A DNA stretch of 64,000 bases, from contig NZ_CP020772.1 in the NCBI RefSeq assembly GCF_002097535.1, forward strand, positions 4,078,698 to 4,142,697, in the 5' to 3' direction. The DNA comes from Halobacillus mangrovi (GTDB lineage Bacteria > Bacillota > Bacilli > Bacillales > Halobacillaceae). This document shows positions 1 through 64,000 of this stretch, in pieces (position 1 is the first letter of the stretch; the number at the start of each line of letters is the position of its first letter). Position numbers and translations under genes: made by a program. Below the pieces are notes generated by a model. It saw nothing but the letters and a program-made list of their open reading frames with translations, was not told the origin of the DNA and ran no database searches.

Positions 1-35
1 CTACATTTCGAAAGTTCTGCTTGAACAATTCTTTT

Positions 36-935
36 CTAAACGAGGACGTTTTCAATGGCATAACCGGCACCTCCCATTTCATAAATAAAGATTTCCTCTA
101 ACGTGAGCGGCAGACGGTCATATACAACCGGATTGAATCGATTGATGGTCCTGCTGACTTCCCTTTCGCTTCCTTTTACAATCAAAAGCAATACACTCCC
201 TCGCCGTTCTTGATAAATAATGTTCAGATCACTCTCTAAGATCTGTTCATTTCCGCCTTTTAACGCAACCTGCACTTTATGGATGTCTTCTTTAAGATCA
301 TCAAGGTCTCGTTCAAGAAGCAATTCGCCATTATGTAGGATACCGACGTGATCACAAATATCCTCCACTTCTCTCAAATTATGAGAAGAAATCAGAACCG
401 TCATCTCACGGTCTGCCACATCTTGAAAGATCAAGTTTTTAATTTTCTTTCTCATCACAGCATCAAGTCCATCAAACGGCTCATCTAAAATCAGGACGTC
501 TGGCATGACTGACATAGACAGCCAAAAAGCCACTTGTCTTTGCATTCCTTTTGAAAATTGACTGATCTTTTTATTTTCATTCAAGTTAAAGAGTGGCTTT
601 AATCTCTCATAACGTTCTTCATTCCAATTCTCGTACATTCCGCGATAATAGTTAGCCATTTGTTTCACTGTATATTGCGGTAAGAAATATAAAGCATCCG
701 GCAGGAAAACCATTCGCTGCTTAATTTTGTCGTTTTCGAAAATCGGTTCATCCATTACACGGACGGTTCCCGTATTCTGTTTTAAAATCCCGGCAATCGT
801 TCGCATCAATGTGGTCTTTCCTGCGCCGTTTGAGCCTAACAGACCGTATATGGAACCTTTTTTCACATGAAAACTTACATGTGTAAGGATTTTTTCCTTC
901 TCATAAGATTTATCTACATGTTTAACCTCAATCAT
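36..935 (-). CDS. ABC transporter ATP-binding protein (YtrB-like)
   Basis: Cytoplasmic ATPase subunit of an ABC transporter, 299 aa. Walker A is GSNGAGKTT near residue 35, the signature is FSKGMQRQ, and Walker B is VLILDEPFDGLD; the switch histidine is in SSHNLREVE. The C-terminal ~80 residues form the variable tail typical of exporter-type ATPases. The ATG overlaps the end of the upstream GntR gene by 8 bp and has an AAGGAGGGG ribosome site, so the two genes are translationally coupled as in ytrAB-type operons. No permease is visible; its gene would lie beyond the left edge. The substrate cannot be inferred. Confidence 0.93.
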   Translation of the reverse strand: MIEVKHVDKSYEKEKILTHVSFHVKKGSIYGLLGSNGAGKTTLMRTIAGILKQNTGTVRVMDEPIFENDKIKQRMVFLPDALYFLPQYTVKQMANYYRGMYENWNEERYERLKPLFNLNENKKISQFSKGMQRQVAFWLSMSVMPDVLILDEPFDGLDAVMRKKIKNLIFQDVADREMTVLISSHNLREVEDICDHVGILHNGELLLERDLDDLKEDIHKVQVALKGGNEQILESDLNIIYQERRGSVLLLIVKGSEREVSRTINRFNPVVYDRLPLTLEEIFIYEMGGAGYAIENVLV

Positions 936-1305
936 CTTGTTCCCCTCCTTGGACTTCGTGGAGAAGCGCTTGGATTTCTTCTGAAGTCATCCCCAGATAA
1001 ATGGCCTCAGCAAACAATTTCTTCAACTCTTCTCGCACTTTTTTCAACTCCTCCGTATTTTTGGTCGGCTGGACAGGATTAACGAAACTTCCTTTGCCTT
1101 TCACTGAGTAGATGTATCCTTGTGACTCAAGTTCTCTGTATGCTTTCTGGATTGTATTTGGATTAATCGTGAGCTGCTGTGCAAGGTCTCGAACAGAAGG
1201 AAGCTTTTCGTCTTCTTTCAATACGTCGTTAATAATGAGCTGCTTCAATTTTTCTACCAATTGTTCGTAAATGGGTTTTCGACTTCTGACGTCGAGCTCG
1301 AACAT
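928..1305 (-). CDS. GntR family regulator, YtrA subfamily
   Basis: Short transcriptional repressor of the YtrA type: an N-terminal winged helix-turn-helix (KPIYEQLVEKLKQL, then PSVRDLAQQLTINPNTIQKA) and only a ~50-residue helical dimerisation tail, without a large effector domain. A GTG lies at 1311, but the ATG at 1305 sits 5-6 bases after a GGGGGTG ribosome site and is preferred. It overlaps the ABC ATPase gene downstream. YtrA-type regulators usually repress their own ABC operon and respond to cell-envelope stress or small ligands; a matching palindrome lies just upstream at 1347-1371. Confidence 0.92.
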   Translation of the reverse strand: MFELDVRSRKPIYEQLVEKLKQLIINDVLKEDEKLPSVRDLAQQLTINPNTIQKAYRELESQGYIYSVKGKGSFVNPVQPTKNTEELKKVREELKKLFAEAIYLGMTSEEIQALLHEVQGGEQDD

Positions 1306-1346
1306 GTACACACCCCCGTCCCTGCTAATCTATGTTTACTGTATTA

Positions 1347-1371
1347 ACTGTATTAATATTCATATTACAGT
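1347..1371. promoter_or_regulatory. Palindromic operator for the GntR/ABC operon
   Basis: ACTGTA, a 13-base AT-rich spacer and TACAGT form a perfect inverted repeat 42 bp upstream of the regulator start. A further direct copy of ACTGTA is at 1338-1343. A hexamer pair spaced by 13 is the geometry expected for a YtrA-type dimer, so autoregulation is likely. Confidence 0.6.
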
Positions 1372-1525
1372 TAGTAGTATAGCTAATTATCTTTAATTTG
1401 GAAAGGACTTTTTTCAATTTTTTTGAAGATTTTTACTCCCAATAGAGCCTCCTCATCCTAAAGACTTAGTTTCAAGATAAGTACACATTTTGGTGAGTTT
1501 GTTTCCGTTTTCTAATATCAGGAAA

Positions 1526-1649
1526 GGTGAGAGGGGAAATGGATCGCTTTCCGCGGGGATGACGGCAAGCCTCCTCGTTCGCTATGCTTTCTGTGGGGTC
1601 TTGCCAGCCATACCATTCCCGCAAGAGTCTCTCCATTCCCCCTTCCACC
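1526..1649 (+). repeat. Hairpin repeat unit A1 of a dispersed family
   Basis: One of six ~125-bp units in this window. The core contains GCCTCCTC and TGTGGGGTCT flanked by short complementary segments (GGCAAG/CTTGCC). Outer arms 1526-1542 and 1633-1649 are complementary at about 13 of 17 positions. It forms an inverted pair with unit A2. No convincing ORF: the open frame at 1490-1684 only reads through the repeat. Confidence 0.8.
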
Positions 1650-1835
1650 CTACGATTAATGAATTAAACGGAAACCCATTATGAGGTAGTAGTTTCAGAA
1701 GCACACTTATTAGTACTTGTACTATAGGAACAGGCTTCAAGGAGTATTTTAAACACTCTGTTGTTGAGAGGTATTTATCAAAACACCTAGATACTGGAAC
1801 TCAATTCTTAAGGGTTCGTTAAATTATTGCCAGCA

Positions 1836-1961
1836 GGGATGGATGGAAAATGACGAGACTCCCGCGGGAGAAGGACCTAGGCAAGACCCCACAGAGAGCG
1901 CAGCGAACGAGGAGGCTTGCCAGTTCCCCCGCAGGAAAGCGAGTTATTTTCCATCCATCCC
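1836..1961 (-). repeat. Hairpin repeat unit A2 (inverted partner of A1)
   Basis: Same core as A1 in opposite orientation (GAGGAGGCTTGCC on the + strand). The outer arms 1836-1851 and 1946-1961 are a perfect 16-bp inverted repeat with a sequence different from A1's arms. The A1-A2 locus, with flanks from about 1440 to 2040, is similar over ~500 bp to the locus at 35.4-35.9 kb. Confidence 0.82.
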
Positions 1962-2065
1962 TAACCGCTTTTACAGTTACGAACCGAAGTTATCTCGAAA
2001 TCAATTCTTCAAGATAACTGCTGTTATCCTGAATAAACCTATACGTATTACTATGAAAAACATAA

Positions 2066-2091
2066 AAAAGCACCCCGATAAGGGTGCTTTT
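2066..2091 (-). terminator. Rho-independent terminator of the flavin reductase gene
   Basis: Stem AAGCACCC/GGGTGCTT with a short loop directly after the stop codon, followed on the minus strand by a T run. Confidence 0.85.
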
Positions 2092-2092
2092 G

Positions 2093-2689
2093 TTATTTTG
2101 GGAACTCTTCATTTGGAAGCGAGTAGAATTCACGAATATAACTGTAATCCCCTGCCATCCGACCGACAGGCCTTAAGCGATGAGGGTCGACCTTGTCCTT
2201 TTCCATATACACATCATCACGAATATGATAGCCAACTACTTTTCCTAAGATCAGACTGTTCGATCCTAATTCTATAATCCTGTCCAGTTCACACTCCATA
2301 CTCACAGGTGCATCAGCAACCTTAGGGACGTCAACGAACGCAGCCTTGTCTACCTTTGTTCCTGCGATCGAAAACTCATCCTCTTCTGGGGAATAAGCTT
2401 TGCTGCTTTCATGCATTTGATTAGCCAGGGATTCAGATACGATATTAACGACAAATTGTTTTTTCTCTTTCACATTCGTCAGTGTATCTTTTTCACGGTC
2501 CAGAGTCCCAACAGAAAAACATAGGGTAATCGGGTCCATAGATGCAACAGTAAAAAAACTGAATGGTGCAAGGTTGCGAACACCGGAAGCACTGACTGAG
2601 GATACCCAGGCGATAGGCCTCGGCACGACAGCACCTTTAATCAATTTGCTCATGTTATGTTCACTAAACTGTTCTTTCCTTATGATCAA
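2093..2689 (-). CDS. Flavin reductase-like FMN-binding protein
   Basis: 198 aa protein of the flavin reductase-like (DIM6/NTAB) family, which binds FMN in a split-barrel dimer. Family hallmarks are PRPIAWVSSVS near residue 24, LAPFSFFTVASMDP, and the segment ending TLDREKDTLTN. The start is TTG at 2689, supported by AGGAGGAG seven bases upstream; no better ATG exists. It is a single gene, divergent from the symporter gene. Related proteins reduce flavins or serve as partners of monooxygenases; the exact substrate cannot be told. Confidence 0.88.
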   Translation of the reverse strand: MIIRKEQFSEHNMSKLIKGAVVPRPIAWVSSVSASGVRNLAPFSFFTVASMDPITLCFSVGTLDREKDTLTNVKEKKQFVVNIVSESLANQMHESSKAYSPEEDEFSIAGTKVDKAAFVDVPKVADAPVSMECELDRIIELGSNSLILGKVVGYHIRDDVYMEKDKVDPHRLRPVGRMAGDYSYIREFYSLPNEEFPK

Positions 2690-2837
2690 GCAGCATCTCC
2701 TCCTGTGACTTCATATACCTTTATCATACTTGATTCATCTTCATTATCATAAAATTAGGTTCCAGTATTTGTTTAAAACGGTCGGTTTAGGGAATATATG
2801 GGATAAAATTGTTATAAAATCGAAGGAGGTCCTTTTA

Positions 2838-4253
2838 TTGGGACAATTATGGAGTTCAATTGTGGAACTTATTTCGACGGTATCCGATTTTCTTTGGATT
2901 TACCTGCTATCCGCTATTTTAATTTTGGGAGGTATATTCCTTACCATTAGAATCAAATTCTTCCAATTTCGTTTCTTCGGGCACGTCCTCCATCAAACCA
3001 TCGGGCAAATCTTCAAGAAGACAAAAGCAAAAGGAACGATCACTCCCTTTCAAGCCTTTACATCAGCGTTAGCCTCTACGGCAGGTGCGACAAACATTGT
3101 CGGGGTGCCTATCGCCATTTCGTTAGGTGGTCCTGGTGCTTTATTTTGGATGTGGCTTGTAGCCTTAATCGGCATGGCTACGAAATATTCGGAAATCCTT
3201 CTAGGAATGAAATACAGGGAAAAGAACAATAAAAACATCTGGGTCGGGGGCCCACAATATTACATAAAGAAAGCCCTTGGCTGGAAATGGGTGTCGAGCG
3301 CTTTTGCCTTTTTCCTGATGCTCGAATTGATCCCAAGTACAATGGTGCAATCTAATTCGATCGCTACACAGACAGAGGGAGCATTCGGCTGGCCGGTTTA
3401 TATCACAGGCGCTGTTATGTGTGCAGCTATAGCCATTGTCGTGTTTGGAGGAATACAACGAATTGCTAAAGTAACGGATAAAATGGTTCCAGGTATGGTA
3501 TTGATTTACATTGGCGTCTGTCTCTATGTAATATTAGCCAACGCTGATCAGCTTCCTAATGTCTTCGGCCTTATCTTCGCACATGCGTTCACTCCTATTT
3601 CAGCGGCCGGAGGGTTTGCCGGTGCAGGAATTGCTCAAGCTTTACGATGGGGTACGGCTAGAGGATTATACTCCAATGAGGCTGGACTTGGAACGGCACC
3701 GATTGCTCATGCAGCTGCCCAAGCTGATCATCCATCCAGACAGGGGTTATGGGGAATCTTTAGCGTATTTGTTGATACGATTGTGATTTGTACGATTTCC
3801 GGATTAACTGTTCTAGTGACTGGAGCATGGAGAGAAGTAGGAGGCAGTGATGCTTCGAATATGATCAATATAGCAATCGGCACAGAATTTGGTGACGCAT
3901 TCGGAGGGGCCTTCATCACTGTATTTTTATTGTTTTTTGTGGTAACAACAATCGGAGTCCTCGTCTTTTATGGGGAAAAGCAAGCCGAGTATCTATACAA
4001 TCTAAAATTTGCAAAGTTTATGAGAATCGTGTACATCCTGGCTGTATTTGTAGGCTCCATTGGCGGATTGAAATTCGTCTGGCAGTTCCTGGATCTCCTA
4101 TTAGCCTTTGTATTACTCGCAAATATCATCCCTCTCCTTTTCTTACACAAGGAGATTGCTGAATTGACGGATGACTATGTAAATAGGGTCTATAAGAAAC
4201 GGACGAAGAAAAAAGAAGTTCAGCTGTTTCATGAAGAGGAAGATGCCAGTTAA
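2838..4253 (+). CDS. Sodium:alanine symporter family (AGCS) transporter
   Basis: Integral membrane Na+- or H+-coupled amino-acid importer of about 471 aa with 10-11 hydrophobic segments. The family signature is clear: GLGTAPIAHAAAQADHP near the middle and AGATNIVGVPIAI earlier. The open frame extends to 2730, but the extra N-terminal 36 residues lack a ribosome site. TTG at 2838 is preceded by AAGGAGG at the right distance and gives the usual family length. B. subtilis AlsT-type proteins carry alanine, glycine or glutamine; the substrate here is not determined. The flavin reductase gene diverges from it. Confidence 0.92.
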   Translation: MGQLWSSIVELISTVSDFLWIYLLSAILILGGIFLTIRIKFFQFRFFGHVLHQTIGQIFKKTKAKGTITPFQAFTSALASTAGATNIVGVPIAISLGGPGALFWMWLVALIGMATKYSEILLGMKYREKNNKNIWVGGPQYYIKKALGWKWVSSAFAFFLMLELIPSTMVQSNSIATQTEGAFGWPVYITGAVMCAAIAIVVFGGIQRIAKVTDKMVPGMVLIYIGVCLYVILANADQLPNVFGLIFAHAFTPISAAGGFAGAGIAQALRWGTARGLYSNEAGLGTAPIAHAAAQADHPSRQGLWGIFSVFVDTIVICTISGLTVLVTGAWREVGGSDASNMINIAIGTEFGDAFGGAFITVFLLFFVVTTIGVLVFYGEKQAEYLYNLKFAKFMRIVYILAVFVGSIGGLKFVWQFLDLLLAFVLLANIIPLLFLHKEIAELTDDYVNRVYKKRTKKKEVQLFHEEEDAS

Positions 4254-4319
4254 TGAATAACTCTGCATATAATTCTTTGTAAAAGAAGAAACTAATCGGA
4301 ACACGATAGGAGGGTTCCG

Positions 4320-5408
4320 ATGAAAATCGCTATCATGGGGGCGGGTTTCTCTGGATTAACCTGTGCCCTTACTTTAGAAAAACATGGTTACTCGGCAGAT
4401 ATCTTTGAAAAAAGAGGGATGGTCGGAGACAGGATGGTTTATGCTGAAGGAATTTCGTCAATCTTTCACACCCCTATTAAAGACTATATCCAGTTCCTTA
4501 GCGAAAACTATGATCTCCACTTAAAACCTACAAGTAACATCAGTAGAACACATATTTATTCTAAGAATGAATCAGCCACTTTAGATGGCAATCTAGGCTT
4601 CATCAACATGCGAGGAAAGCACCCGGATTCCTATGAAAAGCAGCTTGCAGAGAAGATAAAGTCTCCTATCCACTTTAACGCTGAGGTGAACTATGAAGAG
4701 ATATCAAAAGAATACACTCATGTAATTCTCGCCACGGGGGATCCTATGGACGTGCAAGAGATTCAACCATTTGAGATTTCCTATAAAGCTTCCTTCAGGG
4801 GCTCGACGGTCTCTGGAGAATTCAAAAGAAACGAAATATACACATGGTTCAATAACGACTTTGCCCCAAAAGGCATGTCTTACCTTTTGCCTCATTCAGA
4901 AACGGAAGCAAGCCTTATCGTTGTCTACCCTCAGTATCCTGAAAATCAGAAGAAAGATAAAGAGGAGTTATGGGAACAGTGCCTTGAATCTGCACAGAAG
5001 TCCCTGCAGCAGAAATTATCGATTACAAATGACTATTCTTTAAAAGATTTCATGGTTGGAAAAGCAGCCTATCCTCGTATCGGTAACACGTTTTTCACAG
5101 GGAATTGCTTAGGTTGCATTTCTCCGTTCATCGGCTTCGGACAATTCACTGCTTTACTTACCGGAATTTACGCTGCTGAAGATATTTGCGGTTTAGAAAG
5201 CTATGAAAAACAGACAAAGAGTATATATCAGAAATATCATGACTCGCTGACGTTAAGACGTCTCATCGAACATTCTTCCAATGAGCAATTGGACAGAGTG
5301 GTAAAATCTCTCCATAACGAACTTTTAGGAAAGGCATTGACTTCGCCTAAGTTGCAAATATTAAAGGTTCTCGCAAAGGTTGCGCATCCTATCCCAAGAC
5401 GAACATAA
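4320..5408 (+). CDS. FAD/NAD(P)-binding oxidoreductase
   Basis: 362 aa flavoprotein. The N-terminal Rossmann motif is GAGFSGLTCALTLEKHGYSA with the acidic residue of the second strand in DIFEK; VILATGDP near residue 140 is the second dinucleotide-fold signature, and GNTFFTGNCLGCISPFIGFG near the C-terminus matches the third FAD contact. It resembles the geranylgeranyl-reductase / FAD-dependent hydroxylase group, but its substrate is unknown. Good AGGAGG site before the ATG. It may be cotranscribed with the symporter 66 bp upstream. Confidence 0.8.
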   Translation: MKIAIMGAGFSGLTCALTLEKHGYSADIFEKRGMVGDRMVYAEGISSIFHTPIKDYIQFLSENYDLHLKPTSNISRTHIYSKNESATLDGNLGFINMRGKHPDSYEKQLAEKIKSPIHFNAEVNYEEISKEYTHVILATGDPMDVQEIQPFEISYKASFRGSTVSGEFKRNEIYTWFNNDFAPKGMSYLLPHSETEASLIVVYPQYPENQKKDKEELWEQCLESAQKSLQQKLSITNDYSLKDFMVGKAAYPRIGNTFFTGNCLGCISPFIGFGQFTALLTGIYAAEDICGLESYEKQTKSIYQKYHDSLTLRRLIEHSSNEQLDRVVKSLHNELLGKALTSPKLQILKVLAKVAHPIPRRT

Positions 5409-5410
5409 AA

Positions 5411-5437
5411 AAGCAAGCATGCTGGGCATGCTTGCTT
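5411..5437. terminator. Bidirectional terminator
   Basis: Perfect 12-bp stem AAGCAAGCATGC/GCATGCTTGCTT with a 3-base loop between convergent genes, A-rich before and T-rich after. Confidence 0.9.
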
Positions 5438-5443
5438 TTCGTT

Positions 5444-6025
5444 TTATCTTAAGAATACGTGGTTTCCAATGACAGTTGTTACCTCCTGATTGCTTAGATA
5501 GTCACTGGATGCTTTTCCAGGGTTATAGAAAAATAGAGACTCTCTGTCAAACCCTTGGTAATTTAGTGCTTCTTGTACGGCTCTTTTAGATTCCTGACCT
5601 GCAGGATCGTTAATGGTTCCGTTCAAGACAGGTGAAAACTGAATGCCATCATAAATGACATTATACAACGTATCAGGGAAACGATCACTTTCTATGCGGT
5701 TAAGGACTACCGTGGCTACGGCAACTTTCCCTGCGTAGCTTTCACCTTTAGCTTCGGCTTCCACTAAACGCGCAAGCAAGTCCTTCTCTGATTCGTCAAG
5801 CATGACAGGAAGCTCAAGTGTTTCGCCAGGATAGATCATGGCACTATTTTTGTCATTCACGGCTTGCAATTGTTGGGTAGAAATTCCGTATTTATTAGCA
5901 ATTTTATATAGAGACTCGCCCTTCTGGACGGTGTGGACATTTTGTTGAGCATGCGCATGCGCTGGAATGGAAAAGGAAAGTGCGCCAGCTATAGTTAAAC
6001 CTGTGATAAGCAAACGTTTTAACAT
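5444..6025 (-). CDS. Secreted LysM cell-wall hydrolase (SleB/CwlJ-type Hydrolase_2)
   Basis: 193 aa exported protein. Residues 1-26 are a signal peptide ending AHAHA. A single LysM follows (HTVQKGESLYKIANKYGI, about residues 31-75), binding peptidoglycan. The C-terminal ~115 residues are the Hydrolase_2 fold of spore-cortex-lytic enzymes, with the glutamate-containing LVEAEAKGESYAGKVAVA and NRIESDRFPDT. Relatives include SleB, CwlJ and YkvT, which act as lytic transglycosylases or amidases on peptidoglycan. No ypeB partner gene lies next to it, so a role in germination is not implied. Confidence 0.9.
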   Translation of the reverse strand: MLKRLLITGLTIAGALSFSIPAHAHAQQNVHTVQKGESLYKIANKYGISTQQLQAVNDKNSAMIYPGETLELPVMLDESEKDLLARLVEAEAKGESYAGKVAVATVVLNRIESDRFPDTLYNVIYDGIQFSPVLNGTINDPAGQESKRAVQEALNYQGFDRESLFFYNPGKASSDYLSNQEVTTVIGNHVFLR

Positions 6026-6252
6026 TTTGCTATACCTCCTTAAAATTTATCTATTATACGGTAACATAGCATTCTGGCGGTTTTCACTATTAATTCTTTC
6101 CAGCATTACCAGCCTTCCTGACTCCTTTTCCAGTTATCCTTTATTCATTTCTATCCCTTTGTAATAGAATCGATCGGACTTATATAACCGTAACTATTCC
6201 ATGGCATGTATAATATAAAATATACGTACTGGTGCAATAAGGAAGTGTAACG

Positions 6253-6915
6253 ATGAGTCATAAAAAAAATTGGATTAGGTTTTTCATAGCAGCCTTTCTG
6301 ATTGTCACGATTATTTACTTTGTCTATTTCAAATGGTCCATTACCCCTAATGAGATCCGCGATTTTATTCTCTCCTTCGGATGGTTGTCTCCGGTCATAT
6401 TTTGGGTGATGTATTCCTTAGGTCCATTCGTTTTCTTTCCGACTACCATTTTTTCAATGACCGCTGGGCTTTCGTATGGTGCCTGGCCCGGGATTTTATA
6501 TATTTGGATCGGCCTTACTGTGGCAGCTATGACAGGGTATTGGATCGGTCAGCTGTTTGGAAAATCTATGATTAAGTGGCACGTCTTGTCCTGGTCTGAG
6601 CCGTTTCAAGAAAGAATCAGAGAACATGGATTTCTCTATGTCTTAATTTTACGGGTGTTTCCTTTAATAGGATTTGATTTACTCTGTTATACTTCAGGGT
6701 TTGCCAGAGTACGATTTAGTCACTACCTAGCTGCCACTATGCTTGGAGTCCTTCCGGGAGCTACTGCTTACGGGCTGCTCGGTTCAAGTATAGCCTCGGG
6801 AGATAGAAAATTGATCTTTCTAGCCGTGATTGGGTTCCTGATACTCCTTGGAATGAGTTATTTGTTTCGCTCTAGGGTAAAAGAATGGTTAGGATTGGAT
6901 CATGAAGAAAAGTAG
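6253..6915 (+). CDS. TVP38/TMEM64 family (DedA-like) membrane protein
   Basis: 220 aa multi-pass membrane protein of the SNARE-associated/VTT family. Family features are the re-entrant segment FFPTTIFSMTAGLSYGAWPG and the downstream RVFPLIGFDLLCYTSGFARV with conserved arginine. VTT proteins act as lipid scramblases or phosphate-lipid carriers. The gene ends nine bases before a CDP-alcohol phosphatidyltransferase gene, so a two-gene operon for phospholipid handling is likely. A TATAAT box is at 6209-6214. Confidence 0.88.
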   Translation: MSHKKNWIRFFIAAFLIVTIIYFVYFKWSITPNEIRDFILSFGWLSPVIFWVMYSLGPFVFFPTTIFSMTAGLSYGAWPGILYIWIGLTVAAMTGYWIGQLFGKSMIKWHVLSWSEPFQERIREHGFLYVLILRVFPLIGFDLLCYTSGFARVRFSHYLAATMLGVLPGATAYGLLGSSIASGDRKLIFLAVIGFLILLGMSYLFRSRVKEWLGLDHEEK

Positions 6916-6924
6916 GTGTTCGTC

Positions 6925-7503
6925 ATGTTAGATACTCATGCGAGAAAATATGTTCAACCGTCGATTGACAAAACCGCTTCCTTTTTCCTTAACAAAGGAC
7001 GAACAGCGAATGAAATTACGATTGTTGCCCTGATTGTTGGCGTTTCGACTAGCATTTTTTATGTACTTGGATATCCTGTCCTTGCAGTAGTCATGTTATG
7101 GCTCTCAGGTTTTTTAGATGCCGTTGATGGTACGATGGCGAGACACACGAAAACCTCACCTTTTGGAACGGTTATGGATATCACATTTGACAGAGTCGTA
7201 GAAATTGCGATGATTGTAGCAATTGCCTACGTGCATCCTGAAGTGGTGTTTCCACTTCTCTTACTCAGTGTTTCTATTGTCATTTCAATGACGATCTTTC
7301 TTGTGGTCGGCGCTGTCTCTGAGAAAGCTGGAATCAAATCGTTTTATTATCAAGCAGGGGTGGCTGAAAGGACAGAAGGGTTTATTTTATTCAGTATCAT
7401 GCTGCTTTTCCCTGATTTTCTTCTATGGTCGACACTGTTATTTTTTGGAGTTGAATTATTTACAGGCATCCAGCGATTTATGGAAGCTAAACGCATACTT
7501 TAA
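6925..7503 (+). CDS. CDP-alcohol phosphatidyltransferase family protein
   Basis: Integral membrane enzyme that transfers a phosphatidyl group from a CDP-activated lipid to an alcohol. The catalytic signature D-x2-DG-x2-AR-x8-G-x3-D-x3-D is complete: DAVDGTMAR at residues 65-73, glycine 81, aspartates 85 and 89. ATG at 6925 has an AGGTG ribosome site; a GTG at 6916 abuts the previous stop and is less likely. The alcohol acceptor (glycerol-phosphate, inositol-phosphate or other) cannot be read from the sequence. It forms an operon with the TVP38 gene. Confidence 0.9.
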   Translation: MLDTHARKYVQPSIDKTASFFLNKGRTANEITIVALIVGVSTSIFYVLGYPVLAVVMLWLSGFLDAVDGTMARHTKTSPFGTVMDITFDRVVEIAMIVAIAYVHPEVVFPLLLLSVSIVISMTIFLVVGAVSEKAGIKSFYYQAGVAERTEGFILFSIMLLFPDFLLWSTLLFFGVELFTGIQRFMEAKRIL

Positions 7504-7580
7504 CATGAATGGTCAGTGGATTCGCTTACTTATACGCCGATTGCTCTGTCCACGTTTTCAACGTGCTCTCCTATCATAAA

Positions 7581-7611
7581 AAACCATCCGGTACCTATCC
7601 ATCCGGATGGT
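7581..7611. terminator. Bidirectional terminator
   Basis: Stem AACCATCCGG/CCGGATGGTT, 11-base loop, preceded by an A run; it ends uvsE on the minus strand and the preceding plus-strand operon. Confidence 0.88.
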
Positions 7612-7617
7612 TCTAGA

Positions 7618-8574
7618 TTACAAATTCACCATAGCTCCCCCCAGCCGCTTTACCCCCCGGATGTTCGAAATATCTTCAACGAGCTGAAGCAATGCTTGAT
7701 CCTTTGCTTTTGCCTCAATCATAAAATCAACCGGTTCACCTAGTGTCTTTAGTGTTTTTAATAAAGGCTGTATAAAATCAAGGTTGACGTAATCTGCATG
7801 ACTGCGGTAGGCATTTTCTGATTTTGGCGATGAGATATGGATTTTTGGCGGTACCTTCATTTCTTTCCATGTATCAAAGAACCTTGGCAGCAACTCATCC
7901 AGCTTCTCCTCTTGCTGATGATTGGCCATGTAGTGATGGTAATCAAACATGAGAGGAATCCTTTCTTTTTCGCACACATCAAGTGTTTCAGAGGTCGTGT
8001 ATGTCTTATCGTCATTTTCCAGCGTCATTTGCTTTTTTATAGGCACAGGGAGTTGTTTAAGATTATCATGAAATCGCGAAACAGCTGCTTTTTTATCTCC
8101 ATATGCTCCCCCAACATGAAGGTTGATGTGACCTTCTTTTTCCAAATCCATCGCTTCTAATAACGCATAATGGTATTCCATATCCTTCACAGCATTTTCC
8201 GTTACATGTGGCTTATCGCTCGTAAAAAGCGTGAATTGATTAGGATGAAAACTTGTGCGCATCTGATGAGTTTGAACCAGCTCTCCGATTTCCTGATAAA
8301 GAGACTTAAAAGGAGTGATGTAGTCCCATTGAACTTCTTCATGAGTGGCGAGCGGTACAAGTGAAGATGAAAAACGATAAAGATGGATCTCATGAGCAAT
8401 ATTGAAGTGTAACGCCCTTAGAGTGTTACGGAGGTTGATCTCTGTAATCTTTTTTAGCTGTGAAATGCGATCATCGTTATCTAATTTTTTATATCTAGCA
8501 TATGTCATTGTTCTAGCAGGGGTTGCTTCCCATAGGGAAAGAGCGTGGGAAACATAGCCAAATCGGATTCTCAT
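7618..8574 (-). CDS. uvsE: UV DNA damage repair endonuclease UvsE (UVDE)
   Basis: 318 aa TIM-barrel endonuclease that nicks DNA 5' of UV photoproducts and other lesions, starting alternative excision repair. The N-terminus MRIRFGYVSHAL, NLRNTLRALHFN, the metal-ligand segments RTSFHPNQFTLFTS, INLHVGGAYGDK and LENDDKTYTT, and PKIHISSPK are typical of the family, and the length is as expected. A clear AAGGAG site precedes the ATG. Single gene between two terminators. UvsE is common in spore formers and adds to spore UV resistance. Confidence 0.95.
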   Translation of the reverse strand: MRIRFGYVSHALSLWEATPARTMTYARYKKLDNDDRISQLKKITEINLRNTLRALHFNIAHEIHLYRFSSSLVPLATHEEVQWDYITPFKSLYQEIGELVQTHQMRTSFHPNQFTLFTSDKPHVTENAVKDMEYHYALLEAMDLEKEGHINLHVGGAYGDKKAAVSRFHDNLKQLPVPIKKQMTLENDDKTYTTSETLDVCEKERIPLMFDYHHYMANHQQEEKLDELLPRFFDTWKEMKVPPKIHISSPKSENAYRSHADYVNLDFIQPLLKTLKTLGEPVDFMIEAKAKDQALLQLVEDISNIRGVKRLGGAMVNL

Positions 8575-8634
8575 AATTAATCTCCTTTAGTCAATCATTT
8601 CCTACTATTAAATTGCCCTTCATTCTTATAAAAA

Positions 8635-8660
8635 AAACGCCGTGATGTTCACCGGCGTTT
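8635..8660. terminator. Terminator of the AraC regulator gene
   Basis: Stem AAACGCCG/CGGCGTTT with a 10-base loop; an A run on the plus strand gives a T run on the minus strand. Confidence 0.82.
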
Positions 8661-8672
8661 AAAAGGCATTTT

Positions 8673-9440
8673 TTAAGTGAGACTCAATTGAAAGAGCGGA
8701 GTATTCTCCTGATATTGTTTTCGGTATTGCTTTGGCGTAACTCCAAACTGATCTTTAAACTTTTTTGTATAGTAACTTTGATTACAAAATACAAATTGAT
8801 TAGAAATATCTGCGATCGGTCTTTTTGAATGCTGCAAATAATACACCGATGCGGAAACTTTCATTTCATTGATGACCTTTTTTAACGTCTTCCCTGTTTG
8901 TTCTTTAAATTTCCGCGCTAAATGGGAAGAACTGATCTCCAGCTCTTTTGCTATATCCTGAATGGTAATAGATTTTTCCAAATGAGCACTAATAATATAA
9001 TAAGCCTGTGTGATCATTGGATGGTCTGACGCAGGCATCCGCCATTCTTTTACAATATTTGAAAAGTAGGAGATTAAAAACTCCATGGAATCTTTTAGTT
9101 TATCAGGTGTGGTATGTCGCTCTATGTAATCAATACTTGCTGCATTATAAGCAAACACACGCGACCGCGGAATGTTCCACTCCAATGTGTTTTGAAAAAA
9201 GTTTGAAATGAGCGCAATATAAAAATTGCGATAAGCTCGGTAAAGGTCGTGCGGCGCTCTTTCAGCGAGCATTCGATTGACCATTAAAAGAGAGTTTATA
9301 GCATTTTCCTCATTCCCTAATTTCATGTCTTCTACGATTTGATTGGCTGCCTCAAAGAAGAGATCAAGATCTGGATGGTCAAGCGTAGCATCGATCTCTT
9401 CCATGATCATTGTCGAGAATAATTGGTTTTGATCTGTCAT
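8673..9440 (-). CDS. AraC family transcriptional regulator
   Basis: 255 aa DNA-binding protein. The C-terminal ~100 residues hold the two helix-turn-helix motifs: IQDIAKELEISSSHLARKFKEQTGK and the second ending SYYTKKFKDQFGVTPKQYRK, the family signature. The N-terminal ~140 residues are helical and not a cupin, so it is not a classical sugar-binding AraC domain. It is monocistronic, with terminators on both sides of the uvsE-araC-aldo/keto reductase row. The 5' region 9441-9640 is strongly AT-rich. Target genes are unknown. Confidence 0.88.
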   Translation of the reverse strand: MTDQNQLFSTMIMEEIDATLDHPDLDLFFEAANQIVEDMKLGNEENAINSLLMVNRMLAERAPHDLYRAYRNFYIALISNFFQNTLEWNIPRSRVFAYNAASIDYIERHTTPDKLKDSMEFLISYFSNIVKEWRMPASDHPMITQAYYIISAHLEKSITIQDIAKELEISSSHLARKFKEQTGKTLKKVINEMKVSASVYYLQHSKRPIADISNQFVFCNQSYYTKKFKDQFGVTPKQYRKQYQENTPLFQLSLT

Positions 9441-9640
9441 ACTCTCACCTCTAATTTAACGATCAACAAGATCTTTCTTTGTGTATCTCGACGCTTTTTC
9501 AGAAAAGCCCGATAGTTTTCCTATGAACTAATATAATACTAAAGAACTAAACACCTTTCTATTAAATTTCTGATATTTTTTAATAATAATGTGTTGTTTT
9601 TTGATAATTTATGGGCATATCTGTAAAATAATAAACAAAA

Positions 9641-9670
9641 CAAGCTGCCGGTGTAACACTCGGCAGCTTG
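9641..9670. terminator. Terminator of the aldo/keto reductase gene
   Basis: Perfect stem CAAGCTGCCG/CGGCAGCTTG with 10-base loop 22 bp after the stop codon. Confidence 0.85.
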
Positions 9671-9691
9671 TCAACGTTTTATCACTACTAT

Positions 9692-10516
9692 TTACCTTAC
9701 ATTCATTTCAGAAGGCTCTGGTCCTTTACGCTCACCACGGTCCAATTTATTAATGGCCTGCATATCTTCTGCTGTAAGCTCAAAATCAAACACATCAAAA
9801 TTTTCTTCGATGCGAGAAGGCGTAACAGACTTAGGAATGACAATCGTGTCATTTTGTAAATGCCAGCGAATAATTACCTGTGCTGGGGTTTTTCCGTGAT
9901 TCTTAGCGATGGACTGGATCGTTTCATTCTTCAAAACTTCTCCACCTTGCATGAGCGGGCTCCACGCCTCTAAGTGAATGCCGTTTTGACGGCAGAAATC
10001 CTTCAGCTCGTTTTGAGCAAGATATGGGTGGCATTCTACCTGATTAACGGCTGGTTTCACTTCACATTCATCAAGAATACGCTGTAGGTGCTCAATGTTG
10101 AAGTTGCATACACCGATGGCTTTTACTTTTCCGTCCTTCTGTAATTGCTCCAAGGCTTTATACGTTTCAACATACTGGTCGTATTCAGGAGTAGGCCAAT
10201 GGATCAAATAAAGATCTACATATTCTAATCCTAATTTATCCAGACTGGTTTCCAGTGCTTTTATGGTGTTGTCATATCCCTGATCGGTGTTCCACACTTT
10301 CGTCGTGATAAAAAGCTCATCACGTCCTAGATCACTTTGACGAATAGCTTCCCCCACTTGCTTTTCATTGCCGTAAATAGCAGCTGTATCAATCGAACGG
10401 TAGCCCGTTTCTAGCGCTTTCGTCACGGCAGGAACTGCATCTGCTTCTTCTACTTGCCACACACCGAAGCCGAGCTGCGGCATTTCTATATTGCTATGTA
10501 ACGTCATGGTTTTCAT
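9692..10516 (-). CDS. Aldo/keto reductase (YvgN/2,5-diketogluconate reductase type)
   Basis: 274 aa NADPH-dependent cytosolic reductase with a TIM-barrel fold. The catalytic tetrad is intact: Asp43 and Tyr48 in SIDTAAIYGNE, Lys73 in TTKVWN, His106 in LIHWPTP. The cofactor loop IPKSVTPSRIEENFDVFDF near the C-terminus is conserved. Closest families are the Bacillus YvgN/YtbE methylglyoxal and glyoxal reductases, which detoxify reactive carbonyls. Single gene with AAGGATG ribosome site. Confidence 0.93.
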   Translation of the reverse strand: MKTMTLHSNIEMPQLGFGVWQVEEADAVPAVTKALETGYRSIDTAAIYGNEKQVGEAIRQSDLGRDELFITTKVWNTDQGYDNTIKALETSLDKLGLEYVDLYLIHWPTPEYDQYVETYKALEQLQKDGKVKAIGVCNFNIEHLQRILDECEVKPAVNQVECHPYLAQNELKDFCRQNGIHLEAWSPLMQGGEVLKNETIQSIAKNHGKTPAQVIIRWHLQNDTIVIPKSVTPSRIEENFDVFDFELTAEDMQAINKLDRGERKGPEPSEMNVR

Positions 10517-10605
10517 GTGAATACATCCTTTCTAGAAAAGATACAGTTGTAGTGTAGCACAGACCACTTTCCAAATGCCGGAATTTTGCTCACATGAAGC
10601 CATGA

Positions 10606-11070
10606 CTAGTATTCTTCATACATAAGAGTAAGTAGTTCAATTTGACCGTAAATTCCACAGCTCAAGAAGTAGACAGTCTTCCCCTGTTCTTCCTCTTTTT
10701 TTATGCTCTGACAGGTTCGTTCTATGACTTGGCCATTCCCTTGTTTATCCCTTCTAGTATCGCGTTTGAATTTAATCGATTGGCCATTGAATGCTAAATC
10801 AGTATAAATCGAATCTCCTTCCACCGTGTAGCGGACAATCCGCACCTCATCCGGAGTACCCTTCTTCACCTTTTGCATGAAACCTTCAAGCTTTTTCTGA
10901 TTCTCCAGTTCATTCTTCATCGATGAATCCTCCGGAATTTCTGGCTTTTCTGCTTCCTTTTCTGAATGTACTTCATTCTCCTCCGTGGTCTGAGTTTCCT
11001 CCTCCACCGGGGTGTTCATTCCGCATCCAATCAGCACGAAGAGTAAACCAATACTAAGCATCCGGTACAT
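10606..11070 (-). CDS. Lipoprotein with DUF4362-like domain
   Basis: 154 aa membrane-anchored lipoprotein. A short hydrophobic signal ends in the lipobox LIGC (Cys16), followed by a very acidic, Glu/Thr-rich linker of ~40 residues. The C-terminal ~95 residues (TPDEVRIVRYTVEGDSIYTD, FKRDTRRDKQG) match the DUF4362 family known from Bacillus lipoproteins. The function is unknown. It lies just downstream of the SAM hydroxide adenosyltransferase gene, but the 60-bp gap makes cotranscription only possible. Confidence 0.75.
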   Translation of the reverse strand: MYRMLSIGLLFVLIGCGMNTPVEEETQTTEENEVHSEKEAEKPEIPEDSSMKNELENQKKLEGFMQKVKKGTPDEVRIVRYTVEGDSIYTDLAFNGQSIKFKRDTRRDKQGNGQVIERTCQSIKKEEEQGKTVYFLSCGIYGQIELLTLMYEEY

Positions 11071-11130
11071 GACTCACCACCCGCCTTTAATGTATGAGAC
11101 GAATGGAATGGAAAAAGGTTACAGAATCTC

Positions 11131-11970
11131 TTACAGTTTTGTAAACACAATTTCCCAATTAGATCCAGTTCCAATATTGTAAGCTTTAGCAAATGATCCT
11201 TGGTTAATCGCAACTCCTAAATTATCCAGCGAATTCACATATACAAGCGGCTCTCCTTTATGTGTATCAGCAAAAGACCGTCCAAAGGTCATCGCGCTGT
11301 GATAAACTTCTCGCCCATCATATATAATTGTGACGTTTAGTGTATCTCCATACACAATGTCCAACTCTCTGAAAAAAGGCCGCGGGATATTTGTCCATAG
11401 GTTTCCGAAACGAACATCTAAAATATCGATGATGCCTTCTGTTGAATGCTTCTTTCTTTTAGGTTCTTTGACAGGTAAGGTGACGAGCGACTCATGATCG
11501 ATTTTCTCTCCGACTTCTTCATATGAAATGACTCCTGAGGCAAGCCGGGCACCCGTGTAAGCATAAATATCACGCCCATGAAACGTGTAGGATTCTCCAG
11601 ATTTCGGGAGCCTGTTGATGGTTTCATCAATGATTCTAGCTTCCACGATTCCTTCTGTCCGCTGGATGTGGGTCAATGTGCCATTATCCGGAGTTACTAC
11701 ATAATGCCCTGAGCCTGTCTTGACTACAATACTCCTTCTTGTCGAACCTACCCCTGGATCAATGACCGAAACGAAAACTGTTCCTTCCGTCCAATACGTC
11801 ATCGTTTGCCAAAGCCGGTAGGAAGCCTCCCATATATTGAATGGGGGGATATCATGGGTCAAATCAAAAATGGATAATTCATTACACACAGAGTGAGCCA
11901 CGCCATGCATGGCACTTACCGCCCCATCACTAATGCCAAAATCCGATTGTAATACAAGTGCGTTTTTCAA
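11131..11970 (-). CDS. SAM hydroxide adenosyltransferase (DUF62 family)
   Basis: 279 aa enzyme of the fluorinase/chlorinase superfamily, of the hydrolytic DUF62 group that converts S-adenosylmethionine and water to adenosine and methionine. Recognisable segments are LQSDFGISDG at the N-terminus, SVIDPGVGSTRRSIVV (Asp and Arg of the Asp-Arg-His triad), VTPDNGTLT and FHGRDIYAYTGARLASG (His). I do not see the ~23-residue loop that marks true fluorinases, so halogenation is unlikely. The start is TTG at 11970, five bases after GGGAGA. Confidence 0.88.
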   Translation of the reverse strand: MKNALVLQSDFGISDGAVSAMHGVAHSVCNELSIFDLTHDIPPFNIWEASYRLWQTMTYWTEGTVFVSVIDPGVGSTRRSIVVKTGSGHYVVTPDNGTLTHIQRTEGIVEARIIDETINRLPKSGESYTFHGRDIYAYTGARLASGVISYEEVGEKIDHESLVTLPVKEPKRKKHSTEGIIDILDVRFGNLWTNIPRPFFRELDIVYGDTLNVTIIYDGREVYHSAMTFGRSFADTHKGEPLVYVNSLDNLGVAINQGSFAKAYNIGTGSNWEIVFTKL

Positions 11971-12098
11971 TCGTTCTCCCTACCTTTCGTTTTGAAATAA
12001 TAAATTATTGATAGTTTATAGAATATTCAGAACAAAATCAACTTAACTCCAGAACGGTTGCAATTGTCAGGGCATACGATACCTTAAGGGGGAAGACT

Positions 12099-12401
12099 AT
12101 GAAGTACTTAGGAATGTTGCTGTCTAAATCAAGATTTGTCATTAAGTATCTTTTCTATACGGGCGTATGGGTGTTAGGTAGAGTAAAACATCTTATTTCC
12201 ATGCCATCGAGCTTGGCTATCTCCAAAGAACCCAGACTAAATCGTGAAGTTACTGGATTAGTCAAGGGTCATCAAAATCCAGATGGAGAATTGATTTATC
12301 ACATCCCTGGCGACCCTGATTACGAAAGAATAGAGCATGCGGTCCTGTTTATTTCAGAGTATGAAGCCATGAAAGCTGGATATCGAAAATGGAACATGTA
12401 A
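12099..12401 (+). CDS. Small sunset-domain protein
   Basis: 100 aa protein. The C-terminal half (LVKGHQNPDGELIYHIPGDP, YERI, then EYEAMKAGYRK) matches the 'sunset' module found as a stand-alone protein or at the C-terminus of secreted nucleases, although the usual cysteine after HIPG is replaced by aspartate. The N-terminal ~30 residues are basic and hydrophobic and may be a membrane anchor. AAGGGGG ribosome site before the ATG. Function unknown; the family link is a recollection. Confidence 0.6.
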   Translation: MKYLGMLLSKSRFVIKYLFYTGVWVLGRVKHLISMPSSLAISKEPRLNREVTGLVKGHQNPDGELIYHIPGDPDYERIEHAVLFISEYEAMKAGYRKWNM

Positions 12402-12430
12402 AGCTTGCCTACATAGAGAAGGCAAGCTTT
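12400..12430 (+). terminator. Terminator after the sunset-domain gene
   Basis: Stem AAAGCTTGCC/GGCAAGCTTT immediately overlapping the stop codon, followed by a short T-rich stretch. Confidence 0.75.
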
Positions 12431-12511
12431 CGGTTTGCAGGGAGGAAACTGGAAGGAAAACGGATCACTTCCCTCCCTCTTACTTCAGATATTTTTTCTA
12501 ATATCCCTTTT

Positions 12512-13363
12512 CTAAGATTTCACATCCGGGCCGAACTTCCCTTTTTGAAAATCAAGAAACGCTTTTTTCACTTCGCCCATCGTATTCATAACAAATGGAC
12601 CGTGAGCAGCCACATCTTCACGGATTGGCTCTCCAGAATAGATAAGGACTCTTGACCGGTTGTTTGCCCTTATAAGGAGTTCGCTTTTAACTTCTGCTTC
12701 AGCTGATTCGTCAAATGTTAATGTAGCCGCTCCGGTTTTCTTTAAGTTCTCTTCCTCTTCACCTAAATCCACATCACCAGACAGGAGGTAAAGAAAAGCA
12801 TTATGGTTAAGAGGGAGATGGTGTGTATAGGCAGTTCCTGGTTCAAGCTTAATTTCAGCGAGTGTGATCGGTACTTCCGATTGAAGAGGCCCTTGAACTC
12901 CTGCCGTTTGGCCAGCGTACACAAGGACATCTGCTCCGTCTTTAGAGACTTTTACCGCATCCTCTTTGCGTACATCCTGATAGCTAGGTGATATCCCTTT
13001 TTTCTCTTTAGGAAGATTGATCCATAGCTGCAAGGTATGAGCAATATCTTCATCTACGGCTTCTTCTGCGTGCCTCGCTCCAGACCCAGCATTCATATAT
13101 TGAATATCTCCGGATTCAAGGATCCCATGTCCTCCGCGGTTATCAATGTGCTCTAACCTCCCATCAATGACATACGTTAAGGTTTGAAACCCACGGTGAG
13201 GGTGGTCAGAGAAAGTTCCTCTTTTAAACCAGTCTTCTGCCATCAATAGAAAAGGATCAAACTCCTGCCAGCGACCTGGTTCAAGGATCATACCTTTTTG
13301 TACGGCTGGAAATTCCATCTCGTCATACTTCACGTACCATTTCTTCTCCACTTCCCTCTTCAT
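12512..13363 (-). CDS. Pirin family protein
   Basis: Bicupin iron protein of 283 aa. The N-terminal cupin carries the family core DHPHRGFQTLTYVIDGRLEH with metal-binding histidines, plus the later ARHAEEAVDE. Some bacterial pirins have quercetin 2,3-dioxygenase activity; others are redox or stress sensors. An ATG at 13384 lacks a ribosome site, while the ATG at 13363 follows GAGGAG by eight bases and is chosen. Its downstream neighbour on the plus strand converges on it. Confidence 0.9.
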   Translation of the reverse strand: MKREVEKKWYVKYDEMEFPAVQKGMILEPGRWQEFDPFLLMAEDWFKRGTFSDHPHRGFQTLTYVIDGRLEHIDNRGGHGILESGDIQYMNAGSGARHAEEAVDEDIAHTLQLWINLPKEKKGISPSYQDVRKEDAVKVSKDGADVLVYAGQTAGVQGPLQSEVPITLAEIKLEPGTAYTHHLPLNHNAFLYLLSGDVDLGEEEENLKKTGAATLTFDESAEAEVKSELLIRANNRSRVLIYSGEPIREDVAAHGPFVMNTMGEVKKAFLDFQKGKFGPDVKS

Positions 13364-13391
13364 GCCTATCACTCCTCGGCTCATTTTACAT

Positions 13392-13446
13392 AAAAAATAC
13401 CAACGAAAAGATTTGAAATCAAGACAAACGATTCGTTGGTATTTTT
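13392..13446 (-). terminator. Long inverted repeat at the end of the DUF1189-like gene
   Basis: AAAAATACCAACGAA and TTCGTTGGTATTTTT pair across a 24-base loop. The right arm covers the last codons of the gene at 13419-13913 and the left arm gives a T run on the minus strand. It probably acts as the terminator of the operon 15136-13419. Confidence 0.65.
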
Positions 13447-13913
13447 GGATAAATAGTAATCATTCGATACATTAAAAAGCTGAACAACACAAAAAACAAT
13501 ATGGCGCTCACACCATCGGGAATGGCAATATTTTTAAGAACAACGGTTAAGATCAATGGCAGCGTGGCCGCATAGGCGGTCAGCTTCCACAGCTGCTGGT
13601 AGGTCAACTTACGCCCGAGTGCTTTACGCATTAACAAAGCGATACCTGCAAGCATTGAAACCCCAATAAGAATCAGGAAAAGGATGAACATCGGATAAAA
13701 AACGATCACCTGTACCAGATACTGTCCCCGTGATACTTCCGTTAAGTTGGTATCAAGATTGCGAATCGTACGGATCATATCGGGCAGGAATAGGACTGCT
13801 AAAAGAACAAACAAATAGACAATCGTATTTGTCATTCCTTTACGATTCAAACGAAACATCGCTTCTTTTTTTGGTAAACGTAAACTGTTAATCAACGAGT
13901 CAATGAACCCCAT
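13419..13913 (-). CDS. Small multi-pass membrane protein (DUF1189/Yip1-like)
   Basis: 164 aa protein with about four transmembrane segments: residues 28-45, 67-94, 110-126 and 132-150. The loop ALGRKLTYQQLWKLTAYA followed by a hydrophobic helix resembles the C-terminal part of DUF1189 and Yip1-type proteins, but it is shorter than usual DUF1189 members (~250 aa). A GGAGAG site precedes the ATG. It follows the DUF1450 gene by 14 bp and is likely in the same operon. Function unknown. Confidence 0.7.
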   Translation of the reverse strand: MGFIDSLINSLRLPKKEAMFRLNRKGMTNTIVYLFVLLAVLFLPDMIRTIRNLDTNLTEVSRGQYLVQVIVFYPMFILFLILIGVSMLAGIALLMRKALGRKLTYQQLWKLTAYAATLPLILTVVLKNIAIPDGVSAILFFVLFSFLMYRMITIYPKIPTNRLS

Positions 13914-13927
13914 TTGTCTCTCCTACC

Positions 13928-14176
13928 TTAATCGGCATATACAGCCAGTTCTTCTTCAATCTTAACACGAATTTTATCCAGAGCTTCTTCGGGTGTTTTG
14001 GCAAAAACTCTCGTGCCGTTCACAATCGCGTATGGCCGCAGCGCACACATTCCGCAATAAGAAAGGCATTCATTCATGAGTACCGCCACTTCAGGGTATT
14101 CTGACTCAATAATCCCTTCAATATCAAGTTCCGTAATCAAGTTACCGTCACAGACTTCGACAACGACTACCCCCAT
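13928..14176 (-). CDS. YuzB/DUF1450 family protein
   Basis: 82 aa acidic protein of the DUF1450 family. The conserved core is CLSYCGMCALRPYAIVNGTRV with cysteines spaced C-x3-C-x2-C, plus an N-terminal cysteine in VVEVCDGN, giving a thioredoxin-like ferredoxin-type arrangement. This family is common in Bacillaceae and has no proven function; the cysteines could bind a metal or an iron-sulfur cluster. Good AAGGAG site. It lies between the RibF-type gene and a membrane protein. Confidence 0.85.
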   Translation of the reverse strand: MGVVVVEVCDGNLITELDIEGIIESEYPEVAVLMNECLSYCGMCALRPYAIVNGTRVFAKTPEEALDKIRVKIEEELAVYAD

Positions 14177-14203
14177 GGTTCAATACTCCTTTCTATGATG
14201 ACT

Positions 14204-15136
14204 TTAATCTATGCCTAAAATCAATCGTGCCTTACGCTCGTCCTCTTTCATTTGCTCAACTAAGGCCTCAATCCCGTTGAAGTCCACCTCATCGCGCAAA
14301 TGTCTTAAGAATTTTATTCGAACTTTGTGATTATACAAATCACCTGAATAATCGAGAAGGTATGCCTCGACTTTATAGGAATCACCATTGACTGTTGGGC
14401 GGTACCCTGCGCTTATCAACGTGTAATAATGTTCGGGTGTTTCATCAAGCTCAACGACTCCTAAATATACGGCCGGCTTCACTTCCACGTATTCTTCAAT
14501 CTGGCCGAGGTTTAATGTAGGGAAACCGAGCTCTCTCCCCAGTTGTTCGCCTTTTTCTACGATTCCAGTCAGTTCGAAGGGGCGAGAAAGCATCGCTTGT
14601 GCAGCCTCCATATGACCTTGCTGGACAAGCGTTCTAATCGTTGTACTGCTAATTTTTTCACCGTTCAATTTCACTACAGGCAGAATGGTAACTGGGATGT
14701 CAATTTGTCTGCAAAGCTCAGCGAGCCCTTCAGCATCGGACCCTCGTCCTTTTCCAAATCGAAAATCCTCTCCTACTACAATCCGGGAAAGGTTCATCTG
14801 ACTCAAATGCTCAAAAACAAACGTTTCAGGAGATGTCCGGGCATATTCCTCTGTAAACTGAACATGGTAATACCGGTAAACACCGAAACGATCAAGGATT
14901 TCGCGCTTATGCTGAGAAGAAGTAAGCGTATAGTTGTATTCCTCCTCACCTTTCAGCACCCATTTAGGATGATCAGAAAAACTATATACAGCTAGCTGTT
15001 CACCGCTCCTAACCGTTTTTTTCGCTTCGTGGAGAAGGTATTGATGTCCCAGGTGGACACCATCAAGTTTTCCAATGACTAGCACTGTTTTGTTTTCATT
15101 TTTCGGTGGTCTGCCTGATACTTCAACCGTTTCCAT
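14204..15136 (-). CDS. Bifunctional riboflavin kinase/FMN adenylyltransferase (RibF type)
   Basis: 310 aa two-domain enzyme that phosphorylates riboflavin to FMN and adenylates it to FAD. The N-terminal nucleotidyltransferase has GKLDGVHLGHQYLL (family consensus G-x-F-D-G-x-H-x-G-H, with Leu for Phe) and KISSTTIRTLVQQG. The C-terminal kinase domain has GRELGFPTLNL with the Mg-binding Thr and a slightly unusual SAGYRPTVNG in place of the common G-x-(N/R)-P-T-F. The usual Bacillus ribF sits next to truB and rpsO, so this isolated gene may be a second copy. It begins a probable operon with the DUF1450 and membrane genes. Confidence 0.88.
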   Translation of the reverse strand: METVEVSGRPPKNENKTVLVIGKLDGVHLGHQYLLHEAKKTVRSGEQLAVYSFSDHPKWVLKGEEEYNYTLTSSQHKREILDRFGVYRYYHVQFTEEYARTSPETFVFEHLSQMNLSRIVVGEDFRFGKGRGSDAEGLAELCRQIDIPVTILPVVKLNGEKISSTTIRTLVQQGHMEAAQAMLSRPFELTGIVEKGEQLGRELGFPTLNLGQIEEYVEVKPAVYLGVVELDETPEHYYTLISAGYRPTVNGDSYKVEAYLLDYSGDLYNHKVRIKFLRHLRDEVDFNGIEALVEQMKEDERKARLILGID

Positions 15137-15285
15137 CTCCCATGCATCCCCTTCTGCCTATTGTTTAAACCTATTAATTATAATATACCAACATTTATTT
15201 AATCAACCCAACAAACAATTTGCAACTTATGTGCACCTTCGATTTAATGGAACTAGCATAGAATTACTGGATAAGGAGTGAGTCC

Positions 15286-15825
15286 ATGATTGAAAAAGCT
15301 AAAACCTTTGCTGCAAAAGCTCATGCCGGACAAAAACGGAAGAATTCTAATGTCGATTATATTGTCCACCCCGTACGAGTTGCGAAGACCTTGAAAGAAG
15401 CAGGATTTCCGGAAGCAGTGATTTGCGCTGGATACCTCCATGATGTAGTGGAAGATACGGATTATGACTTAAGTGACATTGAAAGCCATTTCGATACTGA
15501 AGTAAAGGTGATGGTAGCTGCCCATACGGAAGATAAAAGCAAGTCATGGAATGCGAGAAAGACCCATACGATTGAAACTTTAAGAGGAGCCCCTCTGGAG
15601 ATTAAAGCGCTGATAATCGCTGATAAGCTGGATAACCTCCAGTCTTTGCGCAAAGATTTAGAGCGGGAAGGCGATGCCATTTGGACTCATTTTAAAGCAG
15701 GCTATGAAAAGCAGAAGTGGTATAACGAATCGATTGCAGAGGTGATGGAAGAAGGACTTGAAGCAGAAAAAGTTCCTGAGTTCTTCCACACCTATCGAGA
15801 ACTAGTCAAACAAACGTTTGATTAG
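15286..15825 (+). CDS. HD-domain phosphohydrolase, small alarmone hydrolase-like
   Basis: 179 aa stand-alone HD protein resembling the hydrolase half of RelA/SpoT (MESH1-type). The metal-binding set is present: His28 in IVHPVRVA, His52-Asp53 in YLHDVVEDTD and Asp113 in IIADKLDNLQSLRKD. Such enzymes remove pyrophosphate from (p)ppGpp or hydrolyse related nucleotides. There is no synthetase or TGS domain. AAGGAGTGAG precedes the ATG. Whether the substrate is an alarmone or another nucleotide cannot be told from the sequence alone. Confidence 0.87.
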   Translation: MIEKAKTFAAKAHAGQKRKNSNVDYIVHPVRVAKTLKEAGFPEAVICAGYLHDVVEDTDYDLSDIESHFDTEVKVMVAAHTEDKSKSWNARKTHTIETLRGAPLEIKALIIADKLDNLQSLRKDLEREGDAIWTHFKAGYEKQKWYNESIAEVMEEGLEAEKVPEFFHTYRELVKQTFD

Positions 15826-15912
15826 AGTGGGAAGCCTGTGGCTCCGTCTGGCTTGCATCACTTTGGCATGACTTTACACCTTTCTCAGGCTCCCTTGCAT
15901 CAATTTCATCAC

Positions 15913-15946
15913 AAAAAAAGATCAGGCCAAATACCTGATCTTTTTT
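15913..15946. terminator. Bidirectional terminator
   Basis: A7 run, stem GATCAGG/CCTGATC, T6 run; symmetrical, between the HD gene and the convergent MurE-like gene. Confidence 0.9.
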
Positions 15947-17439
15947 CACTGAACAACTGGAGGGAAATACGCATGGATGATCTCTTCATCTGAATGCGGA
16001 ATTTCTTCTCCTTTTACAATCTGTGCATTATTGATACACCCGCTTGTAAGCAGGATGATGTCATTCTCTTCACCTAATTCAAGAGATTTCAGTACGCCTT
16101 CTCTTCTTGTTAAAGACGTGTGTATATTCGGAGCGGTCGGCTGTTGGAATCCCGTAAGCACTTGATCAACAACCGTTTGCGGGTCATTATAACCAGGATG
16201 ATCGACAGTCACAACTACTTCGTCCGCTTTACCTTCTATAGTCGCTGCCATCTTTGGCATTTTGTTAAAGTCGCGAATGCCGATGCCCGCGATCATTACA
16301 ATTAATCGGTTGTAATCCAGCTTTTTCACTTCTTCTAGTAAACGGTTCAAGGCTACCGGTGTATGAGCGTAATCAAGAATGACTTTTTGGTTATGAGGGG
16401 TTTGGATTACCTGGAAACGTCCTTCAGGTCCTTCTAATTCAGGCAAGACTGCCAGCACTTCGTAAATGTTGTATCCGAGGTGAAGGGCTGTACAAATCGC
16501 AGAAAGGACATTAGCTACATTGTATGTGCCATAAACAGGAACATACACACGGTAAGATTCCCCTTTGTAAATTAAATTAAAGAAAGATCCTTCTTCTATA
16601 ACTTCAATGTTTTCCGCTTTTAAATCAGCTTTGGGATGAGACTCAATGCTGTAAGAGATCATAGACCCTGCGCATTTTTCCTGCAAGTCTTCCCCCATTC
16701 CTTTATCATCAAGGTTTACGACTTTGTTTTTAGCCTGCTCAAATAACCTCAGCTTACATTCCTTGTAGTGATCAATCGTCTTATGATATTCCAGATGTTC
16801 TTCAGAGAAGTTCGTATGGATCGCTACATCAAAATAGATTCCATCTACTCGATGTTGATCAAGGGCGATCGATGAAACTTCCATAACTGCTGCTTCATCA
16901 TTCATCTCATAAAGATCCCTGAAGATTTGATGAAGGTCTAGAGATTCAGGGGTCGTAGGGGTGCTTTTTTTGTAATCGATCTTCTTTTTTGAAGTCCAGA
17001 TTCCTGTTGTCCCTATAGAGCCAGTCGGCATACCAAGAAGGGTCAACAAGGATCTTACATAAGCCGTTACCGTTGTTTTTCCATTCGTACCTGTCACACC
17101 AATGGTTTTGATTTTTTCGTCCGGCGCATCATAAAAGAACTTCGAAAAAGAAGCCATGGCTTGCCGGATGTTTTTTACTACTACGAACGTGCAGTATGGG
17201 TTTCGGTAGCTCAAGTACTGAAATAATGAGGGATCTGTGCCAACGATAACGTTGGCGCCTCTTTCTATCGCTTCTTCAATGTAGTAGTCCCCATCAAACG
17301 TTTCTCCTTTGATGCTGAAAAAAGCAGAGTGCGGCTCTACACGCTTAGAATGAAAAGCCAAGTGATTCACAATTTGCTGGCTTGGACCGAAGATATGTTC
17401 AATATTCATATGTTGAAAATCATTTAAATAGATCATCAT
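15946..17439 (-). CDS. Mur ligase family protein, divergent MurE paralogue
   Basis: 497 aa ATP-dependent amide ligase with the three MurE domains in order. The P-loop TGTNGKTT (117-123) and the carbamylated-lysine segment YKECKLRLF (Lys229) are kept. Other MurE hallmarks are changed: SSHAL is SSIAL, the diaminopimelate-recognition DNPR is DHPG (413-416), and the late GKGHE motif reads SGCINN. It therefore probably does not add diaminopimelate to UDP-MurNAc-dipeptide; it may use another amino acid or another acceptor. It is a lone gene away from any division-cell-wall cluster, so it is a second, specialised ligase. Confidence 0.82.
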   Translation of the reverse strand: MMIYLNDFQHMNIEHIFGPSQQIVNHLAFHSKRVEPHSAFFSIKGETFDGDYYIEEAIERGANVIVGTDPSLFQYLSYRNPYCTFVVVKNIRQAMASFSKFFYDAPDEKIKTIGVTGTNGKTTVTAYVRSLLTLLGMPTGSIGTTGIWTSKKKIDYKKSTPTTPESLDLHQIFRDLYEMNDEAAVMEVSSIALDQHRVDGIYFDVAIHTNFSEEHLEYHKTIDHYKECKLRLFEQAKNKVVNLDDKGMGEDLQEKCAGSMISYSIESHPKADLKAENIEVIEEGSFFNLIYKGESYRVYVPVYGTYNVANVLSAICTALHLGYNIYEVLAVLPELEGPEGRFQVIQTPHNQKVILDYAHTPVALNRLLEEVKKLDYNRLIVMIAGIGIRDFNKMPKMAATIEGKADEVVVTVDHPGYNDPQTVVDQVLTGFQQPTAPNIHTSLTRREGVLKSLELGEENDIILLTSGCINNAQIVKGEEIPHSDEEIIHAYFPPVVQ

Positions 17440-17776
17440 AGCTGTTTCCTCACTCTTAGTATAGTTTTATCGTCTCTGAATGTAGCAAAAGTATGTATCA
17501 TTATAAGGCTGGGATTAACGGAAAAGAAACCATATTTTTCTTGAATTCAAAATAGTAGTAAGTATCTTTTCCCATTGCTCATGCAATTCGAAACATAAGA
17601 ACCGTCCTAATGAGAAAAACAGGTCTAACGCCTATGTTTTTTCCATTATCATCCACCTACCATCCACCTCAGGTCATCCAGAATATGGATGACCTGAGGT
17701 GGTAAACGTCCTATTATATACATTTGTATAGTCATGATTTATTTGGGGGTTTTGCGGCTTTTACCAAAAATTGAAA
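17440..17776. other. Intergenic region with a long perfect hairpin
   Basis: 337 bp without a credible gene between the start of the MurE-like gene and the cadA terminator. The only distinct structure is the 17-bp-stem palindrome at 17664-17702; the rest is AT-rich with short runs. No RNA gene was recognised. Confidence 0.6.
17664..17702. repeat. Perfect palindrome shared with 37479-37517
   Basis: Stem of 17 bp (CCACCTCAGGTCATCCA and its complement) with a 5-base loop. The right arm TGGATGACCTGAGGTGG recurs exactly at 37501-37517. Here it is not followed by a T run, so simple termination is doubtful. Confidence 0.8.
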
Positions 17777-17803
17777 GAAGAGGTCCCTTTATGGAACCTC
17801 TTC
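17777..17803 (-). terminator. Terminator of the czrA-cadA operon
   Basis: Stem GAAGAGGT/ACCTCTTC just after the cadA stop codon; A-rich on the plus strand, hence T-rich for the minus-strand transcript. Confidence 0.85.
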
Positions 17804-17807
17804 GACT

Positions 17808-19931
17808 TTATGCAGAAGGCTGGACTTCCGCTTCTTCTTTAGTTGTATGAGAATGTACCTCTGACTTTTGCCATAAGATTGTCAGACTGATCAGTGTTAC
17901 AAGAATCGTCGCACCCATATCTGATAAAATGGCGACCCATAAGGTCAACCAGCCTGGAATCGTCAGAAATAGCGCAAACAGCTTCAACCCTAAAGCAAGA
18001 GAAATATTTAATTTCACTACTCGGTTAACTTGTTTAGCTATTTTAACCGCACTAGGCAGCTTGCCGAGGTGATCTTGCATCAGTACAATATCAGCTGTTT
18101 CAATTGCACTGTCCGTACCTTTACCCATGGCGATACCAAGATCAGCTGTGGCAAGAGCAGGCGCATCATTAATCCCATCCCCAACCATCGCAAGTTTTGT
18201 ATTTCGGCTTAATGCTTTCACCTGATCTACTTTCTGGTCTGGAAGTAGATCAGCATAAACATTCGTAACACCAATTTTATCAGCTACTTTGTGTGCTGTT
18301 TTTTTATGGTCGCCCGTAAGCATGATCGTCTGTTGAATCCCTGCTTGATGGAGACTTTGCATAAGTCCGGCACTTTCTTCTCTGATTTCATCCGCTATCC
18401 CAAATACGCCGAGAAGTTCTTCGTCACTCGATACGATGACAAGGGTGTATCCTTCCTCTTTAAGGGCATCAATATCCTTTTGCTGTGTTTCTGGAAGGGT
18501 GAGATGAGTAATCGTCTGTTCACTACCAATATAGTACTCATGCTCGCCGATCTCTGCCTCAATCCCTTTTCCAGGGATGGCGTTTACAACCGTAGGCTCT
18601 ACCAGCGTCTGCTGTTTCGTTTCGACGTCCTTCATAACAGCTTTCGCAATCGGGTGAGAAGAACTTTTTTCAATGGATCCCGCAATTTTATAAAAGTCTT
18701 CGCGGTAGACTTTCACCTCTTGTACGGTCGGTTCTCCTTTCGTCAATGTCCCTGTTTTATCAAAAGCGATACTTTCAATCTTGCCTAGCTGCTCAAGGAA
18801 CACGCCACCTTTAATTAAGATCCCATTACGGGCATTCTTTGTAATTCCCGCAATAATGGCAATCGGTGAAGAAAGAATCAGTGCACAAGGACAACCTACA
18901 ATCAGGACAGCTAACCCTTGATAAAAGGACGCTCCCCATGCAGCACTCGTTAGTAACGGCGGTGCAACCATGACTAATCCGGAAATCACCATAATTAATG
19001 GCGTGTAGTACTTGGCAAAACGATTGATAAATAGCTCTGTAGGAGTCTTCCGGTCCTGTGCCTCTTCGACAAGGTGCAGAATCTTAGCTAAGGAAGAGTC
19101 TTGATAAGCTTTGGAGATCTTTACTTTTATTAATCCTTCATTGTTAATACTGCCACCATAAAGTGTTTCCCCGGGTGCTTTTTCTACAGGCAGTGACTCT
19201 CCGGTGATCGCCGCTTCATTAACGGAACTGAACCCTTCCATGACAATGCCATCCGATGGAATCTTCTCACCTGCTTTAACGAGCACAATATCGCCTTTTT
19301 CCAAAGATTCTATAGGGACGACCGCTTCCGTGCCGTCTTCACTAAGCAAGGTCGCTTGCTTTGGTGCCACCTTCAAAAGTTTTTCCATAGAATGACGAGC
19401 TTTTTCCATTCCTAATCCTTCTAAATATTCATTCAGACCAAAAAGGATTGCGACCATGGTGGCTTCCCGCCATTCCCCTATGGCAACTGCTCCGACAAGG
19501 GCAATTGTCATTAACGTATCAATGTTGAACTTCAACCGAACGAGGTTCTTTGCCCCTTTGATAAACGTCTGGTACCCGCTGATTGCCATGGCTACAACAT
19601 ACATCAAAATTATAACAAATCCAGGGACCATGCTTTCAACAAAAAATGTCAAACCGAAAATCAGCCCGGAAAAGATGACGAGCAGCTTCATATTGGGTCC
19701 GTGTGAATGGTCGTGGTGGTGATGCTCATGACCTTCCTCTTCCACTAATGAAGCACCGTCCGATTTAAGAATTTGCCGGACTCTCTCCAGATCGACATCC
19801 TCATCGACCATGAGTTTGCTGGAGCCAAATTTCAGCTGAGAACCTTCCCCGTGATCCAGCTTTTTAATTTCGCTTTCCATTTCCGCTGCACAGTTTGCAC
19901 AGGATAATCCCTGAAGTTTATATTCCTTCAT
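17808..19931 (-). CDS. cadA: Zn2+/Cd2+/Pb2+-exporting P1B-type ATPase
   Basis: 707 aa heavy-metal efflux pump. Domain order: N-terminal metal-binding domain with SCANCAAE (Cys11, Cys14); a histidine-rich linker around 68-78 (HEHHHHDHSH); eight membrane helices with the transport-site Cys347-Pro-Cys349 (VGCPCALILS); phosphorylated Asp391 in DKTGTLTKG; SSHPIAKA; and MVGDGINDAPAL. The CPC plus His-rich linker fits the zinc/cadmium/lead subgroup rather than copper. It starts 14 bp after the ArsR-type regulator gene, in one operon with it. Confidence 0.95.
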   Translation of the reverse strand: MKEYKLQGLSCANCAAEMESEIKKLDHGEGSQLKFGSSKLMVDEDVDLERVRQILKSDGASLVEEEGHEHHHHDHSHGPNMKLLVIFSGLIFGLTFFVESMVPGFVIILMYVVAMAISGYQTFIKGAKNLVRLKFNIDTLMTIALVGAVAIGEWREATMVAILFGLNEYLEGLGMEKARHSMEKLLKVAPKQATLLSEDGTEAVVPIESLEKGDIVLVKAGEKIPSDGIVMEGFSSVNEAAITGESLPVEKAPGETLYGGSINNEGLIKVKISKAYQDSSLAKILHLVEEAQDRKTPTELFINRFAKYYTPLIMVISGLVMVAPPLLTSAAWGASFYQGLAVLIVGCPCALILSSPIAIIAGITKNARNGILIKGGVFLEQLGKIESIAFDKTGTLTKGEPTVQEVKVYREDFYKIAGSIEKSSSHPIAKAVMKDVETKQQTLVEPTVVNAIPGKGIEAEIGEHEYYIGSEQTITHLTLPETQQKDIDALKEEGYTLVIVSSDEELLGVFGIADEIREESAGLMQSLHQAGIQQTIMLTGDHKKTAHKVADKIGVTNVYADLLPDQKVDQVKALSRNTKLAMVGDGINDAPALATADLGIAMGKGTDSAIETADIVLMQDHLGKLPSAVKIAKQVNRVVKLNISLALGLKLFALFLTIPGWLTLWVAILSDMGATILVTLISLTILWQKSEVHSHTTKEEAEVQPSA

Positions 19932-19945
19932 ATTTCTACTCCCCT

Positions 19946-20284
19946 TTAATGGTGAAGAGCGTGGTTAATCGTTTGCTGTAAAACGTTCATAACGTGATCA
20001 TCATCATTGGAATAGTATAAGGTCGTTCCCGCTCTCCGATACTTGACTAACCGTAAATTTTTCAAAAACCGTAATTGATGAGATACCGTTGACTGTCGTA
20101 GATCTAATGTATCGGCGATTTGATTTACAGACATCTCCTGTTTACAGAGAAGATGTAGGATTCGAATTCTAGTCGGATCGGATAACGCTTTGAACGTTTG
20201 GGAGACAACAAACAACGTCTCTTCATCTAACTGTTCTACTTCCTCTTCATTTCCGTCCACTTCTTGATTTGGTTCTTTTTCCAT
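19946..20284 (-). CDS. ArsR/SmtB-family zinc-sensing repressor, CzrA-like
   Basis: 112 aa winged-helix metalloregulator. The DNA-reading helix is in [19 protein letters not shown]. The C-terminal alpha5 segment [19 protein letters not shown] has Asp-x-His-x10-His-x2-His, exactly the spacing of the interdomain zinc site of CzrA. The alpha3 CadC-type cysteine pair is absent, apart from one Cys in LLCKQE. So it should release DNA on binding Zn(II) or Co(II). It is the first gene of the czrA-cadA operon and has its own operator upstream. Confidence 0.92.
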
Positions 20285-20302
20285 GTATCGGCACCTTCCT
20301 TA

Positions 20303-20320
20303 TATGCGCATATATTCATA
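20303..20320. promoter_or_regulatory. CzrA-type operator
   Basis: TATGCGCATATATTCATA reads on the minus strand as TATGAA-N6-CGCATA, close to the imperfect palindrome bound by CzrA/SmtB repressors. It lies between the promoter -10 box and the regulator start codon. Confidence 0.6.
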
Positions 20321-20329
20321 TATACACTT

Positions 20330-20358
20330 ATCGTATGATCGAACATTGCTTTTGTCAA
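20330..20358 (-). promoter_or_regulatory. Sigma-A promoter of the czrA-cadA operon
   Basis: Minus strand: -35 TTGACA (20353-20358), spacer of 17, -10 TACGAT (20330-20335). The operator follows directly downstream, a layout for steric repression. Confidence 0.75.
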
Positions 20359-20545
20359 CGGACGAACACCCATGTTTACTGTTCGTAGTTAGAGGGAAAA
20401 TCCTCACATGTCGGCACTTTGTATTGATTGTTAAGGGAAGAAAAAAGTTTCGTTCACTCAAATGGCGAGCGCATTTTTTGTTTTGCATAAACCTGCCGTA
20501 AGATTATTTTATGGCTATACCCAATTTAGATAAGGAGGAATTTAA

Positions 20546-21205
20546 ATGTCTAAAAAAGTATTAATGGTCGTTACCAATCATGCAAAAATTACTGAGGATA
20601 CACCAACAGGAATTTGGTTATCTGAATTCGGAGAGGCCTACAACGAGTTCAAAAATCACGGCTATGAAGTCACCGTTGCAAGTCCATCTGGCGGGGAAGC
20701 CCCTGTGGATCCAAATAGTGTGAGCGAAGATGAGCCGCAAGAGATTTTAAATACGAAGCCGCATTTAGAAAATACAACACCAATCAGCGAGGTGAACGCG
20801 GAAGATTTTGATGCTATCTTCCTTCCGGGAGGTCATGGTACGATGTTTGACTTCCCTGACAACCAAAAACTTCAGAAACTACTTCGCAACTTTTACGAAG
20901 CCGATAAAATTGTAGCCGCCGTCTGCCATGGTCCTGCAGGTTTAGTCGGAGCTACTTTATCTAATGGGGAGCCTCTCGTGAAAGGCAAACGAGTAAGCGC
21001 CTTTACTGATGCAGAAGAAGTGGAAACAACACTAGATAAACATATGCCGTTCTTACTGGAAAGCAAACTGAATGAACTTGGTGCCACAGTTCTAACAGGT
21101 GAGAAATGGGCTACGCACCATGAAGTAGACGGCAAATTAATTACTGGGCAAAACCCGCAGTCTACAGAAGTTGTAGCTAAAGAAGTTGTGAAACAATTAG
21201 GATAG
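20546..21205 (+). CDS. DJ-1/PfpI family type 1 glutamine amidotransferase-like protein
   Basis: 219 aa protein of the Hsp31/YfkM-type DJ-1 superfamily. The nucleophile elbow is AAVCHGPAGL with the reactive cysteine; IFLPGGHGTMFDFPD upstream and FTDAEE plus THHEVDGKLITGQNP complete the family pattern. Members act as glyoxalase III, protein deglycase or stress chaperones. AAGGAGG ribosome site before the ATG. Single gene ended by two terminators. Some Bacillus relatives belong to the general stress regulon, but I see no sigma-B box here. Confidence 0.92.
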   Translation: MSKKVLMVVTNHAKITEDTPTGIWLSEFGEAYNEFKNHGYEVTVASPSGGEAPVDPNSVSEDEPQEILNTKPHLENTTPISEVNAEDFDAIFLPGGHGTMFDFPDNQKLQKLLRNFYEADKIVAAVCHGPAGLVGATLSNGEPLVKGKRVSAFTDAEEVETTLDKHMPFLLESKLNELGATVLTGEKWATHHEVDGKLITGQNPQSTEVVAKEVVKQLG

Positions 21206-21216
21206 ATAGACAAGGC

Positions 21217-21247
21217 AGCCTCTTTAGTTAAGAGGCTGCTTTTTTAT
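21217..21247 (+). terminator. Terminator after the DJ-1/PfpI gene
   Basis: Stem GCAGCCTCTT/AAGAGGCTGC, 4-base loop, T6 tail. Confidence 0.9.
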
Positions 21248-21251
21248 GTAG

Positions 21252-21280
21252 AAAAAACACCTAATTAAAGGTGTTTTTTT
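21252..21280. terminator. Second, bidirectional terminator
   Basis: Stem AAAAACACCT/AGGTGTTTTT with T7; it serves the small membrane-protein gene on the minus strand. Confidence 0.85.
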
Positions 21281-21294
21281 GGCCAGTTTAGGAA

Positions 21295-21552
21295 TTAGCG
21301 AGATTTTCTGCAACCTCCGTTATTGTGGCCTTCATCACATCCACAAATCGCTTTTTTGGCCAGGATGAAATGCAGGATGAGCCAAACCACGAATAGGATT
21401 GCTACAACGATTAACGTTGTTTCAGCAAAAGCAGCAGCTGCTGCAGATGCTAGAAGCGCAGCCGCAGCTACACCTGCTAGTGCAATCGGTACAAGAAAGG
21501 TTGCAAAGACCGCCAGCCCAGCATCTCCAATTCTTCTTAAAAAGTCAGACAT
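21295..21552 (-). CDS. Small alanine-rich membrane protein with Cys/His tail
   Basis: 85 aa. Residues 12-42 form a very Ala-rich hydrophobic hairpin and 45-66 a second membrane helix (TLIVVAILFVVWLILHFILA). The tail AICGCDEGHNNGGCRKSR has three cysteines and one histidine and could bind a metal. A textbook AGGAGGTGAG site precedes the ATG, so this is a real gene. No family recognised. Confidence 0.7.
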   Translation of the reverse strand: MSDFLRRIGDAGLAVFATFLVPIALAGVAAAALLASAAAAAFAETTLIVVAILFVVWLILHFILAKKAICGCDEGHNNGGCRKSR

Positions 21553-21709
21553 AGATTCTCACCTCCTGCTTACATCGTATGTGTGAAAGGAGATAGGACT
21601 TGTACAATTGTCTATATTTGGATAGAAAAGGCTGGTAACTATTAAATTTAATAGCCCGTTCTATTCTTGTGATAAAATGAACCAAAACCGCTGAGTGAGG
21701 AGAATGATT

Positions 21710-22129
21710 TTGGATAAGAAATTGGATCATATCGGCATTGCCGTACGTAATATAGAGGAAAGTATAGAGTTTTACACGAAGGTTCTCAGAGGTTCATTGA
21801 TTGACCGCTACCGCAGTGAAGCGGAAGGGGTCGAGAGCGAGATTGCCATCATCGATATTGATGGAGACAGAACAGAGCTTCTGATGCCGACAAATAATAC
21901 GACTTCGCCCATTGCCCGGTTTATAAAGCAAAAAGGGAAAGGGGTCCATCACGTAGCGTATCGGGTTGAAGATCTGGATGAGGCTCGAAAGGAGCTTGAA
22001 CAACAAGGGATTCGTACGCTTGACTGGTCTCTCCGTACCAATAAACATGGCAGGCGATTAATTTACTTGAACCCGGCTGATACGGAAGGCACCATAATTG
22101 AGTATTGTGATTATCCCGATCAAAATTAA
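21710..22129 (+). CDS. VOC family protein, methylmalonyl-CoA epimerase-like
   Basis: Protein of about 139 aa with two beta-alpha-beta-beta-beta modules of the vicinal oxygen chelate fold. The first metal ligand is in LDHIGIAVRNIEESIEFYTKV, the second histidine in KGVHHVAYRVEDLDEA and the acidic ligand in the final GTIIEYCDYP strand. The overall match is to methylmalonyl-CoA epimerase/glyoxalase I-like proteins. TTG at 21710 is seven bases after GAGGAG; GTG at 21695 and ATG at 21704 overlap that site and are disfavoured. No mutase gene is nearby, so the substrate is open. Confidence 0.82.
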   Translation: MDKKLDHIGIAVRNIEESIEFYTKVLRGSLIDRYRSEAEGVESEIAIIDIDGDRTELLMPTNNTTSPIARFIKQKGKGVHHVAYRVEDLDEARKELEQQGIRTLDWSLRTNKHGRRLIYLNPADTEGTIIEYCDYPDQN

Positions 22130-22165
22130 AAAGGATGTCCTACGAGTGAGTAGGACATCCTTTTT
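22128..22165. terminator. Bidirectional terminator
   Basis: Perfect 15-bp stem from A5-GGATGTCCTA to TAGGACATCC-T5 between convergent genes. Confidence 0.93.
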
Positions 22166-22171
22166 GTATGG

Positions 22172-23293
22172 TTATTCCACTGTGCGAATTGCTTCCGCTA
22201 CATCATAGTCGGCTGGGTCTAGTTCCGTTTCTTCTCCAAGTGCCAGACGTGCAAGCTCTGCACCTAAATAGGGACCTGAAGTTAAACCTGAAGCCCCTAG
22301 CCCATTAGCCACTAGCAAGCCGTCTATATTTGGCACTTCTCCAAAGACAGGTAAAAATCCTGGAGTGAATGGACGAAAGCCAACCCGTGTTTCTACCAAG
22401 GTGCTGTCGTATAAGCCAGGAGCGATCTCCAATGCCTTATCGAATATATAATGCATCCCTCCCGCTGTAGGGCGATTATCGAATCCTACATCATCTTCGT
22501 GGGTCGCACCAGCGACAATACGGCCCCCGCCGAAGGAAAGCATGTACTGATTGTTCGGTGGCATTACGACTGGCCATTTGCTTGTGTCTGTGTTCGTCAG
22601 CTCAAGATGGACGATTTGCGCCTTTTGAGCAGAAACTAAAAATTCAATCCCGAGAGGCTCAAGCAGCGGCTTTGCCCATGCGCCTGTTGTCATGAGCACC
22701 TGGCCACGAATGGTTTTACCGTTTACCTTGACTCCTGTCACCTCATTGTTATCAAAAGCCAAGGAAGCATCGCCTTGGACAAACGTTGCACCGCTTTTTC
22801 GAGCAGCATTCAAAAGAGACTCTTTTAAAGCACGTCCATCAACCCTTGCAGCACCGCTGACATGGACCGATCCATATCCGTCAGCTAAAGGAGGAAAATG
22901 CTTTTTGGTCTCTTCTGGAGTCAAGCGGGTAACCTCTCCGATTTCCGGTGCGTCCTCTCTCCTTTTTAATGCACGCTCTACCATTTGATCGAGTTTTTTA
23001 TCATCAGTATGAAGGCTGATGGCTCCTACTCTTCTGTAGCCAGTCTCTTGCTCGCCATCTTCTTTCAACATTTGAATCAGTTCAGGATAATATTTGGCAC
23101 CGCCTTTGACAAGACGATACCATTTTTTATTTCGTCTTTGCGATAACCAGGGGCATACGATTCCAGCTGCAGCCTCTGTCGCCTGGCCGGGGTCATTCCG
23201 ATCAATGATCGTGACATCTGCCCCTTTTTTCGCTAAGTGATAGCCTGTTGATGCTCCCAATATTCCTGCCCCGATAACCATGTATTTTTCCAT
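22172..23293 (-). CDS. FAD-dependent amino-acid oxidase/dehydrogenase (DadA/glycine oxidase type)
   Basis: 373 aa DAO-family flavoenzyme. The N-terminal FAD motif is VIGAGILGASTGYHLAKKGADV with the ribose-binding acid in IIDRNDPGQAT. AAGIVCPWLSQRR and the C-terminal LLVANGLGASGLTSGPYLG are typical of D-amino-acid dehydrogenases and glycine/sarcosine oxidases, which deaminate amino acids to keto acids. ATG at 23293 follows AAGGTG; a GTG at 23305 overlaps that site. No thi or alanine-racemase gene is adjacent, so the true substrate is not fixed. Confidence 0.88.
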   Translation of the reverse strand: MEKYMVIGAGILGASTGYHLAKKGADVTIIDRNDPGQATEAAAGIVCPWLSQRRNKKWYRLVKGGAKYYPELIQMLKEDGEQETGYRRVGAISLHTDDKKLDQMVERALKRREDAPEIGEVTRLTPEETKKHFPPLADGYGSVHVSGAARVDGRALKESLLNAARKSGATFVQGDASLAFDNNEVTGVKVNGKTIRGQVLMTTGAWAKPLLEPLGIEFLVSAQKAQIVHLELTNTDTSKWPVVMPPNNQYMLSFGGGRIVAGATHEDDVGFDNRPTAGGMHYIFDKALEIAPGLYDSTLVETRVGFRPFTPGFLPVFGEVPNIDGLLVANGLGASGLTSGPYLGAELARLALGEETELDPADYDVAEAIRTVE

Positions 23294-23730
23294 TAAACCA
23301 AACACCTTTTTATCTATAAGTTTCTTTCTGTCATTTTACAAGATTAACTATAGACACTCAATTATTCTGAAGATTCTAGCTTCAAACTTAATTTACATAC
23401 ATATTTTACCTTTAAAAACCGCATATAGACATGCGCCCATTTTAGTCTAACCGACATAAAGTGTCCGTATTTTTACTTAGTTCAAATAGATTATGTATGA
23501 ACCAAATCATACTTTATATTTATTTTTTTCTATATGTAATTTTTTTGTAAATACAATTATCCCAGTGTTTATGACACTATATCTAATCCGTTATTACCAT
23601 AAATTTGTTCCTGTGTTACTCATTGCCAACCCTTCCTATCGTCCTATACAATTAATTTATGCATACGTGTTAAATACATCTACATTAATAATACGTATAG
23701 CATACAAATTATTAAGGAGAGGTGATTGAT
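23294..23730. other. Intergenic promoter region of the GH31 gene
   Basis: About 440 bp, strongly AT-rich. No convincing gene: the open frame 23493-23729 has no ribosome site. A weak inverted pair GTTCA/TGAAC lies at about 23480-23503. I see no catabolite-response element and no copy of the ROK palindrome at 32713. Confidence 0.5.
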
Positions 23731-26343
23731 TTGGAGAAAAACCACAGGACGAAGAAGATCAGCAAAGGTTTAGCCACGATGACTGTAGCGACAACTCTGT
23801 TACTGCCGTCTGTCATCCCGGAATCTAGTGTATTGGCTGTAGCTGATACCTATCCGGAAAAAGAACTGGACAAAGCAGCTGCTATGCAGCAAAAGCTAAT
23901 GGTACAGTCTGTCGAAGCTGTTAATAACGGAGTGAAGCTTGTACTATCTGATAACTACAAAGCTCACATTAAGTTAAAAACAGAAGATGTGGCGAAAATC
24001 TCGATTCTGAAGCAAGGAGAAGAAGAAAAACAAACGGCAGCCATTACGGAAACCAATTGGGATACTCCAAGCTTTGAAATGGAAGAAACTGAAGATACGA
24101 TTTCCATTTCTACCGATGAGATCACAGTGAAGATTAACAAGCAGCCTTTTGGAATTAAGTTTTTAGACAGTGAAGGAAATATCATCAACCAGGACAATAT
24201 GGATTATGGCGCTGGGTATGAAGACGGAAAGCCTTATGTATTTAAAGACACGACTAATGATGAAGCTTTTTATGGTTTCGGTGAACAGGCTGGTGATTTT
24301 AACCGCCGCGGTGACAGCATGGGTATGTGGAACAACGATGCTTATAATTACAACAAAGATACGAAATACCTTTACACCACGATACCATTTTTCATTGGGC
24401 TAAAAGATGAAAAAGCTTATGGTATCTTTTTTGATAACAGCAATCGTTCCTATTATGAAATGGCTAGTGAAAGTGACGATTACTATTACTTTTACGCAAA
24501 TGATGGACAATTGAGCTATTATTTTGCTTACGGACCTGATATTCAAGATGTACTGACGCGTTATAGTCAATTGACTGGGACGATGCAGCGGCCTCCAAAA
24601 TGGGCGATCGGACTACACCAAAGTAAGTGGGGTTACGAAACAGCTGATGAAATTAAAGGGATTGTAGAAAAATATCGTGAGAAAGATATTCCTCTTGATG
24701 GTGTTCACCTGGACATTGATCACATGGATGGTTACCGAAACTTCACATGGGGTGAAGACTTTACAGAAGATCCTGCTGCCTTTAATCAATGGCTGGAAGA
24801 TAAAGGTGTAAGTTCTGTGGCAGTAAGTGACCCAGGAATTAAAGTAGATGAAGGCTACTACATGTACGATGAAGGAACCGCCAATGACTATTGGGCTACT
24901 AATCCTGACGGCAGTCCTTATATTGGAGAAGTGTGGCCTGGAGATTCTGTCTTCCCTGACTTTGCAGAAGAAAATGTTCGTGACTGGTGGGCGGAAAGCC
25001 ACCGTACGATTTTTGATGCCGGAGTAGATGGGATATGGAATGATATGAACGAACCTGCAGTTTTTGATACCCCTACCAAGACTCAACCTCTTGATGTTAA
25101 ATACGGAGACATGTTGCACTCCGAATTTCACAACATGTTTGCTCATTATGAAGCAATGTCCTCTGACAAAGCCTTTGATATCTTAAAACCTAACAAGCGT
25201 CCATTTGTACTTACCAGAGACATGTACGCAGGCTCCCAACGTTACAGCACACTTTGGACAGGTGATAACGAAAGTTCATGGGAGTCCATGCGTTTAGCTA
25301 TCCCAATGAATAACAATGTCAGTTTATCCGGTGTACCATTTGTAGGTAATGACATTGGAGGATTCGCCAAGCGTCCAACTCCAGAACTATTTGCACGTTG
25401 GATCGAATTCGGCGTATTCATTCCTTTCTCTCGTATACATGCAGATAACGGAAGTACCGTAGCGTTTGATCCAGATGCAAAAGATATTCCCGGGCAAGAA
25501 CCATGGCAATATGGAGAAGAGGTTGAAGAAATCAGTAAGAAGTATATCGAACAGCGCTACAAGTTGATGCCTTACTTGTACAATGCCTTTATTGAGGCAA
25601 GTGAAAATGGCACTCCAGTTCAACAGCCGCTTGTTTACCAGTTCCAAGAGGATGAAAACACCTATGATATCAATCAACAATTCATGTTTGGCTCTTCTCT
25701 TCTTGTTGCTCCTGTGGTAGAAGAGGGAGCTACTTCCAGAGATGTTTATCTTCCAGAAGGTGAAACCTGGGTAGACTACTGGACTGGCGAAGAGCATGAA
25801 GGCGGTCAAACAATCAACAGAGAAGCTGACTTGAGTACGCTTCCGCTTTACGTCAAAAAAGGGGACATCATCCCTCACCGTAATGTCCAGAAACACACAG
25901 GTGAAAAACCATTAGAGAACTTGATCCTGGATACTTACTTGGAAGACAAGTCTTCTTACACGTTCATCGAAGACGATGGCGAGACAGAAGATTACAAGAA
26001 CGGCGAATTCAATGAAACGACTTTTAACCTAAAACGTAAAGGGAAGCATGTAGAATTCACGTCTAAGCAGAAAGTCTCTAATTATGACTCTTCCCTTGAA
26101 ACGTATACGCTAAAATTAAACAACGAAAACATGCCAAGAAAAGTCCAAGCAGCATCGACGAAGTATAAAGCAGTAGATTCTCCAGAAGAAGTGAAGCAAA
26201 ACGAAAACACTTACTATTATGATGAAGAAAACGAGACGACTTATGTGAATATTCCTGTGAATGAAACGAAGAAAGTAAAAATCTTCTTCCACAGTGATAA
26301 GAAAACAGAAAAAGCAAAAGGTAAAGCCGAGAATAATCATTAA
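23731..26343 (+). CDS. Secreted GH31 alpha-glucosidase
   Basis: 870 aa exported glycoside hydrolase. A signal peptide covers about residues 1-38 (basic KKISKGLATM, hydrophobic VATTLLLPSVI, cleavage near VLAVA). An N-terminal beta-sandwich (~60-275) precedes the GH31 barrel with nucleophile Asp438 in DGIWNDMNEP and acid/base Asp512 in TLWTGDNESSW; WIEFGVFIPFSRIHAD and the C-terminal beta domains follow. The WNDMNEP signature points to alpha-glucosidase. The mature protein is rich in Asp and Glu, as in halophile secreted enzymes. TTG at 23731 best fits the AAGGAGAGG site (GTG at 23722 is too close). It faces the GH27-GH31 gene across one terminator and probably finishes its products to glucose. 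Confidence 0.92.
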   Translation: MEKNHRTKKISKGLATMTVATTLLLPSVIPESSVLAVADTYPEKELDKAAAMQQKLMVQSVEAVNNGVKLVLSDNYKAHIKLKTEDVAKISILKQGEEEKQTAAITETNWDTPSFEMEETEDTISISTDEITVKINKQPFGIKFLDSEGNIINQDNMDYGAGYEDGKPYVFKDTTNDEAFYGFGEQAGDFNRRGDSMGMWNNDAYNYNKDTKYLYTTIPFFIGLKDEKAYGIFFDNSNRSYYEMASESDDYYYFYANDGQLSYYFAYGPDIQDVLTRYSQLTGTMQRPPKWAIGLHQSKWGYETADEIKGIVEKYREKDIPLDGVHLDIDHMDGYRNFTWGEDFTEDPAAFNQWLEDKGVSSVAVSDPGIKVDEGYYMYDEGTANDYWATNPDGSPYIGEVWPGDSVFPDFAEENVRDWWAESHRTIFDAGVDGIWNDMNEPAVFDTPTKTQPLDVKYGDMLHSEFHNMFAHYEAMSSDKAFDILKPNKRPFVLTRDMYAGSQRYSTLWTGDNESSWESMRLAIPMNNNVSLSGVPFVGNDIGGFAKRPTPELFARWIEFGVFIPFSRIHADNGSTVAFDPDAKDIPGQEPWQYGEEVEEISKKYIEQRYKLMPYLYNAFIEASENGTPVQQPLVYQFQEDENTYDINQQFMFGSSLLVAPVVEEGATSRDVYLPEGETWVDYWTGEEHEGGQTINREADLSTLPLYVKKGDIIPHRNVQKHTGEKPLENLILDTYLEDKSSYTFIEDDGETEDYKNGEFNETTFNLKRKGKHVEFTSKQKVSNYDSSLETYTLKLNNENMPRKVQAASTKYKAVDSPEEVKQNENTYYYDEENETTYVNIPVNETKKVKIFFHSDKKTEKAKGKAENNH

Positions 26344-26354
26344 ACACCAATGAA

Positions 26355-26386
26355 AAAGGTCCGCGGGTATATTCCGCGGACCCTTT
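26355..26386. terminator. Bidirectional terminator between the two GH31 genes
   Basis: Stem AAAGGTCCGCGG/CCGCGGACCCTTT, 7-base loop. Confidence 0.9.
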
Positions 26387-26389
26387 CTC

Positions 26390-29300
26390 TTATTTTGTTA
26401 CCTTATGTTTCACTCTGATTGTCAGTTCACCGTCAGACTTAGCTTTAGTTTTTATCTGAATCGTTTTTTGTTTTTCGTCATATAAGAAAGAATTGTTCTT
26501 AGCTATATTGACTTCTTTTACTGATTCTAGCTTCCTTCCGTTGACTTTAATCCATTTCGGAGCCTCCTCGAATGGCAATTCGACGGTGTAGGTTCGTTTT
26601 TCAACCATTCCTTCATAGGAGCCTTGCCTTTTTCCAATGGTCACCAGCGTCTCATCTTTCTGCTTCTCTGCTGTAATTTCCGTTGTCGCCAATGCCCCCT
26701 CTTCATACTTATAGGTAGACCCATCATCTTCATATAAGGTATACGTAGAAAGATCACCAGACTGATAAGGGTAAATTCTTAAGCTGATCTGTTTATTTGG
26801 CTTTTCCCCTACATACTGAATATCTTCTCCCAGAGGAATGATCGCTCCTTCTTTAACAAACACAGGTGTTTTTTCTAATGGTACGTCGTAGCTGATCGTT
26901 TGTCCCCCTCCATACACCGCTTTCCCATTCCATTCATACCAATTTCCATCTGGAAGGTAGACGTTACGCTCTCTACCTCCCTCTTTATGAACAGGAGCGA
27001 CAAGCAGCGAAGGGCCGAACATCCACTGATCTTTAAGATTGCTAACGTTCGGGTCTGTTTGATAATCAAAAACCAACGGCCTCATTATTGGCAGATTTTT
27101 TTCGGACGTATCTCTGACGGCCGAATAAATATAAGGAAGCAAACGATAACGCTGTCTGATCGCCTCGGTTACAATGGTTTCTGCTTCTTCTCCAAATGCC
27201 CAAGGTTCACGTTCTCCATCTGCTCCATGTGAACGGAAGATTGGCATATAAGCCGCTGATTGCATCCAACGTGTGTACAATTCAGAAGAAGGCACCCCTG
27301 AAAATCCTCCTGCATCGGTCGTAAAATAAGGCATACCTGACATAGATGCTGTAAGTCCAAGCTGCAAGTTGTGAGTCAGCGCCTCCCATGAAGCATTGAC
27401 ATCACCACTCCATAAGGTCGTCCCATATTCGCTGATTCCCGAGAATCCGGAGCGCGCAAGAGACCACACACGTTCATCAGTGTAAGATCTTTGTCCTTCA
27501 TAAAAGGCTTTAGATTCTACTAAAGCATAGACATTCCTAATTTCATCCGCTCTTCCTCCTTGAAAGTGATCACGGATAGGATCTGTTTGTTGTTCTGGTT
27601 CATTCAAATCGATCCACCATCCCTTCGTTCCGGCATCATGAAGAGTTTTGGCTTGTTGAGTGTACCATTTTGCTGCTTCTTCATTGGTAAAATCAACGAG
27701 ACCGCCACCTCCGTACCAGGCTGGGTATGTGATCGTTCGATTTGAAGTGTCCTGAACAAAGTAGCCTTTATCATCAGCCTCACTATAATTATTGGCAGTT
27801 GACTCAATGTAAGGATCTACAATAGGAGTGACTTTTACACCTTTATCAGCTAATTGCTTAAGGTGATCTTCAGGATTCGAAAAAGCACCCGACCAAGTAA
27901 AATCAAAATATTGATCCTCTTTCGCCCAGTAAACATCCAGAATCAGCCCATCCATAGGAATGGCTTTGTCTCTAAAGGTACTTGCAATTTGATTCACTTC
28001 CTCCCAGCTTTTATATCCGAATCTCGATTGAATATAGCCGAGCGACCATTGTGGAGGTAAAGGAGGCTCTCCTGTCAGCTCTCCAAAGGAGTCCATCACT
28101 TGAGGAAAATCTGGTCCAGCCATGAAATAGTAGACCATTTCTCCGTTTGGAGCATAGAAGGAATAGGCTGACTTATTATCTTTTCCTAGATCAAATTGAG
28201 CGTTCTGATGGGTATTATCAAAATACACTCCATAACCGTTTGTGGAGGTCAAAAAAGTTCCTGAAATATCAGAGGTATTTCCTCCAAGACCATCAACCAT
28301 GGAATTATTCATCGTAATTGTTGTCCCTCGCTTATCGAGCTCTTTAGTGTGACGATCCATTCCCAGTCCATAAAGGTGCTCATCAGCATTTAATTCAAAA
28401 ATTTGATATACGCCTTTATACTGATCATACCCAAGACCTCCATCTGTTTGATCTTGGGTGAGTAAGGTTTTATTATGACGGTCATAGTAGGCAAGACGGA
28501 AAGGGTTCTTATAAGCCCTTACCGTCAGTTCTTCTGTGGAAATTTTATAATAATTTTTTTCATCGGTAATACGATACAGAGCCTTTGCTTTTTCATTATC
28601 CACTACATAAGACTTTTTCTTAGAAAATGTTCCTGTCGGCTCCATCCAAACACGGGCGATTCCGTCCTTTAAAAAAGACAATCTTACGGCTGACTGGTCT
28701 TCCATATGGAAGGTGATTTCACTATCCTTTTCTAAATAAGGGCTTGAAGTATCCAGTGAGGGTAGAGTAGTAACCTGCGGCTGCTGTAGATCTGCTTTAA
28801 CTATTTCAAGCTTTTCAATATCAAGAAGGCTTCCGTTCTCTCCTTCCAGAGAGGCGCCGACTTTAACCACTTCATTCGCCTCAACTGAGATAAGGGTCGT
28901 TCCCACAGAATCCCAGTTGCTAGTTGATATCTCCTCAGACTCCTTTCCACCACCGTAAGACACATAGATTTCTGCTTGCTTTGCTGTTTCGCTTTTTCTT
29001 GCCTTCGCTCTTACCGTATAGTCTCCTTCAGGAAGTGTGACGTACTGCCACACTTCAGATTTACCGGCTAACCGAGCAAATGATGACCCATTTTCAGCTT
29101 CCATAGAAGTACGATTCAATGCAGAGGATGTCCAACCTTCTACTCCTATTTCAAAACCTGAATTGGAAAGATATTTTATCGAGGTCTCATCTCCAACTTT
29201 CTCTATCTTCACATCATCGATTTGAAAAGAAGTATTTTCAGGTGCTACCGTGTAGAATCCTATATCCAGTTGACCGCTCGTGACCTCAAAAGTCTGAGTG

Positions 29301-31444
29301 ATTTCTTTCCACTGAAACTCAGGTTGTTCTGGTTTTATATCTACATTAATTTGGTCACTGCCATGCTCAGATACTTCCATTCGTGCGATGTTGCCAGCAC
29401 TTTCGAATGTCGGGTCATTATAAGGCTGCAATTTCACCCAGGCACTTACTTTATATTCTCCATTTTCAATCCCTTTCAGCTTCTGATGGATACTGGCCTG
29501 GTAAGGTTCCGACTTATAAAAATAATGCTTCGATCCCTCATGAGCGTCTTCCGTGTTTACCCCCGTCCAGGCATTGTCAGGGTTCCAAACATCCCAGCCA
29601 GTATGGTCTCCCATTTCAAAATCTCCGTTAGTCAGGATTACTTCTGGATGGAGGAGCTCGATATAATCCAGGTGCAGTTCTCCCTCATCCCCTGCACTAT
29701 TCTTCACAGTAACCAGGTTTTCTCCTTCTTCCAATTGGAAAGTGGCCTGTTTGCCTTTCCAAGTATCCCAGTCATTTGTCGATTCGAACGTTACTGACTG
29801 GTTTTGTTCATTGACCACTAACGTTTTTGTAGAAGGATTATCTGATCCATTGGCATAACGAAAGTTCAAGGTGTAATCACCAGCGGTTGGAACAGAAATA
29901 GCCACGGTTACAGAAGCATCGGGTTGGTCCATGTTTTCAATATAACCAAAACTATTAAAACCTTGTTGCTCGTTATTGAAATAAGCACCCTGTTGATAGG
30001 AAGCTACTTCAGTTTCATATTTTTTATTCGCAGATCGAGGTACGACCTTGACCATGCTTGTATCGTGTGGAGTTAAAGAGGCTTTGTGATTGTAACGATA
30101 TCCAATATCTTCATGAGCCCACAAGTCTCTCACATACGCTTCTGTCTCGAGACCCAATTCCTTAGAAAAATCTACGGAAAGTTCTTTTCTTACATCCGAT
30201 CGGTTAAACAAGCCGACCACCCATGCCCCATCGGGTAACTGCCCAAGCCAGCGTTCACTATCACGACTACTAAACTTGTAATGATCGTTATTATAAAAAA
30301 TCGGCTTCCCTGCTAATCCTTGCTGATTCAGTTCAATAAGCTCTGAGTTTTGATAGAAATGCGCATCTTCTCCAATGGTGTCGAACTGATCGGCAATCGC
30401 AATCGGGGAACCTGCCATTGTGAAGAGGGAGACAGCCGTTTTCTTTTCTTCCTCTTCAAACTCTCCTGTGAATGTATTCATACGCAGAAAATCTCCATCG
30501 AGAATCATAGAGTTACGTCCGGACACATCGGCAAATCCGGTGAAGCCTTGGAATGGGTTCGCCCATTGCGACCATGTATCCGTCCACTCCTGACGTCTCC
30601 CACTGATGTGATCCCATCCTCCATGGAAAACATCTTCATCAATACGAATCATATCTCCGTACTTGAGTTCCAGTTCCGCATGGTTTTTCAAGTGGGGCAT
30701 AACTAAACTTAATGTCATGTCATCTCCTGCCGCTTCTTCCATCCATCTAAGGGCGGTTTCATAGTTTTCACGCCCATGAGCAATTCCTACATCTCCTATA
30801 CTTTTATCTGTCCCCGTTTCATACCAGGAAAGAAAATCGACTCGCAAGAATTTGGCGCCTTGCTCTTTAAAATAATTTACATAGCCCTGCACAAATTCTT
30901 TCGCCCCATCTTTTGTAACGTCCACCCAGTATAACGAGGTGTCTTGCCCCCCGTTAAAACGGTCCCCTTCCGTGACAATGTCTTTAATCATAATATCCGG
31001 TCTCCCGATGACCGTCGCATTTTCATTATTCACAGCTGCCGGCGTCACCCATAAAGGATTATAATAGATTCCCAGATTCATTCCTTTGCTCTCGATATAG
31101 TCCGCCCAATATTTCCAGTCATGTTCCCAAGAATCGTTGTGAGAGATGATGTACCCATTTTCCGTATGTTTGGTTGAGCCTTCGATCCATCCATCTGTAC
31201 TCATCATGTCATACCCGTAGGGTTGAAAGTTCTCGGCCATCCAATCAATATTCTGCTTCCATCGATTCTCGGGTAAATAAGTATTATTGGTAAATTGATG
31301 TTCGTAAGAAATCCAATAAAGAGGGCCCGATCCTTTCGCCGTCCCAGGGCTTTCCCGTGCTTCCACATGAGTGATCCCAAAAATCAAAATGAAAAATAAA
31401 GACCAAACACACAATGAATTCCTCAGGCTTCTTGAGTGCATCAC
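26390..31444 (-). CDS. Secreted GH27 (isomalto-dextranase-like)-CBM-GH31 fusion enzyme
   Basis: 1684 aa exported multidomain hydrolase. Signal peptide 1-29. GH27 barrel and sandwich about 38-470, resembling Arthrobacter isomalto-dextranase (PENRWKQNIDWMAENF, MSTDGWIEGST, LGIYYNPLWV); candidate nucleophile Asp203 (FLRVDFLSW) and acid/base Asp271 (R-x3-D). CBM35-like module ~475-598. Two CBM_4_9-like sandwiches ~602-748 (NGDFEMGDHTGW) and ~755-885 (NSGFEIGVEGW). GH31 unit ~890-1684 with nucleophile Asp1279 (GWWIDLNEPE) and acid/base Asp1348 (LWSGDVNASW). Both catalytic sets look intact. Likely action: release of isomaltose from dextran and splitting or transfer of alpha-1,6-glucosides in one secreted protein. 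It follows the ROK gene by 25 bp, in one operon. Confidence 0.9.
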   Translation of the reverse strand: MMHSRSLRNSLCVWSLFFILIFGITHVEARESPGTAKGSGPLYWISYEHQFTNNTYLPENRWKQNIDWMAENFQPYGYDMMSTDGWIEGSTKHTENGYIISHNDSWEHDWKYWADYIESKGMNLGIYYNPLWVTPAAVNNENATVIGRPDIMIKDIVTEGDRFNGGQDTSLYWVDVTKDGAKEFVQGYVNYFKEQGAKFLRVDFLSWYETGTDKSIGDVGIAHGRENYETALRWMEEAAGDDMTLSLVMPHLKNHAELELKYGDMIRIDEDVFHGGWDHISGRRQEWTDTWSQWANPFQGFTGFADVSGRNSMILDGDFLRMNTFTGEFEEEEKKTAVSLFTMAGSPIAIADQFDTIGEDAHFYQNSELIELNQQGLAGKPIFYNNDHYKFSSRDSERWLGQLPDGAWVVGLFNRSDVRKELSVDFSKELGLETEAYVRDLWAHEDIGYRYNHKASLTPHDTSMVKVVPRSANKKYETEVASYQQGAYFNNEQQGFNSFGYIENMDQPDASVTVAISVPTAGDYTLNFRYANGSDNPSTKTLVVNEQNQSVTFESTNDWDTWKGKQATFQLEEGENLVTVKNSAGDEGELHLDYIELLHPEVILTNGDFEMGDHTGWDVWNPDNAWTGVNTEDAHEGSKHYFYKSEPYQASIHQKLKGIENGEYKVSAWVKLQPYNDPTFESAGNIARMEVSEHGSDQINVDIKPEQPEFQWKEITQTFEVTSGQLDIGFYTVAPENTSFQIDDVKIEKVGDETSIKYLSNSGFEIGVEGWTSSALNRTSMEAENGSSFARLAGKSEVWQYVTLPEGDYTVRAKARKSETAKQAEIYVSYGGGKESEEISTSNWDSVGTTLISVEANEVVKVGASLEGENGSLLDIEKLEIVKADLQQPQVTTLPSLDTSSPYLEKDSEITFHMEDQSAVRLSFLKDGIARVWMEPTGTFSKKKSYVVDNEKAKALYRITDEKNYYKISTEELTVRAYKNPFRLAYYDRHNKTLLTQDQTDGGLGYDQYKGVYQIFELNADEHLYGLGMDRHTKELDKRGTTITMNNSMVDGLGGNTSDISGTFLTSTNGYGVYFDNTHQNAQFDLGKDNKSAYSFYAPNGEMVYYFMAGPDFPQVMDSFGELTGEPPLPPQWSLGYIQSRFGYKSWEEVNQIASTFRDKAIPMDGLILDVYWAKEDQYFDFTWSGAFSNPEDHLKQLADKGVKVTPIVDPYIESTANNYSEADDKGYFVQDTSNRTITYPAWYGGGGLVDFTNEEAAKWYTQQAKTLHDAGTKGWWIDLNEPEQQTDPIRDHFQGGRADEIRNVYALVESKAFYEGQRSYTDERVWSLARSGFSGISEYGTTLWSGDVNASWEALTHNLQLGLTASMSGMPYFTTDAGGFSGVPSSELYTRWMQSAAYMPIFRSHGADGEREPWAFGEEAETIVTEAIRQRYRLLPYIYSAVRDTSEKNLPIMRPLVFDYQTDPNVSNLKDQWMFGPSLLVAPVHKEGGRERNVYLPDGNWYEWNGKAVYGGGQTISYDVPLEKTPVFVKEGAIIPLGEDIQYVGEKPNKQISLRIYPYQSGDLSTYTLYEDDGSTYKYEEGALATTEITAEKQKDETLVTIGKRQGSYEGMVEKRTYTVELPFEEAPKWIKVNGRKLESVKEVNIAKNNSFLYDEKQKTIQIKTKAKSDGELTIRVKHKVTK

Positions 31445-31469
31445 TAAAAGTTCCTCCTTTTATAGTCCT

Positions 31470-32684
31470 TTATGAGAGAAGTAAACGACTTTCCTCATTG
31501 ATGGGGTGCTCGAACCAATGATCAATCGCTTGTAAAGCTGCTCCTTGCACCCAAGCGTCATCTCCTAACTTGGAGACTTGGAATGTGACTTCACATCCAG
31601 CTTTTGAAAAGAAGTTATCCGATGCTACGTCAAGGGTGTAAGTCATAAAGAAATCCTCTGCGACTAAACCTTCGCCAATGAATATGACAGCAGAAGGGTT
31701 AAATACGTTGATACAGTTTAAAACCCCGATCCCGAGGTTCTCCCCCAGCTTCCTTAAAAGATGTTTAGCTAGTGGATCTCCTGAACGTGCAGCTGAAGTC
31801 ACTTGTTTAAAACCTAAATTCGCTTCACGGAGGGAGCTTTCTGGATAAAGGTGTTTGATTTGCCTACCTTCCGATTCTAGAAATCGTTCAGAAGCGTGCA
31901 TTTCAAGACAACCTTTCTGGCCGCAATGACAGCGGTATCCACCCTGCTTGATCACCATATGGCCAACTTCACCAGCCCCGCCATGATGACCAGCATATAC
32001 GTTCCCATTCAAAAAAAGAGAGGCCCCTACACCCGCTCCTATCGAAATGCACAAAAAATCATCTAATTCTTTTCCATAACCAAATTTGTGCTCAGCTTTT
32101 GTGTAAGCGTTTACATTATTGTCGATAAAAATAGGCACGTTGAACGCTTCCCACATTTTTTTGCGAACTTCTACTTGTTCCCAGCCAAGTAAGGTCGATC
32201 GAATAACTTTTCCTTGTTTGTTATTAATTAACCCTGATGCAGCAATCCCTATGCCAATCATTTTACTTGCAGGAATTTTTGTTTCTTGAATGATTCGATG
32301 AATAAGATGCACGATGGTATGTAGCAAGGTTTCTGGTGGGGTGGTCCTTTTAAAAGGAAGCGTGTGTTTACAAAGAATATGTGCATTAAGATTTGTACTA
32401 GCCACAATGACTTGGGATTCCTCAATTTTTACCCCAAAAGCATATCCATAGTCTTCGTTGAAGGATAGTAAAGTCGCTTTCCTTCCCCCTGTTGAATTCG
32501 CTGTTCCTTTTTCGAAAACCAAACCGGCTGATAGCAGATCCTCTGTAATATAAGTCACCGTAGATAAACCTAAATTCAGTGCTTTGGATATCTCAGTTCG
32601 ACTAATCGGTTGGTGGGTACGAATGGTAGAAACCACGTGAGAACGATTCAATTCTTTTATCAGTGCTTTATTTCCTACTCGCAT
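31470..32684 (-). CDS. ROK family transcriptional repressor (XylR/NagC-like)
   Basis: 404 aa regulator. N-terminal winged helix (ISRTEISKALNLGLSTVTYITEDLLSAG), then a sugar-kinase-like ROK domain with GIGIAASGLIN, the sugar-binding IDNNVNAYTKAE and GAGVGASL, and the zinc site His242, Cys252, Cys254 and Cys259 (CHCGQKGC). ROK repressors bind a mono- or disaccharide and leave their operator. AAGGAGG precedes the ATG. As the first gene of the operon with the GH27-GH31 enzyme it most likely controls it and itself in response to glucose, isomaltose or a related sugar. Confidence 0.93.
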   Translation of the reverse strand: MRVGNKALIKELNRSHVVSTIRTHQPISRTEISKALNLGLSTVTYITEDLLSAGLVFEKGTANSTGGRKATLLSFNEDYGYAFGVKIEESQVIVASTNLNAHILCKHTLPFKRTTPPETLLHTIVHLIHRIIQETKIPASKMIGIGIAASGLINNKQGKVIRSTLLGWEQVEVRKKMWEAFNVPIFIDNNVNAYTKAEHKFGYGKELDDFLCISIGAGVGASLFLNGNVYAGHHGGAGEVGHMVIKQGGYRCHCGQKGCLEMHASERFLESEGRQIKHLYPESSLREANLGFKQVTSAARSGDPLAKHLLRKLGENLGIGVLNCINVFNPSAVIFIGEGLVAEDFFMTYTLDVASDNFFSKAGCEVTFQVSKLGDDAWVQGAALQAIDHWFEHPINEESRLLLS

Positions 32685-32712
32685 TTCAAGCCTCCTTTTT
32701 TCTTTGATCTTA

Positions 32713-32737
32713 ACTTACTTCATTCAATGAAACAAGT
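32713..32737. promoter_or_regulatory. ROK operator palindrome
   Basis: Two 12-base arms, ACTTACTTCATT and AATGAAACAAGT, around a central C match at 10 of 12 positions. The 12-1-12 layout between the -10 box and the regulator start is the geometry of XylR-type operators. Confidence 0.65.
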
Positions 32738-32755
32738 AATTATCTAAAAATTCAG

Positions 32756-32761
32756 ATTATA
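32756..32761 (-). promoter_or_regulatory. -10 box of the ROK/GH27-GH31 operon
   Basis: TATAAT on the minus strand, 18 bp upstream of the palindrome. No good -35 element is visible at 17-18 bp, so an activator or weak basal activity is possible. Confidence 0.45.
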
Positions 32762-32814
32762 TAACAAAACCTTTCATTTTTCGCTAACTTTTAAAGTCTA
32801 CCGGGTAAAAAAAG

Positions 32815-32838
32815 AGAAGGTCTATAGTATAGACCTTC
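32815..32838 (-). terminator. Terminator of the small hypothetical gene
   Basis: GAAGGTCTA/TAGACCTTC stem flanked by an A run, i.e. a T run on the minus strand. Confidence 0.85.
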
Positions 32839-32841
32839 TCC

Positions 32842-33063
32842 TTACTTTTCACTGTATTCACATAAATAACGGTAACACTGTTCAAGTGTACTCACACAAT
32901 CGTGAATGCCCTCACTCTCAATTTCATAAAGGTCATAATCGTTTTTCGTAATCGTAAAAGGCGATATGTGTACGACGTTTTGGGCTTGAGAAAACTTCTG
33001 AAGCTCTACGTATATGGGATCCCATTCATCCTCCAACAACTCAAAACAGCTCGCCTGTTCCAC
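32842..33063 (-). CDS. Small hypothetical protein
   Basis: About 73 aa, acidic, with three cysteines (ASCFELLEDEWD, GIHDCVSTLEQCYRYLCEY). No domain recognised. GTG at 33063 has a GAGGGAG site nine bases upstream; a GTG at 33096 would add 11 residues but has no ribosome site. It is followed by a good terminator, which supports a real gene. It may be cotranscribed with the carbonic-anhydrase-like gene 67 bp upstream. Confidence 0.6.
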   Translation of the reverse strand: MEQASCFELLEDEWDPIYVELQKFSQAQNVVHISPFTITKNDYDLYEIESEGIHDCVSTLEQCYRYLCEYSEK

Positions 33064-33130
33064 ATTCCATCGCTCCCTCGTGCGAAAATTTATCACCTAA
33101 TTATTTTCGCTATACGAGTGACGTTTTCCT

Positions 33131-33514
33131 TTATTCAGAAATGACTTCTACTTCCCAGCTTTCATTCACATACAATCCGATGACGGTAACAGAAGGCTCC
33201 CATGAACGAATGATTTCTAATGATTTTTTCGTTTGCGCAACTTTTTCATTTTTGCCGATAGGATTTCCTGCACAGTCATGGTGACCGACAACAGCTACGA
33301 CTTCTGAGCCGTGTTTTTCTGTAGAAATGTTAACTTTTGACTTCATAGACTCAAGTCCTTCTTCTGTTCCGTTTAAAATAAAATGGTTCGGACCAGCCTC
33401 TGTAATCATGTCTATGTACTCGACCTGATAGTTTTCTTTCATCCAATGAATGACCGGAAGCTGGACTCTCCCATCCATACAGTTGATTGCTGTTGCAAAT
33501 GTTGCTTTTGACAT
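33131..33514 (-). CDS. Small beta-carbonic-anhydrase-like zinc protein
   Basis: 127 aa. The beta-carbonic anhydrase metal motif is present: Cys12-x-Asp14-x-Arg16 (NCMDGR) and His78-x2-Cys81 (GHHDCAGNP). It is much shorter than ordinary beta enzymes (~190 aa), so it belongs to the compact group often annotated only as carbonic-anhydrase-related. It could hydrate CO2 or act on another small substrate; activity is not shown by the sequence. AGGAGG site before the ATG. Confidence 0.75.
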   Translation of the reverse strand: MSKATFATAINCMDGRVQLPVIHWMKENYQVEYIDMITEAGPNHFILNGTEEGLESMKSKVNISTEKHGSEVVAVVGHHDCAGNPIGKNEKVAQTKKSLEIIRSWEPSVTVIGLYVNESWEVEVISE

Positions 33515-33584
33515 TTCGATTACCTCCTAAAAATATTGTTTCTGTTATTTTATCATAAATGAATAAAAATCGAGGAATAGTAAC

Positions 33585-33607
33585 AGCCCCCTAAACTTAG
33601 GGGGCTT
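33585..33607 (-). terminator. Terminator of the large membrane-protein gene
   Basis: Stem AGCCCCCTAA/TTAGGGGGCT with 2-base loop, followed by a mixed T/A tract in both directions. Confidence 0.8.
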
Positions 33608-33616
33608 AAAATTTTA

Positions 33617-35326
33617 TTAATTAATTCCTTCAATTTGCATCTCTTCTACAGTAGCGGTTTCGTTATCGCGGATTCTCGCCTGCATCTCTACTTTGTCGCC
33701 TTCTCTTAAGAAAATAGCTAGAGGTGCTTTACTCGTATTAACCGTGTAAATCGTCGTTTCTCCTTGTAATAAGAATTGGACAGATTGCCGCGCCTCTGTG
33801 GAAGTGACGAGCACACGATTGATAACCCCGCTTTTCTCTGTCAGCTCTACCCCGCCGCTGCCTTCAACAGTGCTCGGGTCCTGGGCAAGCTGCAAGCGGT
33901 AGGCATTTAAGGTTTGCTTCGCAGTATCTCCGAACACGGCAAAATCTGAATCGGATGCTTTTATATAAGCATATTGTTTAAATAACCCATTAGGATCAAG
34001 AACGTTTACAATCCAAGTCGGATGACCATCGACGTTATACAATACTGGCATTGAACCAGTCCAATTCTTTTCTGGAAACTCTTTATTGACGATTTGTTTC
34101 GCTCCTTTACTATCCATGATTCCATTGTTCTTCTGACCATTATAGTAGGTGAGCGCTCCTGTTCTAGCATGGATTAACGTGTACCCGAGCGCCGAATCAA
34201 TATTTTCCTTCGGAGAAGCCATGTCTGTAAAGTAATACATTTCGCCTTCCTCACTGAAAATTGGAGTTACACTGCTTTCTGTACCAGATTCATTCGGGAT
34301 CTTCACATCTTTCTTACCAAAAATAGAATTCAGCCATCCATGAACATATTTACCAAAGTACTCATTTTCAAGTGCAGCCAACTCAGAGCTCACTGAACCT
34401 TCTATAAATTCAGGGGCTTCACTGGCATCATAAGTATCCACATTCCCCGTCACTGGATCAACGACTGCCACCTTAATTTGGTTCATGTCAGGACGGTTGG
34501 AGAAAAACAGCGGCTTATAAATCGTCTGGATGTACCAGGGTTTCCCTTCATCGTCGATTTCTATCTGGGCTTCCCCGCTTTGAATGTAGTTCGGGTGCTT
34601 GCCATAAACGGCACGTTGAACATTATGGTGGAAGTAACTTGAGTTGGTGTACCTCATTTTACTTTCAATAAACTCAGGCTGGGCATTCACGTTCGTTGCC
34701 GGAATCGAGAAGTAGCCTTCGGTTTCATTTCCTCGGATATATCTCCAAAAGCTAGTGAATTCAACTGGTGCGATATAGACAATCTCTTCTCCAACTCGCT
34801 GAGCCTGTAGTTTTCCTAAATCATAAAACTGGGTATTCGGCACAACACTCATAGCTTTTTGCACCTTATTCCTGGCCGATTCTGGTGCCACTGAAATCGG
34901 TGTGTTTTCTTCATTTAGGGGTCTGGCTTCCTCTTCTTCGGATTTTGAAATCGAATCATAGGTTTCACCAAGAGCAACAATGCTGTATAAAAACACACCA
35001 ATGATAGCAAGCGCTACAACAACGGCGATGCCTCCCGTCCATGAGCGGAAGGACGTTTTAGCATTGACAGGTACTCTTGCTCCAGCGTAGATGAGTGGTA
35101 CTAAGAGGATCGCCACAATCGTGTTTAAGATCAATAAGTTGGGGAGCGTGATCGTCGGCAGGAAAATGTAGACGAATACGATCATGATAATGGCCCCGAA
35201 AATAAATAATCCAATCGCATTCTTCATGATCAGTTTGCGCCTCATTGGATTTTTCATATAGGCGATGATAGCCAATAGAAAATACAGAATAAACGATAAG
35301 ATCGTTGTAGTTAAAATTCCAATCAT
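33617..35326 (-). CDS. Large membrane-anchored protein of unknown function
   Basis: 569 aa. Four predicted transmembrane segments near the N-terminus (about 2-24, 36-56, 63-84 and 98-120) are followed by a ~440-residue part that should face outside. That part has repeated sections of PepSY-like character (LIHARTGALTYYNG; KGAKQIVNKEFPEKNWTGSM; LYNVDGHPTWIVNVLD), suggesting peptidase-inhibitor-like folds. The last ~70 residues look like a small beta-barrel. GGAGAG site before the ATG. Single gene with its own terminator. I do not recognise a named family. Confidence 0.75.
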   Translation of the reverse strand: MIGILTTTILSFILYFLLAIIAYMKNPMRRKLIMKNAIGLFIFGAIIMIVFVYIFLPTITLPNLLILNTIVAILLVPLIYAGARVPVNAKTSFRSWTGGIAVVVALAIIGVFLYSIVALGETYDSISKSEEEEARPLNEENTPISVAPESARNKVQKAMSVVPNTQFYDLGKLQAQRVGEEIVYIAPVEFTSFWRYIRGNETEGYFSIPATNVNAQPEFIESKMRYTNSSYFHHNVQRAVYGKHPNYIQSGEAQIEIDDEGKPWYIQTIYKPLFFSNRPDMNQIKVAVVDPVTGNVDTYDASEAPEFIEGSVSSELAALENEYFGKYVHGWLNSIFGKKDVKIPNESGTESSVTPIFSEEGEMYYFTDMASPKENIDSALGYTLIHARTGALTYYNGQKNNGIMDSKGAKQIVNKEFPEKNWTGSMPVLYNVDGHPTWIVNVLDPNGLFKQYAYIKASDSDFAVFGDTAKQTLNAYRLQLAQDPSTVEGSGGVELTEKSGVINRVLVTSTEARQSVQFLLQGETTIYTVNTSKAPLAIFLREGDKVEMQARIRDNETATVEEMQIEGIN

Positions 35327-35504
35327 TTCTCTCTCTCCTATTTATGTGATGTCTTATTTACGTTATGAAACTCAAGTTCGTTTCATTAATTTTATTATCA
35401 GAGGTTTTGATGAGGCTACCTTCTTTCAATTAAACCATCTTATCCTGAAAACTTAGTTTCGTTGCTTAGGTAGGGATGTTTCCGTACCTAGTACCAAACT
35501 AGGC

Positions 35505-35618
35505 GTTCGGGTAAATTGCTCGCTTGCCATGGGGACGGAAAGCCTCCTCAGTTTGCCAACCTGTTGGGGCTTACCAGCCATAACATTCCCGAAGTAGTCA
35601 CACCATTTCCCCTTTCAC
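35505..35618 (+). repeat. Hairpin repeat unit B1 (degenerate)
   Basis: Same family and orientation as A1: core GCCTCCTCAGTTTG and TTGGGGCTTACCAGCCATAA. It is more diverged, with only weak pairing of the outer arms. Confidence 0.65.
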
Positions 35619-35729
35619 TTTACATTTATTTAAGTAAACGAAAACACCATATAAGGATTATCAACTCAGCAGCTGTTTGGATGTAGAAGGCATGCGAATG
35701 TTAAAGGGTCCGTTAACTTCTTGACAGCA

Positions 35730-35855
35730 GGTGTGGATGGGACACGGCGAGACTCCCGTGGGAGAAAGATCTAGGCGAGACCCCACAGAGAGCGTAGCGA
35801 ACGAGGAGGCTTGACAGTTCCCCCACAGGAAAGCGAGTCGTTTCCCAGCTACACC
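35730..35855 (-). repeat. Hairpin repeat unit B2 (inverted partner of B1)
   Basis: Core GACCCCACAGAGAGCG and GAGGAGGCTTGACAG match A2. Outer arms 35730-35746 and 35839-35855 pair at 14 of 17 positions, with a sequence different from the A2, C1 and C2 arms. The B1-B2 locus and its flanks (about 35450-35920) resemble 1450-2020. Confidence 0.8.
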
Positions 35856-35922
35856 AAACCTCTACCAAGGTTACGGGCCCAAGCTATATCGAAAGCGAGG
35901 CTTAAAAACTATAAATAAAAAC

Positions 35923-35946
35923 GGCATAAGCGTGATTGCTTATGCC
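35923..35946. terminator. Terminator of the MBL-fold gene
   Basis: Stem GGCATAAGC/GCTTATGCC, 6-base loop, A run on the plus strand. Confidence 0.82.
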
Positions 35947-35954
35947 TATTAAAC

Positions 35955-36896
35955 TTATTGTTTATTCAGGTAGTCCGCAAGCCCCATCGCACAAACTTCT
36001 ATATCCAGTTTCAAAAGCTCATACACAGGATGGTCGTCAGGGATGTTATTCTCTTTCAAATAGGAACGAATCTTTTGGTAGAGCCGCTTCTCAATTCCTT
36101 CAAGACCTTCATCTTGCTCCACCGCTTGTCTTGCTTCCTCAACAAACACTGGAATCCATAAGCTGACTTGATCGAAAGCTTCCTTCGGTTGATTGGACTC
36201 CCCAAAGTGTCCAAAGTATAACCGATCAGGATTGAGCCTTCGAAACCTGTCTATGGATTGAAGCATCGCATCAGGATCAAACTGATTGGGTGATGTTGTT
36301 GGTAAATAAAATGTCAGTTGATGATTTTCTGTTTGATGGTACCTGATCCCAGCTGTGTCTCCTGTGAATATTCCATTGCTGAAAGAATCATAAATTCCTA
36401 GGTGGTGCTTCGCATGACCAGGTGTGTCATAGAATGTCAGTATACGATTAGAGCCAATCTCCAGAGTGTCTCCCTCATGTTTCACAATTAGGTTTTCTTC
36501 CGGAATAGGCAGGATCGGATCGAACAGCTCATTAAATTTCTCACCATACACGGCTTTTGCCCCTTTAATCAACCGGGAAGGATCTGCTAAATGCCGCTTA
36601 CCTTTTTCATGAACGATCACTTTGGCATTCGGGCACTCCTTCATTAGAAGGCCTGCTCCCCCCGCATGATCAAGGTGAATATGAGTCAAAATGATGTATT
36701 CTACATCCTCTGGCCTGAGAGAAAGTTCTTTTAACCCTTGAAGTACTCTTGGAACCGAAGGACTAGGACCTGTTTCTACCAATGTCAATTTTTCAGACTG
36801 AAGCACGTATGTACCTGTTCTGCCCTCAAACCCTAAATCAAAGCCATCAATCAAATGCATATTATGAGTTAATTTAATAGGCGCTTTCGTTTCCAT
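35955..36896 (-). CDS. MBL-fold metallo-hydrolase
   Basis: About 313 aa metallo-beta-lactamase-fold protein. The di-metal motif is THIHLDHAGGAGLLM (H-x-H-x-D-H), with the next ligands in DTPGHAKHHLG and FTGDTAG, and a late histidine in LYFGHFGESNQ. The group resembles YflN/glyoxalase II-like hydrolases of thioesters or lactones; the substrate is unknown. ATG at 36896 is spaced six bases from GAGGTG, preferred over GTG at 36905. Confidence 0.88.
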   Translation of the reverse strand: METKAPIKLTHNMHLIDGFDLGFEGRTGTYVLQSEKLTLVETGPSPSVPRVLQGLKELSLRPEDVEYIILTHIHLDHAGGAGLLMKECPNAKVIVHEKGKRHLADPSRLIKGAKAVYGEKFNELFDPILPIPEENLIVKHEGDTLEIGSNRILTFYDTPGHAKHHLGIYDSFSNGIFTGDTAGIRYHQTENHQLTFYLPTTSPNQFDPDAMLQSIDRFRRLNPDRLYFGHFGESNQPKEAFDQVSLWIPVFVEEARQAVEQDEGLEGIEKRLYQKIRSYLKENNIPDDHPVYELLKLDIEVCAMGLADYLNKQ

Positions 36897-37032
36897 ACCA
36901 TCCACCTCACCTTTCCATGTTAGTTTCAGTTTACTAAAATATAGATTTTGTTCCTAATGGAAACCCTTACAAATATTTTTGTAACGGATTTGGGCTGGGT
37001 GAATATCATGGGTGGTGAGGAGTTGGTTATAA

Positions 37033-37425
37033 ATGACTGAAGAACGAAATACGAACCAGACTCAGGGAGCTGCAATGCCTCAATCTCAAGGTTATATGAA
37101 ACCTACTCATAGCAATTGTAAAAAGTATCAATTCTACCATGTCATGATCGCTATGAATGATGGCAGCTCTGCTGATGGGATCATTACTGATGTCCAAGAG
37201 GACGGCATTACGATGCTTACCAGCGAAGATGTAGAAGTGGATGAGAACGGAAACCCTGTAGATGAACAGCGTCAATATGGCTATGGCCGCCGAAGAGCAA
37301 GGCGGTTCCGAAGATCTTTCTTCCCACTTGCCGCGCTGACTGCTCTTGCTCTATTCCCTTATCTCACCCCATATCCGTACTATTATTCACCATATCCATA
37401 CTATGGATATCCCTATTATTACTAA
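37033..37425 (+). CDS. Hypothetical protein with Tyr/Pro-rich tail
   Basis: 130 aa. A central part (about 30-75) contains YQFYHVMIAMNDGSSADGIITDV and an acidic stretch. An Arg-rich segment (YGRRRARRFRRS) precedes a short hydrophobic helix. The last ~25 residues are almost only Tyr and Pro. Tyr/Pro-rich tails are common in spore-coat and surface proteins of Bacillus, so a coat or envelope role is possible but not shown. GAGGAG lies about nine bases before the ATG. Confidence 0.65.
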   Translation: MTEERNTNQTQGAAMPQSQGYMKPTHSNCKKYQFYHVMIAMNDGSSADGIITDVQEDGITMLTSEDVEVDENGNPVDEQRQYGYGRRRARRFRRSFFPLAALTALALFPYLTPYPYYYSPYPYYGYPYYY

Positions 37426-37478
37426 GTTATAGGGTACACCGGATGTCTCTTGATCCATTTATAAGAATGGAATAAACT

Positions 37479-37517
37479 CCACCTCAGAACTTCCATTATA
37501 TGGATGACCTGAGGTGG
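37479..37517 (-). terminator. Hairpin at the convergent end of cydC, shared with 17664-17702
   Basis: CCACCTCAG...CCA pairs with TGGATGACCTGAGGTGG around a 5-base loop with an internal mismatch bulge; TTATTTTTT follows on the plus strand. It lies between the Tyr-rich gene and cydC. Its right arm is identical to that of the palindrome at 17686-17702. Confidence 0.7.
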
Positions 37518-37538
37518 TTATTTTTTACATTATTCATC

Positions 37539-39254
37539 TTATCCAAATACCGTTTGTTCGATTTGTTTCATTTGATAGAAGTATCCTTGTTTGTTCATTA
37601 GCTCTTCATAGGTGCCTGTTTCGACGATTGTGCCATTTTCCATGACAACGATTTGGTCCATACTTTCTAGTCCTGTAAGCCGGTGGCTGACTAATAGTAA
37701 TGTGTCTTCGGCTGCTTTTGAGAACAAGTGCTTATAAATCTTTTGTTCTGTAAGTGCATCGATGGATGAGGTCGGTTCATCCAGCAGCCAGAGGTGTTCC
37801 CCTTTCAACAGGGTTCTTGCGATCGCAAGCCTTTGTTTTTCTCCTCCCGAAAGGTTCTCTCCTTTTTCATAGACGGAGTCTTCAAGAGAAAAGCGGGATA
37901 AGCCGACACTTTCAAGTGCCTTCACCATTTCTTCCTTTTTGACACTCTCACCAGCAAGCTGAAGATTATCTTCAATCGTTCCATAGAAAAACTGATTTTC
38001 CTGGAGTACGACATTGCTATGCTGCCACAAATTTTCTTGATCAATAGACTCTAACGGTAATGAATCCACGTACACGCTTCCCTGTTCAGGCTTCACAAAT
38101 TTCATTAAGAGCTGCAGTAGTGTGGATTTGCCTGATCCGCTCGGTCCGACAATGGCTATTTTTGAACCAGAAGGAATAGAAAGAGTAACTCCATCCAGAG
38201 CCTTTCTTGCTTCACCCGGGTAAAGATAATCTACATCGTTTATCTCAATCTCAGGAGCTACGCCTCCATCTAACTGAAGAGGCTCTTTAGCAGTTGTGTC
38301 TCTCTCCTCATTTACAATAGAAAACAACCGCTTTGAAGCTCGTTTGCTGTCTTCTAAGTGACTTGGGAGTACGGCCATCGGTGTCGCATTTTCAAAAACA
38401 GTAAGGGAGATCATAACAAGCATTGCTAAGAACAGCCCGTTCAAATCCCCTTTACTTACAAGGTAGGCCCCCATTCCCAACACAAGCCATGAAATAACTA
38501 AAGAAAACATCGTGTTCATTGAATGACTGAACATCATTTGTGCGCCTTCTTTTTCTTGTTCCTTAATGTAGTCTACGGAAGATTGTTGAAGTTCTTCCTC
38601 CTTGGCATCAAGCTGCTGATAGATTTTCAAATCCCTAAACCCATAGAGGAACTCCGTTGCATCTGTCGAAAGCTTTCCCCTTGCTTCTCTTACTTGTTGA
38701 TCCACCTTCCGTTGCCGCCACGCAAACCAAGCAGGGATGAGGAGACCTGTCAAAACAAGTCCCAGCAGCAAAACTACAGCGATTGCTAAGGAAAAAATAG
38801 ATGTAAACAAAATCGTACTTAAAAAAATAATGACTAGAACGACCGGAGGGTAATAGACACGAAGAAAAAAGTTTTGCAGACTCTCTACATCTCCGACAAT
38901 CCTTGAAAGTAAATCACCACTCCTGAACTTTTGAAATACTCTTGGCGCATGAGGTTCTAATTTTTCATAAAAAATCACCCGGAGATTGCTTAGCATCGTG
39001 AAGGTTGCCCGGTGAGAAAAATAACGCTCGGCATACCTCCCGAGTGCTCTCACAAACCCAAACAACTTGAGAAATGCAATTAGTACTGTTAGAGCATACA
39101 ACGGAGGCAGCAAGGCGGCTCTTGAAATTAAATATCCACTTGAGGCAAACAATCCAACGGCCGAAATCCCCGCAAGAAAACCGAATAACACAGAAAGATA
39201 GATATCCTTCTTTTCCATGACAATGATTTTTATGACCGCACCTAAGTCCTTCAT
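37539..39254 (-). CDS. cydC: Thiol reductant ABC exporter subunit CydC
   Basis: 571 aa half-transporter: six transmembrane helices followed by an ATPase domain. Walker A is GPSGSGKST, signature LSGGEKQRLAIA, Walker B LWLLDEPTSSID. The N-terminal SSGYLISRAALLPPL and GRYAERYFSHRATF are characteristic of CydC. With CydD it exports glutathione- or cysteine-type thiols needed for cytochrome bd assembly. It starts four bases inside the end of cydD (ATGA overlap). Terminated near 37517. Confidence 0.95.
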   Translation of the reverse strand: MKDLGAVIKIIVMEKKDIYLSVLFGFLAGISAVGLFASSGYLISRAALLPPLYALTVLIAFLKLFGFVRALGRYAERYFSHRATFTMLSNLRVIFYEKLEPHAPRVFQKFRSGDLLSRIVGDVESLQNFFLRVYYPPVVLVIIFLSTILFTSIFSLAIAVVLLLGLVLTGLLIPAWFAWRQRKVDQQVREARGKLSTDATEFLYGFRDLKIYQQLDAKEEELQQSSVDYIKEQEKEGAQMMFSHSMNTMFSLVISWLVLGMGAYLVSKGDLNGLFLAMLVMISLTVFENATPMAVLPSHLEDSKRASKRLFSIVNEERDTTAKEPLQLDGGVAPEIEINDVDYLYPGEARKALDGVTLSIPSGSKIAIVGPSGSGKSTLLQLLMKFVKPEQGSVYVDSLPLESIDQENLWQHSNVVLQENQFFYGTIEDNLQLAGESVKKEEMVKALESVGLSRFSLEDSVYEKGENLSGGEKQRLAIARTLLKGEHLWLLDEPTSSIDALTEQKIYKHLFSKAAEDTLLLVSHRLTGLESMDQIVVMENGTIVETGTYEELMNKQGYFYQMKQIEQTVFG

Positions 39255-40981
39255 GTAGTCCTTCCCCCTTGTTGAACATAGACCATTTCACGGTAAGCAG
39301 GGACAGCTTCTAATAATTCCTCATGGCTACCCTTTCCAAGCAGATGCCCGTCCTCTAAGAAGAGGATTTGATCAGCTTTCTTAATCGTATGCATTCGGTG
39401 CGCCACCGTAATAATGGTTGAGTTTTCAGCAAGTTCTTTAATTGACTCTTGAAGAATTTGTTCTGTTTTCAAATCTAGACCTGTCGTTGGCTCATCAAAC
39501 AATACGACAGAAGGATTTTTTAAGAAAGCTCTCGCGATAGCAAGCCTTTGCTTTTCTCCGCCCGAAAGACCCCGTCCAGCCTCGCCAACCTTCGTATCGT
39601 ACCCTTGTTCTAACGTCTCGAGCAGTTCTCCCAGTCCTGCTTTTTCAGCTGCGGCCATAACCTCTTCTCTTGAATGGTTTCCGCGACCACCGATTTCAAT
39701 ATTTTCTGCAATCGTTCCTGAAAAAAGATAAGGATGCTGAGAGATGTAACTAAGCTGTCCAAACCAATCCTTTTCCATATAGGATGATAAAGGATGATTG
39801 TTCAGTTTGACTTGGCCCTGATCAGGCTGGACAAGACCTGCCAGCACATTCAGAAGTGTCGATTTGCCTGCCCCGCTTCGACCGACAATTGCCGTCTGTG
39901 ATTGAGGAGGTACATCTACTTCAATGCTCTCAAGAGAAAAACCTGAACCATAACTGAAGTGGACGTTATCTAATTTAAGGTAAGGCGGCACCTCAGATTT
40001 CCCCAGTTTCTTTTCTCCCCATATAACGCCTTGTTCATCTTTCTCCAGTTCTTCCATCAGCTGATTGGCTGCCCCTGTGCTTCCTCGACCAGTATGGAAT
40101 GCACTGCCGAAATCTTTCAGAGTAAGGTAAAATTCAGGTGCCAATACCAGGATAAAAAAGGCTGGAAAGAATGCGATGCTTTCATAAACAACAAGTCTGA
40201 TGGCAATCTCAAGAGCAATCAGGCCAATACTTAACATGGAAATGAATTCGAGCATCAATGAAGATACAAAAGCCACTTTTAAGACGGCCATTGTAGCATC
40301 TCTAAAACCGAGACTGCTTCTTTCAATCTCATCTTTTTGCTTCTTCGAGCGGCCAAACAATTTTAACGTCGGCAGTCCCTGCAGCGTATCCAAAAACGTA
40401 CCTGAGAAAGCGGACAGCTTCTCCATCTGCTCCTCTGATTTTTTCTTTGTCATAACCCCAATGACCGCCATAAAAAATGGGATAAATGGTGCAGTGATTA
40501 CCATGATCAGGCCCGAATAAAGGTGCTGAGTAAAGACCACAATTAAAATCATGACGGGGATGACTGACGTTTGTATCATTTGAGGAATATAACTGCTGAA
40601 ATAACCATCTACCTCATCAACAGCATCCATGAGTACACTGACTTTTCTTCCTGACTGGCCAGACAGGGACACTTGTAACGGATTCCTGGAGAACTTCCCT
40701 ATCACAGTCTTTCGAAGATGGCTTTTCGATCGGGATGCCATCTTTACCCCAATCCGGCCGCTTGCCCATGTAAAGAAAGAGCGCCCGGCAAGTACGAGAA
40801 TCAATCCACCAAGAAGAGGAATAATCTCTTGAAAGGACTGCTCATCCAGGAAAATCCGATCCACTACAGCCACAAAAAAATAGGCTTGACCAATAATTGT
40901 TGCACCAATAAATAGGGAGGATATAAGCAATAGCAAAACTAGTGTTCTTTGGCCAAAGGCTAATTTGCTGAGATACTTCAT
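39251..40981 (-). CDS. cydD: Thiol reductant ABC exporter subunit CydD
   Basis: 576 aa half-transporter with six helices (FLDEQSFQEIIPLLGGL marks the first loop) and an ATPase domain: Walker A GRSGAGKST, signature GLSGGEKQRLAIARAFL, Walker B SVVLFDEPTTGLD. Heterodimer partner of CydC in the inner membrane. cydAB are not present here, unlike the four-gene B. subtilis cluster. A Rex-type operator and a TATAAT box lie directly upstream, implying induction when NADH accumulates at low oxygen. Confidence 0.95.
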   Translation of the reverse strand: MKYLSKLAFGQRTLVLLLLISSLFIGATIIGQAYFFVAVVDRIFLDEQSFQEIIPLLGGLILVLAGRSFFTWASGRIGVKMASRSKSHLRKTVIGKFSRNPLQVSLSGQSGRKVSVLMDAVDEVDGYFSSYIPQMIQTSVIPVMILIVVFTQHLYSGLIMVITAPFIPFFMAVIGVMTKKKSEEQMEKLSAFSGTFLDTLQGLPTLKLFGRSKKQKDEIERSSLGFRDATMAVLKVAFVSSLMLEFISMLSIGLIALEIAIRLVVYESIAFFPAFFILVLAPEFYLTLKDFGSAFHTGRGSTGAANQLMEELEKDEQGVIWGEKKLGKSEVPPYLKLDNVHFSYGSGFSLESIEVDVPPQSQTAIVGRSGAGKSTLLNVLAGLVQPDQGQVKLNNHPLSSYMEKDWFGQLSYISQHPYLFSGTIAENIEIGGRGNHSREEVMAAAEKAGLGELLETLEQGYDTKVGEAGRGLSGGEKQRLAIARAFLKNPSVVLFDEPTTGLDLKTEQILQESIKELAENSTIITVAHRMHTIKKADQILFLEDGHLLGKGSHEELLEAVPAYREMVYVQQGGRTT

Positions 40982-41013
40982 ATATTTGATTAGCTCCTAA
41001 CTTAGAAGGCTAT

Positions 41014-41031
41014 TTGTGAACACATTCACAT
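41014..41031. promoter_or_regulatory. Rex operator of cydDC
   Basis: TTGTGAA-CACA-TTCACAT matches the Rex consensus TTGTGAA-N4-TTCACAA at all but the last base. It lies 33 bp upstream of the cydD start and 6 bp from the -10 box. Confidence 0.82.
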
Positions 41032-41037
41032 ATTTTA

Positions 41038-41043
41038 ATTATA
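41038..41043 (-). promoter_or_regulatory. -10 box of cydDC
   Basis: TATAAT on the minus strand just upstream of the Rex site; the -35 region is weak. Confidence 0.5.
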
Positions 41044-41146
41044 GTGGATGTAATTGAACTTTTCTAAAGAAAAAGCTTTAATGAAAATGACATTTTAGTT
41101 TCATTTTTTCCTTATCTAGTAACTAGCATACTTCACCCCTTGTATT

Positions 41147-41175
41147 AAAAAAAGCCTCTCGATGTTGGAGAGGCT
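41147..41175 (-). terminator. Orphan minus-strand terminator
   Basis: Stem AGCCTCTC/GAGAGGCT with 7-base loop; the A7 run at 41147-41153 gives a T run only for a minus-strand transcript. No annotated gene on that strand ends here. Confidence 0.65.
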
Positions 41176-41190
41176 CTCACCTTCTATTTA

Positions 41191-41259
41191 TTAAACCGAT
41201 TTTGGTACTTCATGAATCCTTATAATGTTTCGAGTGCCCTTCGAGAAAGAAACTCTCAT
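41191..41259 (-). other. Possible 22-codon ORF ahead of the orphan terminator
   Basis: ATG to TAA encoding MRVSFSKGTRNIIRIHEVPK plus SV. The stop is 16 bp before the terminator hairpin, as in real genes, but the ribosome site is poor. It may be a gene remnant or part of a small RNA. The rest of 40982-41529 is AT-rich promoter DNA. Confidence 0.25.
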
Positions 41260-41529
41260 TCACCATTTAATAACATCTTCTGCTGTTTCAGCGAAGTGTT
41301 AGTTTGTAAAGAAAAAAATTAACGTTTTTAAATCTATTTACGATATCAACTCTTTTTTTATTTGTCAAAGCGATTAAGAAATTGAATTGATGTTTACACT
41401 TAGAGTCACAAAGGTTATAGAGTATTCTGGATTTATTTTGATTTTGACAACTTTGATTTATACGTTAAGATAAAGATTGTAAAGAAAAAATTTAATAAAG
41501 TTAACTGGTAGCAAGCGAGGAGGTTTTTG

Positions 41530-42084
41530 ATGACCATTAATGAGAATGGAGCTGCGAAGCAAACCATTGAGAATGCAAAGGGTCTCGTTATTGATTCTAT
41601 AGCTGAAACAATGGATTTGTATGGAGTCACTCGCAGTGCGGGAACTCTATATGGCACGATGTATTTCGAAGATGATATGACACTCGATGAAATGCGGGAA
41701 AAGCTTGGGATGAGCAAACCAAGCATGAGCACCGGCGTCAAGAAGCTGCAAAATTATGACATTGTTAAGCAGACGTTCCGAAAAGGAACACGCAGACAAA
41801 CTTTTGTAGCTGAAAAAGATTTCTTTAGCTTCTTCTCAAAATTCTTTACGAAGAAATGGCTAAGAGAAGCCAAGATCAACTTGGATGCTGTTAGACAAGC
41901 ACAGAGAGAAGTGAAAGCGCTGCTTGATGCAGAAGATATCTCGGATGAAGTAAGGGCAGAAGCGACTGAAGTGTACAATCAACTGGAAGCTTCCATCCCC
42001 TACTACCAGTGGCTGCAAAAACTGGTAGCCTCTATTGAAAGTGGAGAGATATTCGATCTCATTCCAATAGACGAAAAAAAATAA
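41530..42084 (+). CDS. gbsR: GbsR/MarR family choline-responsive regulator
   Basis: 184 aa MarR-like repressor of the GbsR group. The winged helix is in MTLDEMREKLGMSKPSMSTG, preceded by TRSAGTLYGTMYF and followed by the helical FFSFFSKFFTKKWLREA. GbsR senses choline and represses choline uptake and glycine-betaine synthesis genes in Bacillus. ATG at 41530 follows GAGGAGG. It is 108 bp upstream of a choline-type transporter gene, which it very likely controls. gbsAB are not in the window. Confidence 0.9.
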   Translation: MTINENGAAKQTIENAKGLVIDSIAETMDLYGVTRSAGTLYGTMYFEDDMTLDEMREKLGMSKPSMSTGVKKLQNYDIVKQTFRKGTRRQTFVAEKDFFSFFSKFFTKKWLREAKINLDAVRQAQREVKALLDAEDISDEVRAEATEVYNQLEASIPYYQWLQKLVASIESGEIFDLIPIDEKK

Positions 42085-42192
42085 AATATACGACTCTCCA
42101 AAATTAACGAGTGATCGTTATTTATTGGAGACGTACGCCCTTTATAATTTACAGAATATTCTGATAATAATTCACAACAAGGAGTGATGTCA

Positions 42193-43824
42193 ATGGAAAA
42201 GCAACAACCTTTCTTAAAGAAAAATGCACCTGTTATACTCATTGGTGTCTTATTAACCGCATTTGTCATATATATCGCTTTAACCAATGAAAACATCCAA
42301 TGGGGTGGGTTCATTGCCATGATCGCCTTCTATGCCCTCGTCTATTACATCGGTGCTTTCCTCGCTACAAGCAAATCCAGTTCCCTCTCAGATATGATGG
42401 TTGCCAAGCGCAGCTTGCCTCTAGGTATTGCCATGTTCACAATGGCCGCTACATGGGTTGGCGGTGGTTATGTAAATGGAACAGCTGAATTCACCTACAG
42501 TGACGGCCTCGTATGGGCTCAGGCTCCATGGGGGTATGCGTTAAGCTTAATTATTGGAGGTATTTTCTATGCAAGAAAAATGCGTCGCTACGAATTCATG
42601 ACGATCATCGACCCTCTGGAACAGCGGTTCGGTAAAAAAATGGCTGGTGTTCTTTACATTCCTGCGTTATTAGGGGAAATGTTCTGGAGTGCGGCAATTT
42701 TAACCGCATTAGGTACGACCTTTGGAACGATATTGAATATTGATTTTACAACATCTATTATTTTATCCGGTATCATAGCGATCGCCTACACTGTGGCAGG
42801 AGGTATGTGGGCCGTTGCGTACACAGACGTTTTCCAGATGGCCATTCTACTTATCGGACTGATTATTGTAGTCCCATTCGCGCTTGGACATGTTGGTGGA
42901 TTAGACTCCGCCTGGGAAAATTATTCTGTAGAACTCGGTTCCTACGCTAACCTTTTCCCTCCACTGAATGGATGGCAGGATCCTGCATGGGGAAATTGGT
43001 TCTGGAATTGGATTGACTATGCATTACTATTAATTTTTGGTGGTATCGCTTGGCAAGTCTATTTCCAACGTGTTCTTTCTGCTAAAGATGAAAAAACTGC
43101 GATGTGGCTCTCCATTACTGCAGGAATTGTTTGTATCATTGCAGCTATCCCTGCCGTACTAATTGGAGTTGTAGGATTTAATATTGACTGGGCAAGCATG
43201 GGACTTCCATCCCCAGAAAACCCTGCTGTTATCCTTCCACACGTATTAAGATACCTGACACCTGAGATCGTTTCTGCCATTGGACTAGGGGCCCTAGCGG
43301 CTGCCGTTATGTCCTCCATGGACTCTTCTATTCTCTCTGCTTCTTCCATGGCTTCTTGGAACGTTTATCGTCCATTAGTCAATCCGAAGGCAAGTCAGGA
43401 CAAATTGAAGAAAGTTATCAAGCGTACAATTATTATCGTCGGTGTTGGCGCGATGATTATCGCACTGAATGTAAAAAGTGTCTATACATTGTGGTATTTG
43501 GCATCAGACCTTGTCTACACCATTTTGTTCCCGCAGCTGACAATGGCACTTTTCTATAAGAAAGCAAATTTATATGGTTCTATCGCTGGCTTTGTCACTG
43601 CTCTATTCTTAAGGATTGGAGGCGGCGAACCAGCTCTAGGGTTACCAGCCTTTCTGCCTTACCCAATGATCAATGCGGATGGAATTGTGTTATTCCCGTT
43701 CCGTACGCTTGCATGTATCGCAGCGTTCGTTATGATCTATGCGGTATCTGAACTAACAAATAAAAAATGTAAACCACAACCGCTTCAAATGCCAGAAGAA
43801 CGAGAAGAAAAAGGAGCGGCTTAA
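42193..43824 (+). CDS. Sodium:solute symporter, CHT1-like high-affinity choline transporter
   Basis: 543 aa membrane protein with 12-13 helices of the SSS family. Segments MAATWVGGGYVNGTAEF, LVWAQAPWGY, IPALLGEMFWSAAI, GGIAWQVYFQRVLSA, AAVMSSMDSSILSASSMASW and LFLRIGGGEP correspond, as I recall them, to the eukaryotic choline transporter CHT1 rather than to proline-type OpuE/PutP. It should import choline with Na+. ATG at 42193 lies eight bases after AAGGAG. Its place behind gbsR supports choline uptake for glycine betaine, an osmoprotectant. Confidence 0.9.
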   Translation: MEKQQPFLKKNAPVILIGVLLTAFVIYIALTNENIQWGGFIAMIAFYALVYYIGAFLATSKSSSLSDMMVAKRSLPLGIAMFTMAATWVGGGYVNGTAEFTYSDGLVWAQAPWGYALSLIIGGIFYARKMRRYEFMTIIDPLEQRFGKKMAGVLYIPALLGEMFWSAAILTALGTTFGTILNIDFTTSIILSGIIAIAYTVAGGMWAVAYTDVFQMAILLIGLIIVVPFALGHVGGLDSAWENYSVELGSYANLFPPLNGWQDPAWGNWFWNWIDYALLLIFGGIAWQVYFQRVLSAKDEKTAMWLSITAGIVCIIAAIPAVLIGVVGFNIDWASMGLPSPENPAVILPHVLRYLTPEIVSAIGLGALAAAVMSSMDSSILSASSMASWNVYRPLVNPKASQDKLKKVIKRTIIIVGVGAMIIALNVKSVYTLWYLASDLVYTILFPQLTMALFYKKANLYGSIAGFVTALFLRIGGGEPALGLPAFLPYPMINADGIVLFPFRTLACIAAFVMIYAVSELTNKKCKPQPLQMPEEREEKGAA

Positions 43825-43832
43825 GATGAAAT

Positions 43833-43869
43833 GCATCCCGAGAGTACTCATACTCCGGGGTGCTTTTTT
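43833..43869 (+). terminator. Terminator after the choline transporter gene
   Basis: Stem GCATCCCGAGAGTA/TACTCCGGGGTGC (one mismatch, one bulge) with T6 tail. Confidence 0.85.
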
Positions 43870-43927
43870 ACTTTGAAAGGATTCTCAGTGAAAGCGGCTT
43901 TCTTTAATGCGGACATTCAATATGCTC

Positions 43928-44443
43928 TCACAAGTTTTCGAGATAAGTCTTTACCGCTTTTCTTCCTTTCAAAGCTATGACTTTTTTCTGCCCTCCAATT
44001 TCCTGAAAATCTTGCAGTCTCTTATACATTTTCTTCTTCCTTGCATGATAGGTGGTTACGATAAATTTAATAAACTCAAAGTCAAGCTTATCCGGACAGC
44101 CTTCTCCGAGGTCGGGTCTTGATTTCCCCCTATGAATCAACCATCTTTTAAACACACGATATAAACAGATGGATAAAGGCATGTCTATATAAATGATGGT
44201 ATCAGCCTTATCTGCGCGAATTCGATAAGTGGATTGGTAGTTGCCTTCTAAAATCCATTCCTCCTGGTTCATCGCTTCTTGCTGTCTTCTTGTAAAATCC
44301 TCAACACTCGCCTCTTTCCAACCCGGCTCCCAATAAAAGCGGTCTAAATGGTACACATTGATTCCAAGCTTTTCTCCTAACTTACGTGCAAACGTTGATT
44401 TACCAGCGCCGGCCGATACTCCCATTACCATAATCCGCTTCAC
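43928..44443 (-). CDS. P-loop kinase-like protein (topology modulation protein/FlaR type)
   Basis: 171 aa ATPase or kinase of the adenylate-kinase-like group. The P-loop is GVSAGAGKST near residue 8; YHLDRFYWEPGWKEAS, WILEGNYQSTYRIRADKADTIIYID and the lid-like RVFKRWLIHRGKSRPD are typical of proteins annotated as DNA topology modulation protein or FlaR, whose real substrate is unknown. The GTG start follows AAGGGGGC. It is the last gene of a three-gene operon with NUDIX and nucleotidyltransferase genes. Confidence 0.85.
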   Translation of the reverse strand: MKRIMVMGVSAGAGKSTFARKLGEKLGINVYHLDRFYWEPGWKEASVEDFTRRQQEAMNQEEWILEGNYQSTYRIRADKADTIIYIDMPLSICLYRVFKRWLIHRGKSRPDLGEGCPDKLDFEFIKFIVTTYHARKKKMYKRLQDFQEIGGQKKVIALKGRKAVKTYLENL

Positions 44444-44455
44444 TTATATGCCCCC

Positions 44456-45169
44456 TTATCTTTTTCCTAAAGAAAAACCTTCAAAGAGACGCCCACCATA
44501 CGGGCGTAATACATCTTTAACTAAATTCATGACCAGTTCTTTTTCATCATTCCTGAAATAACAATCAAACGTATAAAACAACCGCTCCGCAAACTTCTTA
44601 TCAAACTGCCTCAAAGCCCGTGCCCACCATTTGGATGAGCCGACCCACTGATTGTTTGTCCTTAATATAAACTCCGCTGTCAATTCTGCAAGAGTCTGGG
44701 CAATAAACATTCCTTCTGCCCGATCTTCACAGCCTATAAAATCATCAAGAGTGTCCGTTAAAAAATACCTTTTTGAACGAATGTCTTCTTCTGTCCAGGG
44801 CGCAGGCCCTTGTTCTAAGATTTGGGCTGCTTCCTGCTTCAACACCTTCACTCGTACATCCTTTTTAATAATGATCCCTTCTGCGACCATACGGGGCAGG
44901 GAAGGCCGGGCTCGTTCTATATCACTTTTGTAGAACTCTTTATAAGAGGTGAAATTGTGGGCAAAAACTTCTATAGGCCAACCGTATTCATACAAAGATT
45001 CTCGATAGGAAGAGGGAAGCCTTTCATCAAACACGACAATATCCAAATCAGATGTTTCCGTTCCTTCCCCTCGGACGACACTTCCTGCCAGCAGTGCTGC
45101 CTGGCATTCTGGGAAGTGATTGTTCACGAATTTCCTGGCAGCCTCTTTTCCCTTAAGTTTCTCTGTCAT
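44456..45169 (-). CDS. Nucleotidyltransferase domain protein
   Basis: 237 aa. The minimal nucleotidyltransferase site is complete: LLAGSVVRGEGTETSDLDIV with Gly29-Ser30 and aspartates 41 and 43. The C-terminal ~130 residues are helical with several Trp and resemble aminoglycoside-nucleotidyltransferase-like helical domains. It likely transfers an NMP to a small molecule or protein. The ATG overlaps the NUDIX stop (ATGA), and the next gene is 12 bp away. Confidence 0.82.
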   Translation of the reverse strand: MTEKLKGKEAARKFVNNHFPECQAALLAGSVVRGEGTETSDLDIVVFDERLPSSYRESLYEYGWPIEVFAHNFTSYKEFYKSDIERARPSLPRMVAEGIIIKKDVRVKVLKQEAAQILEQGPAPWTEEDIRSKRYFLTDTLDDFIGCEDRAEGMFIAQTLAELTAEFILRTNNQWVGSSKWWARALRQFDKKFAERLFYTFDCYFRNDEKELVMNLVKDVLRPYGGRLFEGFSLGKR

Positions 45170-45615
45170 CTGTTTACACCCACTCTATCCAGGATTTGTT
45201 TGGCTCTTTCATCTAGCTTCATAGGCAGATCTTGCATGGGAAAATACTGTAGAGACAAACTCTCCCCGTCAACCATCTTCAGTTTACCGTTGCATTGTGT
45301 GACGATAAATACGGCAATTACATTGTAGACTTCATCACCATTTGGATACTTAAAATAGAAATTTTCACCGGATAATGTCTCGATATGTTCAAAGTAGTCA
45401 GCAGTGAGTCCTGTCTCCTCAAAAAGCTCTCGTCTTGCTGTCTCTACGAAACTCTCCCCAGGTTCCATCGCTCCTCCTGGCAATCCCCATTCATTAGTGT
45501 CTGAGCGTAATTGCAGGAGCACACGGTTCTGCTTGTCTTGTACAATAACGGTCGATCCAACAATAATAAAAGGTCTTGTCCCTATCAAGCTTCTAACTTC
45601 CTTCACATACTCCAC
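45166..45615 (-). CDS. NUDIX hydrolase
   Basis: 149 aa pyrophosphohydrolase. The Nudix box is exact: Gly48-x5-Glu54-x7-Arg62-Glu63-Leu-x-Glu66-Glu67-x-Gly69 within PGGAMEPGESFVETARREL. Such enzymes cleave nucleoside diphosphates linked to other groups. The GTG start has an AGAGGTG site seven bases upstream. It is the first gene of the operon with the nucleotidyltransferase and P-loop kinase; together they suggest nucleotide or small-molecule modification, but no pathway is evident. Confidence 0.92.
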   Translation of the reverse strand: MEYVKEVRSLIGTRPFIIVGSTVIVQDKQNRVLLQLRSDTNEWGLPGGAMEPGESFVETARRELFEETGLTADYFEHIETLSGENFYFKYPNGDEVYNVIAVFIVTQCNGKLKMVDGESLSLQYFPMQDLPMKLDERAKQILDRVGVNR

Positions 45616-45691
45616 TGTAAAACACCTCTTTTAAAGTTACTAAACCTTTCTTTTGATGGGGTGGAAATATAAAACTCACGGATAAGTGTTA

Positions 45692-45817
45692 GGGTTGGCT
45701 GGAAAACAACTCGCTTTCCTGCGGGGGAACTGGAAAGCCTCCTCAGTCGCTTTGCTCCTTGTGGGGTCTCTCCTAGCTCCTTCTCCCGCGGGAGTCTCGC
45801 TGTTTTCCAACCAACCC
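45692..45817 (+). repeat. Hairpin repeat unit C1
   Basis: Core GCCTCCTCAGTCGCTTTGCT and TGTGGGGTCTCTCC, with CTCCCGCGGGAGTCTCG. Outer arms 45692-45707 and 45802-45817 pair at 15 of 16 positions (GGGTTGGCTGGAAAAC type). Confidence 0.82.
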
Positions 45818-46029
45818 ATCTGTGATGTGGCCTCACTCACCCAACTCTTCTAGGAGACATGGATAGAGAAAAGAATAAGAGGTCAATTGTTCAGGTTAGT
45901 AGTTACTGGACTCACTTATCGTAAAACGCTAGGGTTATATCGGCATTTTGAAGAATTTAAGTGGTGGATAGCTTTTCTTTCGCCAATAACCTCTTCATTT
46001 TTGTGTTTCCGTTTTTCACAGAGAGCGGA

Positions 46030-46151
46030 AGGAGGTCCGGGAAATGGCGAGACTTCTGTGGGATGAGCATGACAGGTGAGACCCCGGAGAGCGACAGCTC
46101 GAGGAGGCTCAGCGCATGTCCACGGAAAGCGAGCCATTTCCCGGACCTCCT
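46030..46151 (-). repeat. Hairpin repeat unit C2 (inverted partner of C1)
   Basis: Opposite orientation to C1. Outer arms 46030-46047 and 46134-46151 form a perfect 18-bp inverted repeat, AGGAGGTCCGGGAAATGG, unlike the arms of all other units. The region 45616-46400 has no credible gene; the remainder is AT-rich DNA between divergent genes. Confidence 0.84.
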
Positions 46152-46400
46152 GCATCTATCTATGGCAACGGAAAACTTCTAACCTCGAATTCAAGTCTTC
46201 CACTCCCCCCCCTTATGAACAATACATATGAAACAACATTTTTACTCTGAAAATCTATGAAGCTTAATTTTATCATAACTGGAAAATTATCACTTAATAA
46301 AAGGTGAGAAGTGTGTTGCTTTTGAGATGCTTTCAATTGAAGATTATCCTTTGCCCAATTACACTTGCTATAAAGTCTTCTTAGAAAGGAAGGTAGATGT

Positions 46401-47123
46401 ATGGGACAAGCAATTGCAGGAAAAGTTGCCTATATTACAGGATCCGGTCGTGGAATCGGACGCGCAACAGCTCTGGAACTCGCGAAAGAGGGCGTTCATG
46501 TGGGGCTGGTTGCTCGAACGGAAAGCCAGCTTAAAGAAGTAGCAGAAGAAGCGAAAAAGTATGGGGTACAAACGAGTGTGGCTACCGCAGACATTGCTAA
46601 CATGGATGAGGTCGAACGTGCCATAGACTTGTTGAAAAATGAAATTGGCCCTGCTGACATTTTAATCAATAATGCCGCAGTAGGAAGCTATGGTTCACTG
46701 CTTGAAGCAGATCCAGATGAATGGAAAAAAACGATAGAAGTTAACGTCTTTGGCACCTATCATGTAACCCGCGCTGTCTTGCCTCAACTCATCGAGAAGA
46801 ACAAAGGGGATATTATCAATATCTCTTCCAGTAGTGGGTTGAAGGGCACAGCAGGTTCAACGGCATACAGTGCTTCCAAATTTGCCGTTCAAGGGATGTC
46901 AGAAGCCCTTATGCAAGAATTAAGAAGGAATAATATCAGAGTGCAAACACTAAACCCAAGCCGAGTAGCGACGGATATGGGCTTCGGAGATCAATTGAGT
47001 GAAGCCGATAAAGAAAAATTCATGCAGCCAGAAGATCTAGCTGAATATATGGTAGCCCAACTGAAACTGCATCAGCGCATCTTCATTAAGCAATCTCTTC
47101 AGTGGGCGACTAACCCGTTTTAA
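46401..47123 (+). CDS. Short-chain dehydrogenase (3-ketoacyl-ACP reductase-like)
   Basis: 240 aa Rossmann-fold oxidoreductase. Cofactor motif TGSGRGIG (13-20), NNAAVGSYG, catalytic Ser in NISSSSGLKG, and Tyr156-x3-Lys160 in AYSASKFAVQG. Similar to Bacillus YkvO/FabG-like proteins annotated as 3-ketoacyl-ACP reductase; no fatty-acid genes are near, so the real substrate is uncertain. AAGGAAGG site before the ATG. Single gene. Confidence 0.9.
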   Translation: MGQAIAGKVAYITGSGRGIGRATALELAKEGVHVGLVARTESQLKEVAEEAKKYGVQTSVATADIANMDEVERAIDLLKNEIGPADILINNAAVGSYGSLLEADPDEWKKTIEVNVFGTYHVTRAVLPQLIEKNKGDIINISSSSGLKGTAGSTAYSASKFAVQGMSEALMQELRRNNIRVQTLNPSRVATDMGFGDQLSEADKEKFMQPEDLAEYMVAQLKLHQRIFIKQSLQWATNPF

Positions 47124-47160
47124 AGGAATGAAGCTGGAACAAAAGCATTCGATCTAATGG

Positions 47161-47203
47161 AAAAGCCGAACAATGTGTGGATACATTCGTTCGGCTTTTC
47201 CTT
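47161..47203. terminator. Bidirectional terminator
   Basis: AAAAGCCGAAC/GTTCGGCTTTT with an inner ATGT/ACAT pair. Confidence 0.88.
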
Positions 47204-47225
47204 TGTTCAGTAAGTACCGCTTCTT

Positions 47226-48473
47226 TTATTCTACTACTTGGCTATTTAAGGATGGGTGTAAATAAATGAACGTAGCTACAGTAGAGATCACACCACCTAA
47301 TATAATAGGGAACCCCGTACTCACGTGTTCTCCTAGTACACCGGCTAGAAAAGCAGCGACGGGCATGGACACCCATGTTATAAACCGGCTTGTTGCTTGC
47401 ACACGGCCCAAAAGCCTGTCGGGTGTGAGAACCTGCCGAATCGTTACGATACATGGACTCATGATTGCTGCTGAAATTGTCCCCACTAGATTCATTATGG
47501 CTAAACTAATAAACGTCTGGCTAATCCCGAATAAAATAATAGAAATGCCTCCTATGAACCCAGCAGTAAATAAAATTGTCCGATAGGTGAAAGTCTCTTT
47601 TAATAGATTCGTGACCAGCGAACCGACCACTGCCCCTCCCCCACCAATCGAAAGCAGCCAGCCAATTTGAGCGGCACTTAGTTCCACTGATAACTTTAGA
47701 TGGACAATCATCATTGTTAAAAACAAAGTTGTACCAAATACAGAGAAAAACATAGCAAGATTCGTGTATAAGATAGGCTTTTGATTTTTTACAAACACAA
47801 ATCCCTCTTTAATTTCAGCCCCCCATGTTTTAGGATCCTCACCGTGGCCTACTTCAGCAAGTTTTAGACTCAAGACAGTTAGAAAACCAACGAAAAAACT
47901 GACACTATTCAAAAGAAGCGCCCACCCTGGATGGAAGAAACTCACCAGGATCCCTCCTAACCCTGGGCCTATAAATACAGCCATATTAAAGATTCCTGTA
48001 TTCACAGAATTTGCTAATTGTAGGTCCTTCTTTTGAACCAGCCGAGGAATCGAGGCAAATTGAGAGGTGTTATAAATTTGAGTAAGCACTCCTATCACAA
48101 GAGACCCCACATACACTTCCCACATCCATAGAGACCCGTTCATATGTAAAGCCCCCATTGCCCCAATAATAAGACCTCTAAGTAAATCACAGACTAATAA
48201 AAGTGATTTTCTATTAAAACGATCGGCAATGACTCCCGCAATGGGCTGGATTAGAACAGGCAGGCGTTCTAAAGCAGCGACAATCCCCATGCTCAACGGC
48301 GACTCTGTAATAGCTAAGACAATTAAGGGTAATGCAATCATGTAGATTTGATCCCCGAAGAAGGACACCAGGTTTCCCCCAATAAACCTGAAAACCTGGC
48401 TATTCTTTTTAAACTCCGGAGCTTTCTGTACGGTCTCGAACTTTTCCTCAAGCTGATTCATTGATTTAGTCAT
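47226..48473 (-). CDS. MFS transporter (multidrug/macrolide efflux type)
   Basis: About 415 aa with 12 transmembrane helices. The loop-2/3 motif is GVIADRFNRKSLLLVCDLLRG and the loop-10 region is IRQVLTPDRLLGRVQATSRFI, as in the MFS_3/MefA-like exporters. The ATG at 48473 overlaps the stop of the ArsR-like gene (ATGACTAA); an upstream ATG at 48488 lies within that gene. It is coupled to the regulator, so it is probably induced by a substrate of the pump, which is unknown. Confidence 0.88.
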   Translation of the reverse strand: MTKSMNQLEEKFETVQKAPEFKKNSQVFRFIGGNLVSFFGDQIYMIALPLIVLAITESPLSMGIVAALERLPVLIQPIAGVIADRFNRKSLLLVCDLLRGLIIGAMGALHMNGSLWMWEVYVGSLVIGVLTQIYNTSQFASIPRLVQKKDLQLANSVNTGIFNMAVFIGPGLGGILVSFFHPGWALLLNSVSFFVGFLTVLSLKLAEVGHGEDPKTWGAEIKEGFVFVKNQKPILYTNLAMFFSVFGTTLFLTMMIVHLKLSVELSAAQIGWLLSIGGGGAVVGSLVTNLLKETFTYRTILFTAGFIGGISIILFGISQTFISLAIMNLVGTISAAIMSPCIVTIRQVLTPDRLLGRVQATSRFITWVSMPVAAFLAGVLGEHVSTGFPIILGGVISTVATFIYLHPSLNSQVVE

Positions 48474-49512
48474 TCTCCAAAAATACATTTAGTTCTTTTG
48501 GCAAAGTGGTGAGAGCTTGAACATTTAATTCGTAACGTGATGATGGTGCGGCTACCAGCCTGGCTAATTTCAATAATTTTAAATGGTGATGGACGGTTGT
48601 TTTTCCCATCTCTAATTTTTCCGTCAGCTCCTGTAAGGTCATGCTTTTCTCGTTTAATAGTTTTAGGATGCGAAGCCGGGTTTCGTCTCCCAAAGCTTTA
48701 TATTTTTGCACGAGCATTTGATTAGGAACATAAGGGTCGTTAGGTTGAATACTTTCATTTGCGACGGGATAATAAAATACCTTCGCTCCTTCGATATCCG
48801 CTTCAACGTTCCAGGGTCTGTAGATATACTGTGGGATCAGCATCACCTTATAAACGCTAGGTTCTGGTCGATATGTTATTCCGTTTGTTGCCCATTCGAC
48901 AAAAGCTTCAGCCTCAAGCTTTTCTTCCATCGCTTTTTTTGACTCTACATCTCTTGCTAGTAGACGTGACATTTCTTCCTGGTTTGGTTGAATAACCGTT
49001 CCCAGCCACCCTTCCATCACTTCAACCAAGTGATTCTTCAATTTTCCTACGTCTGTATCGCAGATGAACGAAATATATTCAGGAAAAAAAGCATTTTCAT
49101 TGGTTAGCTTTTGTAATTCTCTCACCGCCTCTATAGAACCTTGTGCAGCCTGTCTTCTTTTATGTTGGTAGCTTTCACCAAAATAAGGGATGGAGATGAA
49201 TCTTAAATCGTTTGAGGGAAGATCTTTGATGTAGGAACGGAACTCCTTCATTGTTTGGAAGTCTTTTTGATGGAGCAGCTGAAGCAATGTTTTCCACGTA
49301 TTTTTCTCTCGGACATATTGAACTTCAGCTTCTAATGATGGGCTCAAGGAATTTCTAATTTCCTCCCAATTTTCTTTTGGATACTCAAGCGTTTGAATTA
49401 AGGCATCATTCGTGATCGCAGCAAGTCCTAAGGCTGCCTCCCATAATAAGGATTGTTTCAATTCTATGCGGTACGTTTCTCTTCCCTTTGTACTCGTAGA
49501 AAATAATTCCAT
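48466..49512 (-). CDS. ArsR-type winged-helix regulator with a large N-terminal domain
   Basis: 348 aa. The helix-turn-helix is at the C-terminus (KALGDETRLRILKLLNEKSM, LEMGKTTVHHHLKLLKLARL), in the style of ArsR. The ~250-residue N-terminal part is helical and has no metal-binding cysteines, so it is probably a ligand-sensing domain. ATG at 49512 follows GAGGTG; an ATG at 49530 has no ribosome site. It overlaps the MFS gene and most likely controls it. The family of long ArsR-like regulators is common in Bacillaceae but poorly characterised. Confidence 0.82.
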   Translation of the reverse strand: MELFSTSTKGRETYRIELKQSLLWEAALGLAAITNDALIQTLEYPKENWEEIRNSLSPSLEAEVQYVREKNTWKTLLQLLHQKDFQTMKEFRSYIKDLPSNDLRFISIPYFGESYQHKRRQAAQGSIEAVRELQKLTNENAFFPEYISFICDTDVGKLKNHLVEVMEGWLGTVIQPNQEEMSRLLARDVESKKAMEEKLEAEAFVEWATNGITYRPEPSVYKVMLIPQYIYRPWNVEADIEGAKVFYYPVANESIQPNDPYVPNQMLVQKYKALGDETRLRILKLLNEKSMTLQELTEKLEMGKTTVHHHLKLLKLARLVAAPSSRYELNVQALTTLPKELNVFLEND

Positions 49513-49586
49513 TATTATCACCTCACTCATATTCTAAACTTATAGAATTTATTATTCAATTTATTTCGTATGACTACTCAAAAAAA

Positions 49587-49609
49587 CACTCCCACTGCAG
49601 AAGGGAGTG
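49587..49609 (-). terminator. Terminator of the GNAT gene
   Basis: Stem CACTCCC/GGGAGTG next to an A7 run (T run on the minus strand). Confidence 0.82.
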
Positions 49610-50020
49610 CTAGTTTTGATATAGAGTGCACTGATACCTGGTCACACCTTTATACTTTTCACCAAGGCTTTTCACTTCAAATCCAAGTTTCTGATAAAAG
49701 CCTACTGCCTCATCATCCGTTTCAGCCGATAACTCTCTTAGCTTATATTGTTCAAGGATAAACTCAACCATGCTTTTACCGATCCTCTGTTTCCTATAAC
49801 CCGGCGAGACTGCAATTTGTTGGATGACAGCATTGTAGTTAGTAGTGAACTTTATTCCCATGCACCCGGCAAGCATTCCCTCCTTTTCGTATAGAAATAG
49901 GGATTGTTCTTCTGATTTAAGATACTGAAAGAGCGCTTGTTCTGCTTTACCTTCTGATGTCGCTAAGCAAAGGAGAGGCTTAATGGCTTGATAATCATCG
50001 GTTGAGGTGAACCTTCTCAT
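49610..50020 (-). CDS. GNAT family N-acetyltransferase
   Basis: 136 aa. The acetyl-CoA pyrophosphate loop is IAVSPGYRKQRIGKSMVEFI (Q/R-x-x-G-x-G/A variant), followed by ELSAETDDEAVGFYQKLGFEV. It transfers an acetyl group to an amine of unknown nature. ATG at 50020 is eight bases after AAGGAGG; GTG at 50026 is too close to it. Single gene. Confidence 0.88.
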   Translation of the reverse strand: MRRFTSTDDYQAIKPLLCLATSEGKAEQALFQYLKSEEQSLFLYEKEGMLAGCMGIKFTTNYNAVIQQIAVSPGYRKQRIGKSMVEFILEQYKLRELSAETDDEAVGFYQKLGFEVKSLGEKYKGVTRYQCTLYQN

Positions 50021-50131
50021 CCTCACTGCCTCCTTTTTAAAACAATCGTTTGATTAAGTGAGTGAATGGATAACCGCTTCAATAGAAAGATAAAAACTAT
50101 GTAAATGAAACCTTTTTCGCAGATTTCTAAA

Positions 50132-50887
50132 CTATCTTTCAGCCTGTATTAAGAACCTGTGCTGCCTTACTTCAAAATATCCTCTGTCTTTTATTATTTC
50201 ATTAATAGAGTAGAGTTCATCCTGGTAGTCTTCCAAGTTGAAATCAGGAACCTGCCACGGAATAGCTTTTAAGTAATAAACAAGGGCACCGATATCGAAA
50301 AAACGTTGAACAGGATAATCTTCACGGATCGTTACCACCTTGAACTCCTGAGCTTTCAATCCATTCATAGCTTCAGTCAGATTCCAATCTTTGTATTGAT
50401 TCTCTTTTGCATGAAGGGCTTCATTGATCTGCAGGCAATCAAGCCCGCCCACCTGTTGAGTCAAAAACGTCCCTCCTGGTTTTAAAACTCTTTTCACTTC
50501 TGAGGGATCAAACGACTCGTGCTTATTTACAATTAAATCGAACCTATTGTCTTCAAAAGGAAGTTTGTCATCTTCATTGATTTGTACTATCTTCACCCCT
50601 AAAGGCTCAAGACGATTTTTTGCAACCGGAAGATTGGGCTCGTAGCCTTCTGTTGCAGCTGTATAATCAGGCAAAGGACGCAATTGTGATAGGAACTCTC
50701 CGCCGCCCGTGCCCATATCAAGCATAGCTTCTGTATTTCTCATCAACCTTCGTACTTTACTCCCGTAAGACCATGATAAAGCTCCGCTTTGAATCCTGCC
50801 TGTTCCACTAACATAAGAAAAATCCCAACCACTGAATTCCTCGTCCATTTCCTTCAATTCTTCTAAAAATAGCTCATCCCTCTTCAT
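50132..50887 (-). CDS. Class I SAM-dependent methyltransferase
   Basis: 251 aa. The SAM-binding motif I is MLDMGTGGGEFLSQL near residue 58; acidic motif II, FDLIVNKHESFD, and post-motif VKRVLKPGGTFLTQQVG follow. The overall pattern fits small-molecule or rRNA-type methyltransferases of the UbiE/YodH group. GGAGGG site before the ATG. Single gene; substrate unknown. Confidence 0.88.
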   Translation of the reverse strand: MKRDELFLEELKEMDEEFSGWDFSYVSGTGRIQSGALSWSYGSKVRRLMRNTEAMLDMGTGGGEFLSQLRPLPDYTAATEGYEPNLPVAKNRLEPLGVKIVQINEDDKLPFEDNRFDLIVNKHESFDPSEVKRVLKPGGTFLTQQVGGLDCLQINEALHAKENQYKDWNLTEAMNGLKAQEFKVVTIREDYPVQRFFDIGALVYYLKAIPWQVPDFNLEDYQDELYSINEIIKDRGYFEVRQHRFLIQAER

Positions 50888-51035
50888 CTTTCGCCCTCCC
50901 TCTCCCTATTGCTTGTATTCATCATACCATTATTTTCTTACCCCCCATCTCTTTTCCTATACATCCGACTCCCATCCCGAATCACCTCTGCGATAATCAG
51001 TAAATAAGTCCCTTTCATTCCCAATTATGCATAAT

Positions 51036-51060
51036 GTTTATAAATTCGGGAACGAGGTAT
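51036..51060 (+). promoter_or_regulatory. Sigma-B-like promoter of the csbB-type operon
   Basis: GTTTAT (51036-51041), 13-base spacer, AGGTAT (51055-51060), close to the sigma-B consensus GTTTAA-N12-15-GGGTAT; 55 bp upstream of the glycosyltransferase start. The B. subtilis csbB gene is sigma-B controlled. Confidence 0.6.
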
Positions 51061-51115
51061 TAGTGAAAGACTTTGAATTTATTTATAAGTAAAACTTAAC
51101 TGGAGGTATACGGCC

Positions 51116-52069
51116 ATGAGAAGGTCATTAATATCCTTGATTTTGCCCTCTTTTAACGAAGAGGAAAACATACCATTAATTTATGAGAACCTGCATCACA
51201 TCATGGCATTGGTAAACTATGATTACGAATTAATCTTCATTGATGACGGAAGTGAAGACCAGACGCTTGAGTATATTCAGGATCTGGGAAGAAAACATCC
51301 ACATGTAAAATATGTTTCATTTACAAGGAACTTCGGAAAAGAGGCTGCTCTATTAGCGGGTCTCGAAAAATCTAATGGTGATGCAGTCATCATAATGGAT
51401 GCTGATTTGCAGCACCCGGCTTTTCTCATTCCTGAAATGATCCAGGGATATGAAGAAGGCTACGATCAAGTCATCGCAAAGCGGAACCGTAATGGGGAAT
51501 CCCCCTTACGAAAAACCCTCTCCACACTTTTTTACAAAGGAATTAATCAATTAGTTGATGTCACGCTTAAAAATGGGATCGGCGATTTCCGTTTGCTGAG
51601 CCGCCCTGTAGTGAATGATATATTAAAATTAAGTGAAGGAAACCGCTTTTCGAAAGGATTATTCGCGTGGGTTGGTTATGAGGAAAAAGTAATTAATTAC
51701 GAGAACGTCGCCCGCCAATCAGGTTCTTCGAAATGGTCGCTTTCTAAACTGCTGAACTACGCAATCGATGGGCTTGTATCATTTAATACAAGACCACTGC
51801 GTATATGCTTGTACACAGGGATGTTGATCTTATTAATGTCACTCGGGTACATCGCCTTCATATTCGTGCAGATTGTAAGAAACGGCATTGATGTGCCAGG
51901 CTATTTCAGTACGATATCTGCTATTCTCTTCCTCGGAGGAGTCCAGCTGCTCAGTCTAGGCGTCATTGGTGAATATATTGGAAGAATGTACAACGAAGTG
52001 AAGCGGCGTCCGCACTATTTAGTAAAGGAATCCAACATTCATGATTCAAAAAATAAAGTCTCTCAATAA
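51116..52069 (+). CDS. csbB: Polyprenyl-phosphate glycosyltransferase, CsbB-like (GT2)
   Basis: 317 aa. GT-A catalytic domain (LILPSFNEEENIPLIYENL, FIDDGSEDQT, IIMDADLQHP, RNRNGESPLRK) followed by two transmembrane helices around 235-255 and 270-290. This is the CsbB/DPM1-like type, which loads a sugar from a UDP donor onto undecaprenyl phosphate on the inner membrane face. AACTGGAGG-type site before the ATG. First gene of an operon with GtrA and YfhO, the three-component set known to glycosylate lipoteichoic acid in B. subtilis. Confidence 0.92.
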   Translation: MRRSLISLILPSFNEEENIPLIYENLHHIMALVNYDYELIFIDDGSEDQTLEYIQDLGRKHPHVKYVSFTRNFGKEAALLAGLEKSNGDAVIIMDADLQHPAFLIPEMIQGYEEGYDQVIAKRNRNGESPLRKTLSTLFYKGINQLVDVTLKNGIGDFRLLSRPVVNDILKLSEGNRFSKGLFAWVGYEEKVINYENVARQSGSSKWSLSKLLNYAIDGLVSFNTRPLRICLYTGMLILLMSLGYIAFIFVQIVRNGIDVPGYFSTISAILFLGGVQLLSLGVIGEYIGRMYNEVKRRPHYLVKESNIHDSKNKVSQ

Positions 52070-52427
52070 TGAGTTAACCCGGTTTATCCTGGTCGGAGGA
52101 ATCAATACACTCAATTACTATTTCATCTTTCTACTGCTTCACAACCTCCTCCGGGCTCATTATATGGTCGCTCACATTACCGGGTTTTTGGTCAGCTTTG
52201 TCATCTCGTTTTACTTGAATACGTATTTTACGTACAGGGTGAAGCCGACCTTAAAAAAATTTTTACAATTTCCATTGACGCAAGTGGTCAACCTCTCGAC
52301 CTCATCCTTTCTCGTCTATGCATTAGTCGAGTGGTTTGCCCTGAATAGTAACCTTGCACCAATCATCGCCGTATTCTTCACAGTACCCATCACATTCATT
52401 GTGACAAGTAAAATATTAAAGCAGTAA
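52041..52427 (+). CDS. GtrA/GtcA family membrane protein
   Basis: 128 aa with four transmembrane helices (FILVGGINTLNYYFIFLLLH; FLVSFVISFYLNTYFTY; two further). The GtrA family is thought to flip polyprenyl-phosphate sugars across the membrane. The start overlaps the glycosyltransferase gene by 29 bp, indicating tight coupling. It supplies the flippase step between CsbB-like and YfhO-like proteins. Confidence 0.9.
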   Translation: MIQKIKSLNNELTRFILVGGINTLNYYFIFLLLHNLLRAHYMVAHITGFLVSFVISFYLNTYFTYRVKPTLKKFLQFPLTQVVNLSTSSFLVYALVEWFALNSNLAPIIAVFFTVPITFIVTSKILKQ

Positions 52428-52439
52428 TGGTGGTAGCCT

Positions 52440-55016
52440 ATGAAAAAATTTCTTTGGATCTTATTAGGGAGCCTCTTGGCTGCAAGCCTATCGCATCTTT
52501 TTTTCTTGCAAGAGTGGGCGGACGGCGGCTATATGGCTGGACCGAACGACGGCTTGAACCAAATGCTTCCTTTCAAACAATTAATCTATGAAAATTATAC
52601 AAAAGGCAATTTCTTTTACTCTTTCGAATTCGGGTTTGGCGGAGGCATATACGGACAGCTCGGCTACTACTTTTCAACCAACCTTTTCTTCCTTTTGACG
52701 ATTGTAGTCGTTTTCCTGCTTGAACTCATGCACATCATCAATGCTCCTGATGTGCTGTTTTGGGCGCAATTGACTGTCTTCACCAGTATCCTGAGAATGG
52801 CAACAGTGATGATCATAACCACTTATGTATTCCGTTACTTTTCCGTTCGTGCTTTGCCCGCTTTTGCTGGTGCAGCTCTGTATGGATCCAGTGTCATCTA
52901 CTTCCGTCACGTTATCTATTGGGAGTTTTTCGCAGACGCGTTTTTATTTATTCCTATACTTGTTTTAGGCGTAGAAAAAATCATCCGCGAACAAAAACCA
53001 GGCTGGTTTCTTTTTGCGGTAGCTGTCACCTTGTTCAACAATTTTTATTTTTCTTACATATCGCTGCTATTCATCGGTATCTACATATTGGTCCGCTGGT
53101 TCATTCCATTGGAAAAGCGCGAGACGGGGAAATTAAAGCAAGTGAAGCTCTATTTAATTTCAGGAAGTCTAGGATTCGGTTTAGGCTCACTTGCGTTCAT
53201 TCCGACTGTCTATGCTTACTTAAACAACTACAGGCCTGCTTTTAACCAGCAAAGACCACTGCTTAACCTTTCTGACAATATTTTGCTCGACAGCCGGACG
53301 TTTTTACTCGCTGGTGTTGTCGTCATTTTCTTGTTCCTGTTTTCCTTTTACAAAAACAGGCTGTTCCGTTTCTTTGCATCCTTGACACTCCTGTTCATCG
53401 TCTTTCACTTCAGTCCTTTTATGGGTAGTGCCTTCAACGGATTCTCTGCACCTCGAAACCGCTTTGAATATGCAGGTTTTTTTGTGGCTGGGGCACTTGT
53501 AGCTGTCGGCTTACATCTCAACAGACACATAAAGAAGGCTGAGCTCTCTATAGCTGTTGTGCTCACTATATTGATGTACGGAATTTTTGCTTGGTCAGAT
53601 CAGCATTACAGCATTGATCACATTTATGATGTGTATATGATTGTCCAGATTGCCGTGACAATCGCTTCAGTTTATTTAATCAGTATGCCTGACAAAAAGT
53701 TAAAGAGGGTAGGGATCTCCCTTCTCATCCTTGTTAATGCAGGCATGATGAATGCCTATCAATACGATAAGCTCTACACAGCAGGAAACATCCGGGCTAC
53801 GACAAAAGATTATATCCTAAGTGATGCTTATAATTCCGAAAAGCAAAGCAAGCTCATCGAAACCATAGAAGAACAAAACAAACGTACCTTTTCCCGAGTG
53901 GAATGGAGAGGGATGGACGACAAAAACAATATGCCGCTTATCCAAGACTTTCAGGGTACGAGCGTATATTCCAGCATTTTAAATAAAAACATATTGTTTT
54001 GGTATTATGACAGCCTGGAAATCGATATGAAACGTGAAAGCATCAGCCGTTATTCCGGCTTTGGAGATCGCGCCAATCTCTACAGCCTAATGAGAGGGAA
54101 TTATATTGTTACTCATGAAAATAAGGAGAGGAATATGCCTTATGGATTTGAACCCTTCCTTTCAGACGGTGGCTATCAAGTGTATCAAAATACCAATAAG
54201 CTCCCATTCGTACGAACGACAAGTACGGTTTACAGTGAACGTTCTCTTGAAGATACATCCGTGGTCGGAAGAGAACATGCAATGCTGCAAGGGATCATAT
54301 TAGAAAACCCGAAACAAACTACAGCGTCTCTCGAGCCGCTTCCAAACCTTATGGATCAGGCTGAAGTTGAAAGCGTCCGCTCTACTTATAAAGACGGCCA
54401 GCTGAATGTGGAAGAAAAAACAGGCGGTATTGATTTGAAGTTTTCTAACGTGCCTGAGACAGCCGAGGATCTGTATGTCTCGTTTTATTTAAAAAACAAT
54501 GTCAAGGAAGCTCCGTGGTTCCCTTTACATGTGAATGACTTTGAAACGTCGAGAAAATCCAGGGAATCTTTCTATCGTACAGGGATTAATAACATCACGA
54601 TCAGGGTGCCTAAAGAAAAGAAGATCTCGATCAGAGTGCCTAAAGGCAGTTATCAACTGAAAGACATAGAGGTTTATTCTGAGGATTATAAAGTACTTGA
54701 GAAGGCATCCAGAGAGACACCACAGCCTGCAAACGCTGAAGTAAATGGAAATCAGGTGAATGTCCAATTGGATAATCAAAAAAATCATCGTTATTTGACC
54801 ATCCCTGTTCCTTATGAAAAAGGCTGGCATGTAAAAGTGAACGGGGAACAAAAGGACATCTTGAAAGCGAATTATGCCTTACTTGGTGTAGAACTGGAGG
54901 AAGGTAAGAATGACATTACTTTCACGTACCGTCCACCTTACTTTTCAATCCTATCTATCCTTTCTATTCTATCTTTGATTGTTTCACTGATATGGCTGAG
55001 AAAAAGAGGACGATAA
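52440..55016 (+). CDS. yfhO: YfhO family membrane glycosyltransferase
   Basis: 858 aa. About 13 transmembrane helices over the first ~440 residues, GT-C type, with the first outer loop holding GPNDGLNQMLPFKQLIYENY and the family feature FGFGGGIYGQLGYYFSTN. A large extracytosolic C-terminal part follows and a final helix near 835-852. YfhO is the proposed transferase that moves the sugar from the lipid carrier to lipoteichoic acid outside the cell. GGTGG site, 12 bp after gtrA. Operon ends at the strong terminator at 55021. Confidence 0.92.
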   Translation: MKKFLWILLGSLLAASLSHLFFLQEWADGGYMAGPNDGLNQMLPFKQLIYENYTKGNFFYSFEFGFGGGIYGQLGYYFSTNLFFLLTIVVVFLLELMHIINAPDVLFWAQLTVFTSILRMATVMIITTYVFRYFSVRALPAFAGAALYGSSVIYFRHVIYWEFFADAFLFIPILVLGVEKIIREQKPGWFLFAVAVTLFNNFYFSYISLLFIGIYILVRWFIPLEKRETGKLKQVKLYLISGSLGFGLGSLAFIPTVYAYLNNYRPAFNQQRPLLNLSDNILLDSRTFLLAGVVVIFLFLFSFYKNRLFRFFASLTLLFIVFHFSPFMGSAFNGFSAPRNRFEYAGFFVAGALVAVGLHLNRHIKKAELSIAVVLTILMYGIFAWSDQHYSIDHIYDVYMIVQIAVTIASVYLISMPDKKLKRVGISLLILVNAGMMNAYQYDKLYTAGNIRATTKDYILSDAYNSEKQSKLIETIEEQNKRTFSRVEWRGMDDKNNMPLIQDFQGTSVYSSILNKNILFWYYDSLEIDMKRESISRYSGFGDRANLYSLMRGNYIVTHENKERNMPYGFEPFLSDGGYQVYQNTNKLPFVRTTSTVYSERSLEDTSVVGREHAMLQGIILENPKQTTASLEPLPNLMDQAEVESVRSTYKDGQLNVEEKTGGIDLKFSNVPETAEDLYVSFYLKNNVKEAPWFPLHVNDFETSRKSRESFYRTGINNITIRVPKEKKISIRVPKGSYQLKDIEVYSEDYKVLEKASRETPQPANAEVNGNQVNVQLDNQKNHRYLTIPVPYEKGWHVKVNGEQKDILKANYALLGVELEEGKNDITFTYRPPYFSILSILSILSLIVSLIWLRKRGR

Positions 55017-55020
55017 GCTA

Positions 55021-55056
55021 AACCCCCATGGATGAAGTGAAACATCCATGGGGGTT
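55021..55056. terminator. Strong bidirectional terminator
   Basis: Perfect 14-bp stem AACCCCCATGGATG/CATCCATGGGGGTT with 8-base loop between convergent yfhO and trxB. Confidence 0.93.
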
Positions 55057-55062
55057 CTTTGT

Positions 55063-56016
55063 CTAAGATAAGTTTTGACTCCAATCAATCGTTGCTTCCC
55101 CTTCAAGGAACCGCTCGGAATCCATAGCTGCCATACAACCGGTACCGGCAGCGGTAATGGCCTGACGATACTTTTGGTCTTGCACATCTCCACAAGCAAA
55201 TACTCCAGGGATATTTGTATTCGTTGTTCCAGGGTCTACAAGAATGTACCCTTTTTCATCCATGTTGATTTTGCCTTGTAAGAACTCTGTATTCGGATTG
55301 TGTCCAATTGCGACGAAAATCCCATCCGTTTCAATGACTTCTTCTACCTCTGAATCATTATCCTTCACCTTGAGGCCTGTGATTTTCATGCCATCTGAAA
55401 TCATTTCAACAGGTGTCTTATTTAGCGCCCAGGTAATCTTGTCATTACCTTTCGCGCGATCTTGCATAATCTTAGAAGCTCTCAGCTCATTACGGCGGTG
55501 AACGACTTGAACTTCATCCGCAAATTTAGTGAGGAAGTTCGCTTCTTCCATCGCAGAATCTCCCCCGCCGATAATAACGACTTTTTTCCCTCTGAAAAAG
55601 AATCCATCACATGTTGCACATGTGCTGACCCCGCGGCCCATGTTTTCTTTCTCACCAGGAATCTCAAGCATTTTAGCCGACGCGCCAGTCGAAATGATTA
55701 GCGTCTGGGTTTCTAATTCACCAAGACCGTCCACCGTCAATTTGAAAGGACGCTGATCAACGTTCACGTCCGTTACCCAGCCCCGCTTGAATGTTGCACC
55801 AAAACGTTCTGCTTGCTTTTTCATATTATCCATCAGCTCTGGTCCCATAATGCCATCAGGGAAGCCTGGGAAATTTTCAACTTCTGTCGTTAGCGTCAAT
55901 TGTCCTCCCGGCTCCGGTCCTTCGATTACGAGCGGCTCCATATTCGCCCTTGCTAAGTAGACAGCCGCCGTAAGCCCAGCTGGGCCAGTTCCTAAAATGA
56001 TCGATTGATACGTCAT
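55063..56016 (-). CDS. trxB: Thioredoxin-disulfide reductase
   Basis: 317 aa low-Mr thioredoxin reductase. FAD motif GTGPAGLTAAVYLARA, redox-active Cys133-Ala-Thr-Cys136 (STCATCDGFF), NADPH motif VVIIGGGDSAMEEANF with RRNELRAS, and C-terminal GVFACGDVQDQKYRQAITAA. It passes electrons from NADPH to thioredoxin. AGGAGG site before the ATG. Single gene here, apart from the usual Bacillus trxB neighbourhood. Confidence 0.96.
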   Translation of the reverse strand: MTYQSIILGTGPAGLTAAVYLARANMEPLVIEGPEPGGQLTLTTEVENFPGFPDGIMGPELMDNMKKQAERFGATFKRGWVTDVNVDQRPFKLTVDGLGELETQTLIISTGASAKMLEIPGEKENMGRGVSTCATCDGFFFRGKKVVIIGGGDSAMEEANFLTKFADEVQVVHRRNELRASKIMQDRAKGNDKITWALNKTPVEMISDGMKITGLKVKDNDSEVEEVIETDGIFVAIGHNPNTEFLQGKINMDEKGYILVDPGTTNTNIPGVFACGDVQDQKYRQAITAAGTGCMAAMDSERFLEGEATIDWSQNLS

Positions 56017-56246
56017 GAATGATCCTCCTATTCCAATAAGTAGTCCTATTCTTGTTATAGTTTGTTTCTCCTGTGGTCATTCATTCAAATAATGACTATT
56101 CGTAACTATTTATACCCGCTTCCTGGACCTCTTTAACAATTTCACCTTTCAATCCTTATGGACAAACGACCACTCTTCTTTCCTAAATTCAACATATAGT
56201 ATTCATAGCAGTACTTATTTATGAGGAATAGAGGGGTGAAATTCCT

Positions 56247-56516
56247 ATGGATAGAAGGCCGGGTTTCTGTTTATTCCCAGGTTACAACTATTGCGGCCCG
56301 GGTTGCAGTGGACCGGGGGAACCGTTGAATGCGGTCGATGCAGCCTGCAAACAGCATGATGAGTGTTATCGATATTATGGAAATTATTGCGAGTGCGACT
56401 TAGCTTTTATTGAACAATTGGAACGTTTGCAGAATCCCTATACAATTGAAGGGCGTCACGCCAGAATGATGTACAAATATATGAAGCTCCAGCGTTTTTT
56501 TACATGTTCGTTTTAG
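56247..56516 (+). CDS. Small phospholipase A2-like protein
   Basis: 89 aa, cysteine-rich. The calcium-loop-like NYCGPGCSGPGEP and the catalytic CKQHDECY (His37-Asp38) followed by CECD (Asp51) match the PLA2 active-site pattern. Seven of its eight cysteines are in the first 50 residues and could form disulfides, although no signal peptide is visible. Such mini-PLA2 proteins occur in Bacillus and phage-related genomes. It could cleave phospholipids at sn-2 or be a structural, e.g. spore-surface, protein. AGGGGTG lies upstream of the ATG. Confidence 0.78.
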   Translation: MDRRPGFCLFPGYNYCGPGCSGPGEPLNAVDAACKQHDECYRYYGNYCECDLAFIEQLERLQNPYTIEGRHARMMYKYMKLQRFFTCSF

Positions 56517-56522
56517 ACAAAA

Positions 56523-56562
56523 AAAGAGAACGCTCCTTCTTTAAGGAATTCACGCTCTCTTT
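56523..56562. terminator. Terminator between the PLA2-like gene and the PTS operon
   Basis: AAAGAGAACG/CGCTCTCTTT stem with an inner CCTT/AAGG pair; A run and T-rich tail allow both directions. Confidence 0.72.
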
Positions 56563-56580
56563 CTTATGATTTTCAGATGC

Positions 56581-57624
56581 TTATGGATAAAAAAGCACTT
56601 TAACATAAGAGACATTCTGGTGAATGAGATTTTGAAAGGTGTCTGGTCCTTTTTCCAGTGGCAATCGATGCGAGATCATCGGCTTAATGTTTAACTGCCC
56701 CGTACTCATGTAATGAAGCGTGGAGCTCCATTCTTCACCAGGAAATGGTGCTGAAATCGCATTCCAGGAGCCGATGATTTTTAACTCGTTCCGGACAATC
56801 TTTTCAAAATAAAAACGTTCCATGTCAATAGGAGCATAAGGAATGCCCATGTAAAGAACTTCCCCACCTTTTTTAGATAGAGCAAGAATCTGTTCTGAAG
56901 TGATTGGAGATCCAGCACATTCTACTGCTAAATCAACTCCAATCTGATCTGTTACTTCAGCTACTTGGTGGTGAGATGGACCATTCTTAGGGTTAACCCT
57001 TACATCCGCTCCTACTTTTTCAGCAATATCAAGCTTTCTATCATCGATATCAATGGCGATGACTTTTTTGGCACCGAAGATCCTTGCCCACTGAATAGCC
57101 AATAATCCAATGCTTCCGCAACCCATAATGGCTACAGTCGCCCCGGGATGAATGCTCGTACGATAAAACCCGTGAGCGACAACAGAGGATGGTTCAATCA
57201 TGGCCGCCGTATCATAATCAACATTTTCCGGGAGAAGAAGGACATGCTTAGCAGGTAAATTAACAAACTCTGCATAAGCTCCGGGGTGGCGAGCTCCTAT
57301 CACAGTAAGTTTTTCGCATTGCGATAAATTCCCTTTTAAACAGCTATGGCAAGTCCCACAGTAAAAGGTAGGGCAGCCGGAAACTCGATCACCAACTTTA
57401 ATTCTTTCAACAGCTGGACCTACTTCTACGACTTCACCAGCGAATTCATGACCAAACGTCATTCCTTCTACATATGGCCCTAGCTTTTTATATCGGGAAA
57501 TATCCGACCCGCAAACCCCGACGGCTTTCACCTTAATCACAACATCATCTTCTTTTTCAATGACGGGTACAGGTGTATCTTCAAATCTTATATCCTGTTC
57601 ACCATAAAGGTTTAAGGTTTTCAT
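56581..57624 (-). CDS. Zinc-dependent polyol(-phosphate) dehydrogenase
   Basis: 347 aa medium-chain dehydrogenase. Catalytic-zinc segment GVCGSDISRYKK and GHEFAGEVVEVG; structural zinc in CPTFYCGTCHSCLKGNLSQC; cofactor motif GCGSIGLLAIQWARIFG with an acidic NAD-type residue in IAIDIDDRK. Close to galactitol-1-phosphate 5-dehydrogenases (GatD). ATG at 57624 follows AAGGTGAG; GTG at 57633 is less likely. Last gene of the PTS operon; it should oxidise the phosphorylated polyol imported by the PTS. Confidence 0.88.
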   Translation of the reverse strand: MKTLNLYGEQDIRFEDTPVPVIEKEDDVVIKVKAVGVCGSDISRYKKLGPYVEGMTFGHEFAGEVVEVGPAVERIKVGDRVSGCPTFYCGTCHSCLKGNLSQCEKLTVIGARHPGAYAEFVNLPAKHVLLLPENVDYDTAAMIEPSSVVAHGFYRTSIHPGATVAIMGCGSIGLLAIQWARIFGAKKVIAIDIDDRKLDIAEKVGADVRVNPKNGPSHHQVAEVTDQIGVDLAVECAGSPITSEQILALSKKGGEVLYMGIPYAPIDMERFYFEKIVRNELKIIGSWNAISAPFPGEEWSSTLHYMSTGQLNIKPMISHRLPLEKGPDTFQNLIHQNVSYVKVLFYP

Positions 57625-57639
57625 GTTTCTCACCTTTTC

Positions 57640-57804
57640 TTAGTTACAATTTTCAGCTTCTCTTTCATGTCGTTTTTTTCCACTTGCTAGTTTGTACAGG
57701 GCTCCTCCTATGACGATCGCATTAAAGAGCATTTGATGTTCAAAATAGTAATCTCCGATGGCTCGCATAGGTCCTAGCATGAATTCTAAGAACACATCTA
57801 CCAT
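57640..57804 (-). CDS. 54-residue small membrane protein in the PTS operon
   Basis: Short gene. Translation begins MVDVFLEFMLGPMRAIGDYY, continues FEHQMLFNAIVIGGALYKLA and ends in a basic tail rich in Lys, Arg and Glu. One membrane helix (about 27-42). GAGG lies nine bases before the ATG; the stop is 15 bp before the next gene, and the upstream gene ends 19 bp away, so it sits exactly in operon phase. Function unknown. Confidence 0.65.
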   Translation of the reverse strand: MVDVFLEFMLGPMRAIGDYYFEHQMLFNAIVIGGALYKLASGKKRHEREAENCN

Positions 57805-57823
57805 GTATAAAACCTCATTTCTT

Positions 57824-58855
57824 TTACTCGACAGGAGTTAATAAAACTTTAATAGCTTCTCCGCTTTTAATCGCTTGGTAAGCTTGCTCCCATTGTGTAA
57901 TCGGATACTCATGAGTAACGAGCGACTGAGCGTTCACTCGACCGCTGTTCATCAATTCAAGAGAGGGTTCCCAATCGGCTGACTTTTGACTTCTGCTGCC
58001 TACTACTCTGATTTCCTTCTGAATAATTTTTTCAAGGTCAAAAGAAACCTCTGAATGAGGGAAGATTCCCACTTGTCCATATTGCCCTTTTTTCTTTAAC
58101 AAATCCAATGCCTGATTAGCTGCTTGAACGGCTCCTGAACATTCAAAAACAACATCTGCTCCATAACTATCTGTTAGCTTGTTTACCAACTCTTTAAGGT
58201 CTTGCTCTTGAATATTAACTGCATAGTCTATTCCCAGTTCCTCTGCTTTTTTAAGACGGATTTGGTCGTTAGACAGTCCAGCAATGATGATTCTGGCACC
58301 TCTGCTTTTTGCCACCTGAGCTGTAAATAAACCAATAGGGCCAGGACCAATTACAACAACAAGGTCTCCCTCATTAATCTCAGTCTTATCCACTGCATGG
58401 TGAGTACAAGCAAGCGGCTCGGTCATAGCAGCTGACCGATCATCTACGTGTTCCGGAAGATGATGAACACTTTGCTTCCGTGCAATCAAATATTTCGCAA
58501 ACCCACCATCCTGCTGCGTTCCAAGCCCTTTCCTGTAATTACAGAGATTATAATCACCGTTTTTACAGTACTCACATGTTCCACACACATAAAAGGTGGT
58601 TTCGGATGTTACACGGTCACCTATTTTAAATTCGGTCACTCCTTCTCCTATATCGACAACAACACCTGAGAATTCATGGCCTAAGGTGACAGGTACTTTC
58701 ACTTTGTAATGCCCTTCATAAGTATGAATATCAGACCCACAAACTCCTGCATACTTAACCTCTATTTTCACTTGACCATCGCCAACGACCGGCTCCTGTT
58801 TTTCTTGAATTTCCAGATTTCCAAACCCAAGCTCTGTTTTTACGAGTGCTTTCAA
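57824..58855 (-). CDS. Zinc-binding polyol dehydrogenase (second paralogue)
   Basis: 343 aa medium-chain dehydrogenase: GVCGSDIHTYEGHY, GHEFSGVVVDIG, structural zinc CGTCEYCKNGDYNLC, cofactor motif GPGPIGLFTAQVAKSRG. Similar to sorbitol/L-threonine-type dehydrogenases and to the other dehydrogenase of this operon. The start is TTG with AGGAGG six bases upstream. Two dehydrogenases in one operon suggest two substrates or two successive oxidations. Confidence 0.88.
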   Translation of the reverse strand: MKALVKTELGFGNLEIQEKQEPVVGDGQVKIEVKYAGVCGSDIHTYEGHYKVKVPVTLGHEFSGVVVDIGEGVTEFKIGDRVTSETTFYVCGTCEYCKNGDYNLCNYRKGLGTQQDGGFAKYLIARKQSVHHLPEHVDDRSAAMTEPLACTHHAVDKTEINEGDLVVVIGPGPIGLFTAQVAKSRGARIIIAGLSNDQIRLKKAEELGIDYAVNIQEQDLKELVNKLTDSYGADVVFECSGAVQAANQALDLLKKKGQYGQVGIFPHSEVSFDLEKIIQKEIRVVGSRSQKSADWEPSLELMNSGRVNAQSLVTHEYPITQWEQAYQAIKSGEAIKVLLTPVE

Positions 58856-58877
58856 TCTTATTCCTCCTAGAGATCAG

Positions 58878-60137
58878 TTAATTGAACAAGCTAAATACTT
58901 TGAAAATGATCCAGTTTACAAGATTTCCTCCCTGGTCAATACTTGAAATCTTTGCGGACCCTTCCGGCATATTAAAGTCAGCATTGACTGCCATTTCAGT
59001 GAAGACTGGAGCTACATCGGTAGCCATATAAAGGGAAAGAGCAATCATCAATGTTCCTACAATGACTGAATGGACGATATTTCCTCGTGCCGCTCCAACG
59101 ATAAAGGCCACTACAAACGGGATCGTAGCTAAATCACCGAATGGTAAAAGAGAATTCCCAGGTAATACAACAGCTAGGACAACAGTAATTGGTACAAGAA
59201 TTAATGCTGTGGAGATAACGGCTGGGTGCCCTAAAGCGACAGCAGCATCCAGACCTATATATATTTCTCGATCACCAAATCTTTTAGATAACCATTGACG
59301 GGCGGACTCTGACACTGGCATTAATCCTTCCATAAGAATCTTGACCATTCGTGGCATAAGCACCATAACGGCTGCCATTGCCATTCCGATTTCAATAACT
59401 TCTCCTACACTGTAGCCCGCCAGCACACCAATCGCAGCACCTAAAAATAAGCCGATGAAAATGGATTCCCCGAAGATCCCAAACCGCTTTTGAATGGTGT
59501 CCGGATCTGCATTCCAATTTTTAACGCCTGGAACTTTATTCAGCCACCTGACTAATATAATTCCAGGAGCATACGAAATTGTACTTCCTGTTGCAATGGA
59601 AACACCTGGCAAGTCGAAGAATTCACCGACCATAGGGGCTGTCCAATCTGCTACTTTAAGACAAACAATTTGGAAGATGACAGCAGCAATTAGTCCTTGT
59701 ACAATGCTGCCGGATATCGCATAAACCATAGCGGCCATAAACGTATAGTGCCAAAAATTCCATATATCAACGTTCATTGTTTTCGTTGTTTTGGTTAGGA
59801 GCATAATCACATTCACTACAAGCCCTAAAGGAATAATGAATGCCGCTACAACAGAGGCCCAGGCTATAGAAGATGAGGCCGGCCATCCTACGTCAATCAC
59901 ATTTAAATCGACGCCTAACCGATCTACCATTCCTTGCGCAGCTGGCCCTAAATTATTTACCAACAAATCAACGACTAAGAATATACCGACAAAAGCAACA
60001 CCGATTGTCAGTCCAGACCGAAATGCTTTTCCTGGTTTCTGTCCGAACAGTAATCCTAATAAAAAGATGGCAACGGGCAAGATGACCGTGGCCCCTAAAT
60101 CTAAAAAACCTTGTACGATGTCGACGAAACCTTGCAT
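58878..60137 (-). CDS. gatC: PTS galactitol-family transporter subunit IIC
   Basis: 419 aa permease with about ten transmembrane segments. Family features: N-terminal LDLGATVILPVAIFLLGLLFGQKPGKAFRSG, VGWPASSSIAWAS, and EALMPVSE-like GLMPVSESARQWL. It carries the polyol through the membrane while IIB phosphorylates it. Galactitol is the type substrate; arabitol or another pentitol is possible. AGGAGG site upstream. Between the IIB and dehydrogenase genes. Confidence 0.92.
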   Translation of the reverse strand: MQGFVDIVQGFLDLGATVILPVAIFLLGLLFGQKPGKAFRSGLTIGVAFVGIFLVVDLLVNNLGPAAQGMVDRLGVDLNVIDVGWPASSSIAWASVVAAFIIPLGLVVNVIMLLTKTTKTMNVDIWNFWHYTFMAAMVYAISGSIVQGLIAAVIFQIVCLKVADWTAPMVGEFFDLPGVSIATGSTISYAPGIILVRWLNKVPGVKNWNADPDTIQKRFGIFGESIFIGLFLGAAIGVLAGYSVGEVIEIGMAMAAVMVLMPRMVKILMEGLMPVSESARQWLSKRFGDREIYIGLDAAVALGHPAVISTALILVPITVVLAVVLPGNSLLPFGDLATIPFVVAFIVGAARGNIVHSVIVGTLMIALSLYMATDVAPVFTEMAVNADFNMPEGSAKISSIDQGGNLVNWIIFKVFSLFN

Positions 60138-60178
60138 GAATAATCCTCCCTCTTTCTTTCAGTTACCCAGACGGACCT

Positions 60179-60463
60179 TTATTTTTGGAGTTCTTGTAAT
60201 ATTTCTTTTTTCGTATCCTCAGTGCCAATTCCAGTTAGAAATGACCGAGCGTTAATTACTGGAAATGGATAATCCTTCTGAGTCATTGCTGTCGTTACTA
60301 ATAGGTCTGCAGTGTCGACGTAACCACCAACTTCTGATATCTTGATCTGGACAAGATCAACACTTAAATTGTTCTCTTTCGCCATCTCTTCAATAGCTCC
60401 ATTCACTACTGTTGACGTTGCAATACCTGCGCCACATGCGACCAACACTTGTTTCTTTGCCAT
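60179..60463 (-). CDS. gatB: PTS galactitol-type IIB protein, copy 1
   Basis: 94 aa phosphocarrier with the active-site Cys10 in LVACGAGIATSTVV. It takes phosphate from IIA and gives it to the sugar in IIC. It differs from copy 2 only near the end (ILQELQK versus ILTALQK). The first two thirds of the coding DNA and the ribosome site are identical to copy 2. Confidence 0.93.
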   Translation of the reverse strand: MAKKQVLVACGAGIATSTVVNGAIEEMAKENNLSVDLVQIKISEVGGYVDTADLLVTTAMTQKDYPFPVINARSFLTGIGTEDTKKEILQELQK

Positions 60464-60481
60464 AATTATTTCTCTCCTTCT
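60252..60481. repeat. 230-bp direct repeat (partner at 60576-60805)
   Basis: Read base by base, both stretches are identical, spanning the 5' two thirds of each IIB gene plus 18 bp with the ribosome site. Identity stops sharply at 60251 inside the gene and at 60482 upstream. Confidence 0.9.
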
Positions 60482-60502
60482 TTTTTCATATTTTCAAAGA
60501 AT

Positions 60503-60787
60503 TTATTTTTGAAGCGCTGTCAAAATTTCTTTTTTCGTATCTTCTGTGCCGATTCCAGTTAAAAATGATCGAGCATTAATTACTGGAAATGGATAATCCT
60601 TCTGAGTCATTGCTGTCGTTACTAATAGGTCTGCAGTGTCGACGTAACCACCAACTTCTGATATCTTGATCTGGACAAGATCAACACTTAAATTGTTCTC
60701 TTTCGCCATCTCTTCAATAGCTCCATTCACTACTGTTGACGTTGCAATACCTGCGCCACATGCGACCAACACTTGTTTCTTTGCCAT
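60503..60787 (-). CDS. gatB: PTS galactitol-type IIB protein, copy 2
   Basis: 94 aa, tandem duplicate of the gene downstream; same active-site Cys10. It lies 2 bp after the IIA gene and 39 bp before copy 1. The DNA from 60576 to 60805 is identical to 60252-60481, while the 3' end shows many silent changes. Confidence 0.93.
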   Translation of the reverse strand: MAKKQVLVACGAGIATSTVVNGAIEEMAKENNLSVDLVQIKISEVGGYVDTADLLVTTAMTQKDYPFPVINARSFLTGIGTEDTKKEILTALQK

Positions 60788-60789
60788 AA

Positions 60790-61275
60790 TTATTTCTCTC
60801 CTTCTAGTGCACCAAAATCTAATTTTTCTTCCATTAGATCTCTGATGCTTGTTTTATTCTGGTCATTCAAAATAGATAACAATACATCTTCATTTTGGAA
60901 TACCTTCATCAACTGCTGAAGTAATGATAATTGGGAATGAGCTTCATCCATGGCTAACAAAAATACAATTTGAACTGGGATCGTTTCCTTATCATCGCCC
61001 ATGACTCCAAAATCGACTGTATTTTTCAATACTCCAACACTTATCGTTTTCCGATTGACATGTTCAACATCAGTATGCGGGATGGCAACCGCTACCCCTG
61101 CTGTCGGTAGCCCCGTCGCATATTCTTCTTCTCGAGCTATGATAGCTGGGGGAAAAGTTTCTTTCACTAACTTTTGCTCCACGAGGTTCCTGCTCATAAC
61201 TTCTAACACATCTTCTTTTGAATTTGCCTCTACACCAAGTAGAATGACGGACTCATTAAAGTAGATTTCGCTCAT
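60790..61275 (-). CDS. gatA: PTS galactitol/fructose-type IIA protein
   Basis: 161 aa EIIA of the fructose/mannitol/galactitol fold. The phosphorylated histidine is in GVAVAIPHTDVEHV. It receives phosphate from HPr and hands it to IIB. ATG at 61275 has GGTG seven bases upstream; GTG at 61287 overlaps that site. First intact gene of the PTS operon behind the broken regulator. Confidence 0.9.
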   Translation of the reverse strand: MSEIYFNESVILLGVEANSKEDVLEVMSRNLVEQKLVKETFPPAIIAREEEYATGLPTAGVAVAIPHTDVEHVNRKTISVGVLKNTVDFGVMGDDKETIPVQIVFLLAMDEAHSQLSLLQQLMKVFQNEDVLLSILNDQNKTSIRDLMEEKLDFGALEGEK

Positions 61276-61314
61276 TTTATTCACCACATTATTAATAATA
61301 TTGTTACTGGAATG

Positions 61315-63358
61315 TTATTCAGTGGAATAGGTCTGGATCAAGTCCTGGATTTCTTTAAAGTCGTTGGACTCTATGATTCTGTTCCTATCTTTTTGCGACC
61401 CTGCTAAGTTCATCAATTGCATCAATGCATGCATATGTTTTTTCTTATCTACTGCCGAAATGACCACTATGATGTGAACAGTTTCTTCTGCAGTAAACGA
61501 GACCCCTTCCTCTACTTTCAATAAGCTCATTCCGACTTTCTTTACCCCATCCTCTGGAGCAGCATGTGGAATAGCCAGGTGAGGAGCTATAACAATATAA
61601 GGATCCCTTGCTTGGTGAACCATAGCCTCGACGTAGCGCGATTCTACATACCCATTCCGGACCAAAGGTTTAGAAGCTAGCCGAATGGCTTCCTCCCATG
61701 ATGGGACAGATTCTTTAATAGAGATGTGCTCGGCGGGAAGGAGATCGTCTAAGTGAATATCCTTGCTTTGAACACTTTGCTTAATGGATGACTCTTCATC
61801 ACGGTGTACATAAGAGTGCAACTCCTCCACTAACGCCTTTTCATCCTTAATGGACGTATGATTTCGTATAATATCCATTAGATGGTCCACATGGATGTCA
61901 TTCAAAATATATCTTGAACTTCCATCATCACTTGCTTGCGAAGCCTTAACCGATCTTCCTGATCAAGGAAAGCCTGACAAGTAAACAATTTACCTTCCGC
62001 TGTCAAAGGAGTCGTAGAAAAAATAAAATCGTAATCCAATTCATATTCCATATACTCTCGTACAGATAGAGAGTCTAGAAAAACAAACTCGGGGAATAAT
62101 TCTTTCAACTGGTTGAAAAGCAGTCTTGAAACAGATACCCCTTGAGGACAAACAACAATGGCTTTTACTTTCTTTTCAATGCTTTCCCCTTGTCTGGTCA
62201 TCCACCCACCAATTAACATGGTCACATAGATGATTTCATTTTCTGGTATTTTTTGTCCGATATAGTCTTCCAGCGGGCTATCGATCTTATAACAAGATGG
62301 TGGACCTCTTTTAGTTCTCTCGTAATCGAATCTTGTATGGGCTGAGCTTCTGTAAGCTCGTATTTGATCCTATAGTATGCCGGACGAAGATGCTGAAAGA
62401 GCTTTTCTACCAATTGCTCTCTGTCTTGAAAATAGATACACGCACTTCTTTCAAAAGTTGGAGCATCTGCTTAACTGCTGGTACCATTTCTCCCATTGAC
62501 TCTTCTTCTGAAAGGTCCTCTGAACGATAAACGTTAGTCGTCAGGAGATGGAGGGTGATGAACAACCTCTCCTTTTCAGGGATGTTCATGGTCTGAAGAA
62601 TTTCTTCGGTTGCTTGAAATTCCTTTGTATTAGATACATCCTCATGCTTAACTGCAAAAGTTGAAATGACAAATCCTTTTTCTATTCTTCTTAAAAATAA
62701 GTAAGAATATAAGGCATCGTTTCTATCTTTTCATCTGTAAATTGAATATTAAGCTTGTCTTCAAATCTCTCATCAGTTGAGTAAATTGTGTTAGTTCATC
62801 TGAAGATAAAGATGCTAATTCCTTCACCTTTTCAGACCCGCTACGCATCGGAAAGTAATTCATAAATGACTCTGATGAGTACTCTCCGAACTTGAAATTC
62901 TTTACCTTCCAGTAAATAGCCTGATTTCCTCGAGTATTTGATGGTCAAGTTATACTCATCTAGAAACGCCTGAGCTTGCTTTAAATCATGAAGAATTGTA
63001 TTTTTACTAAAATCCAACTCAAACGTAAAGTGATTCAAGGAAAGTTCCTCTCTGCTGATGAGCATTAAATAATCAAATAGGTCCTTTGTCTCTCTGATAA
63101 AACAGGTGTACTTACTGATGGCCTGTCTTCACTGTTTACCTTGGTAAATATTGACTGGTCAATAATAAACTGTCCCTTGCCTGGTTCGTTCAATTTGAGG
63201 AAGGTTTTCAATCCAATAACCACTCATTTATTTTGTTGAAACTGTACCCGAGTTGTCTTCTTGTAAGGTTATATTTCTTTTCAAGAGTTGTACTAGTTAT
63301 TCGTGGATTGATCACTAGGTCATGAAGAATTTTTTTTACTTCGTTCATTGTAATGCAT
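61315..63358 (-). pseudogene. Broken PRD-containing transcriptional regulator (BglG/MtlR type)
   Basis: Remains of a ~680-codon regulator, readable in pieces: N-terminal helix-turn-helix (LHDLVINPRI, EKKYNLTRRQLGYSFNKINEW), a second HTH/PRD piece at 62841-63065, PRD2 with RLFITLHLLTTNV at 62407-62589, EIIB-like domain with VVCPQGVSVSRLLFNQL at 61902-62225 and EIIA-like domain with IAIPHAAPEDG at 61315-61905. At least six frame changes or stops separate them, including slippage in an 8-A run (63330-63337) near the start. The 61315-61905 part is still an open 196-codon frame and might be translated alone. It would have activated the downstream PTS operon. Confidence 0.85.
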
Positions 63359-63520
63359 TGTTTCCCTCCCTTCCACATTTATTGTAGCACCCACAGAAAC
63401 ACCTATGTATACGCTTTCATCCCAAGATAACGAACAACAAATGTACATCATCGGGATTTACTTTCTTAAAATTCTAATAATAATACATAAAAAAAGAAGC
63501 ACATGTTTATACAAGTGCCT

Positions 63521-63784
63521 CTACTCATACATATCGCGAAGTCTCTCTAAATCTGCCAAAAACTTATGAATGTCCTCCTGACTCAACCTCACCAGTAATT
63601 GATCATATAAAGATAGAACCTGGCCATCTACTTCATCTTTATGTTTTTCTAAGTATTCATAGAGCTGATTGACTTGGTTTTCATTTAAAACCGATGTTGT
63701 CTGCAAATGTTTGACTTGGTTCAGTGTAAATTCTTCCTGCATTTCATTATACGAACCAGAAATAATCTGTCCTATTATTTCCAT
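63521..63784 (-). CDS. Small helical hypothetical protein
   Basis: 87 aa, rich in Gln, Leu and Glu, predicted all-helical (LNQVKHLQTTSVLNENQVNQ; LYEYLEKHKDEVDGQVLSLY). AGGTG lies upstream of the ATG. The gene follows the partial gene at the right edge by 50 bp and may share its operon. No family recognised. A weak hairpin lies at about 63485-63520. The stretch 63359-63520 otherwise holds only AT-rich DNA. Confidence 0.6.
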   Translation of the reverse strand: MEIIGQIISGSYNEMQEEFTLNQVKHLQTTSVLNENQVNQLYEYLEKHKDEVDGQVLSLYDQLLVRLSQEDIHKFLADLERLRDMYE

Positions 63785-63834
63785 CCTCCATCACCTCAGG
63801 TCTTAGCTTGGACGTTTTAAAGTGATGTTAGTCA

Positions 63835-64000
63835 TTATTTCTGCTTAGCTTCTTCCTCTTGTTTCAAAGATTCTTTCTCCACACGATCCATAAACTCTTG
63901 AACTACCTTATTATTGTTTTTCTTGCCCCCAAGTTTCATCACCGCTCTGCCAACAAAATTTGTTCCTTTATTTTGCCCTGAGTATATGAAGCGTGTGGTG
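63835..64000 (-). CDS. Partial gene at the right edge, C-terminal part only
   Basis: The last 54 codons of a gene running in from the right: FIYSGQNKGTNFVGRAVMKL, then a Lys/Asn stretch and a highly charged tail (FMDRVEKESLKQEEEAKQK). No ribosome site is near any internal start, so the N-terminus is outside the window. No family assigned. Confidence 0.55.
   Translation of the reverse strand, partial: TTRFIYSGQNKGTNFVGRAVMKLGGKKNNNKVVQEFMDRVEKESLKQEEEAKQK

What the first reader, a model, noticed from the sequence alone, without database searches (positions are those of the whole stretch)
26390..31444. One secreted polypeptide with a GH27 isomalto-dextranase-like domain and a complete GH31 domain
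Seen: a single open frame of 1684 codons with a signal peptide, a barrel whose segments PENRWKQNIDWM, TDGWIEGS and GIYYNPLWV recall Arthrobacter isomalto-dextranase, three beta-sandwich modules, then a full GH31 unit with its own nucleophile (Asp1279) and acid/base (Asp1348). Known: isomalto-dextranase (GH27) cuts isomaltose from dextran ends, and GH31 includes alpha-1,6-active glucosidases and dextranases. Inference: a processive or channelled dextran-to-glucose enzyme. I do not recall such a GH27-CBM-GH31 fusion being described.
Basis: partly seen in the sequence, partly recalled or inferred. Interest (0 to 1): 0.82.

Follow-up and report, generated by a model that had tools for sequence, protein, structure and literature searches.

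The report
Two-enzyme secreted alpha-1,6-glucan degrader
A bacterium, probably a Halobacillus, makes one large secreted protein that joins a known type of dextran-clipping enzyme to a second sugar-acting enzyme of a little-known branch; the join is real and shared by relatives, and what the second half does is an open, easily tested question.

Summary

Its GH31 call holds for the family, not for function: the unit is its own clade (support 100), outside those of the GH31 dextranase FjDex31A (AU p 2.7e-4) and of Agd31B (4e-7). Its relation to the starch-acting 6-alpha-glucosyltransferase Ps6GT31A is unresolved (p 0.33-0.41); among 299 genomes of its class it alone passed 1e-80 besides two 68% matches.

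Neighbours in related loci (GH66, sugar ABC transporter, GH13, ROK) point to alpha-1,6-glucan use. Best reading: GH27 clips isomaltose while GH31 acts exo on the same chain ends. Main rival: GH31 builds alpha-1,6 ends on maltodextrin that GH27 harvests. Channelling is untested. New combination of known families.

The parts
26390..31444 (-). fusion ORF, 1684 aa, GTG start (ATG is the next codon)
31358..31444 (-). signal-peptide-like N-terminus, residues 1-29 (judged by eye)
   Evidence: sequence; no signal-peptide program was run
30275..31357 (-). GH27 isomalto-dextranase-type barrel, about residues 30-390
30836..30838 (-). Asp203 codon, putative GH27 nucleophile
   Evidence: aligned with an Asp of 5awo; invariant in 25 of 25 fusions; its role is recalled from GH27, not tested
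30632..30634 (-). Asp271 codon, putative GH27 acid/base
   Evidence: aligned with an Asp of 5awo; invariant in 25 of 25 fusions; role recalled, not tested
30044..30262 (-). Melibiase_C beta-sandwich, residues 395-467
   Evidence: PF17801 58.1 bits
29657..30022 (-). CBM35, residues 475-596; like the CBM35s of Ps6GT31A and of cycloisomaltooligosaccharide glucanotransferases
   Evidence: PF16990 30.1 bits, cut-off 28; 5x7o and 3wnl matches
29195..29638 (-). CBM4_9-like sandwich, about residues 603-750 (inferred)
   Evidence: relatives carry PF02018; no Pfam hit here; low-confidence model
28790..29182 (-). third sandwich, about residues 755-885 (inferred)
   Evidence: beta-strand pattern of the model; a like stretch precedes GH31 in the unfused relatives P0093/P0094
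28205..28690 (-). GH31 N-terminal mutarotase-like domain, residues 919-1080
   Evidence: PF13802 77.7 bits, best stretch 920-1080
27119..28066 (-). GH31 barrel, residues 1127-1442
   Evidence: PF01055 320.2 bits; model pLDDT 93.7
27608..27610 (-). Asp1279 codon, GH31 nucleophile position (WWIDLNE)
27401..27403 (-). Asp1348 codon, GH31 acid/base position (WSGD)
26576..27094 (-). GH31 C-terminal domain (1451-1536) and DUF5110 (1553-1623)
   Evidence: PF21365, PF17137
31470..32684 (-). ROK-family regulator directly upstream, same strand, 25 bp gap; probable operon partner
   Evidence: PF00480; also directly upstream of the fusion in Halobacillus BBL2006 and in G094
23722..26343 (+). second GH31 (873 aa), convergent; of a MalA/GANAB-like branch, different from the fused one
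26353..26387 (-). strong hairpin between the two genes, read as a terminator for the fusion
   Evidence: 14 pairs, 8 G-C, T-run; a consensus match only; 6 terminator-like sites found against 4.6 in shuffles

Best explanation
A secreted, two-enzyme polypeptide for use of alpha-1,6-glucan. Shown by sequence and fold: a signal-peptide-like start, a GH27 unit of isomalto-dextranase type with its CBM35, and a complete GH31 unit with both catalytic aspartates, found joined and diverging in parallel across several genera. Inferred: an endo-acting GH66 enzyme, coded elsewhere in the genome, opens long chains; the GH27 unit clips isomaltose from non-reducing ends; the CBMs hold the chain; the GH31 unit, by the retaining double-displacement mechanism of its family, removes single glucosyl units that GH27 cannot handle from the same ends and products (branch stubs, odd residues, perhaps isomaltose itself). 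Isomaltose and glucose are then taken up, isomaltose being split inside the cell by a GH13 enzyme. Which linkage GH31 cuts, and whether product passes directly between the units, is unknown.
Against: In the home genome GH66 lies about 2.3 Mb away, not beside the fusion. The home GH66's top PDB match (9sjg, 474 bits) is named a CITase by its depositors, one bit above a GH66 'candidate dextranase' (8iu8), so 'endodextranase' is inferred. 3 of 8 GH27-bearing relatives lack GH66; with Pfam's cut-off instead of 1e-100, three more genomes without the GH27 would count. Genomes are not independent in the Fisher test. The GH31 clade holds no enzyme I know to be characterised; grouping with FjDex31A is rejected and a transferase relation is not. 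In the Ps6GT31A scan the fused GH31 is the only hit besides two 68% matches. Sugar ABC importers in related loci would make extracellular hydrolysis of isomaltose by GH31 unnecessary there. No activity was measured.
Confidence: 0.5

Rival explanations
1. Starch-to-isomaltose converter. The GH31 unit is a transglucosylase that moves glucose from maltodextrin onto the 6-OH of non-reducing ends; the GH27 unit then cuts the new isomaltosyl ends off as isomaltose, which few competitors can use.
For: In 299 genomes of the class scanned with Ps6GT31A (at most three candidates scored per genome), only 3 pass 1e-80: two 68% matches and this fusion (33%, 4.1e-85). Among 208 collected GH31 proteins the five best with Ps6GT31A are fusions (318-307 bits), the sixth P0096 (304) (the set was drawn mostly with the fusion as query, so biased). 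Grouping with 6GT is not rejected (p 0.41; 0.33 with two more 6GTs). The CBM35 resembles that of Ps6GT31A. Authors of PMC13084667 (passages) write that isomaltodextranase hydrolyses alpha-1,6-glucans made by 46GT, giving isomaltose from maltodextrin. One related locus (G1121) has a secreted-looking GH13 closest to an alpha-amylase.
Against: The 6GT loop WWNDETD is absent; the fusion has WWIDLNE. No tree gives a supported sister relation to 6GT; in the 44-row tree the rows nearest to the 6GTs are P0096 and P0209, not fusions. The 1e-80 limit was mine, and hits just under it were not seen. Partner GH66 genes lack the internal CBM35 of 3wnk-type CITases.
Confidence: 0.25
2. One reading: GH31 is an endo- or exo-dextranase/isomaltase and the whole is a processive or channelled dextran-to-glucose machine.
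For: Best single PDB match of the GH31 unit by sequence and by Foldseek is the dextranase FjDex31A; alpha-1,6-glucan setting.
Against: Grouping with FjDex31A rejected, p 2.7e-4; the acid/base loop lacks FjDex31A's insertion; the neighbouring second GH31 scores equally with FjDex31A (442 against 444 bits) and lies nearer to it in the trees; nothing here tests processivity.
Confidence: 0.15
3. GH31 acts on another sugar (for example alpha-xyloside) and the fusion attacks a hetero-glycan.
For: Grouping with alpha-xylosidases not rejected (p 0.158); NCBIfam's best, sub-cut-off hit is a xylosidase model.
Against: Glucan-acting neighbours; motif LDVYW is like glucose-acting Agd31B; NCBIfam score 343.7 is far under its cut-off of 606.
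Confidence: 0.06
4. Assembly join or chance frame.
For: None found.
Against: Single-contig genome, no stop inside; copies 87% and 81% identical over the full length in two other genomes, and 49-52% over 91-94% in 22 further proteins.
Confidence: 0.01

Closest known systems
Arthrobacter globiformis T6 isomalto-dextranase (GH27, PDB 5awo)
   Same: barrel, C-terminal sandwich and CBM35 over residues 28-597; 49% identity in the structural alignment
   Different: the solved chain ends there (610 aa); no further CBMs and no GH31
FjDex31A, GH31 dextranase of Flavobacterium johnsoniae (6jr6)
   Same: GH31 fold, 32-33% identity, used in a locus with GH66
   Different: different GH31 branch; acid/base loop differs; not fused
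Ps6GT31A, 6-alpha-glucosyltransferase of Paenibacillus sp. 598K (5x7o)
   Same: GH31 plus CBM35s of the same kind; the fusion is its best hit after two 68% matches in 299 genomes
   Different: nucleophile loop WWNDETD; long separate branch; no GH27 in the solved chain
Thermoanaerobacter thermocopriae CITase fused to a transglucosylase domain
   Same: one chain with two alpha-1,6-glucan enzymes (PMC13084667 and PMC12446779, passages)
   Different: GH66 plus a dextran-dextrinase/GH15-like domain, not GH27 plus GH31
Cellvibrio MAG protein P0068 (GH49 + GH27, 1678 aa)
   Same: same GH27 type fused to another dextran enzyme
   Different: partner is GH49; carries ricin-type lectin domains

Membership tests
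GH27 isomalto-dextranase | sequence and fold of barrel, C domain and CBM35 matching 5awo above the other GH27 entries listed | tested here: met
GH27 isomalto-dextranase | catalytic Asp positions kept | tested here: met
   Asp203 and Asp271 aligned and invariant in 25 of 25 fusions; which Asp does what is recalled
GH27 isomalto-dextranase | release of isomaltose from dextran | not testable with these tools
   needs an assay
GH31 | four Pfam modules above cut-off and both catalytic Asp | tested here: met
GH31 dextranase (FjDex31A type) | shares a clade with FjDex31A | tested here: not met
   AU p 2.7e-4; the groups were named after earlier trees had been seen
Agd31B 4-alpha-glucosyltransferase type | shares a clade with Agd31B | tested here: not met
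   AU p 4e-7; same caveat
6-alpha-glucosyltransferase (Ps6GT31A type) | shares a clade with Ps6GT31A | tested here: inconclusive
   p 0.41 and 0.33, not rejected, not supported
6-alpha-glucosyltransferase (Ps6GT31A type) | nucleophile loop WWNDETD | tested here: not met
   WWIDLNE here; WWNDETD in 3 of 3 6GT sequences. Whether the loop defines the activity is not known to me
FjDexUL-like dextran locus | GH66 with GH31 in the same locus | tested here: inconclusive
   met at another place of the home genome (GH31 + GH66 near 1.78 Mb), not beside the fusion; GH66 is near the fusion in G094 and C. chromiireducens

The most novel reading that the evidence does not exclude
A single secreted polypeptide that turns starch into isomaltose: its GH31 half, a branch near the 6-alpha-glucosyltransferases, writes alpha-1,6 linkages onto maltodextrin ends and its GH27 half harvests them as isomaltose, a sugar private to the producer.
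Probability: 0.22. Interest if true: 0.72.

Novelty: new variant of a known kind. Interest (0 to 1): 0.52.

Why it matters
Both halves are known families, but no title or abstract start that my searches listed describes the pairing, and the GH31 half defines a clade found almost only inside this fusion. A pair of point mutants would show whether evolution joined two hydrolases to finish dextran or a linkage-writer to a linkage-cutter to privatise starch. Either answer would also offer a bifunctional enzyme for isomaltose production or dextran removal.

Full report
What is there. The window ends a single-contig genome of 4,142,697 bases. On the minus strand, 26390-31444 is one open frame of 1684 codons with a good ribosome-binding site. 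The genus is most likely Halobacillus: a same-genus genome (G021) holds the fusion on a 17,456-base contig, the length of the named Halobacillus sp. BBL2006 contig.

The fusion is conserved. Of 91 proteins found at E 1e-30 or better, 24 (P0002-P0025) are listed with both the GH27 C-domain (PF17801) and the GH31 barrel (PF01055). The other 67 are listed without PF01055; one of them, P0026, breaks off inside the GH31 N-domain. Identities between GH27 units and between GH31 units of 25 fusions correlate at r 0.964; 0 of 5000 permutations reach it. The fusion is rare: 3 of 101 relatives (G000, G021, G094), 2 of 397 in the order (G000, G094), and only the home genome in the class (of 398) and phylum (of 398) samples. 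In these three larger scans at most two candidates of a genome were scored, and the counts rest on my reading of the match rows. GH27 without GH31 exists in several lineages (G086; 17 'alone+INS' rows), and GH31 without GH27 in Paenibacillus (P0094) and in P0093, nested inside the fusion clade. In the GH27 tree the fused and unfused rows interleave. So splits, or repeated joins, have happened, and a single origin of the fusion is not shown.

Barrel insertion. In 22 of 26 fusion rows of the GH27 tree (25 proteins and one genome copy), and in 17 rows of unfused GH27, over 100 residues are inserted in the barrel after about residue 110; in P0004 Pfam finds CBM4_9 there. The window's protein and its two nearest kin lack them. 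The fourth row without an insert (P0023) begins late, and its genome copy L010_2082 has it.

What GH31 is not. In trees of 113, 57 and 44 rows the fusion GH31s, with P0093-P0095 where included, form one clade with support 100. Holding them with FjDex31A and its kin costs 37.8 log units (p 2.7e-4); with Agd31B and its kin 93.6 (p 4e-7). Holding them with alpha-xylosidases (p 0.158) or with Ps6GT31A (p 0.41; 0.33 with two more 6GTs) is not rejected. The groups were named after earlier trees had been seen. The nearest sister is a group of CBM-bearing GH31 proteins (P0101, P0228, P0244, P0246): support 96 and 97 in the 42- and 44-row trees, 94 in the 113-row tree, unresolved against Ps6GT31A in the 57-row tree. 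I believe these are uncharacterised. GH31 protein searches scored only the 7,994 and 7,986 candidates sharing most words; after the fusion kin the next protein (P0096) has 38% identity.

The case for a transferase. With Ps6GT31A as query, 3 of 299 genomes of the class pass 1e-80: two matches at 68% and this fusion at 33%. The limit was mine, and hits just below it were not seen; in the collected set P0096 scores nearly as well as the fusions, and in the 44-row tree P0096 and P0209 are nearer to the 6GTs by path. A 2026 paper (PMC13084667, passages only) says that isomaltodextranase hydrolyses alpha-1,6-glucans made by 46GT, producing isomaltose from maltodextrin, and that Tepidibacillus decaturensis keeps a truncated isomaltodextranase gene upstream of the binding-protein gene of its CITase cluster. 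Against it stands the loop WWIDLNE instead of WWNDETD.

The case for dextran. Of the other GH27 loci, G042, G1127, G024, G028, G513, L007 and L008 showed no GH66 hit in the stretch held; G535 had a partial hit cut by the edge. In 101 relatives, GH66 (E below 1e-100; 12 genomes) is in 5 of 8 GH27-bearing genomes and 7 of 93 others, Fisher p 4.6e-4 without correction for kinship. The home GH66 scores 474 bits with a 577-aa chain named CITase and 473 with a GH66 'candidate dextranase'; it lacks the internal CBM35 of 3wnk-type CITases, so an endo-acting role is inferred. ABC-transporter genes sit beside GH27 in C. chromiireducens, G513 and G535, with a GH13 nearby in C. chromiireducens and G535, which fits import of isomaltose. 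In Flavobacterium johnsoniae a GH66/GH31 locus responds to a branched dextran and not to soluble starch (PMC10316084, passages).

Neighbours in the window. A ROK regulator lies directly upstream on the same strand, as in Halobacillus BBL2006 and G094. A second GH31 lies downstream, convergent, across a strong hairpin; it belongs to a different GH31 branch. A third GH31 and the only GH66 of the genome are neighbours near 1.78 Mb.

Literature. Searches for isomaltodextranase names and for GH27 with GH31 (200 papers, 20 listed; 14; 29, 20 listed; 11) list no title or abstract start describing this fusion. I saw listings only, apart from passages of PMC13084667, PMC10316084, PMC9061262, PMC11475409 and PMC12446779. 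The library is open-access only, and the 2015 structure paper was not found under the DOI I recalled.

Verdict. Observation confirmed; interpretation partly supported. Known domain families, new combination, a GH31 clade without an enzyme I know to be characterised, and a sharp choice between two mechanisms that simple mutants would settle.

Noticed in passing
window 23722-26343: A second GH31 (873 aa) of a MalA/GANAB-like branch, convergent with the fusion; the same pair, with ROK and an FAD oxidoreductase, is kept in Halobacillus BBL2006 (L004).
   Followed up: partly
L033:9350-13721 (home genome near 1.78 Mb): GH31 (850 aa) followed by the genome's only GH66, resembling the GH66/GH31 pair of the Flavobacterium dextran locus.
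   Followed up: partly
P0004-P0025 except P0023 as listed, and unfused P0027-P0040: More than 100 residues, CBM4_9 in P0004, inserted into the GH27 barrel after about residue 110, in both fused and unfused forms, as 3wnk-type CITases have a CBM35 inside their GH66 unit.
   Followed up: partly
P0068 (Cellvibrio MAG, 1678 aa): Another fusion: GH49 dextranase plus the same GH27 type plus ricin-type lectin domains.
   Followed up: partly
L066:7002-8291 (G1121): A truncated remnant of the fusion's GH31 (81% to P0023) beside an unfused GH27; the fusion seems to be decaying there.
   Followed up: partly
L060 (G535) and L061 (G513): GH27 matches with stops reported inside (1 TAG and 2 TAA; 1 TAA); perhaps decaying copies, like the truncated gene reported for Tepidibacillus decaturensis.
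   Followed up: no
L029:14199-15068, L031:7434-8294, L066:3751-4584: A small protein kept beside GH66; the L066 copy scores below cut-off (65.6 of 80 bits) with the TapA amyloid-anchoring model. A PrsA-like foldase gene is also kept in these loci.
   Followed up: no
P0044-P0056 (GH27) and P0228, P0244-P0253 (GH31): Separate GH27 and GH31 proteins, many of which share CBM types (CBM_35_2, CBM13-like, CBM6); they may be unfused counterparts of this fusion.
   Followed up: no
G541 (L085/L086): The 68% match of the 6-alpha-glucosyltransferase lies with two more GH31-like genes, two permease genes and a ROK protein, as in a cycloalternan-type cluster (named from memory).
   Followed up: no
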